DNA of 39,833 nt from a virus, in the IMG/VR virus record IMGVR_UViG_3300030102_004069, positions 1-39,833 of that record. One strand, written 5' to 3'. Numbering within the stretch: the first letter of the stretch is position 1; each line of letters begins with the position of its first letter. This document shows positions 1 to 39,833 of this stretch, piece by piece. The notes beneath the pieces were generated by a model that saw nothing but the letters and a program-made list of their open reading frames with translations, ran no database searches and had not been told where the DNA came from. The translations under genes were made by a program, and so were the position numbers.

Positions 1-710
1 GGAGTAATTTGTGGCATAGAATCTGATGTTCCGCTGTTTGAGGTATCAGCTTGTACGTTTTTTTGTTGTTTATTTTCTTCTTCAAGTTTCTTTTTTTCTT
101 CACGATTATTAATCTCGAGTCTAGCTTTTTCTTTTTCTACAGCTAATTGAGTTAACTTATCGTTTGCTTCCATCATTTTAGAAGCATCTTGCTTTTCGAT
201 AGCTTGTTGAAGAGCTACTTTGACCTGTTCTCTTTGAGCATCTACTCTAGCATCTAATTCTTTAAGATACTGTTCGTCAGTAGAATCTAACTTTCTAAGA
301 TTAGTGTCAAATTTCTTTTGTATTCCTTGAGCATATTCAAGAGCTGCTTTTTCTCTTCTTTCAGCTTCTTTCTTTTGAAAGACAAGTTTATCAATTCTTT
401 TTTGATAATCTCTTCTTGATTCATTCAAGTTTGGTTTTTCTTCTGATTTAGGTTCAACCTTTTTTTCTTCAACCACTTCTTCTTTTACATCTTCAGTGAT
501 TTCTATTTTTGGTTCATCCTTTTTTTCAGTTTTTTCTTCGTGACCTGTGTATCCAAGATCAACTTCCCCAACATTTAAGTTAGGTTCTTTTTCTTTAGAA
601 GTATCTTCTTTTACTTCAATGTTTTCTTCTTTAACATTGTCAGTATCTAATTCGACTTCTTTTTCTTTAGCTAATAGAGCTTCCGCACTATAGTCTTTTG
701 TCTCTGCCAT
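1..710 (-). CDS. Capsid assembly scaffolding protein, C-terminus cut by window edge
   Basis: About 236 codons are visible, starting at an ATG at 710 with a strong AAGGAGG ribosome site just upstream. The N-terminal ~100 residues are very rich in Glu and Lys. They are followed by a long charged helical stretch that reads as coiled coil (RRDYQKRIDKLVFQKKEAE, then REEKKKLEEENKQQ). No enzyme motif is seen. This composition, and a place downstream of the portal and co-chaperonin genes, is what podovirus scaffolding proteins look like; they shape the procapsid and leave it or are degraded. The major capsid gene would be expected next, beyond position 1. The call rests on composition and position, not on a diagnostic motif. 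Confidence 0.65.
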   Translation of the reverse strand, partial: MAETKDYSAEALLAKEKEVELDTDNVKEENIEVKEDTSKEKEPNLNVGEVDLGYTGHEEKTEKKDEPKIEITEDVKEEVVEEKKVEPKSEEKPNLNESRRDYQKRIDKLVFQKKEAERREKAALEYAQGIQKKFDTNLRKLDSTDEQYLKELDARVDAQREQVKVALQQAIEKQDASKMMEANDKLTQLAVEKEKARLEINNREEKKKLEEENKQQKNVQADTSNSGTSDSMPQIT

Positions 711-722
711 GTTTATCCTCCT

Positions 723-1166
723 TTAAAATAAATGGAGAATATCTTCTGGCTTACCTATAGTTCCTATGATCTCGTCATCATTGAGTATACGGTGTTCACC
801 GTATTTAGTTTGAAATCTACTTCCAGTGTATCTGCCATAAACTACAAATTCACCTTCTTTACACCAAGGACCATTAGGAAATTTTTCTTTATCAGCATAA
901 CAACAGTCACCCATTTTAACAACTAATCCAACGACTGTTGTCATTTGAATTTTGTCTTGAGTTTCGTCTGCTAATATAACACCGCCTTTTGTTTTTGCTT
1001 TACCAGACCATGGTCTAACAAGCATACGGTATCCTACTGGGGTTGGTATGATTTCAAGATATTCTTTGATGCCTTTTGGATCTGTTGGAATTTGTGATTT
1101 AACCTCTGCTTCTTTTACTTGGTCTTTACCAAAATCAGTAAGTTTAGGTTTTATCAGTTGTACCAT
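723..1166 (-). CDS. GroES-type (Cpn10) co-chaperonin
   Basis: This 147-residue protein has a Cpn10 fold signature from about residue 38 to the end. YRMLVRPW is the first strand. A mobile loop follows (residues 55-70) with the GGVIL tripeptide region that docks on GroEL. The roof/base region is GEFVVYGRYTGSRF and the closing strand is DDEIIGTI. It is longer than bacterial GroES (~97 aa) because of a 37-residue N-terminal extension and an insert with two adjacent Cys (88-89) and C102. Phage co-chaperonins such as T4 gp31 replace host GroES to fold capsid protein. The location next to scaffold fits that role. It has a strong SD (AAGGAGG) and overlaps the preceding gene. No GroEL gene is visible, so it would work with the host chaperonin. 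Confidence 0.88.
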   Translation of the reverse strand: MVQLIKPKLTDFGKDQVKEAEVKSQIPTDPKGIKEYLEIIPTPVGYRMLVRPWSGKAKTKGGVILADETQDKIQMTTVVGLVVKMGDCCYADKEKFPNGPWCKEGEFVVYGRYTGSRFQTKYGEHRILNDDEIIGTIGKPEDILHLF

Positions 1167-1347
1167 CGTTATCCTCCTTATGCAGGTTTTTAATATCCTG
1201 AAGCAGCGTCTCTAGTCCGCTGAGTCTGCCTCGAGCATACATCAATTGAGATTCAGTTTCAACCCCATAGCATATATGATCTTTAACATCTTTTATTTGT
1301 TTATTAATAGAGTTTCTAATAGCTTCGACTGTATAGTGATCTAACAT
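1144..1347 (-). CDS. Small hypothetical helical protein (67 aa)
   Basis: The protein is predicted to be mostly helical (YTVEAIRNSINKQIKDVKDHI, then RGRLSGLETLLQDIKNL) and ends in an acidic tail. It starts one base into the stop of the methyltransferase gene and its 3' end overlaps the co-chaperonin start by 23 bases, so it belongs to the late operon. I do not recognise a named family. Small helical proteins in this place are common in marine podoviruses, and a head-related or accessory role is only inferred from position. Confidence 0.7.
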   Translation of the reverse strand: MLDHYTVEAIRNSINKQIKDVKDHICYGVETESQLMYARGRLSGLETLLQDIKNLHKEDNDGTTDKT

Positions 1348-1946
1348 TATTTTCTTTTAAGTGATATTTTATTTTTACCTTGTTTTAATAACATGAAACC
1401 ATACTGATTAACAATCATTTGTAAAATTACATTCATGTCAAATTTAGGGTAATCATCAAAAACAAATACAGTTCCTGAGTGTGATCTCTCTGCAAAAAAT
1501 AATGCTTCTTTTATTACATCTATTGTACTATGAGGCCCATCAAAATGAACTAAATCATATTTATTTTTAATTTCTTTTTTTTCGTTATATATTGGAATAC
1601 CATCAGAAAATCTTTTCATAAATTCATCATCACCTAATTGATACAAAGTAAAATTAGGATAATCTAAATCTTTTATTAATTGTTGTTTCATTGAATTAGG
1701 ATAAGTTGGTGGATTAGGATCACCCTTCCAAGTATAGATTTTATCATTATCATAATGACGGTATTTAATATTACCATAAGGATCTATACCTATATGCCAA
1801 TGTTTTTTAAACAATAATGAATCTAAAATTATTTTTGAACCTTTACCTTCTCGAACACCTATCTCTGCTGTAAGTAAGTCATCTCCATCTAATGTTTTAC
1901 AAGCTTCTTCGAGTATTTCATACTCTGTGCTATCGCCTTTTATCAT
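1347..1946 (-). CDS. Class I SAM-dependent methyltransferase (Methyltransf_24-like)
   Basis: The 199-residue protein has the SAM-binding glycine motif AEIGVREGKGS at 27-37. An acidic strand end follows at HIGIDPYG (51-58), then the motif DLVHFDGPHS (131-140) and FVFDDYP (162-168). These are typical of the Methyltransf_24 group, whose members often act on sugars or other small molecules. No DNA-recognition domain or NPPY-type catalytic motif is seen, so a DNA methylase is unlikely. It shares the late strand with two glycosyltransferases further right, and modification of a virion or surface glycan is one possible job (inference). Its start overlaps the previous gene by four bases (ATGA). Confidence 0.75.
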   Translation of the reverse strand: MIKGDSTEYEILEEACKTLDGDDLLTAEIGVREGKGSKIILDSLLFKKHWHIGIDPYGNIKYRHYDNDKIYTWKGDPNPPTYPNSMKQQLIKDLDYPNFTLYQLGDDEFMKRFSDGIPIYNEKKEIKNKYDLVHFDGPHSTIDVIKEALFFAERSHSGTVFVFDDYPKFDMNVILQMIVNQYGFMLLKQGKNKISLKRK

Positions 1947-2149
1947 AATTTAAAAGATTGTAATACTTGTATCTTTTCTTCTGCGTTTGCAATTTTTTCT
2001 ATAAGTTTATCTACTTCATCAATATGTTGTGGGTGTTCTCCTATACCTACTGGTTTTTCTAAATATATTTGAATGGTAGCATCAGCTTCGGATATCTGTG
2101 AATTATATCTATCTTCTAATGCTTGAATAATGGCAGTTCTAAGACTCAT
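1943..2149 (-). CDS. Conserved-looking small phage protein (68 aa)
   Basis: This is a short acidic protein with a central PVGIGEHPQHIDEVDKLI segment and a C-terminal helix (AEEKIQVLQSFKL). From memory it resembles small proteins of unknown function found near head genes in marine phages; I cannot verify this here. It overlaps the methyltransferase start by four bases (ATGA), which indicates translational coupling. Confidence 0.7.
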   Translation of the reverse strand: MSLRTAIIQALEDRYNSQISEADATIQIYLEKPVGIGEHPQHIDEVDKLIEKIANAEEKIQVLQSFKL

Positions 2150-2172
2150 TCAGAATCTATATATTAATTATC

Positions 2173-2352
2173 TTAATTGTAAATATCTTTTTCTTGAATT
2201 TTACCTTGAGCAACTAATTTTTTTCGATCACCTTTAGATAGTTTTGAAATATCTATTTCACTTTCTTTACGTTTTCCATAAAGCCATGTCCATGACCATG
2301 AAGTTAAAGATGTTGAATAATGATATATTTTTTTTATAAACCACTTAATCAT
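2173..2352 (-). CDS. Small basic amphipathic protein (59 aa), coupled to holin gene
   Basis: I found this by translating the gap. The ATG at 2352 overlaps the stop of the holin-like gene in an ATGA, and the frame runs 59 codons to a TAA at 2173. The N-terminus is MIKWFIKKIYHYS, followed by a Trp-rich stretch (WSWTWLYGKRK) and a charged C-terminus ending EKDIYN. The aromatic and basic N-terminal half could lie on a membrane. Its position next to a holin makes a lysis accessory role possible, but no family is recognised. Confidence 0.7.
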   Translation of the reverse strand: MIKWFIKKIYHYSTSLTSWSWTWLYGKRKESEIDISKLSKGDRKKLVAQGKIQEKDIYN

Positions 2353-2744
2353 TTTTTATCCTTATTCATTCCACCTCTGAAAATTTGAGTTCCCTTAATT
2401 CCATAAATACTTGCCACGACAAGGATCCAAAGGTTTGTGAACCATGACGGGAGCTGCGAGAACATCTCAAAGAACAATTTTACTTTGTCCATGGCAGTCG
2501 GATCGTCCGATATCACCGCCCAGGCTAACACCACCACGGGCAAACTGAGAATTATCAAAACTGCCTCGTCCTTCCAGTCTGATTGTCGGGCCTCTAATAA
2601 TTTTCCCTGATAAGCCTCCTCGCCTCGGGCCATACGATCAGCATGTAAAAGCTGTGCCTCTGACATTGCCATCTTAGTCTTTTGCTTGTTTGCGTAAATT
2701 TTTGAACCAGCAGACATTGCCAGTTTAATTGCTGATAACCACAT
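2349..2744 (-). CDS. Holin-like membrane protein (GTA_holin_3TM-like)
   Basis: The 131-residue protein has a hydrophilic helical N-terminus (1-58). Two hydrophobic segments follow, at 61-79 (AVLIILSLPVVVLAWAVIS) and about 99-117 (WFTNLWILVVASIYGIKG), and the tail is short and basic. Size and layout resemble the holin group known from gene transfer agents and many marine phages, which permeabilise the inner membrane for lysis. Part of the gene (about 2400-2700) is visibly richer in G and C than its neighbours, so it may have a different history. No endolysin gene is found beside it or elsewhere in the window. Confidence 0.7.
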   Translation of the reverse strand: MWLSAIKLAMSAGSKIYANKQKTKMAMSEAQLLHADRMARGEEAYQGKLLEARQSDWKDEAVLIILSLPVVVLAWAVISDDPTAMDKVKLFFEMFSQLPSWFTNLWILVVASIYGIKGTQIFRGGMNKDKK

Positions 2745-3631
2745 TATTTAACTCCTATAAATTTATGTCCTCTAATAGCTGCCCCCACACCTCTTATTCC
2801 ATCTGGTCTATGAGGACAGGACATTTTATATTTTTTTGTCATTTTTCCATTTTTCATTTTTACTGGTGGCACTTGTGGGTTAGGGCCACTTTTTGGAGGA
2901 GGTCCATAAGATACTCCACCGCTTTTTAAATTAGCTGGATAAAAAGTCATATCTTTTAAAAAAGATATAGTTGATTTTTTATTAACTGAACTTGGTGCAC
3001 CTGAAGATGATGCAACAGGTTTACAAGGAGGTAGAGTGCCATCTGGACATCTTGTTCCTCCATCTCTGCCAGGTGTTACTGGCTTAGGAGCTTTTATTAA
3101 ACCTGCTTCTTTCATAAAGTCTTCACCCTTTTTGCTCATAACATCTAAAGGATTACCAGTTAGTTTATAATAATCTTTTGTTGCAGGTAAATCTCTTGGT
3201 CTACCAAAAAAAGTTTCACCTCTAGCTTTTTGTGTTCTTTGTTTTTTCTTTAATGGATCAAAAATTAAATTTTTAGCTAAATTAGCAGTTACAAAAGGAG
3301 TTGGAGAAAAAAATAAATCTTTTGTTTTTTGTTGTTTCTTAGCTTTTTGATCTGCAGCAAACTTTGCTGCTGTAACATTTTTTTGATATTGAGATCCTTT
3401 ACTTACTGCACTTCTATCAACACCTCCTGTTGGATCTGCTCTTGAAGATTTACCATAACCTTCCCTTTCTCTTGCAGCTGCAGACCGAGCTGCATCTCCT
3501 CCTCTAGCTTTAATTACTTTTTTTAATTTACCAGAATTTTCCATAGCGTAAAAAACAGACTCACCTTTTTTATTACCGTACTGTTCCTTAAACTTTGCTT
3601 TTAATTTTTTTCCTTTAGCTGTTAATGGCAT
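2744..3631 (-). CDS. Basic, proline/lysine-rich late protein (295 aa)
   Basis: The N-terminus MPLTAKGKKLKAKFKEQYG followed by GESVFYAMENSGKL looks like a small helical domain that I associate with marine-phage late proteins. The middle (about 45-270) is low complexity, basic and rich in Pro and Lys, and probably disordered. The C-terminus holds a separate short block with Cys-Pro-His-Arg and GVGAAIRGHKFIGVK. An IKARGG motif at about 40-45 recurs in another late protein (6339-6791). It lies between the holin-like and DUF5872 genes with one-base overlaps. A virion or head-maturation role is inferred; no enzyme motif is seen. Confidence 0.65.
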   Translation of the reverse strand: MPLTAKGKKLKAKFKEQYGNKKGESVFYAMENSGKLKKVIKARGGDAARSAAAREREGYGKSSRADPTGGVDRSAVSKGSQYQKNVTAAKFAADQKAKKQQKTKDLFFSPTPFVTANLAKNLIFDPLKKKQRTQKARGETFFGRPRDLPATKDYYKLTGNPLDVMSKKGEDFMKEAGLIKAPKPVTPGRDGGTRCPDGTLPPCKPVASSSGAPSSVNKKSTISFLKDMTFYPANLKSGGVSYGPPPKSGPNPQVPPVKMKNGKMTKKYKMSCPHRPDGIRGVGAAIRGHKFIGVK

Positions 3632-3906
3632 TATCCAAACATCCTTCTTATTTTATTTTTTCCTGCTTTTGCAATTTTTACAACTTCATTTTTTTTCATT
3701 ACTTTAGCACGTTGTTCCATAACAGTTAATATCTGTATCTTTCTTGCAAATGGTTTTTTAACATTTACAACTTTTTTAACTGTCTCTCTTGCATCGTTAG
3801 GAGTAGCAAATTTGATTTTTACAGTATCTCTAGGGTTCTCATCAGTATATAATCTTCTATCTGAACCTTTTGGTTTTTTACCAGTTCCTTTTTTAGGATC
3901 TGCCAT
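3631..3906 (-). CDS. DUF5872-like small basic protein
   Basis: I place the start at the ATG at 3906 rather than the upstream in-frame ATG at 3939, because GGAGGG sits about eight bases ahead of it. The product then begins MADPKKGTGKKPKGSDRR and has 91 residues. The block RRLYTDENPRDTVKIKFATP and the following KPFARKIQILTVMEQRAK match, from memory, the DUF5872 family of marine and other phage proteins. Function is unknown. It is very basic and sits directly downstream of the portal gene, so a structural or DNA-associated role is plausible. Confidence 0.75.
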   Translation of the reverse strand: MADPKKGTGKKPKGSDRRLYTDENPRDTVKIKFATPNDARETVKKVVNVKKPFARKIQILTVMEQRAKVMKKNEVVKIAKAGKNKIRRMFG

Positions 3907-4009
3907 GATATTTCTCCCTCCAATAATTTTTTCTTTCAAGTTTTCTAATTCTCAAATCTAATTCATCATATTTAAAAATTTTTTGAATAAATTTAATTAT
4001 TAAACTCAT
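3893..4009 (-). CDS. Tiny basic protein (38 aa) coupled to portal stop
   Basis: The ATG at 4009 overlaps the portal TGA in an ATGA, and 38 codons follow to a TAA at 3893 that lies just inside the DUF5872 gene. The peptide begins MSLIIKFIQKIFKYDE and continues with alternating Arg, Lys and Leu (LDLRIRKLERK), which suggests an amphipathic helix. It fills an otherwise empty 100-base gap in a packed operon, and this is the main support. No family is recognised. Confidence 0.5.
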   Translation of the reverse strand: MSLIIKFIQKIFKYDELDLRIRKLERKNYWREKYHGRS

Positions 4010-6339
4010 TTTTTAACTTTCTTTCTAGCTATGTCTACTTTTGCATCAGCTATTCTTATTCTCTCCGCAGCTTGATCCTCATTATTTTCTAATTTCATTT
4101 TTTCAATATCTAATCTTTCATCAATTTCATTTTCTCTAATCTCATTAGAAATCATATCTTGATCAGCTTTTCTTTGTAAGTCCATTGCTCGTAAATCTAG
4201 CTCTCTTTGTTTTAACATTACAAGTGGATCTTGTTTTTGTCCCATAGCTTCACTTTGAGCTAACTCAATTGTAAGTTCTGCAACCCTTGCTGCTATCATT
4301 GCATTAATTTGAATCTGTGCACCCTCTGGATCTGTTTGTAATTTCATTTGCATCATTGAATCTTCAGCTATCATTGCACCTATTTCCCCTTGTGCTTTTA
4401 ATGAAACGTGTTCAGATATGTGTGCTTGTAATGCTGTATAAACTTGAGGGTTTATTTGAACCATTCTTGTAGACATAAATGCTCTATGAGCATTAATATG
4501 TGCATCATGATCTTGATCTGGAAAAGCTTTTAATGGTTTCATAGCTAAAACATCCATATTTTCTGTTGCAGGATCTTTTGGAATTGGTCTTTCTTGTGGT
4601 TTTAATATTTGATCTATGTCTTGAGTCCCCAAAGCTTCATATACTCTTCGATATGCCTCTCTAAGGTTGTGCATCATAGGATTTGACATAGCAATTTTTA
4701 AATTTTCATTAGCCATAGTAACTCTTTGTGCCATACTCATGATATTTGGATCGGCAACTGGAATTACATCTACTCTATCATCAAAATCTGTCTGTTTTAC
4801 CGCTTGATCAGCACCATAAACTGAATATGGATAGATAGGAGGTAGATATGTTGCAAAAACTTTTGATAAAAGTCTAAATTCTCTTCTCATTGAGTAGTAA
4901 CATCTCTTGTGTATAGCACTCATTACTCTCGAACCACGTTCTAACAACGAAACAGTGGTGCCAACAGCTCTATTTTGCATGTCATTTCCTGTATCCATGT
5001 TTGTTATTGCTGCAAATTTCTGTCCTGCTTGTACAACAAAGCCCATTAACTGGTATAATGTAGCTGATGGTTCCTTAAATGGTAAAATTTGAAACTGATC
5101 TTTAATATTTCCTCCTGGTGCATCCACATCTCTAAACTCACCTGGTTGAAATGGTTGGTCATCATCACGAATTCTTATACCTCTAGACTTAAATCCAGCT
5201 GGTAAGTTAGATAATGTACCTGCATCAAGTAATTGTCTTAGTGATTGAGTAGCAGTTCTACTTAATCCACCTATCATATGAGTTAAACCAAACCCATAAA
5301 ACCCTAAACCTGGTAAAAATTTGAAATGAACAAAGTATTCTTTTCTTTTTTTTGATTCATCACCAATATCATAGTTACGATAAATAGATAAAATTTGTCC
5401 AGAGCCTTCGTCTATCGTTACAATGTAAGGAACCTTAACTTGTTTTTCTGGATTTTGCATTTCAAACTCTTCTAAATTACAATCAACATGCATTTCTAAA
5501 ACAGAAAAAGAATACTGTTTATCTGCACTAGGTGTTATTCCTTCAAGCTCTTGATATTTTTTTTCGATTTCAGTTGGACCCTTAGAAGTAGGTTTTAATT
5601 CTACGTCTCTATAAAATCCTGCTTGTTGTTTTTTTAAAATTTCATTCTCTCCCATTTTAATTACATGAGTAATTCTTTCACAATCCATAAGATCAGTAGC
5701 ATAATAAGGTACAACTAAATCTTCTGCTGGTATAAATTTAGAAACAGCTCTTTGCATTACTTCATCGTAATAAACTTTTTTAAATGCAGAACCTGCAAGA
5801 GCTAAATAAAATAATAATTGATCAAACTCTGGAGTGTACTCTTCCATCTCTTCAGTAATCATATAGTTCATAAAATCTTGAACTCTTTGTGCTTGATTTA
5901 CTTTTGCATCATCCTCTACACCTAGGACTCTAGTTCTAACTGGACCTTGTGATGGAAGTAATTCCTTATATGCTTGTGCTTGAAACTGTGTAACTGCTTC
6001 AGATAATAATGGATGAGTAACACTAGCTGATCCTCTAAACGGTCTAGTCATTTCTCTTTGATTGAGTCCTAATAAATCTAAATTATTTGTATAACTAGTT
6101 TCCCAATCTTTTCTTGAAACTCTATCTTTCTTATAGTCGTCAAGCAATTGATTAGACATTCTTTGTAGAACATCATCAGACATATCTTCAGCTATGTTTT
6201 TATAAAAATTTTCAGCTACATCAGAAACTGCAGAAAATACATCTGCATCTGTTGAGCCTCCAGTTTCTATTTCAACATCAACTTCTTCAGTCTCAGGAGT
6301 TTCTAGCTCCTCTCCAATTGCTTTTTCAACTTCAGCCAT
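4006..6339 (-). CDS. Portal protein (P22-like, 777 aa)
   Basis: The length, the place between the TerL and scaffold genes, and the sequence all fit the large podovirus portal. The N-terminal 50 residues are acidic. A conserved region follows with DWETSYTNNLDLLGL and FRGSASVTHPLLSEAVTQFQ, and an EYTPEFDQLLFYLALAGSAFKKVYYD-type block lies near 165-195. The central wing/stem part contains FLPGLGFYGFGLTHMIGG and the C-terminal 120 residues are a long charged helix (barrel). The dodecameric portal is the vertex through which TerL pumps DNA. A tail of Glu, Lys and Arg helices (QAAERIRIADAKVDIARKK) ends the protein. Confidence 0.92.
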   Translation of the reverse strand: MAEVEKAIGEELETPETEEVDVEIETGGSTDADVFSAVSDVAENFYKNIAEDMSDDVLQRMSNQLLDDYKKDRVSRKDWETSYTNNLDLLGLNQREMTRPFRGSASVTHPLLSEAVTQFQAQAYKELLPSQGPVRTRVLGVEDDAKVNQAQRVQDFMNYMITEEMEEYTPEFDQLLFYLALAGSAFKKVYYDEVMQRAVSKFIPAEDLVVPYYATDLMDCERITHVIKMGENEILKKQQAGFYRDVELKPTSKGPTEIEKKYQELEGITPSADKQYSFSVLEMHVDCNLEEFEMQNPEKQVKVPYIVTIDEGSGQILSIYRNYDIGDESKKRKEYFVHFKFLPGLGFYGFGLTHMIGGLSRTATQSLRQLLDAGTLSNLPAGFKSRGIRIRDDDQPFQPGEFRDVDAPGGNIKDQFQILPFKEPSATLYQLMGFVVQAGQKFAAITNMDTGNDMQNRAVGTTVSLLERGSRVMSAIHKRCYYSMRREFRLLSKVFATYLPPIYPYSVYGADQAVKQTDFDDRVDVIPVADPNIMSMAQRVTMANENLKIAMSNPMMHNLREAYRRVYEALGTQDIDQILKPQERPIPKDPATENMDVLAMKPLKAFPDQDHDAHINAHRAFMSTRMVQINPQVYTALQAHISEHVSLKAQGEIGAMIAEDSMMQMKLQTDPEGAQIQINAMIAARVAELTIELAQSEAMGQKQDPLVMLKQRELDLRAMDLQRKADQDMISNEIRENEIDERLDIEKMKLENNEDQAAERIRIADAKVDIARKKVKK

Positions 6340-6791
6340 TAATAAAGTTTAGTAGGTTTCATTCCTTGGATGGCCATTCCACCACCTCTTGCTTTTATCA
6401 TTTTTCCTGCTTTAGCACCACCCATTATATTTAATCCAAAATCATCAGTAATTTGATTTTCTCTTTTTGGCATAGTAGGTGAAAGTCTACCTTCTTTTCT
6501 TCTCTTAACTACTTTTGCTTTCATTTTTTCATTTGTCTCAGCAGCTTTATCTATTGCAGATTTTCTTTCTCTTGGATTTGCATCTCTATCAACAACAGTT
6601 TTAATTTTGCCACCAACCATAGTTTTGCTACCAGTATCAATTGCTTCTCTTGGTTTTCTATTTGTGATTGTTTTTTGTATATCTCTTCTTTCCATTGGTG
6701 TAGTACCACCAGGGCCTCTCATGCTTCCAGCTAAAGCTGCAGCACCTAATAAAGCTAATGCTTGATTTCTTCTTCTTGATCTTTTTGACAT
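6339..6791 (-). CDS. Basic late protein between TerL and portal (150 aa)
   Basis: The protein starts MSKRSRRRNQALALLGAAALAG, that is, a basic cap and a short Ala/Leu hydrophobic stretch. It continues as a basic, Lys/Arg-rich and probably disordered chain and ends in IKARGGGMAIQG followed by MKPTKLY. The IKARGG motif also occurs in the 295-aa protein downstream. It overlaps the portal start by one base. I do not recognise a family. A virion or head-completion protein is inferred from position only. Confidence 0.65.
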   Translation of the reverse strand: MSKRSRRRNQALALLGAAALAGSMRGPGGTTPMERRDIQKTITNRKPREAIDTGSKTMVGGKIKTVVDRDANPRERKSAIDKAAETNEKMKAKVVKRRKEGRLSPTMPKRENQITDDFGLNIMGGAKAGKMIKARGGGMAIQGMKPTKLY

Positions 6792-6802
6792 GTCTTCTCC
6801 CT

Positions 6803-8293
6803 TTAATAATATATATATTTTCGTTCTTTATAAGATTCAACTTCATCCTCGTCAGAATAAGTCTTTATAAAAGAACCTTGTCGGTATCTTAACATAGCTT
6901 GTGTGGTACTGTCCACATAATCGTCATGTTCCCCATGTGGGAATGCTGCACATTCCTCAATAACTTCTTCTGCCCAATGTTCATCTCTTGGATAATAAAC
7001 TTGTCCAGATTCGAAAATAGGAGCACATGCATTTACTCTTGAATGTTTATCTTGTCCTCTTCCAGGAGTGTAATCCATAACAGGTATACCCATTCTACGA
7101 AATTCTTGTAATAAACTTTGTCCACTTGCTTTAGCTTCAATGATTACTGTTTCAGGTTGCCAGTATTTGTATTGATCTAGAGCCACCATCTTTAATTCTG
7201 GAAAATCATATTTACCCTTAACTGCATCAATTAACATAATTGAGTCTGGCCCAGATTCGTGAGGCGTGAATATTCCCCATGTGGTAATAGCAGAATAATC
7301 CGCAGTTTCTTTTTTACTAAATGCAGTGTCGTAAGATTGTATGACATGTTTTAATGTTGGAATATCCTTGGTCCACGGCACCCACCAGTCTCTTTTTAAG
7401 ATTGCTCCTTCTTCTGATGTTGGATTCTGCATGTATTGTGCAGACCAGTTTCTAATTGATATTGACGCTTTAACTTTTTCTAATTCATCTAGTTCCCAAT
7501 ATTCAGGCCACACGGGTTGTGAATTATCCTCTTCACCAATAATTGCAGGAAAAGAAATTTTTTCCCACTTGTCTGCCTTAGGTTCAGATTCTGCTTTTAT
7601 TAATCGACCTGTTAAATCATCTTGAGCCCATCTTGTCATTACAAGAACAATCGAGCCTCCAGGTTGTAAACGTTGTCTTGGCCCAGAAAGATACCAATCA
7701 TAAGTTCTTTCCATGGCACTATCAGATAGTGAATCTTGTTCAGTATGTGGATCATCGATAATAAGTAAGTCCGCCCCTCGTCCCGTGATAGAACCGCCTA
7801 CACCCGCTGCAAAATATTCCCCACCATGATTGGTCTCCCAACGTCCTTTTGCCTTACTATCTTCTCTTAGTTTAACATCTCCAAAGATTTGTTTATACTC
7901 TGGACTATCAATTAAATTTCTTACCTTTGCACCAAACCTTGCAGATAGTTCTGCGTTGTGGGATACCTGCATTAATTTCATTTTAGGATTTTTTCCTATC
8001 ATCCAAGCAGGAAAATATATTGATGCAAATTCTGATTTAGTATGTCTAGGAGGCATGTTAACTATTAACCTACCTTTTTTGTGTTGAGCTATTTTAGTAA
8101 ACTCATGAGCAATATGCTGGTGGTGTCCCCACCTATCAGGATCTTTATCAGTTCTACAAATAAAATCTGGCCAGACATTCTTTACAAAATATAAAAAATT
8201 ATCCTGACATAATTTTATATGTTTAAGCCACACTTTTTCGAGCCTCTCTCGAAGCTGATCGGTGGTCAATAAATCCGTATTAGTCATATCCAT
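6803..8293 (-). CDS. terL: Terminase large subunit
   Basis: This is the ATPase-nuclease that translocates DNA into the capsid. The 496-residue length is normal. The ATPase domain has a Walker A-type motif MPPRHTKSE (80-88), Walker B LLIIDDPH (176-183) and the coupling motif VMTRW (218-222). The RNase H-like nuclease domain supplies its acidic residues in QSYDTAF (D322), VIIEAKASG (E386) and GEHDDYVD (D457, D458, D461). A GAGGG sequence lies eight bases before the ATG at 8293; a second in-frame ATG at 8287 is possible. It opens the head operon and follows a 215-base gap with a terminator hairpin. Its partner TerS is encoded 5 kb to the right, at 13251-13802. Confidence 0.96.
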   Translation of the reverse strand: MDMTNTDLLTTDQLRERLEKVWLKHIKLCQDNFLYFVKNVWPDFICRTDKDPDRWGHHQHIAHEFTKIAQHKKGRLIVNMPPRHTKSEFASIYFPAWMIGKNPKMKLMQVSHNAELSARFGAKVRNLIDSPEYKQIFGDVKLREDSKAKGRWETNHGGEYFAAGVGGSITGRGADLLIIDDPHTEQDSLSDSAMERTYDWYLSGPRQRLQPGGSIVLVMTRWAQDDLTGRLIKAESEPKADKWEKISFPAIIGEEDNSQPVWPEYWELDELEKVKASISIRNWSAQYMQNPTSEEGAILKRDWWVPWTKDIPTLKHVIQSYDTAFSKKETADYSAITTWGIFTPHESGPDSIMLIDAVKGKYDFPELKMVALDQYKYWQPETVIIEAKASGQSLLQEFRRMGIPVMDYTPGRGQDKHSRVNACAPIFESGQVYYPRDEHWAEEVIEECAAFPHGEHDDYVDSTTQAMLRYRQGSFIKTYSDEDEVESYKERKYIYY

Positions 8294-8367
8294 TTAATAT
8301 ACCCTCGGGTCCCCAAAAAAGAAACCCCTTTCATCAGAAAGCTTACTACTTCTATTTCTGTTGCAAG

Positions 8368-8396
8368 GTTATAGTAAAAGTTAAATAAGTCTAAAA
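8368..8396 (-). promoter_or_regulatory. Possible late promoter upstream of terL
   Basis: On the minus strand a TATAAC box (8373-8368) lies in a very AT-rich stretch with a poor TTTTAG box 17 bases upstream. It would give a leader of about 70 bases before terL. The -35 box is weak, so this is a tentative call. The rest of the 8294-8471 gap holds only A and T runs and a GGGGACCC segment near 8305. Confidence 0.25.
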
Positions 8397-8471
8397 ATTT
8401 ACCGCAAAAAAAATAAATTTTTTTTACTTTTGATTTTTGGGTTTTGGTTGGTACCTCTAAAAGGGGGGAGC

Positions 8472-8498
8472 CACTAGCCCCCCTTGTGGGGGCTAGTG
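8472..8498 (-). terminator. Strong hairpin terminator between early genes and terL
   Basis: A perfect 11-bp GC-rich stem, CACTAGCCCCC paired with GGGGGCTAGTG, encloses a 5-base loop. It lies 10 bases beyond the stop of the 90-aa gene. On the minus strand it is followed by a second C-run and then TTTT about ten bases later, so the U-tract is displaced. It probably separates leftward early transcription from the terL operon and could work in both directions. Confidence 0.7.
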
Positions 8499-8508
8499 TT
8501 AATAGTAA

Positions 8509-8781
8509 TTAACTTTTTATTTCATCCTTAATTAATTGATCAATATGATCATAAATTAAATTATCTAGATCAACTATATTAATTCCCATCTTTAAAGGTT
8601 TTGAAATAACTTGATCACCCTTTTCTAATTCATATTGAAAGTGACCGCCATAATTCAACCTTCTTATATCAAGTCTAATGCATAAAAAAACATAGATAGT
8701 ATATCCTCTAAATTTTTTAGTCGATCCAACTTGAATTTTATTAACTTTATCAGATGGGATAAATTTTTTAGTTTCATCCAT
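8509..8781 (-). CDS. Hypothetical early protein (90 aa)
   Basis: This small charged protein has a central beta-rich region (KFRGYTIYVFLCIRLDIRR, then HFQYELEKGDQVI) and a helical acidic C-terminus (LDNLIYDHIDQLIKDEIKS). It is the last gene before the 8472-8498 terminator and starts three bases after the stop of a small membrane protein gene. No family is recognised. Confidence 0.7.
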   Translation of the reverse strand: MDETKKFIPSDKVNKIQVGSTKKFRGYTIYVFLCIRLDIRRLNYGGHFQYELEKGDQVISKPLKMGINIVDLDNLIYDHIDQLIKDEIKS

Positions 8782-8783
8782 AG

Positions 8784-8933
8784 TTAAACCTCAATTGATT
8801 TAATAGCTAAAAAGATCCCACCCGTTGACAAGATGAACCCAGTCAACGGATCGACCGTGAATAGAATTACAACACCAAAAAAAGCAATTGCAAAACTAAT
8901 CAAAATTAAAAATATGTGTAATGCTATATACAT
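8784..8933 (-). CDS. Small membrane protein (49 aa)
   Basis: Translation of the gap gives a clean frame from the ATG at 8933 to a TAA at 8784. The product is almost wholly hydrophobic: segment one is ALHIFLILISFAIAFFGVVI, then a short FTVDPLTG turn, then segment two GFILSTGGIFLAIKSI. Two membrane passes are likely. The frame fits tightly between flanking genes (two bases from each). The function is unknown; a holin or antiholin-like role can be imagined but nothing specific supports it. Confidence 0.72.
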   Translation of the reverse strand: MYIALHIFLILISFAIAFFGVVILFTVDPLTGFILSTGGIFLAIKSIEV

Positions 8934-8935
8934 AT

Positions 8936-9259
8936 TTAAACCTTTTTATATTTTGTTTTTAATTCAACTGACTCACCACTGATTAAAAACTGGTTATAGA
9001 TTTCCTGATGTTTTTCTTTAAAAGATTTCACGTCAAATCTAGTAACATTTTTTTTGATTATTTCTAAAGAATATTCTTTATTCTTTATCTTACCAACGGT
9101 GAACCCTCCAAACGCTTCGACAATTGGAAGCGTCTCTTCTTTTACGTCAACCCATAATTTATTATAAGATTTTCGTAAGTCATTAACCTCACAAGCTTTT
9201 AAAAGCTTTTGAGAAGTTGCTGCTTTTAATTTAGGCAGTCTTTTTAATTGTGTTTTCAT
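8936..9259 (-). CDS. Conserved-looking phage protein of unknown function (107 aa)
   Basis: The N-terminal half is basic and helical (LKRLPKLKAATSQKLLKAC). The C-terminal part has TRFDVKSFKEKHQEIYNQF and a final beta segment, which resembles from memory an end motif seen in many phage early proteins of unknown function (FDxxxFKxxHxxxY). A GGAG ribosome site lies ten bases before the ATG. Its leader carries the 13-mer TTTGTTAGTTTGT (plus strand, 9274-9286), which is repeated ahead of the 202-aa gene. Confidence 0.72.
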   Translation of the reverse strand: MKTQLKRLPKLKAATSQKLLKACEVNDLRKSYNKLWVDVKEETLPIVEAFGGFTVGKIKNKEYSLEIIKKNVTRFDVKSFKEKHQEIYNQFLISGESVELKTKYKKV

Positions 9260-9309
9260 TTTATTAACTCCTATTTGTTAGTTTGTTTTTTTATGTTTAA
9301 CACAAAGCC

Positions 9310-9338
9310 CACTTTAATGGGATAAAATGAGAAGTCAA
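9310..9338 (-). promoter_or_regulatory. TTGACT element with ATCCCAT octamer, upstream of the 107-aa gene
   Basis: On the minus strand TTGACT (9338-9333) is followed after nine bases by ATCCCATT (9323-9316). This is the same arrangement as at 10312 and 17683. Here the hexamer 17 bases after TTGACT is AAAGTG, a poor -10 box, so either the promoter is degenerate or the site is mainly a protein-binding site. The leader to the ATG at 9259 would be about 45 bases. Confidence 0.4.
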
Positions 9339-9358
9339 CAAAATAATTATTTTTTTTT

Positions 9359-9381
9359 ACAACCCCAAGTTGTGGGGTTGT
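9359..9381. other. Hairpin downstream of the GP88 gene
   Basis: A perfect 9-bp stem (ACAACCCCA with TGGGGTTGT) has an AGTTG loop. On the minus strand it is followed by a run of A rather than T, so it is not a classical terminator. It lies in the 222-base gap between the GP88 gene and the 107-aa gene, just upstream of the TTGACT/octamer element. It may end GP88 transcripts or protect their 3' ends. Confidence 0.5.
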
Positions 9382-9481
9382 ACTTTAGAATTATTCTAAA
9401 AAACAGCAGTCAACAGAAATAATAATAAAAGTATTAATATTTCTTTCCATAATATTTGTATAAATATCCATATAATAAACA

Positions 9482-10171
9482 TCAGGCAACGGCTTTAATA
9501 AACTTGTTGTTGATTTTACGTCCTGCCCCTTTTGCTACAAGACCAACAATCACGCCTTTCGGATCTTTAAAACGTAAGTCATGCTTATCACCGTTTATGA
9601 CTCTGCGATTTAGCCACTTTTTAGGCAGCTTATCTTGAAATACTACAGCAACGTTAGAACCCTTCGCAATGGCTGCTTTAATATCTGAGTCGTTACGCCC
9701 TGAGTCGGAGAATGTAACATTATAATTTTTAAGATCATGATCCAGATAATTTAAAACTTTTGTATAATCATAAAACTGCACATCAGGGTGTAGCTCCATT
9801 AAGCAGCCACCGCCATCAACTTTCATACGGTGCCAGGCTAAGTCACTGGTCCCATTGAGTCGAACTGCAAATTTAAAACCCTGGTTAATAGATCTTTTTT
9901 TGAGCTGCTCAATTTCAGTGCTTAGCTGCCATAAGAATGCATTCTTATTAGTCCAGAATAAATTTGTTTTATTTATTCGGGCCCTCTGAACTGAACCCAT
10001 CTGGCCACGGCCTGACGTATTTAAACAGGCTGCAGCACATTCTGGGGACGCTTTTGGACAAACATTTTTGCCACTTAAATCAAATGGAGCTAAGTGAAGG
10101 ATGGCTGTCTTATAACCGAACTGCTCCCCCTTAGCCATTTTAGTTTGGCTGTAATAATTTAATAAAGTCAT
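9482..10171 (-). CDS. GP88-family phage protein (229 aa)
   Basis: The protein resembles the Gene product 88 family of mycobacteriophage and marine phage proteins. It has an N-terminal strand (GYKTAILHLAPFDLSGKNV) and then a Cys cluster, CPKASPECAAACLNTSGRGQ, with C38, C45 and C49, which probably binds metal. RINKTNLFW follows, and the C-terminal core contains FAVRLNGTSDLAW, FYDYTKVLNYL and SGRNDSD. The function of the family is unknown. GGAG lies eight bases before the ATG. The gene and its leader are visibly richer in G and C than the genes around it, which suggests recent acquisition. Confidence 0.8.
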   Translation of the reverse strand: MTLLNYYSQTKMAKGEQFGYKTAILHLAPFDLSGKNVCPKASPECAAACLNTSGRGQMGSVQRARINKTNLFWTNKNAFLWQLSTEIEQLKKRSINQGFKFAVRLNGTSDLAWHRMKVDGGGCLMELHPDVQFYDYTKVLNYLDHDLKNYNVTFSDSGRNDSDIKAAIAKGSNVAVVFQDKLPKKWLNRRVINGDKHDLRFKDPKGVIVGLVAKGAGRKINNKFIKAVA

Positions 10172-10189
10172 TTTTATTCTCCATATTAG

Positions 10190-10267
10190 TTAAGAATCAG
10201 TAACTTTGGCTCCGCCACGTAGTGGGTTGGATCTTCTGCTACTTACCGAAAGCACCTTGTCTTTCAT
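10190..10267 (-). CDS. Possible 25-aa leader peptide upstream of GP88
   Basis: A short frame, MKDKVLSVSSRRSNPLRGG and then AKVTDS, starts about 15 bases after the predicted transcription start and ends 18 bases before the GP88 start codon. Its ends lie in an 8-bp inverted repeat (TCAGTAAC at 10197-10204, GTTACTGA at 10271-10278), so the frame could be part of a structured leader. There is no ribosome site, so the coding claim is weak. Confidence 0.3.
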   Translation of the reverse strand: MKDKVLSVSSRRSNPLRGGAKVTDS

Positions 10268-10288
10268 GTCGTTACTGACTCAAGATCT

Positions 10289-10317
10289 TATTAACATGGG
10301 ATCTTATAGGATGTCAA
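10289..10317 (-). promoter_or_regulatory. Sigma70-type promoter for GP88, with octamer in the spacer
   Basis: The elements on the minus strand are TTGACA (10317-10312), a 17-base spacer and TTAATA (10294-10289). The spacer contains ATCCCATG at 10302-10295, nine bases after the -35 box, as in the promoter at 17660-17688. Transcription would begin near 10282 and give a leader of about 110 bases. Confidence 0.6.
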
Positions 10318-10341
10318 CAATTAAATTAAATTATTTTTTAT

Positions 10342-10374
10342 CAGGACCAGGCCAGGACCAGGCCAGGGCCATGA
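10342..10374. repeat. GC-rich 11-base tandem repeat
   Basis: CAGGACCAGGC occurs twice in tandem (10342-10352 and 10353-10363) and is followed by a diverged third unit, CAGGGCCATGA. A fourth partial copy, CCAGGACC, lies at about 10377-10384. It stands out in an AT-rich genome and lies just upstream of the GP88 promoter. Short open frames on both strands cross it, but none looks like a gene. Confidence 0.75.
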
Positions 10375-10420
10375 CTCCAGGACCAAAATGAATATTAGTT
10401 ATAGTAGTAAAGGAAAAAAA

Positions 10421-10577
10421 GTTTCATATAAACGTTTCACACGTGCATATAGGAGTTTCACGTGGGCAAGGTTTTTAGTTATATATAAACAAGAAAAAAG
10501 TTGCATGGGCAAGTTTCACGTGTGCGAAGTTTTTAGTTATATGTAAATGAGTGAAACTTTGCATAGCAAAGTTTCAC
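10421..10577. repeat. GTTTCAC repeat cluster with a 40-bp direct repeat and a palindrome
   Basis: GTTTCA or GTTTCAC occurs at 10421, 10434, 10455, 10513 and 10571, and inverted (GTGAAAC) at 10551. Two 40-base direct repeats, 10454-10493 and 10512-10551, agree at 34 of 40 positions and share AGTTTCACGTG and GTTTTTAGTTATAT. The cluster occupies the non-coding stretch between the nuclease gene stop (10598) and the GP88 promoter. The 10172-10597 gap otherwise holds the leader, the promoter and the 11-base tandem repeat. Confidence 0.8.
10551..10577. other. Perfect 12-bp inverted repeat with 3-base loop
   Basis: GTGAAACTTTGC, loop ATA, GCAAAGTTTCAC. It lies 21 bases after the stop of the nuclease gene and has no T-run on either side. 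It could be a factor-binding palindrome built from two GTTTCAC half-sites, or a transcript-end stem for the nuclease gene. Confidence 0.6.
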
Positions 10578-10597
10578 GCAAGATGCGTGAGACGTGG

Positions 10598-10963
10598 TTA
10601 TTGCGTCAAGATTTTTTTAAATGCGTCTCTTAAAGTGAGTGATGAGTAGGCACGAACCAGTAATCTCGGTTCACGAACCAACCAAATTTCTATATTTTGA
10701 GAAGTCCTCTGCGAGAGGGCTTCTCGCAAGATAAATGAAGCACCACCATTTTTATAATGTGTTAAATGCCAGTTGATTTGATACTTTGAAAGTCCACAAT
10801 TCTTGACATCATTTGACTTTAATTCTAGCCAGATACTTTTACCATTTATCAACCAATAAACGTCTGGAATTCCATTGATAGTATTACTTTCTATGCGAAA
10901 TAATTGACCTTTTAAATTTAATTTTTTTACTTTTTGCCAAAGATTTTTTTCTGATTTTGCCAT
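10598..10963 (-). CDS. PD-(D/E)XK nuclease, VRR-NUC or Holliday-resolvase-like (121 aa)
   Basis: The small protein carries the nuclease core in order: IESNTINGIPD (E25, D34), then a strand with WLELKS giving the E47-x-K49 pair, then SKYQINWHLTHY (Q62) and a final FILRE strand. This is the arrangement of phage VRR-NUC and resolvase-like endonucleases that cut branched DNA or act with replication forks. The C-terminus is basic. It starts after an intrinsic terminator (10986-11026), so it needs its own promoter, which I could not identify. Confidence 0.75.
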   Translation of the reverse strand: MAKSEKNLWQKVKKLNLKGQLFRIESNTINGIPDVYWLINGKSIWLELKSNDVKNCGLSKYQINWHLTHYKNGGASFILREALSQRTSQNIEIWLVREPRLLVRAYSSLTLRDAFKKILTQ

Positions 10964-10985
10964 TGAGTTATTAAGTCAATAACAT

Positions 10986-11026
10986 AAAAAAACCCTCAAC
11001 TCCACTCTCGCATTGTTGAGGGTTTT
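10986..11026 (-). terminator. Intrinsic terminator after the 202-aa gene
   Basis: A 12-bp perfect stem (AAAACCCTCAAC with GTTGAGGGTTTT) encloses a 14-base loop. On the minus strand it ends in a run of seven T. It sits 64 bases after the stop at 11090 and ahead of the nuclease start at 10963. This is a textbook rho-independent terminator. Confidence 0.85.
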
Positions 11027-11089
11027 ATTGTGGACATCTATAGATTTATTACAAGTATGCCAACCACAATTCTTAATTATACTACTATC

Positions 11090-11698
11090 TTATTTGCTAG
11101 GCAATTCTTTCAAAGTATTTTGAGGAATTGTCATATTAATATTAGTTTGTTTAGCAATTTGAGATATTTGTAGTAAAACTTCTGAACCAATCATGTCAGA
11201 ATGTAATAGGTCTTTTGCCTTTTCTTCTAACGTATCAAGGTCTTTTACCTCTTTACCTTTTTTAGACTTGTAAAATGCGTCTCTTGTTTCTGATTTACAA
11301 GTATCTTGAAGATAAACCTCAATCTGATCTGATAAATCTAAAAGTTTTTTATCACTATCATATCTTGGCACTCTTTCATCAAAGTTTTTTCTAGTTTCTG
11401 CCCAACCTTTGAGTTTAGTATAAACTTTGGCATAAAGTTTAGATGCTAATTCTCTTTTTTCATCAACTCTTTTTTGATAGTTTTTAACATAATCGTTAAA
11501 ATCTTTTTCAACTTTTATGTAGTTGATAAGGTCTTTATCTATTCCCAATCTTTTTTTAAAAATTGGGTAATTTTGAGAGGATTGCTCGTTAATCTCTTCT
11601 TGGTGTAATGATTCAATGACTTCTCTTTTTTCATCAAATTTATTTTCAAGTTTTTTTAACCAATACTCTCTATTATCTTTACTTATTTGTTTAGACAT
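11090..11698 (-). CDS. Hypothetical helical early protein (202 aa)
   Basis: The protein is highly charged and mostly helical, with probable coiled coil at 1-100 (REYWLKKLENKFDEKREVIES, then EKDFNDYVKNYQKRVDEKREL). Its C-terminal helices end SQIAKQTNINMTIPQNTLKEL. It has a clear AAAGGAG site before the ATG. It is followed by an intrinsic terminator and preceded by a 145-base gap with no gene, so it may be a separate transcription unit. No family is recognised. Confidence 0.75.
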   Translation of the reverse strand: MSKQISKDNREYWLKKLENKFDEKREVIESLHQEEINEQSSQNYPIFKKRLGIDKDLINYIKVEKDFNDYVKNYQKRVDEKRELASKLYAKVYTKLKGWAETRKNFDERVPRYDSDKKLLDLSDQIEVYLQDTCKSETRDAFYKSKKGKEVKDLDTLEEKAKDLLHSDMIGSEVLLQISQIAKQTNINMTIPQNTLKELPSK

Positions 11699-11843
11699 TA
11701 TTGCTCCTTTATTTTTGTTAGTTTGTGTGGTGCTTTGGTTAGGTCAATCCCCACTACTAACACCACAAATTATTTTTATTTGCAGGATTTGTTGCACAAC
11801 TTTTTACTGGCGGCGAAACCCACAGAAAAAACAATTAAAAATT

Positions 11844-12425
11844 TTATCCAATAGTAAAACCACCACTATATTTACAAAATTCAGAAAACCTTTTTACATT
11901 ATCAACTGAAAATGGATAATCTGCATCTGAATTTCTTTTTTTATAAATAGTATTCCACATTTGATGATCTTTTTTAGGAAAATCTGCTGGTGCAAGATTT
12001 TTTTTATCAAGTTTAAAACAGACCTCTCTTTCAAAATCTTTTAACTCTTTCATAACTTTTTCATTATGAATTTCTAAAGTTTTTCTTCTTGCCTCATACT
12101 CTGTTTTATATTTTTGAGTATGCCCTGTCTTAATTAAATGATCTAATTGTTGAGAAATCATTTCTGCATCTTGTTTAGATATTACAGAACTATCGTTATA
12201 CTGCCATGTCTTTTGATTTTTTGGTTCGATAACTTTAGTAAATCTTAAAACGTAATCAGCTAGAGGTCTCCACCACCAAACGTTGTTTCTGAAATAAGTA
12301 CCTTTTTGATCTGTAAATTTCTCTAGCAAATCAAAATATTTATCTCTATCAGTTTCAAACATTTCCTCATTAGGTCTTTTACATTTTATATTTTTTGGAT
12401 TAAGTCCAGTTAAGTCAAATCCCAT
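11844..12425 (-). CDS. Conserved phage protein of unknown function, MGFDL type (193 aa)
   Basis: The start MGFDLTGLNPKN, the block GTYFRNNVWWWRPLADYVL (about 42-61) and the end RFSEFCKYSGGFTIG are hallmarks, from memory, of a widespread phage family with no known function. The middle region is helical and charged (QDAEMISQQLDHLIKTGHTQ, then YEARRKTLEIHNEKVM). A strong AAAGGAG site precedes the ATG. Its start lies inside the end of a 54-aa gene, so the two are probably co-transcribed. Confidence 0.8.
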   Translation of the reverse strand: MGFDLTGLNPKNIKCKRPNEEMFETDRDKYFDLLEKFTDQKGTYFRNNVWWWRPLADYVLRFTKVIEPKNQKTWQYNDSSVISKQDAEMISQQLDHLIKTGHTQKYKTEYEARRKTLEIHNEKVMKELKDFEREVCFKLDKKNLAPADFPKKDHQMWNTIYKKRNSDADYPFSVDNVKRFSEFCKYSGGFTIG

Positions 12426-12574
12426 TTTTTGCTCCTTTGTTTTTGTTTCATTTTTTTTGTTATTTTTTTGGCATATTTATTATCTGCTTTACTTTCAAAC
12501 AAACCCTTTTGTTTTGATCTTTCGACCTTTACAACTTTATTGTTTTGATCAACAGTTATAACTAACATTACCAT
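12410..12574 (-). CDS. Small basic protein (54 aa), possibly leaderless
   Basis: The frame MVMLVITVDQNNKVVKVERS begins with a beta strand and continues as a Lys-rich helix (YAKKITKKMKQKQRSKK). It ends at 12410, inside the next gene. The predicted promoter (12583-12611) would start RNA at about 12576, right at the ATG at 12574. A second ATG at 12568 has GGGA seven bases ahead. Position and promoter support it more than any sequence family does. Confidence 0.55.
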   Translation of the reverse strand: MVMLVITVDQNNKVVKVERSKQKGLFESKADNKYAKKITKKMKQKQRSKKWDLT

Positions 12575-12582
12575 ATCCCATG

Positions 12583-12611
12583 AAAATAAGATAAATAAAT
12601 TAAGAAGTCAA
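12583..12611 (-). promoter_or_regulatory. Sigma70-type promoter with start point at the ATG
   Basis: The elements are TTGACT (12611-12606), a 17-base spacer and TATTTT (12588-12583) on the minus strand. The octamer ATCCCATG lies in inverted orientation at 12575-12582, over the predicted start point. The 38-aa membrane gene upstream ends inside the -35 region. Confidence 0.55.
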
Positions 12612-12614
12612 GTG

Positions 12615-12731
12615 TTATTTTTTAAAAATAAATAAAAAAAGAAACCATAAAATAAATGCTACTAATCCAGTCAAAAAAGGATATTGGAGACAGAAATATA
12701 GAAAGTATGCAAACAGATTTCCCATTTCCAT
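12615..12731 (-). CDS. Tiny membrane protein (38 aa)
   Basis: The frame from the ATG at 12731 (or 12725) encodes MEMGNLFAYFLYFCLQYPFL followed by TGLVAFILWFLFLFIFKK. It is one or two hydrophobic segments with a basic end. It fills most of the gap after the 113-aa gene. No ribosome site is clear. Similar minute membrane genes occur at 16473-16657 and 8784-8933 in this genome. Confidence 0.5.
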   Translation of the reverse strand: MEMGNLFAYFLYFCLQYPFLTGLVAFILWFLFLFIFKK

Positions 12732-12753
12732 AAGATATACGTTAATTGAAATA

Positions 12754-13095
12754 TTACAAGGTAATTTTTTTTATAGATACAATAACAGAAGTAGGAATGA
12801 TTGTTGTATTACCAATATTATCAAATGTTGGTTTGTCTTTTGTTTCAATATAATCAGTAAAAATTCTTGTTATACCTTTAGCTTGAGATAGCAAATATCC
12901 TTTAGATACGCAAGTAGGAAGTTTTTGATTTTTTAAATCTTTTGTTGAACTCCAACCTGCATCTCCTTCTATATCCTGCCACTTTATCTCAACGTATGGA
13001 TAATCCAAAATATTATTTCCTAAATTTTTAAAATTAAAATTTAAAATTTTTGATTTTTGAATTTTTTTATTTTTATTTTTTTTCATGTTTTTCAA
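12754..13095 (-). CDS. Small phage protein of unknown function (113 aa)
   Basis: After a Lys/Asn-rich low-complexity N-terminus (1-30) the protein has a compact beta-rich domain. It runs YPYVEIKWQDIEGDAGWSS, LPTCVSKGYLLSQAKG, IFTDYIETKDKP, and TTIIPTSVIVSIKKITL. I recall similar domains in marine phage early regions with no assigned function. There is no ribosome site, and the start could lie further in. Two 27-bp direct repeats lie immediately upstream. Confidence 0.65.
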   Translation of the reverse strand: MKNMKKNKNKKIQKSKILNFNFKNLGNNILDYPYVEIKWQDIEGDAGWSSTKDLKNQKLPTCVSKGYLLSQAKGITRIFTDYIETKDKPTFDNIGNTTIIPTSVIVSIKKITL

Positions 13096-13101
13096 AAAAA
13101 G

Positions 13102-13162
13102 TTACATATAAGAGTTTCAGAAATATCAAAAAAACTTACATAGTAGAGTTTCACAAATATCA
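13102..13162. repeat. Pair of 27-bp direct repeats containing GAGTTTCA
   Basis: 13102-13128 and 13136-13162 agree at 24 of 27 bases with a 34-base period. Each has TTACATA, then GAGTTTCA, then AAATATCA. They lie directly upstream of the 113-aa gene start (13095), where a promoter or operator is expected. The core GTTTCA is the one repeated at 10421-10577. Confidence 0.75.
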
Positions 13163-13243
13163 TTTTTTATCTTCAGTTTTTATAGACACAATGCCAATTG
13201 AAGTATTAAGATGAGCATTATGTACTTCATTAAAAGCTATCAT
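13160..13243 (-). CDS. Possible 27-aa peptide downstream of terS
   Basis: The peptide MIAFNEVHNAHLNTSIGIVS, then IKTEDKK, starts at 13243, eight bases after the terS stop, with GGAG about ten bases ahead. A longer in-frame start at 13348 would overlap terS by almost 100 bases and is less likely. Its end overlaps the second 27-bp repeat. Weak call. Confidence 0.3.
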   Translation of the reverse strand: MIAFNEVHNAHLNTSIGIVSIKTEDKK

Positions 13244-13250
13244 CCAATTA

Positions 13251-13802
13251 CTACTCCGAACTAATCGCTGTTGGCGTGACGTTAATGATATCTTTGGCCT
13301 CTCCGATTTTACCTTCGAGTTCAGATAATCTTTTTTCAAGTTGTTCACGACTCATACCCTCCAATCCAACATGTGTTACTTCTTTCTTATCTACAAACAT
13401 ACCTGCCATTTGGCCAGATCTGTATTCTGCATTTACAGCTACAGCAAATTGTTTTTTATCTTCTGCTTTTTTACTTAATGTTTCAAATCTTTTATATTTT
13501 TTTAATTTGTCCCCTTCATGTTTTTTTAACTCTTGGTTATATTTCATTTCCATATAACGTACTACATGTGGGTTTTTATTTGGATCAGTTAATCGACTTG
13601 CTATCTCAGTTGGCCCTTCAGGTTTATTTGATTGATAACCAGCTCTTCTAGCTGCCTCTACTTTTGTAATCTCACCCCAGTTGCTAACATAAATATCAAC
13701 AAAAGCTTTTTGTTTTAAAGTTAGTTCAGATGTAGATTTTAATGTATTTTTTCTTTTTGTCATTTCTTGACCAGATATTAACATAATTTTTTCCCAATAC
13801 AC
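13251..13802 (-). CDS. terS: Terminase small subunit
   Basis: The region LTLKQKAFVDIYVSNWGEIT, then KVEAARRAGYQ and the ASRLTDPNKNPHVVRYMEM block (about 28-90), is the helix-turn-helix DNA-binding domain of Terminase_2-type small subunits. A helical oligomerisation segment follows, with FAVAVNAEYRSGQMAGMFVD and REQLEKRLSELEGK. TerS recognises the packaging site and loads TerL. Starts at 13802, 13784 and 13760 are possible; the last gives MTKRKNTLKS, the more usual N-terminus. It is 5 kb from terL and directly downstream of the TTCCYAR repeat array. Confidence 0.85.
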   Translation of the reverse strand: MYWEKIMLISGQEMTKRKNTLKSTSELTLKQKAFVDIYVSNWGEITKVEAARRAGYQSNKPEGPTEIASRLTDPNKNPHVVRYMEMKYNQELKKHEGDKLKKYKRFETLSKKAEDKKQFAVAVNAEYRSGQMAGMFVDKKEVTHVGLEGMSREQLEKRLSELEGKIGEAKDIINVTPTAISSE

Positions 13803-13820
13803 TTCTCTACAAATAATATT

Positions 13821-14020
13821 TTAGGAATTTTTTTTGCAGAAAATGCCCCCTCTGTATTTTTTTCCTAAAATTACTAGGAATTTCCCAGTGTTTTCCCAGT
13901 GTTTTCCTAGTGTAAAATGCTCTAGAATTGTTGCATGTCAACGTTTTTCCTAAAACTAGACCTAAAATCTATGTTTTGAAAAAAAATATTTTTTTTATTT
14001 GTAAGAGAACGTACTAGGAA
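13821..14020. repeat. Array of eight TTCCYAR elements upstream of terS
   Basis: TTCC[TC]A[AG] or its complement occurs at 13821-13827 (inverted), 13862-13868, 13874-13880 (inverted), 13882-13888, 13893-13899, 13904-13910, 13947-13953 and 14014-14020 (inverted). The three at 13882, 13893 and 13904 have an exact 11-base period, so they lie on one face of the helix. The array begins 19 bases from the terS start codon, in a 602-base gap without a convincing gene. Such arrays are typical of TerS binding sites (cosB, pac) or replication origins. Confidence 0.75.
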
Positions 14021-14140
14021 AGTGAGCCGAGGGCCGTGAGTCTTTAGTCTAGTCCCCATTACCCACACCCTTTTCAGAAAAATAATTTTTCGCTAGATAA
14101 CTAATATTACGGTAAATTACCAGGTTTCACGGCTCAGGGT

Positions 14141-14169
14141 TTGACAAACACAGCTCAACCAATTATTAC
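14141..14169 (+). promoter_or_regulatory. Rightward sigma70-type promoter in the 14-kb gap
   Basis: The elements are TTGACA (14141-14146), exactly 17 bases, then TATTAC (14164-14169) on the plus strand. It is among the best consensus matches in the window. It points into a 235-base stretch with no open frame before the convergent 142-aa gene. A GTTTCAC motif lies at 14124-14130 just upstream. Confidence 0.6.
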
Positions 14170-14175
14170 TGAATT

Positions 14176-14370
14176 AAGCAATATTTGTTTCATTTATTGC
14201 CTCTTTGTTAGTTTTCTAGGTCACATATTTTTTATTTGTTTCGTATGTGGCCTAGATCTAAAATAAGTTTTGCTTTAATCCTACAATCTGCTATAAGTGA
14301 TTTATGTTTCATATTTCATATATGATTCCTTTCTGCTTGAAGGGTGGCGATTGCTCCCTACCCTTCAAGT
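14176..14370 (+). ncRNA. Candidate structured small RNA
   Basis: From the predicted start point three stem-loops follow. The first is GCAATA/TATTGC at 14178-14200. The second is a 12-bp stem with one G-U pair at 14216-14255 (CTAGGTCACATA with TATGTGGCCTAG). The third is a perfect 10-bp stem at 14336-14369 (CTTGAAGGGT with ACCCTTCAAG). No coding frame on the plus strand explains the region. The last stem lacks a clear T-run, so the end is uncertain. The same stems could instead form in leftward read-through RNA. Confidence 0.4.
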
Positions 14371-14404
14371 TAAAATTCTATTATCCACCATGACTTTATA
14401 AAAA

Positions 14405-14833
14405 TTAAATTAATTTATCGTGATGAACGTAGACATTATCAGCGTCCATGATTTGTCTACGTTTATTCTCAATGTTTCTTCTTAATTCTTTTCTTATATT
14501 AATATCTTCCTCAACCTTTAATCTTTTAAATAATTTATTATATTCATGCCATAAGAAGTGCCTTCTTTTAAATTTAATAAGGCCCTCTTTCAAAGCTTTT
14601 AGATATCTGAATCTTACATTATCTGGTTCCCAACCAGCCCACCAACAAATCTGTTCAAAGTCTTTAGTTGCTGTAATCCAGAAATGAGCATCACATTTAT
14701 TTAAGCTGCTCTTTCGATCTCCTGCTAATAATCGTACATCTTCAAATGCATTTAATATTACATGCCTCCATAACTTCTGTTCATTACAGACATGAGTTTC
14801 ATTTATTACATCCGATGCAATATTAGTGCCCAT
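14405..14833 (-). CDS. Trp-rich conserved-looking phage protein (142 aa)
   Basis: I use the internal ATG at 14833 (MGTNIASDVINETHV) because the upstream start at 14932 would overlap the previous gene by 110 bases, while this one overlaps it by 11. The core has EQKLWRHVILNAFEDVRLLA, DAHFWITATKDFEQICWWAG and EPDNVRFRYLKAL. It is followed by a basic helical tail. From memory this pattern (E-LW-AVL-A, W, DF-IC-AG-P--VR) recurs in early regions of marine phages, with no known function. Confidence 0.72.
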   Translation of the reverse strand: MGTNIASDVINETHVCNEQKLWRHVILNAFEDVRLLAGDRKSSLNKCDAHFWITATKDFEQICWWAGWEPDNVRFRYLKALKEGLIKFKRRHFLWHEYNKLFKRLKVEEDINIRKELRRNIENKRRQIMDADNVYVHHDKLI

Positions 14834-15038
14834 AAGTTTTAACAAGTCTAGAGAGTAGATCACGGTAATGGCCTTTCGAATGTTTAAAATTACAACGATT
14901 GGCGACTTCGTAATGTTCTTGGACATCTTCAATTAATACTGTGATGTCAGCACCTTCAAGATTTTCTTCAAGGATATATTGTTTAATTTCCTTAAAGTCC
15001 TGAGTCATTTCTTTTTTTGTGTAATTATCCATTCTCAT
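14823..15038 (-). CDS. Hypothetical acidic small protein (71 aa)
   Basis: This is a helical, acidic protein (MTQDFKEIKQYILEENLEGA, then DITVLIEDVQEHYEVANRC) with a basic C-terminus (KGHYRDLLSRLVKTYGH). It starts in an ATGA overlap with the stop of the 99-aa gene and overlaps the 142-aa gene by 11 bases. No family is recognised. Confidence 0.7.
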   Translation of the reverse strand: MRMDNYTKKEMTQDFKEIKQYILEENLEGADITVLIEDVQEHYEVANRCNFKHSKGHYRDLLSRLVKTYGH

Positions 15039-15334
15039 ACTTTAACATCTTCTCTTCTATAAGAATTGAAATCTATTACATTGGACTTATTGTTTTTTAT
15101 TTTAATTATTACTTTCTTAGTTTTCTTACTTTTATCTTGCTTACTATGTATATCGTAAATATCATTGGTATCATTTAGGAATTGTGGCCCCATTTCTGTG
15201 TAGCCAAACTGGACTCCGTTTAATAATGCAAATGTAACTGATTGGAATAATTGGAATTGAGTGGGCGTAAGTTTCTCTGCTGCTATTACCGACAGCTTTG
15301 TTAAATCAGTGATACCATCCTTTTTCTTTGCCAT
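15035..15334 (-). CDS. Hypothetical protein (99 aa)
   Basis: The N-terminal half is helical and moderately hydrophobic (LTKLSVIAAEKLTPTQFQLF, then QSVTFALLNGVQFG). The C-terminal half is Lys/Asn-rich and probably flexible. Its start lies 29 bases inside the preceding zinc-binding protein gene. No family is recognised; the MAKKKDG start is the first ATG of the frame. Confidence 0.65.
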   Translation of the reverse strand: MAKKKDGITDLTKLSVIAAEKLTPTQFQLFQSVTFALLNGVQFGYTEMGPQFLNDTNDIYDIHSKQDKSKKTKKVIIKIKNNKSNVIDFNSYRREDVKV

Positions 15335-15518
15335 GTATAAAATCCCAAGCTACTTTAAATAATAATGTTTGTTCTGCTTCTGATTTTGGTCCGTGAGAAG
15401 TGCTGCCTGTTCCGTTACAGTGGATACAAGAATGAATTGTTTTAGAGCAAGGGGCAATGATTATACCATTACCATTACACTCTATGCAGCTCTTGAAGTT
15501 GTAACTCTTATTACTCAT
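15306..15518 (-). CDS. Small DnaJ-type zinc-ribbon protein (70 aa)
   Basis: Residues 11-38 contain two CxxCxG-like repeats, CIECNGNG and CIHCNGTG, with an extra Cys at 24. These are the zinc-binding repeats of DnaJ central domains and many small phage proteins. No J domain is present. The C-terminus is FKVAWDFIHGKEKGWYH. It is the first gene after the promoter at 15549-15577, with a short leader and no strong ribosome site. Confidence 0.72.
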   Translation of the reverse strand: MSNKSYNFKSCIECNGNGIIIAPCSKTIHSCIHCNGTGSTSHGPKSEAEQTLLFKVAWDFIHGKEKGWYH

Positions 15519-15548
15519 ATAAAAATTTTTTTATTATAGCAAGTAATA

Positions 15549-15577
15549 ATTGTAGTGATTAATAATGATGGGATCAA
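15549..15577 (-). promoter_or_regulatory. Promoter for the 15.5-14.4 kb gene group
   Basis: On the minus strand the elements are TTGATC (15577-15572), 17 bases, then TACAAT (15554-15549). A second -10-like TATAAT lies at 15538-15533. A one-mismatch form of the octamer (ATCCCATC) overlaps the -35 box. Transcription would begin about 24 or 8 bases ahead of the ATG at 15518. Confidence 0.5.
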
Positions 15578-15602
15578 TGCCAAGGGTAAATAACCCACGA
15601 CA

Positions 15603-16178
15603 TTATTTTCTTGACATATTAAAAGCGACTGTGATTCTTTCTACATCTGATTTAAAAGGTGCAACCATGTGAGATAATTTAGCTGGAAAAATAAATAAGT
15701 CTCCTCTTTCAGGTAAAAAACTTGCCTCATTAATAAAATCTTTTACTTCAACACCAGTAAAGAATCTTAACTCACCAGGGCCACTATTTGCTCCTCCACT
15801 ACCCTTAAAGTCCTTGTTTTCCTTAACTATTTCATCTGGCATGGATAGAAACAAAACTGCCGAAAAGTCTCCATCATGAGAATGTGGTGGATTAAATTCA
15901 GCTTGTTTCATAAAATTAACCCATGAACTTTTAATATAAAAATCTACTGTACCACTGTAATATTCTGCAAAAACTTGTTTATATATTTTAAGATATTTCT
16001 CTAAAATTTTTTCTAGCTTTTCATTATCTATTTGGAATTGTTCTCTAAGATGACCTGCTAATCTATGGTTTAAAGTTGTTTGTTTTTCACATAGTTTTCC
16101 AACTTCAAATAAATCTTTATCTTCTACCTTTGTTTGTAATAGTAATGGCCCCCAGTAAAAAAAAGAAGCTTTAGTCAA
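15603..16178 (-). CDS. 2OG-Fe(II) oxygenase-like protein (191 aa)
   Basis: The double-stranded beta-helix core is recognisable. There is FNPPHSHDGDFSAVLFLSMP, with His and Asp iron ligands at 99-102, and then LRFFTG and ERGDLFIFPAKLSHMVAPF with the distal His170. DVERITVAFN follows, giving Arg181, which binds 2-oxoglutarate. This matches the 2OG-FeII_Oxy_5-type proteins frequent in marine phages, whose substrates are mostly unknown. It overlaps the preceding gene by eight bases. Two other related folds are encoded at 20979-21644 and 36482-37030. Confidence 0.82.
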   Translation of the reverse strand: MTKASFFYWGPLLLQTKVEDKDLFEVGKLCEKQTTLNHRLAGHLREQFQIDNEKLEKILEKYLKIYKQVFAEYYSGTVDFYIKSSWVNFMKQAEFNPPHSHDGDFSAVLFLSMPDEIVKENKDFKGSGGANSGPGELRFFTGVEVKDFINEASFLPERGDLFIFPAKLSHMVAPFKSDVERITVAFNMSRK

Positions 16179-16476
16179 TGTTTTTCTTATTTAAATATTC
16201 GAATGGTGAGCCCTTATAAAAAGGCCCTTCTGCCATTAATTTTAATTGTTCGTTTTTAAGTTTCTGCATCCTCTGCATTAATGGGATCCATATGGCCTTA
16301 TCTTTTTTAAATTTTTTCATCCATAACCAATTGCAGAAAGACATCAAGAATCTATCATTCCATTTTTTATTTTCAGTATTATCAATCTTTTCAATATCAT
16401 ATTCGATACCTAAATTCTTTTGAGTCTTTTCATCTAAAGCTTTATAAATTTTATAAGCTAGTTTATTATATTTCAT
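16171..16476 (-). CDS. Hypothetical Trp- and Lys-rich protein (101 aa)
   Basis: The protein is helical and basic: MKYNKLAYKIYKALDEKTQK, then RFLMSFCNWLWMKKFKKDK, then WIPLMQRMQKLKNEQLKL. The WLWMKKF segment could bind membrane or DNA. It starts in an ATGA overlap with a 29-aa membrane gene and overlaps the oxygenase start by eight bases. No family is recognised. Confidence 0.68.
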   Translation of the reverse strand: MKYNKLAYKIYKALDEKTQKNLGIEYDIEKIDNTENKKWNDRFLMSFCNWLWMKKFKKDKAIWIPLMQRMQKLKNEQLKLMAEGPFYKGSPFEYLNKKNID

Positions 16477-16562
16477 AGTTCCTCATTATTCCAAAGCATT
16501 AGTAAAAATGTAATAGAACCATATATTACTGCAATCAATAAGATACTCAATAAAAAAGTCAT
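16473..16562 (-). CDS. Tiny membrane protein (29 aa)
   Basis: MTFLLSILLIAVIYGSITFL followed by LMLWNNEEL is a single hydrophobic helix with an acidic end. The ATG at 16562 overlaps the stop of another small membrane gene (ATGA), and its own TGA overlaps the next start (ATGA). This chain of exact 4-base overlaps is strong evidence of translation. A lysis- or envelope-related role is only a guess. Confidence 0.68.
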   Translation of the reverse strand: MTFLLSILLIAVIYGSITFLLMLWNNEEL

Positions 16563-16657
16563 TTAATTTTATTTATAACATAATATATTATTAATAAACC
16601 TATTAACAAACATACCATATTATAAGCAAACATACCTAAACCAAAAGAGGCACTCAT
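16559..16657 (-). CDS. Tiny membrane protein (32 aa)
   Basis: MSASFGLGMFAYNMVCLLIG followed by LLIIYYVINKIK is one membrane helix with a basic C-terminus. The ATG at 16657 overlaps the stop of the 68-aa gene, and the TGA overlaps the next tiny gene. With the 29-aa gene it forms a pair of minute membrane proteins of opposite terminal charge. Confidence 0.68.
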   Translation of the reverse strand: MSASFGLGMFAYNMVCLLIGLLIIYYVINKIK

Positions 16658-16860
16658 TGTTCTACTTGTTCTCTCATCTTTAAAAATTTTTGTTTTGCTA
16701 TTTTTAACATACGATCAAATAAAGGTTCTGCTTTGACCGTATGTATTTTATTTCTTAACTCTCCATTTAAATAAAGAGTTATATTATTATTCTCAAGATC
16801 AAGTTCTATTGTAAAAAATTCTTTAGCTTTTATTTTTTTTTGATCCATCCTCAGCTCCAT
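16654..16860 (-). CDS. Small hypothetical protein (68 aa)
   Basis: There is a central beta-hairpin (FFTIELDLENNNITLYLNGE) and a basic C-terminal helix (FDRMLKIAKQKFLKMREQ). The start is at 16860 or at the internal ATG at 16848 (MDQKKIKAKEF), which reduces the overlap with the previous gene from 38 to 26 bases. No family is recognised. Confidence 0.65.
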   Translation of the reverse strand: MELRMDQKKIKAKEFFTIELDLENNNITLYLNGELRNKIHTVKAEPLFDRMLKIAKQKFLKMREQVEQ

Positions 16861-17044
16861 TTAAAAGCTTTGTTCGATATGATGCATTAGGAATTTTTAA
16901 TTTCCTAGCTTGATGATCTATGTAGTCACTTAAAATTTTAGATATCATTGCACCTGGGGCTCTAAATTTATCTTTACAAAGTCCCTTCAATAATAAGTAA
17001 TCGTTTTTTTTAATAGCAACAGACTTCCATTTATCAATGTTCAT
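16823..17044 (-). CDS. Ribbon-helix-helix-like putative DNA-binding protein (73 aa)
   Basis: WKSVAIKKNDYLLLKGLCKD followed by APGAMISKILSDYIDHQARK has the length and pattern of an Arc/CopG-type domain: one short strand, a helix, a turn and a second helix. The C-terminal 25 residues are basic and flexible. Such proteins bind short operators as dimers. Its place in the first leftward early operon would suit an early regulator acting on the genome's repeated motifs (inference). The similarity is by pattern only. Confidence 0.5.
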   Translation of the reverse strand: MNIDKWKSVAIKKNDYLLLKGLCKDKFRAPGAMISKILSDYIDHQARKLKIPNASYRTKLLNGAEDGSKKNKS

Positions 17045-17384
17045 CTTTGACCTCCATTTCTTTAGTCAATACTAATGCTTCTTCTTTAGTCAACACTAAT
17101 TTATCTTTTGGTTTTCTAACATTATTTCTAAACTCTTTGAATGGATCTATTAACGCAACAGTCGATTCTAAAACCTTAGAAGTCTCATGTAATTTTTTTA
17201 CATTTTTTTCTAATTCATCTAATCTCTTCTGTAACCTTGTAAAAACATTTTCTAAAGTTACTAAAGCATTATCAAATTGATCTTCACCTTCAGGCTTTTC
17301 TCCTAATGGTAAAATGTGTGCACTAGATGTAGGTGGTAATGTTGTACTAATAGTTTTATATTTAATTGTTTTCTTTATTGACAT
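17034..17384 (-). CDS. Hypothetical coiled-coil protein (116 aa)
   Basis: A Pro/Thr/Ser-rich N-terminus (1-35) is followed by a probable coiled coil (LENVFTRLQKRLDELEKNVK, then KLHETSKVLESTVALI). The C-terminal segment contains the short internal repeat LVLTKEEALVLTKEM. It overlaps the genes on both sides (11 and 23 bases). No family is recognised. Confidence 0.68.
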   Translation of the reverse strand: MSIKKTIKYKTISTTLPPTSSAHILPLGEKPEGEDQFDNALVTLENVFTRLQKRLDELEKNVKKLHETSKVLESTVALIDPFKEFRNNVRKPKDKLVLTKEEALVLTKEMEVKDEH

Positions 17385-17652
17385 TTATGTCCTCCGATGT
17401 TGGTTCTAATTTACGACATTCTAATTCATCTTCGACTAAAATTGTCGCAACGGTTTTATTAAATGGATAATGTTTTCTTCCTATACCATCAACAAAATGT
17501 ATTGCAGCAATACCGTCAATTAACATATCCATGTGTAAAGAATCTTCGATAGGGCTGCCATCAAAATCAGAAGTTGGAACAGAACCTAATTGTTCATCTA
17601 CTTCAGTTATGATATTGTCTAGTATAAGACTTTTACTCTTTTTGTTTTTCAT
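17362..17652 (-). CDS. First gene of the leftward early operon, hypothetical (96 aa)
   Basis: The protein is acidic, with a central MDMLIDGIAAIHFVDGIGRK segment and a beta-rich part YPFNKTVATILVEDELECRK. It lies right behind the promoter at 17660-17688, whose start point is at the ATG, so its mRNA may be leaderless. Being first in the operon suggests very early expression. No family is recognised. Confidence 0.7.
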   Translation of the reverse strand: MKNKKSKSLILDNIITEVDEQLGSVPTSDFDGSPIEDSLHMDMLIDGIAAIHFVDGIGRKHYPFNKTVATILVEDELECRKLEPTSEDINVNKENN

Positions 17653-17659
17653 GAAATCT

Positions 17660-17688
17660 TAAATACATGGGATAAAAACTAAAGTCAA
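17660..17688 (-). promoter_or_regulatory. Main leftward early promoter, octamer in spacer, leaderless
   Basis: The elements are TTGACT (17688-17683), 17 bases, then TATTTA (17665-17660) on the minus strand. The spacer contains ATCCCATG (17673-17666) nine bases after the -35 box. The expected start point (about 17653) coincides with the ATG at 17652. It lies in the 43-base gap between divergent gene groups. I see no equally good promoter for the rightward genes. Confidence 0.65.
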
Positions 17689-17695
17689 TAAAATT

Positions 17696-17908
17696 ATGAA
17701 ATATTTTTTAACAATTACTCTTTGCTCAATGTTAGATAATGTGTGTGTACCACCACATACTTTTCCACAATATTATGACAATTTATATGATTGCCAAATA
17801 GATGGATATAAAAAAGCCATTGAAAAAATAGAGGAAATTGGTATGGGTAAAATTAACGAATTTAAAATTTATACAACTTTTGCATGTAAACAAATTGATT
17901 CAGTATGA
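17696..17908 (+). CDS. Possible exported cysteine-containing small protein (70 aa)
   Basis: The N-terminus MKYFLTITLCSMLDNVCVPP resembles a short signal sequence or lipoprotein-like segment. Four Cys are seen (10, 17, 33, 64). The sequence NLYDCQIDGYKKAIEKIEEI, then KINEFKIYTTFAC, is similar in pattern to the next gene product, so the two are probably paralogues. It is the first of four rightward genes linked by ATGA overlaps. Its function is unknown, and action in the periplasm or envelope is inferred. Confidence 0.65.
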   Translation: MKYFLTITLCSMLDNVCVPPHTFPQYYDNLYDCQIDGYKKAIEKIEEIGMGKINEFKIYTTFACKQIDSV

Positions 17909-18165
17909 TATTAAAATTTATATTGCTGGGTAGCATGTGTTGGAATTTTCATGATGTTGGCACTCAATGCACACAATATCTTGTAGATAATCTGTCAGAC
18001 GGCTCTAAATGTAGACAAGAGGCATTAGAGGTAGGTAGGACCAAAAAAAGTAAAATCGAAGAACTAGGGGGCTTTATGGACTACTATCAAGTACATTGCA
18101 TAGCTATTGACTCTGAAGGGTACAATGTTGACGAGTCTTTTAAAATATCTTATAATATCTTATGA
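17905..18165 (+). CDS. Possible exported cysteine-containing small protein, paralogue (86 aa)
   Basis: MILKFILLGSMCWNFHDVGT gives a short hydrophobic N-terminus with a Cys at 12. Further Cys lie at 22, 36 and 65, and the pattern DNLSDGSKCRQEALEVG, then KIEELGGFMDYYQVHCIAID, parallels the preceding protein. The start overlaps the upstream stop (ATGA) and the end overlaps the next start. No family is recognised. Confidence 0.65.
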   Translation: MILKFILLGSMCWNFHDVGTQCTQYLVDNLSDGSKCRQEALEVGRTKKSKIEELGGFMDYYQVHCIAIDSEGYNVDESFKISYNIL

Positions 18166-18347
18166 CGGCTTATCGTATCAGAGCTAGTATGGGAGGGCAG
18201 CAAATAGACCATGTTGTTGAAGCTGCAAACTGTAAAGATGCGATAATGAATTTGTCAGAACAAGTGGATCAGGGTAAGGTTGAAATAATCGAAGATGGTT
18301 TCACTGGTAATGCTAGGGTTCACATAACTTATGAGGAACTTAAATGA
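18162..18347 (+). CDS. Small hypothetical protein (61 aa)
   Basis: A compact alpha/beta protein: MTAYRIRASMGGQQIDHVVE, NCKDAIMNLSEQVDQG, KVEIIEDGFTGNARVHITYE. The strand-helix-strand order and size suggest a small single domain. Both ends are coupled by ATGA overlaps to the neighbouring rightward genes. No family is recognised. Confidence 0.65.
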   Translation: MTAYRIRASMGGQQIDHVVEAANCKDAIMNLSEQVDQGKVEIIEDGFTGNARVHITYEELK

Positions 18348-18526
18348 GTCCTGAAAAAATAAAGTTGTTGAAAGAACTTCAAGAGCTTGAAAATAAGTGG
18401 TCAGCTGATCTTATGACTAACGGTCTGTGTACAGTTGATATGCTTAAAACAGAAAGAGATATTAGATCAAAAAGAAATGCGATCAAATATCAAGATGTAC
18501 AAGAAAATTTAGCTGCTGCTAGTTAA
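18344..18526 (+). CDS. Small helical protein (60 aa)
   Basis: The product is almost fully helical (SPEKIKLLKELQELENKWSA, then LKTERDIRSKRNAIKYQDVQ). It is the last rightward gene of the cassette. Its TAA shares a TTAA with the stop codon of the convergent homing endonuclease gene, so no terminator can lie between them. No family is recognised. Confidence 0.62.
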   Translation: MSPEKIKLLKELQELENKWSADLMTNGLCTVDMLKTERDIRSKRNAIKYQDVQENLAAAS

Positions 18527-18954
18527 CTTTTCTTAATTTTTAAAAAAGGAAACTTTTTACTTAGGGCATCTGTCGGCTTTTTAAACTCATAGTGATTTAT
18601 AATCTTAAATAATTTTTTTCTCTTAGCCACTGAGTAAGGCAAAAATAACTTAGCTAAATGCAATGCTTTTTGATGTGAACATCTCCATCTCCATTGATTC
18701 TTTTTACCTAATGAACCTTTTCCAATACCTTTGAAATGTATAGAACCTACCTTAACAATGTCATAAAAATTTTTAATACAATCTAAATCAGTCATAGCAA
18801 TCTCCATTGCTACATTCCATTTTTTATAAATTTTACCTGAAGGGTTTTTACAATTATACTGTGCATAATTTATATTGCCTTCTCCATCAAATAAACCTGC
18901 TGCATATCCTATTAAATCTTGATTATCATGCGGTAAATTTTTTTTATTTAGCAT
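18523..18954 (-). CDS. LAGLIDADG-type homing endonuclease (143 aa)
   Basis: The motif IGYAAGLFDGEGNINY (15-30) is a LAGLIDADG helix ending in the catalytic DGEG. It is followed by beta-rich sequence (WNVAMEIAMTDLDCIKNFYD, then WRWRCSHQKALHLAKLF). Only one motif is seen, so the enzyme would act as a homodimer. It is free-standing: the polA gene upstream is full length, and the two overlap by 11 bases. Such selfish genes cut a homologous phage lacking the insert and spread by repair, often targeting the neighbouring gene. Confidence 0.85.
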   Translation of the reverse strand: MLNKKNLPHDNQDLIGYAAGLFDGEGNINYAQYNCKNPSGKIYKKWNVAMEIAMTDLDCIKNFYDIVKVGSIHFKGIGKGSLGKKNQWRWRCSHQKALHLAKLFLPYSVAKRKKLFKIINHYEFKKPTDALSKKFPFLKIKKS

Positions 18955-20818
18955 CTCCCCAACTTTCTCCTAATCCATATTCAACAACACTAGGAACTTT
19001 AAACTCAATTGCATTTTGCATAATCTTTTGTATTTGTTCTGCATGTTGTTTATCTTTAATATTAAAACATAATTCATCATGTATTTGTAGCATAGGTAAA
19101 TGGCCTTCATTGTAACAATCTAACATTGATTGTTTTGTTTGATCAGCAGAAGAACCCTGTATTAATCTATTTAAAGCTTTATAAGTATAAGCTCTTTTAA
19201 TATTATCTTTTCCATATTTAGCTACTGCATCTTCATATTTTTCTGCAACATGCAAACCAAAATCTCTTGTCTCCCATAAATCAAATCTACACTTTCTACC
19301 TTTTTTTGTTCGTATTACACCTTTTTCATCAGCTGCATATTTACATCTATCAGATAGTTTTTTTACAAAAGGAACTTTTTTGTTATATTTAATTATTAAT
19401 TCATCGGCCTCTTCTTTAGATACTCCTAATGATATAGCTAATTTATTTTTACCCATGCCATACATCAAACCTAATCCTATTGTTTTAGCTTGTGTTCTTT
19501 CTATACCTACAAGATCTGCAACAGTTTGGTGAAAGTCTGCACTTGCATTTTGATAGGCCTCTACTAATTCATTTGATCCTTCATAACCATCACCTATAGA
19601 TGCTGCATAGTGCACTGTCATTCTTGGTTCTTGTTGTGAGTAATCAAAACTACCCCATTTAAAACCTTCTTCTGGAATAAAAAGACTTCTAATTTTAGGA
19701 CCAAAATCTTTATTTCTAGCTGGGACTTGTTGCAAATTTGGGTTACTCATGGACAGTCTACCAGAAACAGTTCCTCCATTATCTCCTCTTAACTGATTTA
19801 TCTCACCATGTATTCTCCCATTAACTTGATACTTCATGATAGAAGATAAAAAAGTTCCATGAAATTTATTCACCTCTCTTGCACTTACAATAAGTTGTGC
19901 TATTTTGTTTTTATTATTAATCAACCAATTTTGTGTAAAGGAAGGTTCTTTTGTTTTTTCGGTACGTGGGTATTCTAACTTCAACTTGTCAAAAGCTTTG
20001 GCAATCTGGCGTGATGCCCAAATGTCTACTTCTATTCCTGATTCTTTTTTTATGGCCATTAGTATTTCTTTTTCTTGGATCTTCATTTCTTTTTGTAATT
20101 CTGCAGCTTTTTCCACTTGCACTCTCACTCCTCGTTGACGCATCTTTATTAACATCGGAAGCAATTGCTGTTCCATTTCCCACACAGTAGTTAAACTTTG
20201 TTTAGCTATTTCGTGTTTAAATCTTTGCCATAATTTTAAAGTTAGTTCTGCATCTTGCTCTGCATAATAACCTACATGTTCTGCTGGTAATTTCCACATC
20301 TCAGCTTTTGGATCTATACCGTGTGCTGCAGCAGCTTCTCTTAATTCTGTTTCAGCTTTTATTTCATTTAAATAATCTACGGACAATGCATTTAAAGAAT
20401 ATGAAAATCTATTCTCATCAATTAATGCAGCTGCAATCATTGTATCAACTATAGGTCCGTTGACCGTGATTCCTGATGCCTCAAGCCAACCTACATCGTA
20501 CTGAGCATTATGAAATATTTTAGTATTAGGTAATGCACAAATATCTTTCATATATTTTTTAACTTGTTCAGGTATCATGTTACCACCACCTAAATGACCA
20601 AATGGAAAATATCCTTTCCAACCTTCAACAGCCACTGCAAAACCTACTATCTCTCCTTTACCTAAAGCCCAACCAGCTCCAAGTTTTTCATTAATTCCAT
20701 CGTCTCTTGTTTCTAAATCAATAGCTATTTCTTTATATCCAGATAAATCTTTATATTCCATAGGTGTATTCCACATTGATTTTTTAAAAGTTAAAGTTAA
20801 TTGTAATCCGTTACTCAT
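18944..20818 (-). CDS. Family A DNA polymerase with 3'-5' exonuclease (624 aa)
   Basis: The replicative polymerase has Exo I AIDLETRD (D34, E36), Exo II FHNAQYD (N104, D108) and Exo III YYAEQDAE (Y185, D189). Polymerase motif A is SFDYSQQEPR (D392), motif B is RTQAKTIGLGLMYG (R441, K445, Y453) and motif C is QIHDEL (H580, D581, E582). In motif B the residue equivalent to E. coli Phe762 is Leu449, a variant known in marine virus polymerases and linked to altered fidelity. No 5'-3' nuclease domain is present, as in T7. It starts five bases after the stop of a zinc-ribbon gene. Confidence 0.96.
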   Translation of the reverse strand: MSNGLQLTLTFKKSMWNTPMEYKDLSGYKEIAIDLETRDDGINEKLGAGWALGKGEIVGFAVAVEGWKGYFPFGHLGGGNMIPEQVKKYMKDICALPNTKIFHNAQYDVGWLEASGITVNGPIVDTMIAAALIDENRFSYSLNALSVDYLNEIKAETELREAAAAHGIDPKAEMWKLPAEHVGYYAEQDAELTLKLWQRFKHEIAKQSLTTVWEMEQQLLPMLIKMRQRGVRVQVEKAAELQKEMKIQEKEILMAIKKESGIEVDIWASRQIAKAFDKLKLEYPRTEKTKEPSFTQNWLINNKNKIAQLIVSAREVNKFHGTFLSSIMKYQVNGRIHGEINQLRGDNGGTVSGRLSMSNPNLQQVPARNKDFGPKIRSLFIPEEGFKWGSFDYSQQEPRMTVHYAASIGDGYEGSNELVEAYQNASADFHQTVADLVGIERTQAKTIGLGLMYGMGKNKLAISLGVSKEEADELIIKYNKKVPFVKKLSDRCKYAADEKGVIRTKKGRKCRFDLWETRDFGLHVAEKYEDAVAKYGKDNIKRAYTYKALNRLIQGSSADQTKQSMLDCYNEGHLPMLQIHDELCFNIKDKQHAEQIQKIMQNAIEFKVPSVVEYGLGESWGDAK

Positions 20819-20823
20819 AGTTT

Positions 20824-20982
20824 TTAATTATTTGATTGACTATTGTTGTGTAAGGGTTGATGTCCCACTCTCTTGTGCACCCTACTAATAAACTGCTTAA
20901 CAGCACAGTCACCACAATAATAAATTTTGTCTTCGATAATAACTGCATCTTTTTTACATTTTGAACATTTTGTTTTTTTCAT
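20824..20982 (-). CDS. Small zinc-ribbon protein (52 aa)
   Basis: Translation of the gap upstream of polA gives MKKTKCSKCKKDAVIIEDKI, YYCGDCAVKQFISRV and a short polar tail. The two pairs CxxC (6-9 and 23-26) form a zinc ribbon. The ATG at 20982 overlaps the oxygenase stop (ATGA) and the frame ends five bases before the polA start, so the gene fits its slot exactly. It may be a DNA- or polymerase-binding accessory factor (inference). Confidence 0.78.
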   Translation of the reverse strand: MKKTKCSKCKKDAVIIEDKIYYCGDCAVKQFISRVHKRVGHQPLHNNSQSNN

Positions 20983-21644
20983 ATTAATTTTAAATGAATA
21001 CTATTAAACATAGCTGTATGCAAATCAAATGCTATCGTAATTCTTTCTTTATCTGATTCATGTATGTCTGTATAATGAGGTATATTATTTTGAAACAAAG
21101 TTATTTTACCAACTTCATTTTTACTTTCATAAGTTAAAGGATCATTTATTTGATTTATTGGATTTATATAATGAGTAGATGTGCCATCACATTTTACACA
21201 AATATGGCCACCCAAATAGGTTGTAGGTTTTACACCATGTATGTGTGGTTTTATTTGTTCTCCTTTTCTCATAATATTTGTCCAACAGTTAATATATAAT
21301 TCATTAGGTAATGGTTGTTTAAAATATTCTAAAATATCTTTATGGAAACTTAATATTTCATTCTTTATTGTTTCAATATTTTCATGGTCCCAATTAAGAA
21401 CATTATATTTACTAAATCTAGATGTAGTGCTCTTTTCACCTAAACCAGTATACCCATCAGTAAATTTATTATAGTCGTCTTTATTTACTGATAATTTTAG
21501 TATTTCTTTTTCTTTATCTAGAATAAAATCTGCTAAGCTATTAAAATTAATTTGCTCTATATTTCTTTCAAATAAATAATAACTCCACTCTGGGGCAAAG
21601 TAAGTTTGTTTTGGTTCACTTTTAAAGTTTATTATTTTAAACAT
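20979..21644 (-). CDS. 2OG-Fe(II) oxygenase-like protein (221 aa)
   Basis: The core elements are WTNIMRKGEQIKPHIHGVKP (His134 and His136 near the iron site), GGHICVKC, VGKITLFQNNIPHYTDIH (His190) and KERITIAFDLH (Arg201). These are the usual HxH/D...H...R features of this fold. It sits inside the replication cluster between DUF3310 and polA, which hints at a nucleotide- or DNA-related substrate, but nothing in the sequence shows this. It is a different subtype from the protein at 15603-16178. Confidence 0.75.
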   Translation of the reverse strand: MFKIINFKSEPKQTYFAPEWSYYLFERNIEQINFNSLADFILDKEKEILKLSVNKDDYNKFTDGYTGLGEKSTTSRFSKYNVLNWDHENIETIKNEILSFHKDILEYFKQPLPNELYINCWTNIMRKGEQIKPHIHGVKPTTYLGGHICVKCDGTSTHYINPINQINDPLTYESKNEVGKITLFQNNIPHYTDIHESDKERITIAFDLHTAMFNSIHLKLI

Positions 21645-21899
21645 TTAATCTTTGTTTTTATTTTCTTCTTTTAAATGCTGTATCTCCATATCACAATAAT
21701 GTTTAATTTTTTCTAAGTCTTCTATTGCCTTATCTTTAAATGCGTATCTACAAACATATTTAATAACGTTTGCTTGAAAAGGATTCAGTGCATTTTTTCT
21801 TATAAATTTCCAGGGTTGTATAGGAAAATGTTTATAATGAGATCCTCCGACTTGTTTGTCTTCAGGGAAAGTTTCATCGAACATGTCTTTACTTGTCAT
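21645..21899 (-). CDS. DUF3310 protein, T7 gp1.7-like (84 aa)
   Basis: The motifs QVGGSHYKHFPIQPWKFI and ANVIKYVCRYAFKDKAIEDL, then KIKHYCDMEI, are those of DUF3310. T7 gp1.7 of this family is a nucleotide kinase acting on dTMP and dGMP. The length and the place beside the polymerase and helicase genes support a role in the nucleotide supply for replication. It overlaps the helicase stop by 11 bases. Confidence 0.82.
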   Translation of the reverse strand: MTSKDMFDETFPEDKQVGGSHYKHFPIQPWKFIRKNALNPFQANVIKYVCRYAFKDKAIEDLEKIKHYCDMEIQHLKEENKNKD

Positions 21900-23532
21900 T
21901 TTTCTCTTGTACGTATATTAAATAATCTTGTCCAATAGGATAGTTAAACTTATAGTCTGTTCTTAATAAATGTAAAGTTTTTCTTGCTCTTGTTACTCCT
22001 GTATACCAAACCTTACGTTCATCACTTTTTTCTTGTTTATTTTTATTTTTGTAATCAGATGGATAGTTAGCTTTACTATACAATACAACATGATTCGCCT
22101 CTCCTCCTTTAACAGAATGAATTGTATCAATTGTTATTAATGGATCTTTGTCTAATTCTTTTTGACCGTATCGTCTTAATAATCTTATAAAATGTCTTAC
22201 TTGTTTAGGTTTAAAATTTCTTCTCAATATCCAATACCAAGGTTTATTTTTTTGACTGTCTTCTAATGTTAAACCACACCATTCTTTTAACGCTTGAAAA
22301 TCATACTCTTTAAAATCTGGTTCTGCTCTCCAAAATTTATCTAATCTAAAAGCAGGATCTTCGAGTTCTCTTATGTGCTTGTACATAGTACGAGCTGCTT
22401 TTTTATCTATCTTTTTACCTTTTGTAATTGCAGTCCAAGCTTTAATTGATTCCCATTGTTTTTGATCAAAACATTTTGTGCCTTTATTATCTTTGTAATA
22501 TAATCCAGCATCCTTAGCTAACATTCTTAATTCATTTACAGTTTCATTAATTCTACCTAATATGTACCAATCCTCATTAAAATTTTCAAAAGGAATTTCT
22601 TTAAATGATAAATATGCTTTTACATAACCTTTTGTTCCACCTGGTAAATATTCTTTTTCCTCACTATCATTTATACCTCTTCTAATTACTTGTGAAAATT
22701 TATGTATGGCCTCACCAAATCTTTGAGTCCTTCTAAGTTTAACTTTTCGACCAGGAAAAAATTTTGTAAAATATTTTGGATCAGCTCCATTCCATTTATA
22801 TATAGCTTGATCATCATCTCCTGCTAAATATATTCTATCTACTTTAGGTGCCATCTTATATATAACTGACCATTGTAGGGGAGTACAATCTTGAGCTTCA
22901 TCTAATATTAAAACTTTTAATGAAGGAAAATCTATTTCTTTTATTGCTCTTTCAATCATGTCATCAAAGTCAATAAATGATCTTTCTCCACCACCAGTCT
23001 TATAATGTTCATAAGTGCTTATTTTTCTAAGGAATACTGTTAATGAATCTCTTTTATAACTTTCTAATTTATAAGCCTCTTCTGGTTTAATTAATAAATT
23101 TCTAGCTTTACTGTAAACACCAAGTGACCAATCTTTATACATGAAGTTATCATCTGCTAATCTTTTATCACTTGTTTTAATTACTTTTGTTTGTAATGCA
23201 AAATCAATTGTGCAATCTTTAGGATCAAATACTTCCTCTGGAAAATATCTTCTACAATAAGTATGTAATGTTTTAAATCTAGAGAAGTCATCTGTATTGT
23301 ATTGTGGAAAGGATTCCATGGCTCTTTTCACTGCAGTGTTAACTGCTTTGTTTGTAAAAGATAAGTAAGCTATTTGTTGTGGTTTAATACCTTTTCTTAA
23401 ATAATTTTTTAAAACTTTTTCAATGAGTGTATATGTTTTGCCAGTGCCTGGAGGTCCAAAGATTTTAATTGTCTTATGGTAAAGCTCTTTTAATATTTTA
23501 AGTTCTAAATTTTCCTGTGTGGAATTCGTCAT
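21889..23532 (-). CDS. SF1 helicase, UvrD/PcrA-like (547 aa)
   Basis: Helicase motifs occur in order: Walker A GPPGTGKT (26-33), Ia AYLSFTNKAV (55-64), II LILDEAQD (208-215), III LAGDDDQAIYKWNGAD (236-251), IV-like LRRTQRF, V DTIHSVKGGEANHVVL and VI VWYTGVTRARKTLHLL. It is shorter than UvrD (~720 aa) because the 1B and 2B inserts are small. It probably unwinds DNA ahead of the phage polymerase or acts in recombination. It overlaps the primase gene by 35 bases. Confidence 0.93.
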   Translation of the reverse strand: MTNSTQENLELKILKELYHKTIKIFGPPGTGKTYTLIEKVLKNYLRKGIKPQQIAYLSFTNKAVNTAVKRAMESFPQYNTDDFSRFKTLHTYCRRYFPEEVFDPKDCTIDFALQTKVIKTSDKRLADDNFMYKDWSLGVYSKARNLLIKPEEAYKLESYKRDSLTVFLRKISTYEHYKTGGGERSFIDFDDMIERAIKEIDFPSLKVLILDEAQDCTPLQWSVIYKMAPKVDRIYLAGDDDQAIYKWNGADPKYFTKFFPGRKVKLRRTQRFGEAIHKFSQVIRRGINDSEEKEYLPGGTKGYVKAYLSFKEIPFENFNEDWYILGRINETVNELRMLAKDAGLYYKDNKGTKCFDQKQWESIKAWTAITKGKKIDKKAARTMYKHIRELEDPAFRLDKFWRAEPDFKEYDFQALKEWCGLTLEDSQKNKPWYWILRRNFKPKQVRHFIRLLRRYGQKELDKDPLITIDTIHSVKGGEANHVVLYSKANYPSDYKNKNKQEKSDERKVWYTGVTRARKTLHLLRTDYKFNYPIGQDYLIYVQEKNDK

Positions 23533-25033
23533 CCATCTCCGATACTGCTTTTGTTTTTGTTGTCTTAGTTGCTTTTTTATAATCTACAAATTTAGGCATC
23601 TCGACTGACCAAACATTTTTAACTCCTTCATGATAATCTATTCTATCACAACCTAATAAATGCATAGCTTCTGCTGCACTTTTAAATGTTTTATCATTAC
23701 CTAAAAATTTTTCAAAGGTAATCTTTTTAAAATAACAAACATTTGTTTTAGAATCTAATACAACATAGTTATCTTGTAATTTGTCAAAGTCATCTTCTTC
23801 TATATGGCTTTCAAAAAACTTTTTAAGAAAGTTATACTTCTCTTCTCCAAGTGTATCTTCAAACTTCATCTTTTCATTTTCTACTGCTTGTCTAACAATG
23901 GTAGACATAAGCATTTCAAAAGGTGATGGCCCAGATCTAGGTTTAGGTAAAGTTATCCAATAGATACCATATCTTAAAAGTTTCACTCTAAAAGATTTTT
24001 CATCTTTCATATCTTCTGGACCAATAATTATTTTTTCTCCTTGAAACTTAAAAGAATACTCTATTGATTTAGTGCTTCTAATAAATTCTATTTCTTCAAA
24101 ATCATCTATTAAATCTGGAACCTGTGAACCTATTCCTAGCTTTCTAAACTTACATTTATCCTTATCACATAAAGGTGTATTACATCTTAGATTATAATTT
24201 TTTTTACTTACAGAATTTGCAACTGTATTTATAACTTCTTTTTCATCAAGAGGTGTAGTAAAAACTTCTTTGTTTCTTTCTAGTAATATATTTGTAATTT
24301 CTTTCTTTGATAAATTACCATCTGACTTTCTCATTTCAAGAACACCTATATTAAATAATAAATCATTTCTGTGATTACCAGACCATTTTTCAGATATCAT
24401 CTTTTGACAACAAGGTGGGTATTGTTTCCAATCACTTTCAGGTTCATATTCTTTTACTTTAATTTTATTTAATTGTTCTAATGATAAAGTTTTTTTCTTT
24501 ACTAAATCTAAAAATGTACCAATCATTACTGGTGTATTTGTATCTGTATATGCAAATTCAGTTGTAGCATTCATATTAAAGTATGGCATGTTTAGACATT
24601 TGTTCATTGGAAAAATTTCTTGTGCTTGAAAAAAATCATTATTCCATTGATGTAATTTTTTTAAAACATCTTTTACTGGATACCAGTCATCTAAAAATAA
24701 AAATAAATGTAATCCCCCAGATTTAGATCGAGCAGGTATAAGTGGTAGTTGAAATTCTTTAATGATATCTACAATTTTCTTTTGGTTATAATCTTTGTAA
24801 TTATGTGGATCTACATCTATGCAACCCCATTTACATAAATTATCTTTCTCTGGTTTTACACCAATTCGTTTCTTTCCGTCTAAATGATCCTTCCATATTT
24901 TAAGAGTAATAGGTTCGTGAACCGTGAGTGTTTGGCCAACTGTCTTGCCCCGTTCATCTACCTCCCCAGTAAGAGAGGTAGTGATGAACAGTTCAGAATT
25001 TCCCTCAAATATTTTTAAGAGTTGCTCCTCCAT
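23498..25033 (-). CDS. AEP-type primase, TOTE-primase-like (511 aa)
   Basis: The archaeo-eukaryotic primase core is seen as GCIDVDPHN (Asp73 and Asp75, metal site) and ARSKSGGLHLFLFL (catalytic Ser and His109). NKCLNMPYFN lies downstream. A middle helical region and a Cys cluster (CNTPLCDKDKCKF, about 284-296), probably zinc-binding, follow. The 200-residue C-terminus is of unknown fold. Such proteins prime and sometimes extend DNA. No TOPRIM-type primase is present in the window, so this is likely the replicative primase. The start has GGAG a few bases upstream of MEEQ. Confidence 0.82.
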   Translation of the reverse strand: MEEQLLKIFEGNSELFITTSLTGEVDERGKTVGQTLTVHEPITLKIWKDHLDGKKRIGVKPEKDNLCKWGCIDVDPHNYKDYNQKKIVDIIKEFQLPLIPARSKSGGLHLFLFLDDWYPVKDVLKKLHQWNNDFFQAQEIFPMNKCLNMPYFNMNATTEFAYTDTNTPVMIGTFLDLVKKKTLSLEQLNKIKVKEYEPESDWKQYPPCCQKMISEKWSGNHRNDLLFNIGVLEMRKSDGNLSKKEITNILLERNKEVFTTPLDEKEVINTVANSVSKKNYNLRCNTPLCDKDKCKFRKLGIGSQVPDLIDDFEEIEFIRSTKSIEYSFKFQGEKIIIGPEDMKDEKSFRVKLLRYGIYWITLPKPRSGPSPFEMLMSTIVRQAVENEKMKFEDTLGEEKYNFLKKFFESHIEEDDFDKLQDNYVVLDSKTNVCYFKKITFEKFLGNDKTFKSAAEAMHLLGCDRIDYHEGVKNVWSVEMPKFVDYKKATKTTKTKAVSEMDDEFHTGKFRT

Positions 25034-25041
25034 AAAAAATA

Positions 25042-25857
25042 TTAAAACGGAACACCAGTTTTTGCTTCGCTACTATTATTTCCTTGAGCTTGATTATCTT
25101 GAGTAAAATCTACTTTACCAAAAATATCACTCTTCATAGCACTTTGATAAAAGGCTTGAGTTGTTTCTAAACACTTCAAGTTTTCTTGAGTATTTAAAAA
25201 TTTGTCAAACTCAACAACCCATCCATACCAAGAGTTTTGTGAATTAGACTCTTTAGTTGTGCTTAACTTATAAGCAGTAGACCATGATGGTGGATTGAAC
25301 ATACCATTCTTACCTTGTGCTCTTCGTGACAAGATCATAGAATTCCATGTCTTTGATTTTTTCTTTTGAGTAGATTTCATAGTAATCAAAGCTTGTTCCA
25401 TTGGATTATAATTTTCATCCAAAATGTAAACAAAGTGATTACCAGTATCTTCAACATAGTTTCCGTTTTCTAATCGGTCTTTGTTGTCGGCACCTCTAGT
25501 TGTTTGGGACATAATAGCTGGATCAGTGTGAATACCGACTGGTCTTCCTGGACTATCCCCTTTGTCTTTCCACTCATTAAAAGTATTTATGTAAAGACAA
25601 GGCACTACTATTAATCCTTGTCTACCTTTCCAAACTTTACCAGATGTTTCACTCCATATGTCTCCTTGCTTAGCAGTCTCAACATACTTACCATCAGTCT
25701 CATCTAAGACTGGAGAGTTAGCATAAAGTATTTTTAGGATTGGTAGTTTTTGATCTCGAGCTGTTACAAACTCTTGACCTTGCCCTGCCATCTGCTCTAA
25801 ATTTATAGCAGCTGGAAGGTTATCTTTTTTAGTCGTCATCGCTTTTTTTTCGATCAT
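25042..25857 (-). CDS. Putative single-stranded DNA-binding protein (271 aa)
   Basis: The sequence resembles a group of phage replication-cluster proteins recalled from memory: KQGDIWSETSGKVWKGRQG, VVPCLYINTFNEWKD, PAIMSQTTRGADNKDRLENG, ALITMKSTQKKKSKTWNSM and SWYGWVVEFDKF. The last four residues, GVPF, after a flexible Gln/Asn-rich tail, imitate the D-I-P-F tip by which bacterial SSBs recruit partners. It starts in an ATGA overlap with the upstream gene (a second ATG is at codon 7) and stops eight bases before the primase start. SSB function is inference from the tail and the neighbours. Confidence 0.6.
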   Translation of the reverse strand: MIEKKAMTTKKDNLPAAINLEQMAGQGQEFVTARDQKLPILKILYANSPVLDETDGKYVETAKQGDIWSETSGKVWKGRQGLIVVPCLYINTFNEWKDKGDSPGRPVGIHTDPAIMSQTTRGADNKDRLENGNYVEDTGNHFVYILDENYNPMEQALITMKSTQKKKSKTWNSMILSRRAQGKNGMFNPPSWSTAYKLSTTKESNSQNSWYGWVVEFDKFLNTQENLKCLETTQAFYQSAMKSDIFGKVDFTQDNQAQGNNSSEAKTGVPF

Positions 25858-26405
25858 GATTGTTCCTTCGTGGTTATTTTAGTTTTATTTGCAACGTAAG
25901 TTCCAAACAGTTCAGCAGGTACATCTTTACCAAGATCTTGAATTTGTTCTCTAACAAATCCTCTAAGACTACTTGGATGAACAGAAGTTTTTTGCTTAAC
26001 TGGAAGACCTTTCGCTTTCAGCTCTTCTATAATTGATTTAGCTTCATTGTCTTGTTTCATGCCAAATTCCATAGACACTTGGTTTTTAATCAAATCTCCA
26101 TGGCCATGTTCTCTAAGCCAATTAAAAGCTTCATCACTTTTAGACGCTGGTATTCTAGCTGAATAGAATGGTTTAACCTCAACGGATGAACCATCTGCTA
26201 ATTTTAGCAGAGATAAACCAGCTTGTTGCATTAAGTTTGGAATTGTTTGCTCAGAAAGAGTAGTTTCGACCTCTTTTAACTTTTTAAGTTCTTCTTCAGC
26301 CGTTAATATTTTTTTCTGAGTTTCCAATAACTTATTGCAAGATTTGGCGATATCTGTCGACATGCCAGTATCTACCGATATGATAGATTCTGCCTCTAAG
26401 TCCAT
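25854..26405 (-). CDS. Replication-cluster protein of unknown function (183 aa)
   Basis: The first half is coiled coil (NKLLETQKKILTAEEELKKL, then EVETTLSEQTIPNLMQ). The second half has LADGSSVEVKPFYSARIPAS, AFNWLREHGHGDLIKNQVSM and HPSSLRGFVREQI. From memory this domain pair occurs in many phages next to the SSB-like protein. Its function is unknown. It is first in the leftward replication operon, has a strong AAGGAGG site and lies 20 bases from the predicted start point. Confidence 0.78.
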   Translation of the reverse strand: MDLEAESIISVDTGMSTDIAKSCNKLLETQKKILTAEEELKKLKEVETTLSEQTIPNLMQQAGLSLLKLADGSSVEVKPFYSARIPASKSDEAFNWLREHGHGDLIKNQVSMEFGMKQDNEAKSIIEELKAKGLPVKQKTSVHPSSLRGFVREQIQDLGKDVPAELFGTYVANKTKITTKEQS

Positions 26406-26431
26406 AAGAACCTCCTTGTGCTCGAATCAAT

Positions 26432-26459
26432 ATATTATTAATTTGATTTATGCAAACAA
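26432..26459 (-). promoter_or_regulatory. Leftward promoter for the replication operon
   Basis: The elements are TTGTTT (26459-26454), 16 bases, then TAATAT (26437-26432) on the minus strand, followed by AAGGAGG and the ATG at 26405. It shares the 73-base divergent gap with a rightward promoter, so the two polymerases would compete. Confidence 0.45.
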
Positions 26460-26471
26460 ATAATTTAAATA
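26443..26471 (+). promoter_or_regulatory. Rightward promoter for the SNF2-like helicase
   Basis: The elements are TTGATT (26443-26448), 17 bases, then TAAATA (26466-26471) on the plus strand. The start point would fall at or one base before the GTG at 26479, so the transcript would lack a leader. It overlaps the leftward promoter. Confidence 0.45.
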
Positions 26472-26478
26472 ATCCTGC

Positions 26479-27885
26479 GTGTACAATTATAAAACAAAAC
26501 CTTTCAAACATCAAAGACAATCATTAATTGAAGGAGCTAAACCCTACAACTTTGCATATTTTATGGAGATGGGAACTGGTAAGACTAAAGTAGCTATTGA
26601 TAATGCAGCATATCTTTATCAAGAACAAAGAATAGATTTTGCTTTTGTTATTGCTCCTAATTCAGTTTATCAAAATTGGAAAAAAGAAATAGACTTTCAT
26701 TGTCCAGAGGAAACAAATATTTACATTTGGAAAGTTACTAAAGATAAGACATTTAAATTAGATCCAAAAAAACTTACATTTATATTAATGAATGTAGAGG
26801 CTTTATCTCATGCGTCTGGTAAAAAATGGTTAGAATATAAGTTATTAAAACATGGTATGAGAAGTATGGTTATATTAGATGAAAGCACATCTATTAAAAA
26901 TCTAAAAGCTTCTAGATCAAAAGCCATAATAAAATTAGGACAATTAGCTAGATATAAAAGAATTTTAACTGGTTCACCAATAACTAAATCACCATTAGAT
27001 TTATTTTCTCAATGTGCATTTTTAGATAAAAAACTTTTAGGTTATGAAAACTTTACTGTCTTCAAATCTAAATATGCTGTTATGTATAGTATTGAAAGAG
27101 GGGGCTATAATATACAAATTCCTAAATACTATGTTAATTTAGAGGAGTTAGAATTTAAATTAAAATCATTTTCTTATCGAGTAAGGAAAAAAGACTGCCT
27201 AGATTTACCAGAAAAAATGTATGTGCAAAGACACATTGAACTACCAGATGAACAACGAATTGCATATGAAAAATTAAAAGCTACCGCACTTATATTGTTA
27301 AAAGATGATGAAGTATCCTATAATAATAAACTAACAGAATTACTTAAATTACAACAAGTAGCAAATGGTTTTGTAAAAACTAATGATGGTAATATCGTTG
27401 ATTTCAAAAGCAATGCAAAATTAAAAGAATTAATGAGCATATTGGAGGAGTCTGAGGATAAGTGTATTATATGGGCTAATTATGTACACAATATAGAAAT
27501 GATTAAGAAAAAGTTAGGAGAGGTATATGGAAAAGATTCGGTGGTTTCGATATACGGAAAAGATTCAGTTGATGTTCGTAACAAAGCTGTTGAAAGTTTT
27601 CAGTCTGATGACAGATGTCGTTTCCTTGTTGGGAACCCTACTGTTGGTGGTTATGGTCTTACCCTTACTGCTGCTAAGTATGTTATATATTTTAGTAATT
27701 CTTACAATTTGGAAGTCCGTCAGCAAAGCGAAGATCGTGCTCATAGATATGGTCAAACTTCTCAAGTCACATATATAGATCTAATTGCAACAGATACAAT
27801 TGATGAAATGGTATTACATAATTTAGAAAATAAAATAGAATTATCTGCTAAGACTCTTGGGGAACAGGTTCAGAAGTGGCTTTAG
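26479..27885 (+). CDS. SNF2-like SF2 helicase/translocase (468 aa)
   Basis: The motifs are FKHQRQSL (Q-like), MEMGTGKT (29-36, Walker A), VIAPNSVYQNW, VILDEST (131-137, in place of DEAH), ILTGSPI (162-168), CIIWANYV, GGYGLTLTAAKYVIYFS and QQSEDRAHRYGQTSQV (motif VI). This is the layout of small SNF2-family translocases in phages, which remodel protein-DNA complexes or aid fork restart. The frame has only a GTG start at 26479, just after an in-frame stop. It is the only long rightward gene. Its end overlaps the convergent nuclease gene by 38 bases. Confidence 0.92.
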   Translation: MYNYKTKPFKHQRQSLIEGAKPYNFAYFMEMGTGKTKVAIDNAAYLYQEQRIDFAFVIAPNSVYQNWKKEIDFHCPEETNIYIWKVTKDKTFKLDPKKLTFILMNVEALSHASGKKWLEYKLLKHGMRSMVILDESTSIKNLKASRSKAIIKLGQLARYKRILTGSPITKSPLDLFSQCAFLDKKLLGYENFTVFKSKYAVMYSIERGGYNIQIPKYYVNLEELEFKLKSFSYRVRKKDCLDLPEKMYVQRHIELPDEQRIAYEKLKATALILLKDDEVSYNNKLTELLKLQQVANGFVKTNDGNIVDFKSNAKLKELMSILEESEDKCIIWANYVHNIEMIKKKLGEVYGKDSVVSIYGKDSVDVRNKAVESFQSDDRCRFLVGNPTVGGYGLTLTAAKYVIYFSNSYNLEVRQQSEDRAHRYGQTSQVTYIDLIATDTIDEMVLHNLENKIELSAKTLGEQVQKWL

Positions 27886-28588
27886 ACTTATAATATTTAT
27901 CCACTCTTTCTAACCATTTAGTTTCATATTCTTTTAATTTTAGTTCATCCATTTTAAACTCTTGATACAAAACATCTTTTGTACATACACATATAAGACC
28001 TTGTGTAATAGGACCATATTGTTGTTTATGTGCTAATGAATATGCTGCTATCTGGTAATAATAATCTTCAACAAATTCTTCTCTTTTAGGTTTATTACTT
28101 TGTTTAAAGTCTATAATTGTTGGTTTTTTATCATAAAAACCTACTACATCTGTTGCTCCAGCCCATTTATCCTCATAAGCTAAACTTACTTCATTACCCC
28201 ATACCTCTTTCAATAGGTCAAGATTGTTTACTATCTCATGTGCCATAAGACGTGCTTTAGCTCCATCCTCAGAGAGATTTATGTAGCCACGGCCATCTAT
28301 GTAGTTTTCTAGGACATAGTGCATCTCCGTGCCTCTGAGGGCTGCCTGTGAGGTAATTCTAGCAGCTTCTTGGTATCCAACCCTCTCACGCCATCTATCG
28401 AGCCCTGCTTTCTTTTCCTCAGATTGAGTGGCTGATAATATGGTTGTAACACTTGGTATTTTTTTGTTACCCACATTATAGGTACGTGAACCGTCCTCTT
28501 CTTGTCTTGTATATTTTTTATACTTGTATTTATTTACTCTCTTAAGATCTGTAATTTGGAATTTGTTATTATCTTTGATTAGTCGCAC
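27848..28588 (-). CDS. PD-(D/E)XK exonuclease, RecB/MGME1-like (246 aa)
   Basis: The nuclease motifs are ordered as in RecB-type exonucleases: RGTEMHYVLENY (His90), GNEVSLAYEDKWAGATDVVG (E133, Asp147), PTIIDFKQSNK (Asp160, Lys162) and EDYYYQIAAYSLA (Gln179, Tyr183). An N-terminal VGNKKIPSVTTIL motif precedes them. Such enzymes process DNA ends in phage recombination and degrade host DNA. It lies at the border of the replication and late modules. Confidence 0.88.
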   Translation of the reverse strand: MRLIKDNNKFQITDLKRVNKYKYKKYTRQEEDGSRTYNVGNKKIPSVTTILSATQSEEKKAGLDRWRERVGYQEAARITSQAALRGTEMHYVLENYIDGRGYINLSEDGAKARLMAHEIVNNLDLLKEVWGNEVSLAYEDKWAGATDVVGFYDKKPTIIDFKQSNKPKREEFVEDYYYQIAAYSLAHKQQYGPITQGLICVCTKDVLYQEFKMDELKLKEYETKWLERVDKYYKSKATSEPVPQES

Positions 28589-28596
28589 AAAGTCTT

Positions 28597-28812
28597 TTAG
28601 AATACTTTAAATAGAAGAGCAACTATTATTCCTATCATTGATGTCATTAAAAATGCAGTAGAAGATATTAAAATTTTTTCAATTCTATGTATATCATTAT
28701 GTAAATCTTTAATTTGTTTATTAGTTTGTTCTTGCATGATTCTGCATAACTTCTCATGATCATCCATTCGTTGATGAGCAAGGGTATCCTTATTAGAAGT
28801 TTTTCTTGGCAC
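28597..28812 (-). CDS. Small coiled-coil protein with C-terminal membrane helix (71 aa)
   Basis: Residues 10-47 are a charged helix (HEKLCRIMQEQTNKQIKDLH, then NDIHRIEKIL). Residues 48-70 are a membrane segment (SSTAFLMTSMIGIIVALLFKVF). The layout resembles XhlA-type or spanin/holin-accessory proteins. Its start lies 20 bases inside the 790-aa gene end. The lysis role is inferred from topology alone. Confidence 0.65.
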   Translation of the reverse strand: MPRKTSNKDTLAHQRMDDHEKLCRIMQEQTNKQIKDLHNDIHRIEKILISSTAFLMTSMIGIIVALLFKVF

Positions 28813-31165
28813 TTACTATCCCACCCTTATTAAATAAATTTAGAGCTTGAGCTAATTGTGGATTAGATCCTCCTGTAGGTACACCTCCACCTTGATTTAT
28901 TATTGGAAAGTTTGAAGGTTGAACCTCTGGTAATGGTAAAGCTGCTTGTTCATTTCTTGCATCAATAGCTTGGTTTCTTTCATTCAACTGAGCTTCAGCA
29001 AATCGCTTTTGATCATCATCTATTGCACCAATTGTAAATAATCTTCCTATCATTTGGTTATATAAAGACGTTATTTTTTTATCCGTAAGTGTTCCTTTAG
29101 CAGCCTCCGTATACTGTGTTTTAAAAACAAGTTGTTGAAACTTAGGATCTAACATTGCTTTACCTAAATATTTAGGTGCAATCAAAATACCAACAGCTGG
29201 TAATAAGGCACCTGATGTAGCAGCTACCCCAGCAGCACCAGGAAAAATCAAACCAGGACCTAGTTGCATAACAGTTCCTGCTGCTCCTGCTTGTTTCATT
29301 TGGATTAAAACTCCACCAGGTATTCCCTTTATATCTGAAATTTCCCCTTGAGCATATCCTAATACTTTTTGTATATCTTGTAATTTTTTTATATCTGCAG
29401 GATCTTTGTAAAGAACTTTTAAAGAGTCCATATTTTTTTCTAAATTTTTTACAAATTTATTTGCATTGTAAAAGTCTCCGAACTGTGCGTTTGGTTCTAT
29501 AGATTCACTTAACATATTTTTTAAAAAATGACCTCTTAAAGAATCTTTTAATCCATTAGCTTGTGCTTGAGTTATTGCTTTTGGTAGATTATAAATTTCT
29601 TCCTTACCTTTTGTAATTTGTGGTAGCTTATCTATTTCATTTGTAATTCTACCAAGTAAATCTGTTTTGTTTCCTTTAGTAACATTCATAAATATAGAGC
29701 CCATATCAGCAGTTTCTCGTGCTCCTTTTGCCAACAACGATACAATAGTTCCTCTTTGAAAAACATCTTTACCACCTTTATAAAATTCTCTAGCTACATC
29801 TAAAGCAGTTGCTGCATCTGGATTCATTCCTGATTTTTTTAATACTTCTGGACTTAATAAATCATCAAGTTTAGTAATAACATCATTAACAGCATTTGCA
29901 CTTTTTGGACTTGTAATTTTCATTACTTCTTTATGTGCTGCTAAATCAGCCCTTATAGCTGCGGTTTCAGCATAAGATAATTTTCCCGCTTGTGTATCTG
30001 CAACGGTTCTTAATTTATTTACTAAATTGTTTACAATACCAATATTAGGATTAGTCCCTAAACCAGATAAATTAATATTACGATTTAAAAGTTGGACAGT
30101 CTCCTCTAATCCATCTTTACCATAAATACTCAATAAAGCTTTATTTTTATTTTTACCTAATATATCGTCAACTCTTTTAAAAAGTATATCCGATTGTTTT
30201 CTAAATAATTCTTCTCCTTGAGTAAAAGTATTAAAAAATAAAGTTCCTAATTCTGATTTATTAGCAACTTGGCTTCCTTCAGTTAATGATGAAACTACAT
30301 CTGCAGCTACTCTGTCTCCGATAACTTTTGACGACCTATATCTTTTAGCAAACTGTCCCCCACCGAATATGGATTTGCTAAAAATATTTTCTAAAATATT
30401 AATTGTTTGATTGTTTGTTTTAAAAGCTGGTGTTAATCCTTTTTGCATTTCTACTGCAGCGTCTCTTATTTTGTTAAAGTCCCCATCAGGTATATTATTT
30501 TTTTTCATGTATGCTTTGATAGCATCTTCATCAGGTAATAGTTTTTTTGTGGCTTCTATTTGTCCCTTTAAATCTAATTTTTTTAAAGCTGCTGCTTTTT
30601 CTGGACCATATAAAATTTCATAAGCTTTACTAGTTAATTGATTTTCAGCTAATGTTGCATCTGTTAATTCAGTAGCAAATTGTCTTGGTTTATTTAAAAA
30701 TTTTCTCATAACTTGACCACCTTTAATAAATAGTGGTCCACCAACTGCCTCTGCAAGTGCACCTTCTCCAGCTGCTCTTGCAACTTCTTTTGCTACATTT
30801 TCACTAGGATCAAATGTTTCAGAAGCCAAAGCTCCGACAGCTCCCCCTGCTCCAGCTCCTGCTGATGCTTTTGCTAAAGCTCTAAAAAAAGGTTTGCTTA
30901 ACATACCAACTTTTAATGCAAGTCCAGGTAATGTAAAACCACCACCTTTTAATGAACCTAAAACAGAACCACCAACCTCAAGTGCTATTCTTCCAAAATT
31001 AGGACCTTTTTCATAATCATCAACTTGTTGATCTGCAACTGAATTAGCTACTGCTTCATTATTAAGAAGTTCTAATGATTTTTTTATTTCTGATATTTCT
31101 TTTGTATTAGGAGAATCTCCCTCTATGTTTACTACACCAAGACCTTTTACGTTTATTTTTCCCAT
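28793..31165 (-). CDS. Large internal virion / DNA-ejection protein (790 aa)
   Basis: The N-terminus INVKGLGVVNIEGDSPNTKE is a short beta motif found, from memory, at the start of several large phage proteins. Two Ala/Gly-rich hydrophobic zones (about 65-125 and 640-695: ASAGAGAGGAVGALAS, and GPGLIFPGAAGVAATSGALL) could insert into membrane. The region between is helical. The C-terminus ends LFNKGGIVSAKKNF. Size, position among late genes and membrane-active zones fit podovirus ejection proteins, which form the channel through the cell envelope. No lytic transglycosylase motif is visible. Confidence 0.68.
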   Translation of the reverse strand: MGKINVKGLGVVNIEGDSPNTKEISEIKKSLELLNNEAVANSVADQQVDDYEKGPNFGRIALEVGGSVLGSLKGGGFTLPGLALKVGMLSKPFFRALAKASAGAGAGGAVGALASETFDPSENVAKEVARAAGEGALAEAVGGPLFIKGGQVMRKFLNKPRQFATELTDATLAENQLTSKAYEILYGPEKAAALKKLDLKGQIEATKKLLPDEDAIKAYMKKNNIPDGDFNKIRDAAVEMQKGLTPAFKTNNQTINILENIFSKSIFGGGQFAKRYRSSKVIGDRVAADVVSSLTEGSQVANKSELGTLFFNTFTQGEELFRKQSDILFKRVDDILGKNKNKALLSIYGKDGLEETVQLLNRNINLSGLGTNPNIGIVNNLVNKLRTVADTQAGKLSYAETAAIRADLAAHKEVMKITSPKSANAVNDVITKLDDLLSPEVLKKSGMNPDAATALDVAREFYKGGKDVFQRGTIVSLLAKGARETADMGSIFMNVTKGNKTDLLGRITNEIDKLPQITKGKEEIYNLPKAITQAQANGLKDSLRGHFLKNMLSESIEPNAQFGDFYNANKFVKNLEKNMDSLKVLYKDPADIKKLQDIQKVLGYAQGEISDIKGIPGGVLIQMKQAGAAGTVMQLGPGLIFPGAAGVAATSGALLPAVGILIAPKYLGKAMLDPKFQQLVFKTQYTEAAKGTLTDKKITSLYNQMIGRLFTIGAIDDDQKRFAEAQLNERNQAIDARNEQAALPLPEVQPSNFPIINQGGGVPTGGSNPQLAQALNLFNKGGIVSAKKNF

Positions 31166-32073
31166 TATTTAATCTCAACTAATTCATCACCTTCAAATTG
31201 AAAACTTTTTAACGATGGATCATAACTTTGAATATCACCAAAAGTTATACCAAATTCTGCAAAAGCTTCTTTATAATTTGATATATTATCAGGATCTTCA
31301 ACAACACCGCCTGAACCTATTCTTGCATTTAAAGAATTTATATTTTCTTTAGCTACTTGTAATTTTTTTAAAATTACACCTTCATCATCTAATATAGATG
31401 GTAGAATAGCTGCAAAACTAGCTTCCTCTAACGGACCAACTTGTGCACCCCTTAATGCTGCAATAGCTTCTTTTCGAAAATCTTCAATACGTGCATCTAA
31501 CTCTGCGGCTTTAGGATTCATACCTATCGCAGCAGTTATTTTAGAAAATCTACCACCACCTAAAGGACCTGTACTAACATCTCCTGATTTAACAAGTTGT
31601 GTAATTGTATCTGCTTTTTTTACAACATTCTCTCTTTTTGCAGTATCTTTTCTTTCTGCAAAAGTTGGTTTATCTACAATATCAACTATAGCTCCATTTT
31701 TTTCTTTACCAATAATTCTATCATTTGGGTTATAGCCAAATGCTTGTTTTTCAGAACTTGTTAGTGCTCTTACTGATTCTGTTTGAGATTTTTTATCTTG
31801 AAGTTCTGCTAATGAAATCATAGTTGCTGGAACTTTACTAAGACCTTCTCCCAAAGCTCTACCTACACCAGCTAAAACATTTTCACCTGGTCTTTTAGTT
31901 GATGATAACAAAGGAGCTGCAAGTGTTGCTGCATATAAAGCTTTTTCCTGACTTGTTAATCCACCATTACTAAATTTTTGTATACTAGCTATACCACCAA
32001 TATTAAAATTTTTTGGTTTATGATATTTAAAATATCTATCCTTAAATAATTTTCTTGATAAAACTTTATCCAT
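31165..32073 (-). CDS. Putative internal virion protein (302 aa)
   Basis: It contains two NGG/NIGG-type motifs near the N-terminus (FNIGGIASIQ and FSNGGLTSQEK). An Ala/Leu-rich stretch follows (LYAATLAAPLLSS), then helical domains with VLAGVGRALGEGLSKVPAT and RKEAIAALRGAQVG. It shares one base with the 790-aa gene and precedes it in the operon. The GG motifs recur in three other late proteins here, which supports a common virion context. No family is recognised. Confidence 0.65.
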   Translation of the reverse strand: MDKVLSRKLFKDRYFKYHKPKNFNIGGIASIQKFSNGGLTSQEKALYAATLAAPLLSSTKRPGENVLAGVGRALGEGLSKVPATMISLAELQDKKSQTESVRALTSSEKQAFGYNPNDRIIGKEKNGAIVDIVDKPTFAERKDTAKRENVVKKADTITQLVKSGDVSTGPLGGGRFSKITAAIGMNPKAAELDARIEDFRKEAIAALRGAQVGPLEEASFAAILPSILDDEGVILKKLQVAKENINSLNARIGSGGVVEDPDNISNYKEAFAEFGITFGDIQSYDPSLKSFQFEGDELVEIK

Positions 32074-32074
32074 A

Positions 32075-32917
32075 TTACCTCGGCTGCATCAAGTTGTAAG
32101 CAGAGTATGCACCTAATCCTGCACCTAATGCTTGTCCAACTGGGTTAGCACCTGGAGCCGTGGTTGCTGTAAGTGTACTCTGTGTTGTTGGTAAATTTGT
32201 CATGATACCTTTTAAAAATTCTATTCTTTGATAAGGCTCATATGCTCTTTGTAAAGCAGTTTGTCTTTGTGCTTGTAAGGCAGCTTGACCAATTCCTCTT
32301 TGTACTCCACCTGCTTGAAGTTGAGCTTGAATATCTGCAAGAGACATAGCTTGTTGTTGAGCACCTAATTGACCTAATGCTTGACCAGAAGCTAATTGTT
32401 GTGCTCTTTGTGTTTGTGCTGCACCTAATGCAGTTTGAAAACCTTGTGCTTGAGCTTGACCTATATTTGCTAATCTTGCTCTTTCAATTTCTGCTTCTGC
32501 AATACCTTGTCTTGCTCCACCAAAAGCACCAGCACCTACTGCTTGTGCACCTAATTGATTAGTAGCCATTTGTGCTTGTCTTGTTATTTCATCTGTTACA
32601 AAAGATTGGAATGGATTTAAAAATTTTGAAATATTAGGATCAGCTTGTGCCCCTTGTAAAGCAGTTATACCTTGTCCAACTGTTCCAGCTCCTACACCAG
32701 TTTGACCTGCTTGAGTTATAGCAGCTTGTTCAATTGCAGAAATAGGTGCTACTTGAACTGCAGGTAATGATACTGGACTAGATGCTAATTTAGCAGCTTG
32801 ATCATATAGGGATAATTTTCTAGCTTCAACTCCTGGAGCTTCTCTTTGTGTAACTACTTGACTTCCAGACTCTGTGGAACCACCACTAGAACCGCCTCCT
32901 CCAAAAATAAAACTCAT
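32075..32917 (-). CDS. Gln/Ala-rich internal virion protein (280 aa)
   Basis: A Gly/Ser-rich start (FIFGGGGSSGGSTESGS) is followed by a long Ala/Gln-rich helical region (about 60-230). It contains FVTDEITRQAQMATNQLGAQ, GAGAFGGARQGIAEAE, and AQQQAMSLADIQAQLQAGG. The end, GQALGAGLGAYSAYNLMQPR, is small and hydrophobic. Such composition is usual in podovirus internal or DNA-transfer proteins that unfold during ejection. Assignment rests on composition and neighbours. Confidence 0.7.
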   Translation of the reverse strand: MSFIFGGGGSSGGSTESGSQVVTQREAPGVEARKLSLYDQAAKLASSPVSLPAVQVAPISAIEQAAITQAGQTGVGAGTVGQGITALQGAQADPNISKFLNPFQSFVTDEITRQAQMATNQLGAQAVGAGAFGGARQGIAEAEIERARLANIGQAQAQGFQTALGAAQTQRAQQLASGQALGQLGAQQQAMSLADIQAQLQAGGVQRGIGQAALQAQRQTALQRAYEPYQRIEFLKGIMTNLPTTQSTLTATTAPGANPVGQALGAGLGAYSAYNLMQPR

Positions 32918-33378
32918 TATTTAATCTCCTTTGTATATAAGTATCTTTTTACGCCCCAACCTTTTGTTTTTAAAAACGGTTGCCAACCTGGTCTAGCATG
33001 AACAGCTATTCTTTTACAATTAGCTGTTTTAGCAAGGCTCTCTATTATATCAGCAAGTTCATCTTGCCACAATTCTCTCTTTTCTCCTTTTAACAATATT
33101 ACTTCACATTGATTAAAATTAGGTAGGGCCGTGATACGTGTAACACAAACACCGAATACTTTATATTGCACACCATCGTCAGAACCAAACATTACAAACA
33201 ATTGAAGTTGTCCATTTTTAATAGATTTTTTTAAATCATTAATACTCATTGGATCTCCATCATATTTTAGTCCCTCTCTCAACATAAAATCTACTAAGTT
33301 CCAATACTCATCAAGTAATCTTGGAAAAATTTCAAGTACCTCTACTTGTTTTTTTATTTTAGTTTGGTTTACTTGCAT
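32917..33378 (-). CDS. GNAT-like phage protein, T7 gp13-like (153 aa)
   Basis: It has FVMFGSDDGVQYKVFGVCVT (strand pair), NQCEVILLKGEKRELWQDEL, and RIAVHARPGWQPFLKTKGWG, then a final strand YLYTKEI. This order is that of a GNAT fold as seen in small proteins near internal virion genes, including the T7 gp13 group. The acetyl-CoA loop (Q/RxxGxG/A) is not evident, so it may be structural rather than enzymatic. It lies between internal virion genes. Confidence 0.6.
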   Translation of the reverse strand: MQVNQTKIKKQVEVLEIFPRLLDEYWNLVDFMLREGLKYDGDPMSINDLKKSIKNGQLQLFVMFGSDDGVQYKVFGVCVTRITALPNFNQCEVILLKGEKRELWQDELADIIESLAKTANCKRIAVHARPGWQPFLKTKGWGVKRYLYTKEIK

Positions 33379-34252
33379 TGACTAAATCATAAATTCTTTT
33401 AAATTTTTTTTGTTGGTCATAAAAAAAATCTGCTCCTGCTTTTCTCATGCCCTTAAAACTTTTTGGATCTGCACCAGATAATATACCTGCACCTAATACT
33501 GCATCAGCTCTAGATACAAATTCTCCATCTGCTAATTGTGCTAACATAGTGTCTTCATCTTTATCTCCAACACCAGCTCCATCTTCAACATAACCCTTTG
33601 CTCTTACATAATTATTTACATCAGTTTCATCATGATCAACTTTAGAAGGTAAATAATTTATACCACCTTGATTATATTTTGGAATCGCAGTTGCTAAACC
33701 ACCTTGGTTTGCATAAAACATATTAGAACCAAAAACTTCTGATCTAGATGGAATAGTATTTGAGGCAGGTACAAACGCACCCTCTAGTTTATCTGATTGT
33801 TCCGCATATGCTTTTTTATAATCTTCTTCAGTGAATGGTTGCTTAACAGGTTCATCAGATTCTAAAAATGGTAAAGCAGCACTAGCTGTAAAAACTTTAC
33901 CCATTAATGGAAGGCCCCTAAATCCAGAGCCAGATTGTTTTATGAAAGCTTGAATATCTTTTTCAGTTGCATCTTTTCCTAAACTTTTTATTGCTTCTGC
34001 TCTTGATACATCTGGTTTACCTATTAAAGATGAAATACCTCTACCTGCCATCGTTTGTGAACCTATACCTTGCATTGAAAAAGGTATTTGTCCTGCTGCA
34101 CTACCAAAAGATTTTATACCGCCTACTCCAGCCATACCTGCTAGTTGTGAGCCACCACCGACAATGGCAGCATCTCTTAATGCTCTTTTTGTAGATTTTC
34201 CTCTAAGTTTTTGTACGCCAAATGTGGCTAATGCTAATGTAAATGGATCCAT
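33359..34252 (-). CDS. Virion-associated protein with DGEFVSRADAV motif (297 aa)
   Basis: The N-terminus is small-residue-rich and partly hydrophobic (GGSQLAGMAGVGGIKSFGSA). Near 182-203 two GG motifs occur (YANQGGLATAIPKYNQGGINY). The C-terminal block, MLAQLADGEFVSRADAVLG, AGILSGADPKSFKGMRKAGA and DFFYDQQKKF, resembles a motif (DGEFV...A...GAG...GA..ly) widespread in virion-associated proteins of marine phages, recalled from memory. Function is unknown. It overlaps the GNAT-like gene by 20 bases. Confidence 0.72.
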   Translation of the reverse strand: MDPFTLALATFGVQKLRGKSTKRALRDAAIVGGGSQLAGMAGVGGIKSFGSAAGQIPFSMQGIGSQTMAGRGISSLIGKPDVSRAEAIKSLGKDATEKDIQAFIKQSGSGFRGLPLMGKVFTASAALPFLESDEPVKQPFTEEDYKKAYAEQSDKLEGAFVPASNTIPSRSEVFGSNMFYANQGGLATAIPKYNQGGINYLPSKVDHDETDVNNYVRAKGYVEDGAGVGDKDEDTMLAQLADGEFVSRADAVLGAGILSGADPKSFKGMRKAGADFFYDQQKKFKRIYDLVNASKPN

Positions 34253-34289
34253 ATAATAATTTCCTAATTATAGGATACATTATACCTTT

Positions 34290-35174
34290 TTACTGTTTGG
34301 TTATCAACTCATCAACAAAACGTCCCTCATATGCATGTTCCCCAATATGCACTATACCTGCCTCTACATAAGCATAACATTTTCCACCTATATCTTTCCA
34401 TAATTTACAAAAACTAAAATCCTCACCTAGATATGACTTAGTTTCAGGATCATGTAAACAATCAAAAAAATTCCACATATGTGGTCTATCCACATACTTA
34501 CCATTTATAACTGTTTTTTGTACTATATCTTTATTAGGATAAGCCTTAATCATTTTTTCAAACACTGACCTTTTAATTAACATACATCCAGTAGGACTAT
34601 GAGTGACTTCCATAACACCATTATCTACCATAATGCTATTTGGGTTTTCTACTTTCATAGGATAAGTATTTAACCATTTCTTAATATCTTCTGGTTTTTT
34701 TACTAAACCCTTTTGCATTTTCATAAATAGTTTATCCCACATCATAGTTTTTAAAGGATAAGGTATAGATATTAATTCTTTATCTTTTTCTACCATTGTA
34801 AAAATAGCCTTTGAATTAAAATATATATCAGAATCTATAAATAGCATGTGAGTATGTTTTGTTTCCAAAAATGCAGATACACATAAATTTCTACCTTGAG
34901 TTATTAAGGATGATTTAAGTAAACAAAATTGTGTTTCTACTCCTTTATCAAGAGCTAGTTTTTGAAACTCTAAAAGAGCTTGTGTATAATGAATAGAACA
35001 ATCACTATGCACTGGAGTAGCTACAAAAATAGAGTAAGGAGCTTTCTTTTTTTTAACTTCTTTTTTATCTTTCCATAAAGGTGTTATTGCTCTTTCGTGT
35101 GGTTGTGGTTCTGTTTTTAACTCAGTAAGAGTTTGATATGTATCTTCATTTACAAATTGTTCATTTTTTTTCAT
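34290..35174 (-). CDS. GT-A-type glycosyltransferase (294 aa)
   Basis: After a 45-residue charged leader the catalytic domain begins with SIFVATPVHSDCSIHYTQAL. The metal-binding DxD motif is in MLFIDSDIYFN (114-116). DNGVMEVTHSPTGCMLIKRS, GEDFSFCKLWKDIGGKCYAY and the terminal IVHIGEHAYEG (His near the end) follow. This is a nucleotide-sugar-dependent transferase of the GT2-like type. It overlaps a GT4 gene by 14 bases, so the two probably act in one glycan pathway, on virion or host surface (inference). Confidence 0.82.
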   Translation of the reverse strand: MKKNEQFVNEDTYQTLTELKTEPQPHERAITPLWKDKKEVKKKKAPYSIFVATPVHSDCSIHYTQALLEFQKLALDKGVETQFCLLKSSLITQGRNLCVSAFLETKHTHMLFIDSDIYFNSKAIFTMVEKDKELISIPYPLKTMMWDKLFMKMQKGLVKKPEDIKKWLNTYPMKVENPNSIMVDNGVMEVTHSPTGCMLIKRSVFEKMIKAYPNKDIVQKTVINGKYVDRPHMWNFFDCLHDPETKSYLGEDFSFCKLWKDIGGKCYAYVEAGIVHIGEHAYEGRFVDELITKQ

Positions 35175-36090
35175 TTAAAGCACCTTTCAAAAAGGTAGTC
35201 CATTCATAACCCTTTTTTTTCCAATTATAAAATTTTTTAAAATATTGCTGTTGTTGTTCTAAATGTTCCTGAATAAAATCTTCATGTAAATAATTAGATG
35301 CAGTGTGAATAGCAGACGCAGTGTCCATAGCCATCTGTTCATAATTAGTGGAATAGTTTACATAGACTGGCCACTCTGCACAAGTTTCAAAAAGAGCACC
35401 AAAATTATTTGTAATAACATGAACACCAGAAGCTAATGCCTCTAATGCAGACACACAAGAAGTTTCTTCAAATATACATGGATAAACAAACATATCATAG
35501 TTTGGCATCATCTCTCTTATAAATTCATGTGGTTTATATCCAATGTAATTTACATTAGGTAATTCTTTTGCTTGTTCATATAATGGTATGTATTCTTCAT
35601 CATGTACTTTTGCAAAATCACTTCCGTAAACATAAGAAGATGAATACACATCTAAAGTAATTTTAGGATCTTTAATTTCTTGCATGGCTCTTAACATTAC
35701 ATTTAAACCTCTCCATGGAGTGCAGTGGTGTATTAATTTAATTGGATCACCTTTTTTATAAATTTTTCTTATAGGAAATTCTTCAATACCATTTTTTATT
35801 ACTACAGATCTTTCTGTAGGAATATTAAAAAAGTATCTAAACTTTTCATAGTTCCAGTGACTATTAAAAACATACCAATCATACTCTTTATGTCTACTCT
35901 GATCTCTAAAAAATTCTTGTAAGTTAGGTTGATCCCATGAATTTTTTTGCCAAAGAATATTTAGCTTGTTTTTATCTATTGGGACTTTGCCTGGTATTGA
36001 TGTACAAATTTGAACTTGATCTAAAATATCTTTAGGAACATGTCTTTCTAACATTTCATGTTGTAGTTCAGTGGCTCCTCGAGGTTTCAT
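35161..36090 (-). CDS. GT-B-type (GT4-like) glycosyltransferase (309 aa)
   Basis: The C-terminal Rossmann half has IKLIHHCTPWRGLNVMLRAM, LPNVNYIGYKPHEFI and the donor-binding EX7E-like region FEETSCVSALEALASG (207-222), followed by VHVITNNFGALFE. The N-terminal half (1-110) is shorter than in bacterial GT4 enzymes. YVFNSHWN and VVIKNGIEEFP are typical. It starts one base into the stop of a small gene and is coupled to the GT-A gene downstream. Confidence 0.85.
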   Translation of the reverse strand: MKPRGATELQHEMLERHVPKDILDQVQICTSIPGKVPIDKNKLNILWQKNSWDQPNLQEFFRDQSRHKEYDWYVFNSHWNYEKFRYFFNIPTERSVVIKNGIEEFPIRKIYKKGDPIKLIHHCTPWRGLNVMLRAMQEIKDPKITLDVYSSSYVYGSDFAKVHDEEYIPLYEQAKELPNVNYIGYKPHEFIREMMPNYDMFVYPCIFEETSCVSALEALASGVHVITNNFGALFETCAEWPVYVNYSTNYEQMAMDTASAIHTASNYLHEDFIQEHLEQQQQYFKKFYNWKKKGYEWTTFLKGALNEKK

Positions 36091-36281
36091 TATTTTATTT
36101 CACCGTGTTCGTGGCCATCTCCATATTTTTTTATAGTTTCTGTAATTAATTTTAGTAATGCAGTAGAATGTAAATATGCACTTTTTCTATCAAATAAAAT
36201 TTTACCAGTAATAAAATATCTTAACCTTTCTCTCCAAGATAATTTTATTTCTAATTTTTCTTTATGAAAAATATATTGCAT
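36090..36281 (-). CDS. Small hypothetical late protein (63 aa)
   Basis: LSWRERLRYFITGKILFDRK and STALLKLITETIKKYGDGHE are the main blocks. The WRERLxYxxTGK pattern resembles, from memory, small marine-phage proteins. It is basic at the N-terminus and rich in His and acidic residues at the end. It is coupled to both neighbours. Function is unknown. Confidence 0.68.
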   Translation of the reverse strand: MQYIFHKEKLEIKLSWRERLRYFITGKILFDRKSAYLHSTALLKLITETIKKYGDGHEHGEIK

Positions 36282-36485
36282 TTATTTTTTTGTTTTAGCC
36301 CCTATGCTTCCTGCTCTAGTTACTGTTATTTCTAGATCTTGTCTAAAGTCTTCATTAGTAGTATCTGTATTAGGATCAGCCACGTCTGCATCAAACTCTG
36401 CTTTGTCGGCATAAATTTTTCCTGTTCTTTTATGTTTAATTATTTCCTTAGCTTCAGCTGGTATTTTTGGTAAATCATTTGTCAT
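36282..36485 (-). CDS. Small late protein (67 aa)
   Basis: HKRTGKIYADKAEFDADVAD and PNTDTTNEDFRQDLEITV form a pattern that I recall from short late proteins of cyanophages and other marine podoviruses. It is acidic, probably a small beta-hairpin protein. It overlaps the cupin-like gene in an ATGA. Function is unknown. Confidence 0.7.
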   Translation of the reverse strand: MTNDLPKIPAEAKEIIKHKRTGKIYADKAEFDADVADPNTDTTNEDFRQDLEITVTRAGSIGAKTKK

Positions 36486-37030
36486 TGTATATTTATTGTT
36501 AAAGATAGTTTTTTATTATTTTTAGTTAATACTTGATGTAATACATTTTTTGGAATTATGCAAGTATCATTAGGTTTTAAAGTAAAATACTTATCATCTA
36601 CTTTCCACTCTGCAGTGCCATAAATTTGTTTTACTATTACATCATAAGAGTGTTTATGGTAAGGAAAACTTGGTGTTTGACCTACATCTGAAAAATACAT
36701 ATTACACCACATTCTTAAACCAGTGTTAGCTGTAAGTTTTTTGTTAAGATCTCTAAGCTCCTCAGTAAGATCTAAGGTATTAGATATTATTGTTGTAAAA
36801 CCTAAATCATAATAATATTTCCACTTTTCATAATTTAAATAATTATCAATATCAAAAAAACTTCTAGATTCTAAATATGCGTTATTACATAATATTTCAA
36901 CAGAGGGTATACCTTGTGAATATCTGAATGGCCACCTGTGTCTTATTTTTAAAAAATTTAAAATATCTTCTTCACATAAATTTATTTTAGATTCTTTAAC
37001 TATTGCTTCTAATTTATTTAAATCAATCAT
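36482..37030 (-). CDS. Cupin/JmjC-like protein (182 aa)
   Basis: The C-terminal half has the metal site of the JmjC/cupin type: FPYHKHSYDVIVKQIYGTAE (His125, His127, Asp130), then WKVDDKYFTLKPNDTCIIPK and NVLHQVLT (His165). The N-terminal 100 residues are helical (LEAIVKESKINLCEEDILNF). It is thus likely a 2-oxoglutarate/iron hydroxylase of protein or small-molecule substrates, or a non-enzymatic cupin. It overlaps a basic 43-aa gene and a 67-aa gene by four bases each. Confidence 0.72.
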   Translation of the reverse strand: MIDLNKLEAIVKESKINLCEEDILNFLKIRHRWPFRYSQGIPSVEILCNNAYLESRSFFDIDNYLNYEKWKYYYDLGFTTIISNTLDLTEELRDLNKKLTANTGLRMWCNMYFSDVGQTPSFPYHKHSYDVIVKQIYGTAEWKVDDKYFTLKPNDTCIIPKNVLHQVLTKNNKKLSLTINIQ

Positions 37031-37158
37031 CTCCCTTGTCGATTATATTTTTTATTGTGTCCTCTTTTTTTTGATTTATTAGGTTTCTTACAATGTCGCC
37101 TAGGTCTTTTAGGAGGTTTATCTCTAGGTACGTAATGTACAAATTTTTGTCTAGCCAT
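37027..37158 (-). CDS. Very basic small protein (43 aa)
   Basis: Found by translating the gap: MARQKFVHYVPRDKPPKRPR, RHCKKPNKSKKRG, HNKKYNRQGR. More than a third of residues are Lys or Arg. The ATG at 37158 lies inside the end of the 113-aa gene, and the TGA overlaps the cupin-like start (ATGA). From memory, very similar basic peptides occur in marine phages. Binding to DNA or RNA is likely from charge alone. Confidence 0.78.
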   Translation of the reverse strand: MARQKFVHYVPRDKPPKRPRRHCKKPNKSKKRGHNKKYNRQGR

Positions 37159-37492
37159 TTTCTTGAGATCTATCTATTTGTGCATAACTAATTATACCTT
37201 GTATCTCATTAGCTGTTCCAGCTGTCATTTTTAAAGCATCACTTTCTTCTAATACTAAAGTTTCTGTAATTATGCTTTGTGTTGTATTAGCAGCTATAGG
37301 ATTACCACTTATTCTAAAGGTAGCCCCTGCAGAAGAATCAGTAACTTGTACAGATAAGTTTACTGGACTACCAGAAGTATTATCAACTTGTATTTGTTTA
37401 ACTAAACATCTAGCTCCAGCTGGTGAAGTTAAAATTGTAGTTGTATCAGTTGTTGATAAATTTATACCGTTATTTTTATATTGTATGGTCAT
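37151..37492 (-). CDS. Beta-sandwich late protein, possibly decoration or tail (113 aa)
   Basis: The protein is nearly all beta: ISLTTT-like start (NLSTTDTTTILTSPAGARCL), VKQIQVDNTSGSPVNLSVQV, ATFRISGNPIAANTTQSIIT, LVLEESDALKMTAGTANEIQ. This pattern of Thr/Ser-rich strands with VLEExD near the end is typical of small phage capsid-decoration or tail-associated proteins. It is coupled to a 54-aa gene by an ATGA overlap. Confidence 0.65.
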   Translation of the reverse strand: MTIQYKNNGINLSTTDTTTILTSPAGARCLVKQIQVDNTSGSPVNLSVQVTDSSAGATFRISGNPIAANTTQSIITETLVLEESDALKMTAGTANEIQGIISYAQIDRSQENG

Positions 37493-37653
37493 GATAAAAA
37501 GTAATTAAATGCGTCTTGTTCATTTTTTAATTCTTGTTGATAAGAAGTGTTTAACTTATCTTGCATGGTTCGTAAAGACTGATTTATTTGTCTTTGGTTT
37601 TCTTCTGTATAAATAGCTGATGGCTCAGGTATTACAATATCAACTCTAGCCAT
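37489..37653 (-). CDS. Small acidic/Gln-rich protein (54 aa)
   Basis: Found by translating the gap: MARVDIVIPEPSAIYTEENQ, RQINQSLRTMQDKLNTSYQQ, ELKNEQDAFNYFLS. A short strand is followed by a long helix. The start overlaps the tail-protein stop (TAATG) and the stop overlaps the next start (ATGA), so translation is well supported. It may be a tail or head-completion accessory protein (position only). Confidence 0.75.
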   Translation of the reverse strand: MARVDIVIPEPSAIYTEENQRQINQSLRTMQDKLNTSYQQELKNEQDAFNYFLS

Positions 37654-39803
37654 TATCTCATACCATCTGGTTGTACATCTGCTCTAAAAGTTCCGTATCT
37701 CCAACTTTGATCTGTAGAAGTATTTGCTACCTTCAAACTTGCAAATCTTGATCTTGCTCTTGTGTCTACTTTCTCTGTTGAACTATTAATAGTGAAAGGT
37801 CCGAGAGGCGAGGACGATGCAGTGTCTGCAGGGAATCTTCTTAAATTTATAGTTACCTGTGCATCACCTGTTATTAATTTAAAATCAGGAATAAATCTTC
37901 TCATACTCATAAAAAATTGACCATCTCCACCCTGTGCTAAATCAAAATCTCCAGATTGTATAAATGCAGGTATCGCAGTTTTATTACCAAGTGCATCAAC
38001 ATCATTAACACCCACTTCATGAGCATAATAAATAGTAGCACCATTTATATTAGTAACTCCTTGCACAGTAGGAAAAGTTGGTACAGCTGTGGATTCAAAC
38101 TCAGTTGCATAAGGCACATCATATAATCCAGCATCTGCCCAAGTAGTTCTAGCTAAAGATCCAGTTGTCCAAGTTCCATTTTGATAGTTATAAGTAACAC
38201 ATCTATCAACAACCTCACTACCACTTTTTGGATAGAACCAAGTTATCTCTTCATACAAATGATTTAATCCTGCATAAACAGATTCTCCTCCTTGATAATT
38301 TATTCCTAGGTTATCTCCTTTTGTAGTAAAAACAAAATCTTCTACTAAACATGGAAGAGCTTTGACTGTTCCATCATAAACAAAAAATCCACCAGATTCA
38401 CCTATCCAATATACAGCTCCATTAACATATTTTATTGAGTGTTGACCTATAGCTCCACAATTAGATCCTACTTGCCTTACAGAAAAAGTAAATGGAGGAC
38501 CAACAAATTGAATTACATACGCAGAAGTATCTGTTAAAACAAAAGTATAATCTTTACCTTTTATTGCTCCTACAATTTTTGTTCCTGAATCTAATCTAAA
38601 AAATCCTGCAGTATTTACAGAAGTAGGGGTATAGTCAGTTATATCCTCTTGATCAGAAAATCTAATAAACATTTTATCTTGAGAAGATCCTGTGCCAATA
38701 GTAGTTTCGGTTCCAAGTAAAAATAAATGTCTATCTCTATCTGAAACTAAAGACATTACAGATTGTGTTGGTGCATTAGATACAACAACTGCTCTTGTTG
38801 TTAAAGCACTAGGATTAGAGTTGATTGGATTCCATTCAAATGTTTTTCCATTTTTAATAGTAGCTATAAGTTTTTCTCCAAAATTATCTAAAGACCAAGA
38901 TGCGGGATCTATAGATAAAGTTTGAGATAATGAAGCCTCACCCCATCCTGTATAATATTCTACTCCAGCACCACTTGAGTGTGCTGATCTTGTTCCAGCC
39001 ACACCTCTAGTAATTCCTGTAAGTTGAGTTGTAGTAGTCCCTGTATATGAAATAAATTCTGCTCCAACTTTTATAGTTCCTGTAGATGGAAATCCAGTAG
39101 TCGTTGCTAGTGTGATGGCTGTTCCTGCTCCTCCTGTACCTGCAGTGTCATCTAATAAAGCTCCATTTAAAGTTCCGAATAATTGTTGGCCACCTCCCCA
39201 TAATCCTGTACCCCAACCAAAACCATATGTGAATCCTAAATTACCAGGTTTGATATATGGGTTAACTGTAGCTGAGCCACTTCCGTTGACCGTGGTCCCT
39301 GCTTGACTTGCCATTGTAATTGTAAACGTATCACTGTCTGGAACAGTAACTACTTGAAAAGTATTAGTTGTAAAATCTGCAGCAGTATAACCAGCTCCAC
39401 TAGGAGGAGTTACAGATGTAAATGTGAATAGATCTCCAGGTTCTAATGTGTGTGCTGCTTTATTTACAGTTACAGTTGAAGATGTATTCACAGTGCTAAA
39501 TGTGCATCCTGTCAAAGCTGTATCTAAAGGTGTTATATCGTAAAAAGCTTCTTCGTAGTAAACCACTAATAATTTATTTGTACCAATGGCTGCATATCTT
39601 CTTCCGTCTAAGTCTGCCCAAATAAATTGTTCTCTAGCTGCTCCCACTAAAGTACCACTAACTAGTTGCTCCCAACCTCCAATTTTTTCTGGTAGACCAT
39701 ATCTAAATCTTACAAAATCACCGTCTATCCACTGACCTTCTGCTCCAGTAGCCGTGACTTGTTTATTAAATCCAGGTGCTATTTGTACGTTTGTTAATGG
39801 CAT
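37653..39803 (-). CDS. Large tail / head-closure protein (716 aa)
   Basis: The N-terminus MPLTNVQIAPGFNKQVTATG, then EGQWIDGDFVRFRYGLPEKI and GGWEQLVSG, is a pattern I associate with the tail tube/stabilisation proteins of marine podoviruses. The middle is Gly/Thr-rich with repeated short strands (WGTGLWGGGQQLFG, ITRGVAGTRSAHSSGAGVEY), and the second half has beta-propeller-like blocks (GSNCGAIGQHSIKYVNGAVYW). It is the largest right-arm late protein after the 790-aa one. It would sit below the portal or in the tail hub. The weak leader has no clear ribosome site. Confidence 0.7.
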   Translation of the reverse strand: MPLTNVQIAPGFNKQVTATGAEGQWIDGDFVRFRYGLPEKIGGWEQLVSGTLVGAAREQFIWADLDGRRYAAIGTNKLLVVYYEEAFYDITPLDTALTGCTFSTVNTSSTVTVNKAAHTLEPGDLFTFTSVTPPSGAGYTAADFTTNTFQVVTVPDSDTFTITMASQAGTTVNGSGSATVNPYIKPGNLGFTYGFGWGTGLWGGGQQLFGTLNGALLDDTAGTGGAGTAITLATTTGFPSTGTIKVGAEFISYTGTTTTQLTGITRGVAGTRSAHSSGAGVEYYTGWGEASLSQTLSIDPASWSLDNFGEKLIATIKNGKTFEWNPINSNPSALTTRAVVVSNAPTQSVMSLVSDRDRHLFLLGTETTIGTGSSQDKMFIRFSDQEDITDYTPTSVNTAGFFRLDSGTKIVGAIKGKDYTFVLTDTSAYVIQFVGPPFTFSVRQVGSNCGAIGQHSIKYVNGAVYWIGESGGFFVYDGTVKALPCLVEDFVFTTKGDNLGINYQGGESVYAGLNHLYEEITWFYPKSGSEVVDRCVTYNYQNGTWTTGSLARTTWADAGLYDVPYATEFESTAVPTFPTVQGVTNINGATIYYAHEVGVNDVDALGNKTAIPAFIQSGDFDLAQGGDGQFFMSMRRFIPDFKLITGDAQVTINLRRFPADTASSSPLGPFTINSSTEKVDTRARSRFASLKVANTSTDQSWRYGTFRADVQPDGMR

Positions 39804-39833
39804 ACAGAATTATACCATTTTTTAATCACATGA

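Follow-up and report, generated by a model that had tools for sequence, protein, structure and literature searches.

Gene neighbourhood of the element

The DNA analyzed in this work, here called the window, is a virus contig of 39.8 kb with a GC content of 32% and is a fragment of a pelagiphage of the HTVC023P type. Its genes include those for DNA polymerase A, a UvrD-type helicase, an AEP-like primase and both terminase subunits, TerS and TerL. The replication genes reside about 5 kb or more from the element that is described below. The initial annotation had named the gene beside this element terS. This assignment is upheld by homology to phrog_51 (E = 9.5e-7), while the Pfam family Terminase_2 was matched just under the cut-off (E = 6e-5). 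A helix-turn-helix (HTH) is predicted for the window TerS, with helices at residues 16-27, 34-41 and 50-59. A structure search starting from a model of medium confidence (mean pLDDT 69) yielded no significant match in the PDB, and no homologue of TerS was found in bacterial genomes.

The phrog_25889 protein (gp28), whose family has no assigned function, is encoded at 12754-13095 on the minus strand and accompanies the element and terS in clades A to C of the relatives introduced below. It is strongly mosaic, with 27-76% identity between phages whose TerS proteins are 87-97% identical. Further away, an SNF2/helicase-type protein is encoded at 26479-27885 on the plus strand, opposite to its neighbours.

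A cluster of short words upstream of terS

The gap at positions 13785-14404 lacks a convincing gene, just as initially annotated, its open reading frames comprising just 36 and 45 amino acids. It holds nine copies of the word TTCCYAR, compared to a mean of 0.64 in shuffled sequences, none of which reached nine (0 of 5,000). Eight of the copies, in both orientations, fall into 13821-14020; all those listed earlier are present, including three at exact 11-bp steps (13882, 13893 and 13904), and the ninth lies outside this interval at 13791-13797. The distance of 19 bases previously given between array and terS has to be revised, as it was counted from a GTG at 13802 that is probably not the real start; in most relatives TerS starts at the codon equivalent to 13763.

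A genome-wide count against background, proposed as a check by the initial annotation, gave a divided answer. In total the word is not enriched (28 copies in the whole window versus 28.2 expected), whereas its clustering is beyond all shuffles: 200 bases of the gap contain eight copies, and the maximum per 200-bp window was four in 1,000 dinucleotide shuffles of the window. The AT-richness of the window and the absence of an overall enrichment would fit chance AT-rich repeats or an assembly artefact. This explanation can practically be dismissed in view of clustering that exceeds every shuffle, conservation of the array in dozens of independent contigs and a layout that is kept while the words change. 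The second check, conserved spacing in related phages, was borne out in about 70 relatives. The complete genome of the isolate HTVC023P has 40 matches to TTCCYAR, seven of them clustered, and the array homologous to that of the window is its sole phased non-coding array.

Architecture of the element

The TTCCYAR array forms the core of a larger element of about 230 bp (approximately 13790-14021; Table 1) that is bounded by imperfect inverted repeats of about 27 bp and A/T tracts. Read on the terS strand, an arm (14021-13995) is followed by an A/T tract, a word block, the core, three words at 11-bp intervals, one word in inverted orientation, one more word, another A/T tract, the second arm (13816-13790) and finally terS. 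The general layout consists of two words spaced by about 8 bp, followed by a conserved core (about 36 bp) and then three to four words at distances of 10-11 bp. Within the core, TCTAGAGCA is common to the relatives, along with the words and their spacing.

Table 1. Features of the element and the adjoining terS gene in the window
Feature	Position	Strand	Remarks
terS, small terminase subunit	13251..13763	-	likely real start; alternative starts of a longer ORF at 13784 or 13802
right inverted-repeat arm, TTATTTGTAGAGAAGTGTATTGGGAAA on terS strand	13790..13816		contains word copy 13791-13797; inverted repeat, conserved in clade A
word copy TTCCTAA in right A/T tract	13821..13827	-	not conserved in most relatives
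word copy TTCCTAA (TTAGGAA on terS strand), end copy of array	13862..13868	+	conserved
inverted word copy TTCCTAG	13874..13880	-	inverted copy at this place conserved in clade A
helically phased block, three words exactly 11 bp apart (13882, 13893, 13904)	13882..13910	+	spacing conserved in relatives
core spacer with conserved YAAYANTTCTAGAGCA (terS strand)	13911..13946		IHF-like match strong in clade B relatives, weak in window
word copy TTCCTAA	13947..13953	+	pair about 8 bp apart in most relatives; second copy degenerate in window
left A/T tract	13975..13994		
left inverted-repeat arm, TTTCCTAGTACGTTCTCTTACAAATAA on terS strand	13995..14021		contains word copy 14014-14020

In clade A, to which the window belongs, the arms of 74% of 61 elements score above the 99th percentile of shuffled arms (median 18 versus 9.5 in shuffled controls) and show no covariation. 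A base-paired stem between them was considered and rejected, as arms pair no better with their own partner than with swapped ones. Given this and the lack of covariation, the arms more plausibly represent one site present in two inverted copies. The core spacer matches the IHF consensus perfectly in 16 of 56 clade B elements as opposed to 0.8% of shuffles; in clade A and the window the match is weak. An RNA element and a tRNA or att-type site were discarded, because neither an Rfam match nor a tRNA was found.

Upstream of the element, the remaining half of the gap (14022-14404 in the window) is highly variable among relatives and rich in short CTCACGG/CCACGG-like repeats. In the window it contains a hairpin with a perfect 10-bp stem, CTTGAAGGGT...ACCCTTCAAG (14336-14369), after an ORF at 14405-14932. 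The stretch is otherwise variable, and some strong hairpin, differing in sequence, is present in 21 of 68 relatives.

Linkage to terS and conservation across clades

A search with the DNA pattern of the array that ignored terS returned 76 loci. In 68 of them terS is located 125-163 bp downstream on the same strand; three further arrays are cut by the contig end and five loci are chance hits without an array. Every array whose contig reaches terS (68 of 68) therefore has the gene at this distance. The five chance hits had been candidates for satellites carrying the array without terS, and that idea was dropped. Clade A retains the word CTAGGAA together with its spacing. In two loci (L061 and L063) all inner words have become CTAAGAA, and their TerS carries an unusual Glu in the HTH; as a single event, this coincidence is suggestive only.

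Three distant clades, termed B (HTVC027P-like), C (023Pt_psg01-like) and D (DSL-LC04-like), encode TerS proteins that are about 26-36% identical to that of the window. All three possess the same layout with other words (TGTAACA, TGAGACA, TGTCTCA, GGTAGTA, TGGCACA, CGTAAT), and the element is situated within about 1.6 kb of terS despite an inversion of terS in clades B and C and changed positions of other neighbours. Its constant companion is terS, the phrog_25889 gene being also shared in clades A to C. An exonuclease gene flanks the element in clade B and is about 14 kb away from it in the window. The element does not lie at the terS promoter in clades B and C, which eliminates an operator for terS itself.

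The words of clade B were found by an automatic search for phased 7-mers. They comprise TGTAACA with one-step variants, TGAGACA, TGTCTCA, TGTGACT, GGTAGTA, TGGAACA, AAGTAGA, TGTAGAA, TGTGGAA and others, typically spaced by 10, 11, then 43-54 and then 8 bp. On the side of terS that bears the element, 58 of 123 regions reached a phased-repeat score of at least 9, versus none of 111 control regions on its other side. Clade C uses TGGCACA throughout, and clade D has CGTAAT-like words. A subset of clade B (for example L363, L394 and L425) shows a reversed array order, with the pair first, relative to most clade B loci and to its own neighbouring genes, which looks like an inversion of the element, possibly via its own inverted repeats. 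Just upstream of terS in HTVC027P, a 58-aa ORF (L086, 6320-6496) weakly matches the Pfam family ArfA (alternative ribosome rescue), its E value of 4e-4 not reaching the curated cut-off.

The element might also be viewed as a promoter/operator complex, in which a phage activator on the phased words drives the late operon starting beside it. Activator sites in phase are commonly combined with IHF bends, in several clades the element stands ahead of the gene that opens the late block, and in clade A a TATGATATAAC-like stretch precedes terS. However, no -35/-10 pair is conserved across the core, the gene next to the element differs by clade (terS, the phrog_25889 gene or small ORFs), and in the clade B subset just mentioned the array order is reversed with respect to the neighbours. 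We regard a late-gene control region as quite improbable.

Relation between the words and TerS

In clade B, partial Mantel tests in which the rest of TerS was controlled, and which correct for relatedness only roughly, show that word distance tracks TerS segments 41-52 (p = 0.003) and 53-66 (p = 0.007). Among the other seven segments the association was weaker for 111-130 (p = 0.037) and not significant for six. Segment 41-52 is homologous to helix 3 of the HTH predicted for the window protein. The signal of residues 41-66 remains when the exonuclease (r = 0.22) or gp28 (r = 0.32) is controlled. On the clade B tree, built without TerS residues 30-66, all four changes at TerS position 47 fall on branches on which the word also changes (P = 0.0014, uncorrected; the position had been noticed by eye beforehand and the value would fail correction over 85 columns).

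Two other proteins were considered as readers of the word and rejected. The exonuclease also tracks the word in clade B (partial r = 0.37), perhaps as a matter of linkage; it adjoins the element in this clade only. gp28 shows no association in clade B, and L433 and L434 share their word despite unrelated gp28 proteins.

The recognition helix is not sufficient to determine the word, because nearly identical TerS proteins are found with different words (L422/L432 at 98% identity, L433/L438 and L434/L443 at 97%). Clade C has a constant word despite divergence of the helix segment. A related situation is described for SPP1 and SF6, where the pac repeats differ, the TerS proteins are interchangeable and the isolated domain shows no preference for sequence in its binding (PMC4737164). 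It is conceivable, if doubtful, that the packaging address has undergone many rewritings, in each of which all words of the array were replaced in a coordinated manner while the recognition helix of TerS often changed little or not at all. If so, specificity would reside in an array of matching weak sites in phase together with DNA shape rather than in a one-helix code, and lineage-specific words would allow each lineage to pack its own DNA and to ignore that of relatives or satellites.

A probable packaging-recognition site

At this locus a conserved element is present in which helically phased words flank a conserved core within inverted repeats, constantly linked to terS. Judged from sequence and by analogy, it is probably (roughly two chances in three) the site at which TerS of this phage group recognizes DNA for packaging, comparable to P1 pac or lambda cosB. 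The initial annotation had left open a packaging site (cosB or pac) or an origin. The packaging side is favoured by the constant linkage to terS, the architecture resembling P1 pac and cosB, and the link of the words to the recognition-helix region of TerS. The origin is retained as an unlikely alternative.

As a replication origin, the words would be iterons for a phage initiator, the core an IHF-type bend and the A/T tracts an unwinding element. Iteron origins such as lambda ori and that of pSC101 typically combine phased short repeats, an A/T-rich flank and an IHF site, and the element shares the phased repeats and the A/T-rich flank and has a candidate IHF site. That HTVC023P is devoid of any other phased non-coding array would also agree with an origin. 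On the other hand, no initiator gene adjoins the element. The genes constantly next to it are terS and that of phrog_25889, with no replication gene among them, although initiators can act at a distance. Moreover, the divergence of the words tracks the HTH region of TerS, and A/T tracts and inverted repeats are located on both sides of the element. GC skew does not switch at the element; as it follows the coding strand here, it is uninformative on the origin.

If the element serves packaging, TerS oligomers would bind the words, which steps of 10-11 bp would place on one face of the helix. A bend in the core, imposed by IHF or HU or inherent in the DNA because of the A/T tracts, may bring the two word blocks together. 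TerL could then be recruited, cut nearby and package the concatemer toward the late genes.

P1 pac contains seven hexamers in two groups and an IHF site (PMC10028697). The element resembles this system (PacA/PacB, IHF, HU) in its short words in two groups, a candidate IHF site, an extent of about 160-230 bp and a linked small terminase gene (PMC10028697). It differs in being intergenic, enclosed in inverted repeats and equipped with words that vary between close relatives, whereas the P1 site is located within pacA and has Dam sites as its words. In lambda, cosB is arranged as R3-IHF-R2-R1 beside terS (PMC9026076). With this site (R3-I1-R2-R1) the element shares repeated putative TerS sites in mixed orientation, a candidate IHF site and a position in the gap just upstream of terS (PMC9026076). 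Its words, however, are 7-8 bp long instead of 16 bp, more numerous and helically phased, and neither a cosN nor cohesive ends were identified. Direct repeats near terS are also a feature of SPP1/SF6 pac with its boxes A, B and C. SF6 lacks box A although the SPP1 and SF6 TerS proteins are interchangeable (PMC4737164), which parallels the change of words with near-constant TerS seen here. SPP1 pac differs in overlapping the terS start and promoters, and the descriptions consulted mention no helically phased words enclosed by inverted repeats for it.

The means by which small terminases select the DNA of their own phage are still an unsettled question in the field; for several model phages, sequence-specific binding could not be shown (PMC9611059, PMC4737164). 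The phages studied here offer dozens of natural pairs of TerS and site with one layout and different words, some only a handful of TerS residues apart. Because such matched pairs exist, recognition can be tested by setting words against TerS residues across close relatives. Both the host group, SAR11, and the phage group belong to the most abundant in the sea.

Contig ends are two to three times enriched on both sides of the array, with no sharp position or terminus, and most contigs run through it. Related genomes have been closed as circles (PMC9599517). The assemblies of complete relatives are circular and have the site in an internal position, so that headful (pac) packaging or terminal redundancy seems more probable than cohesive ends.
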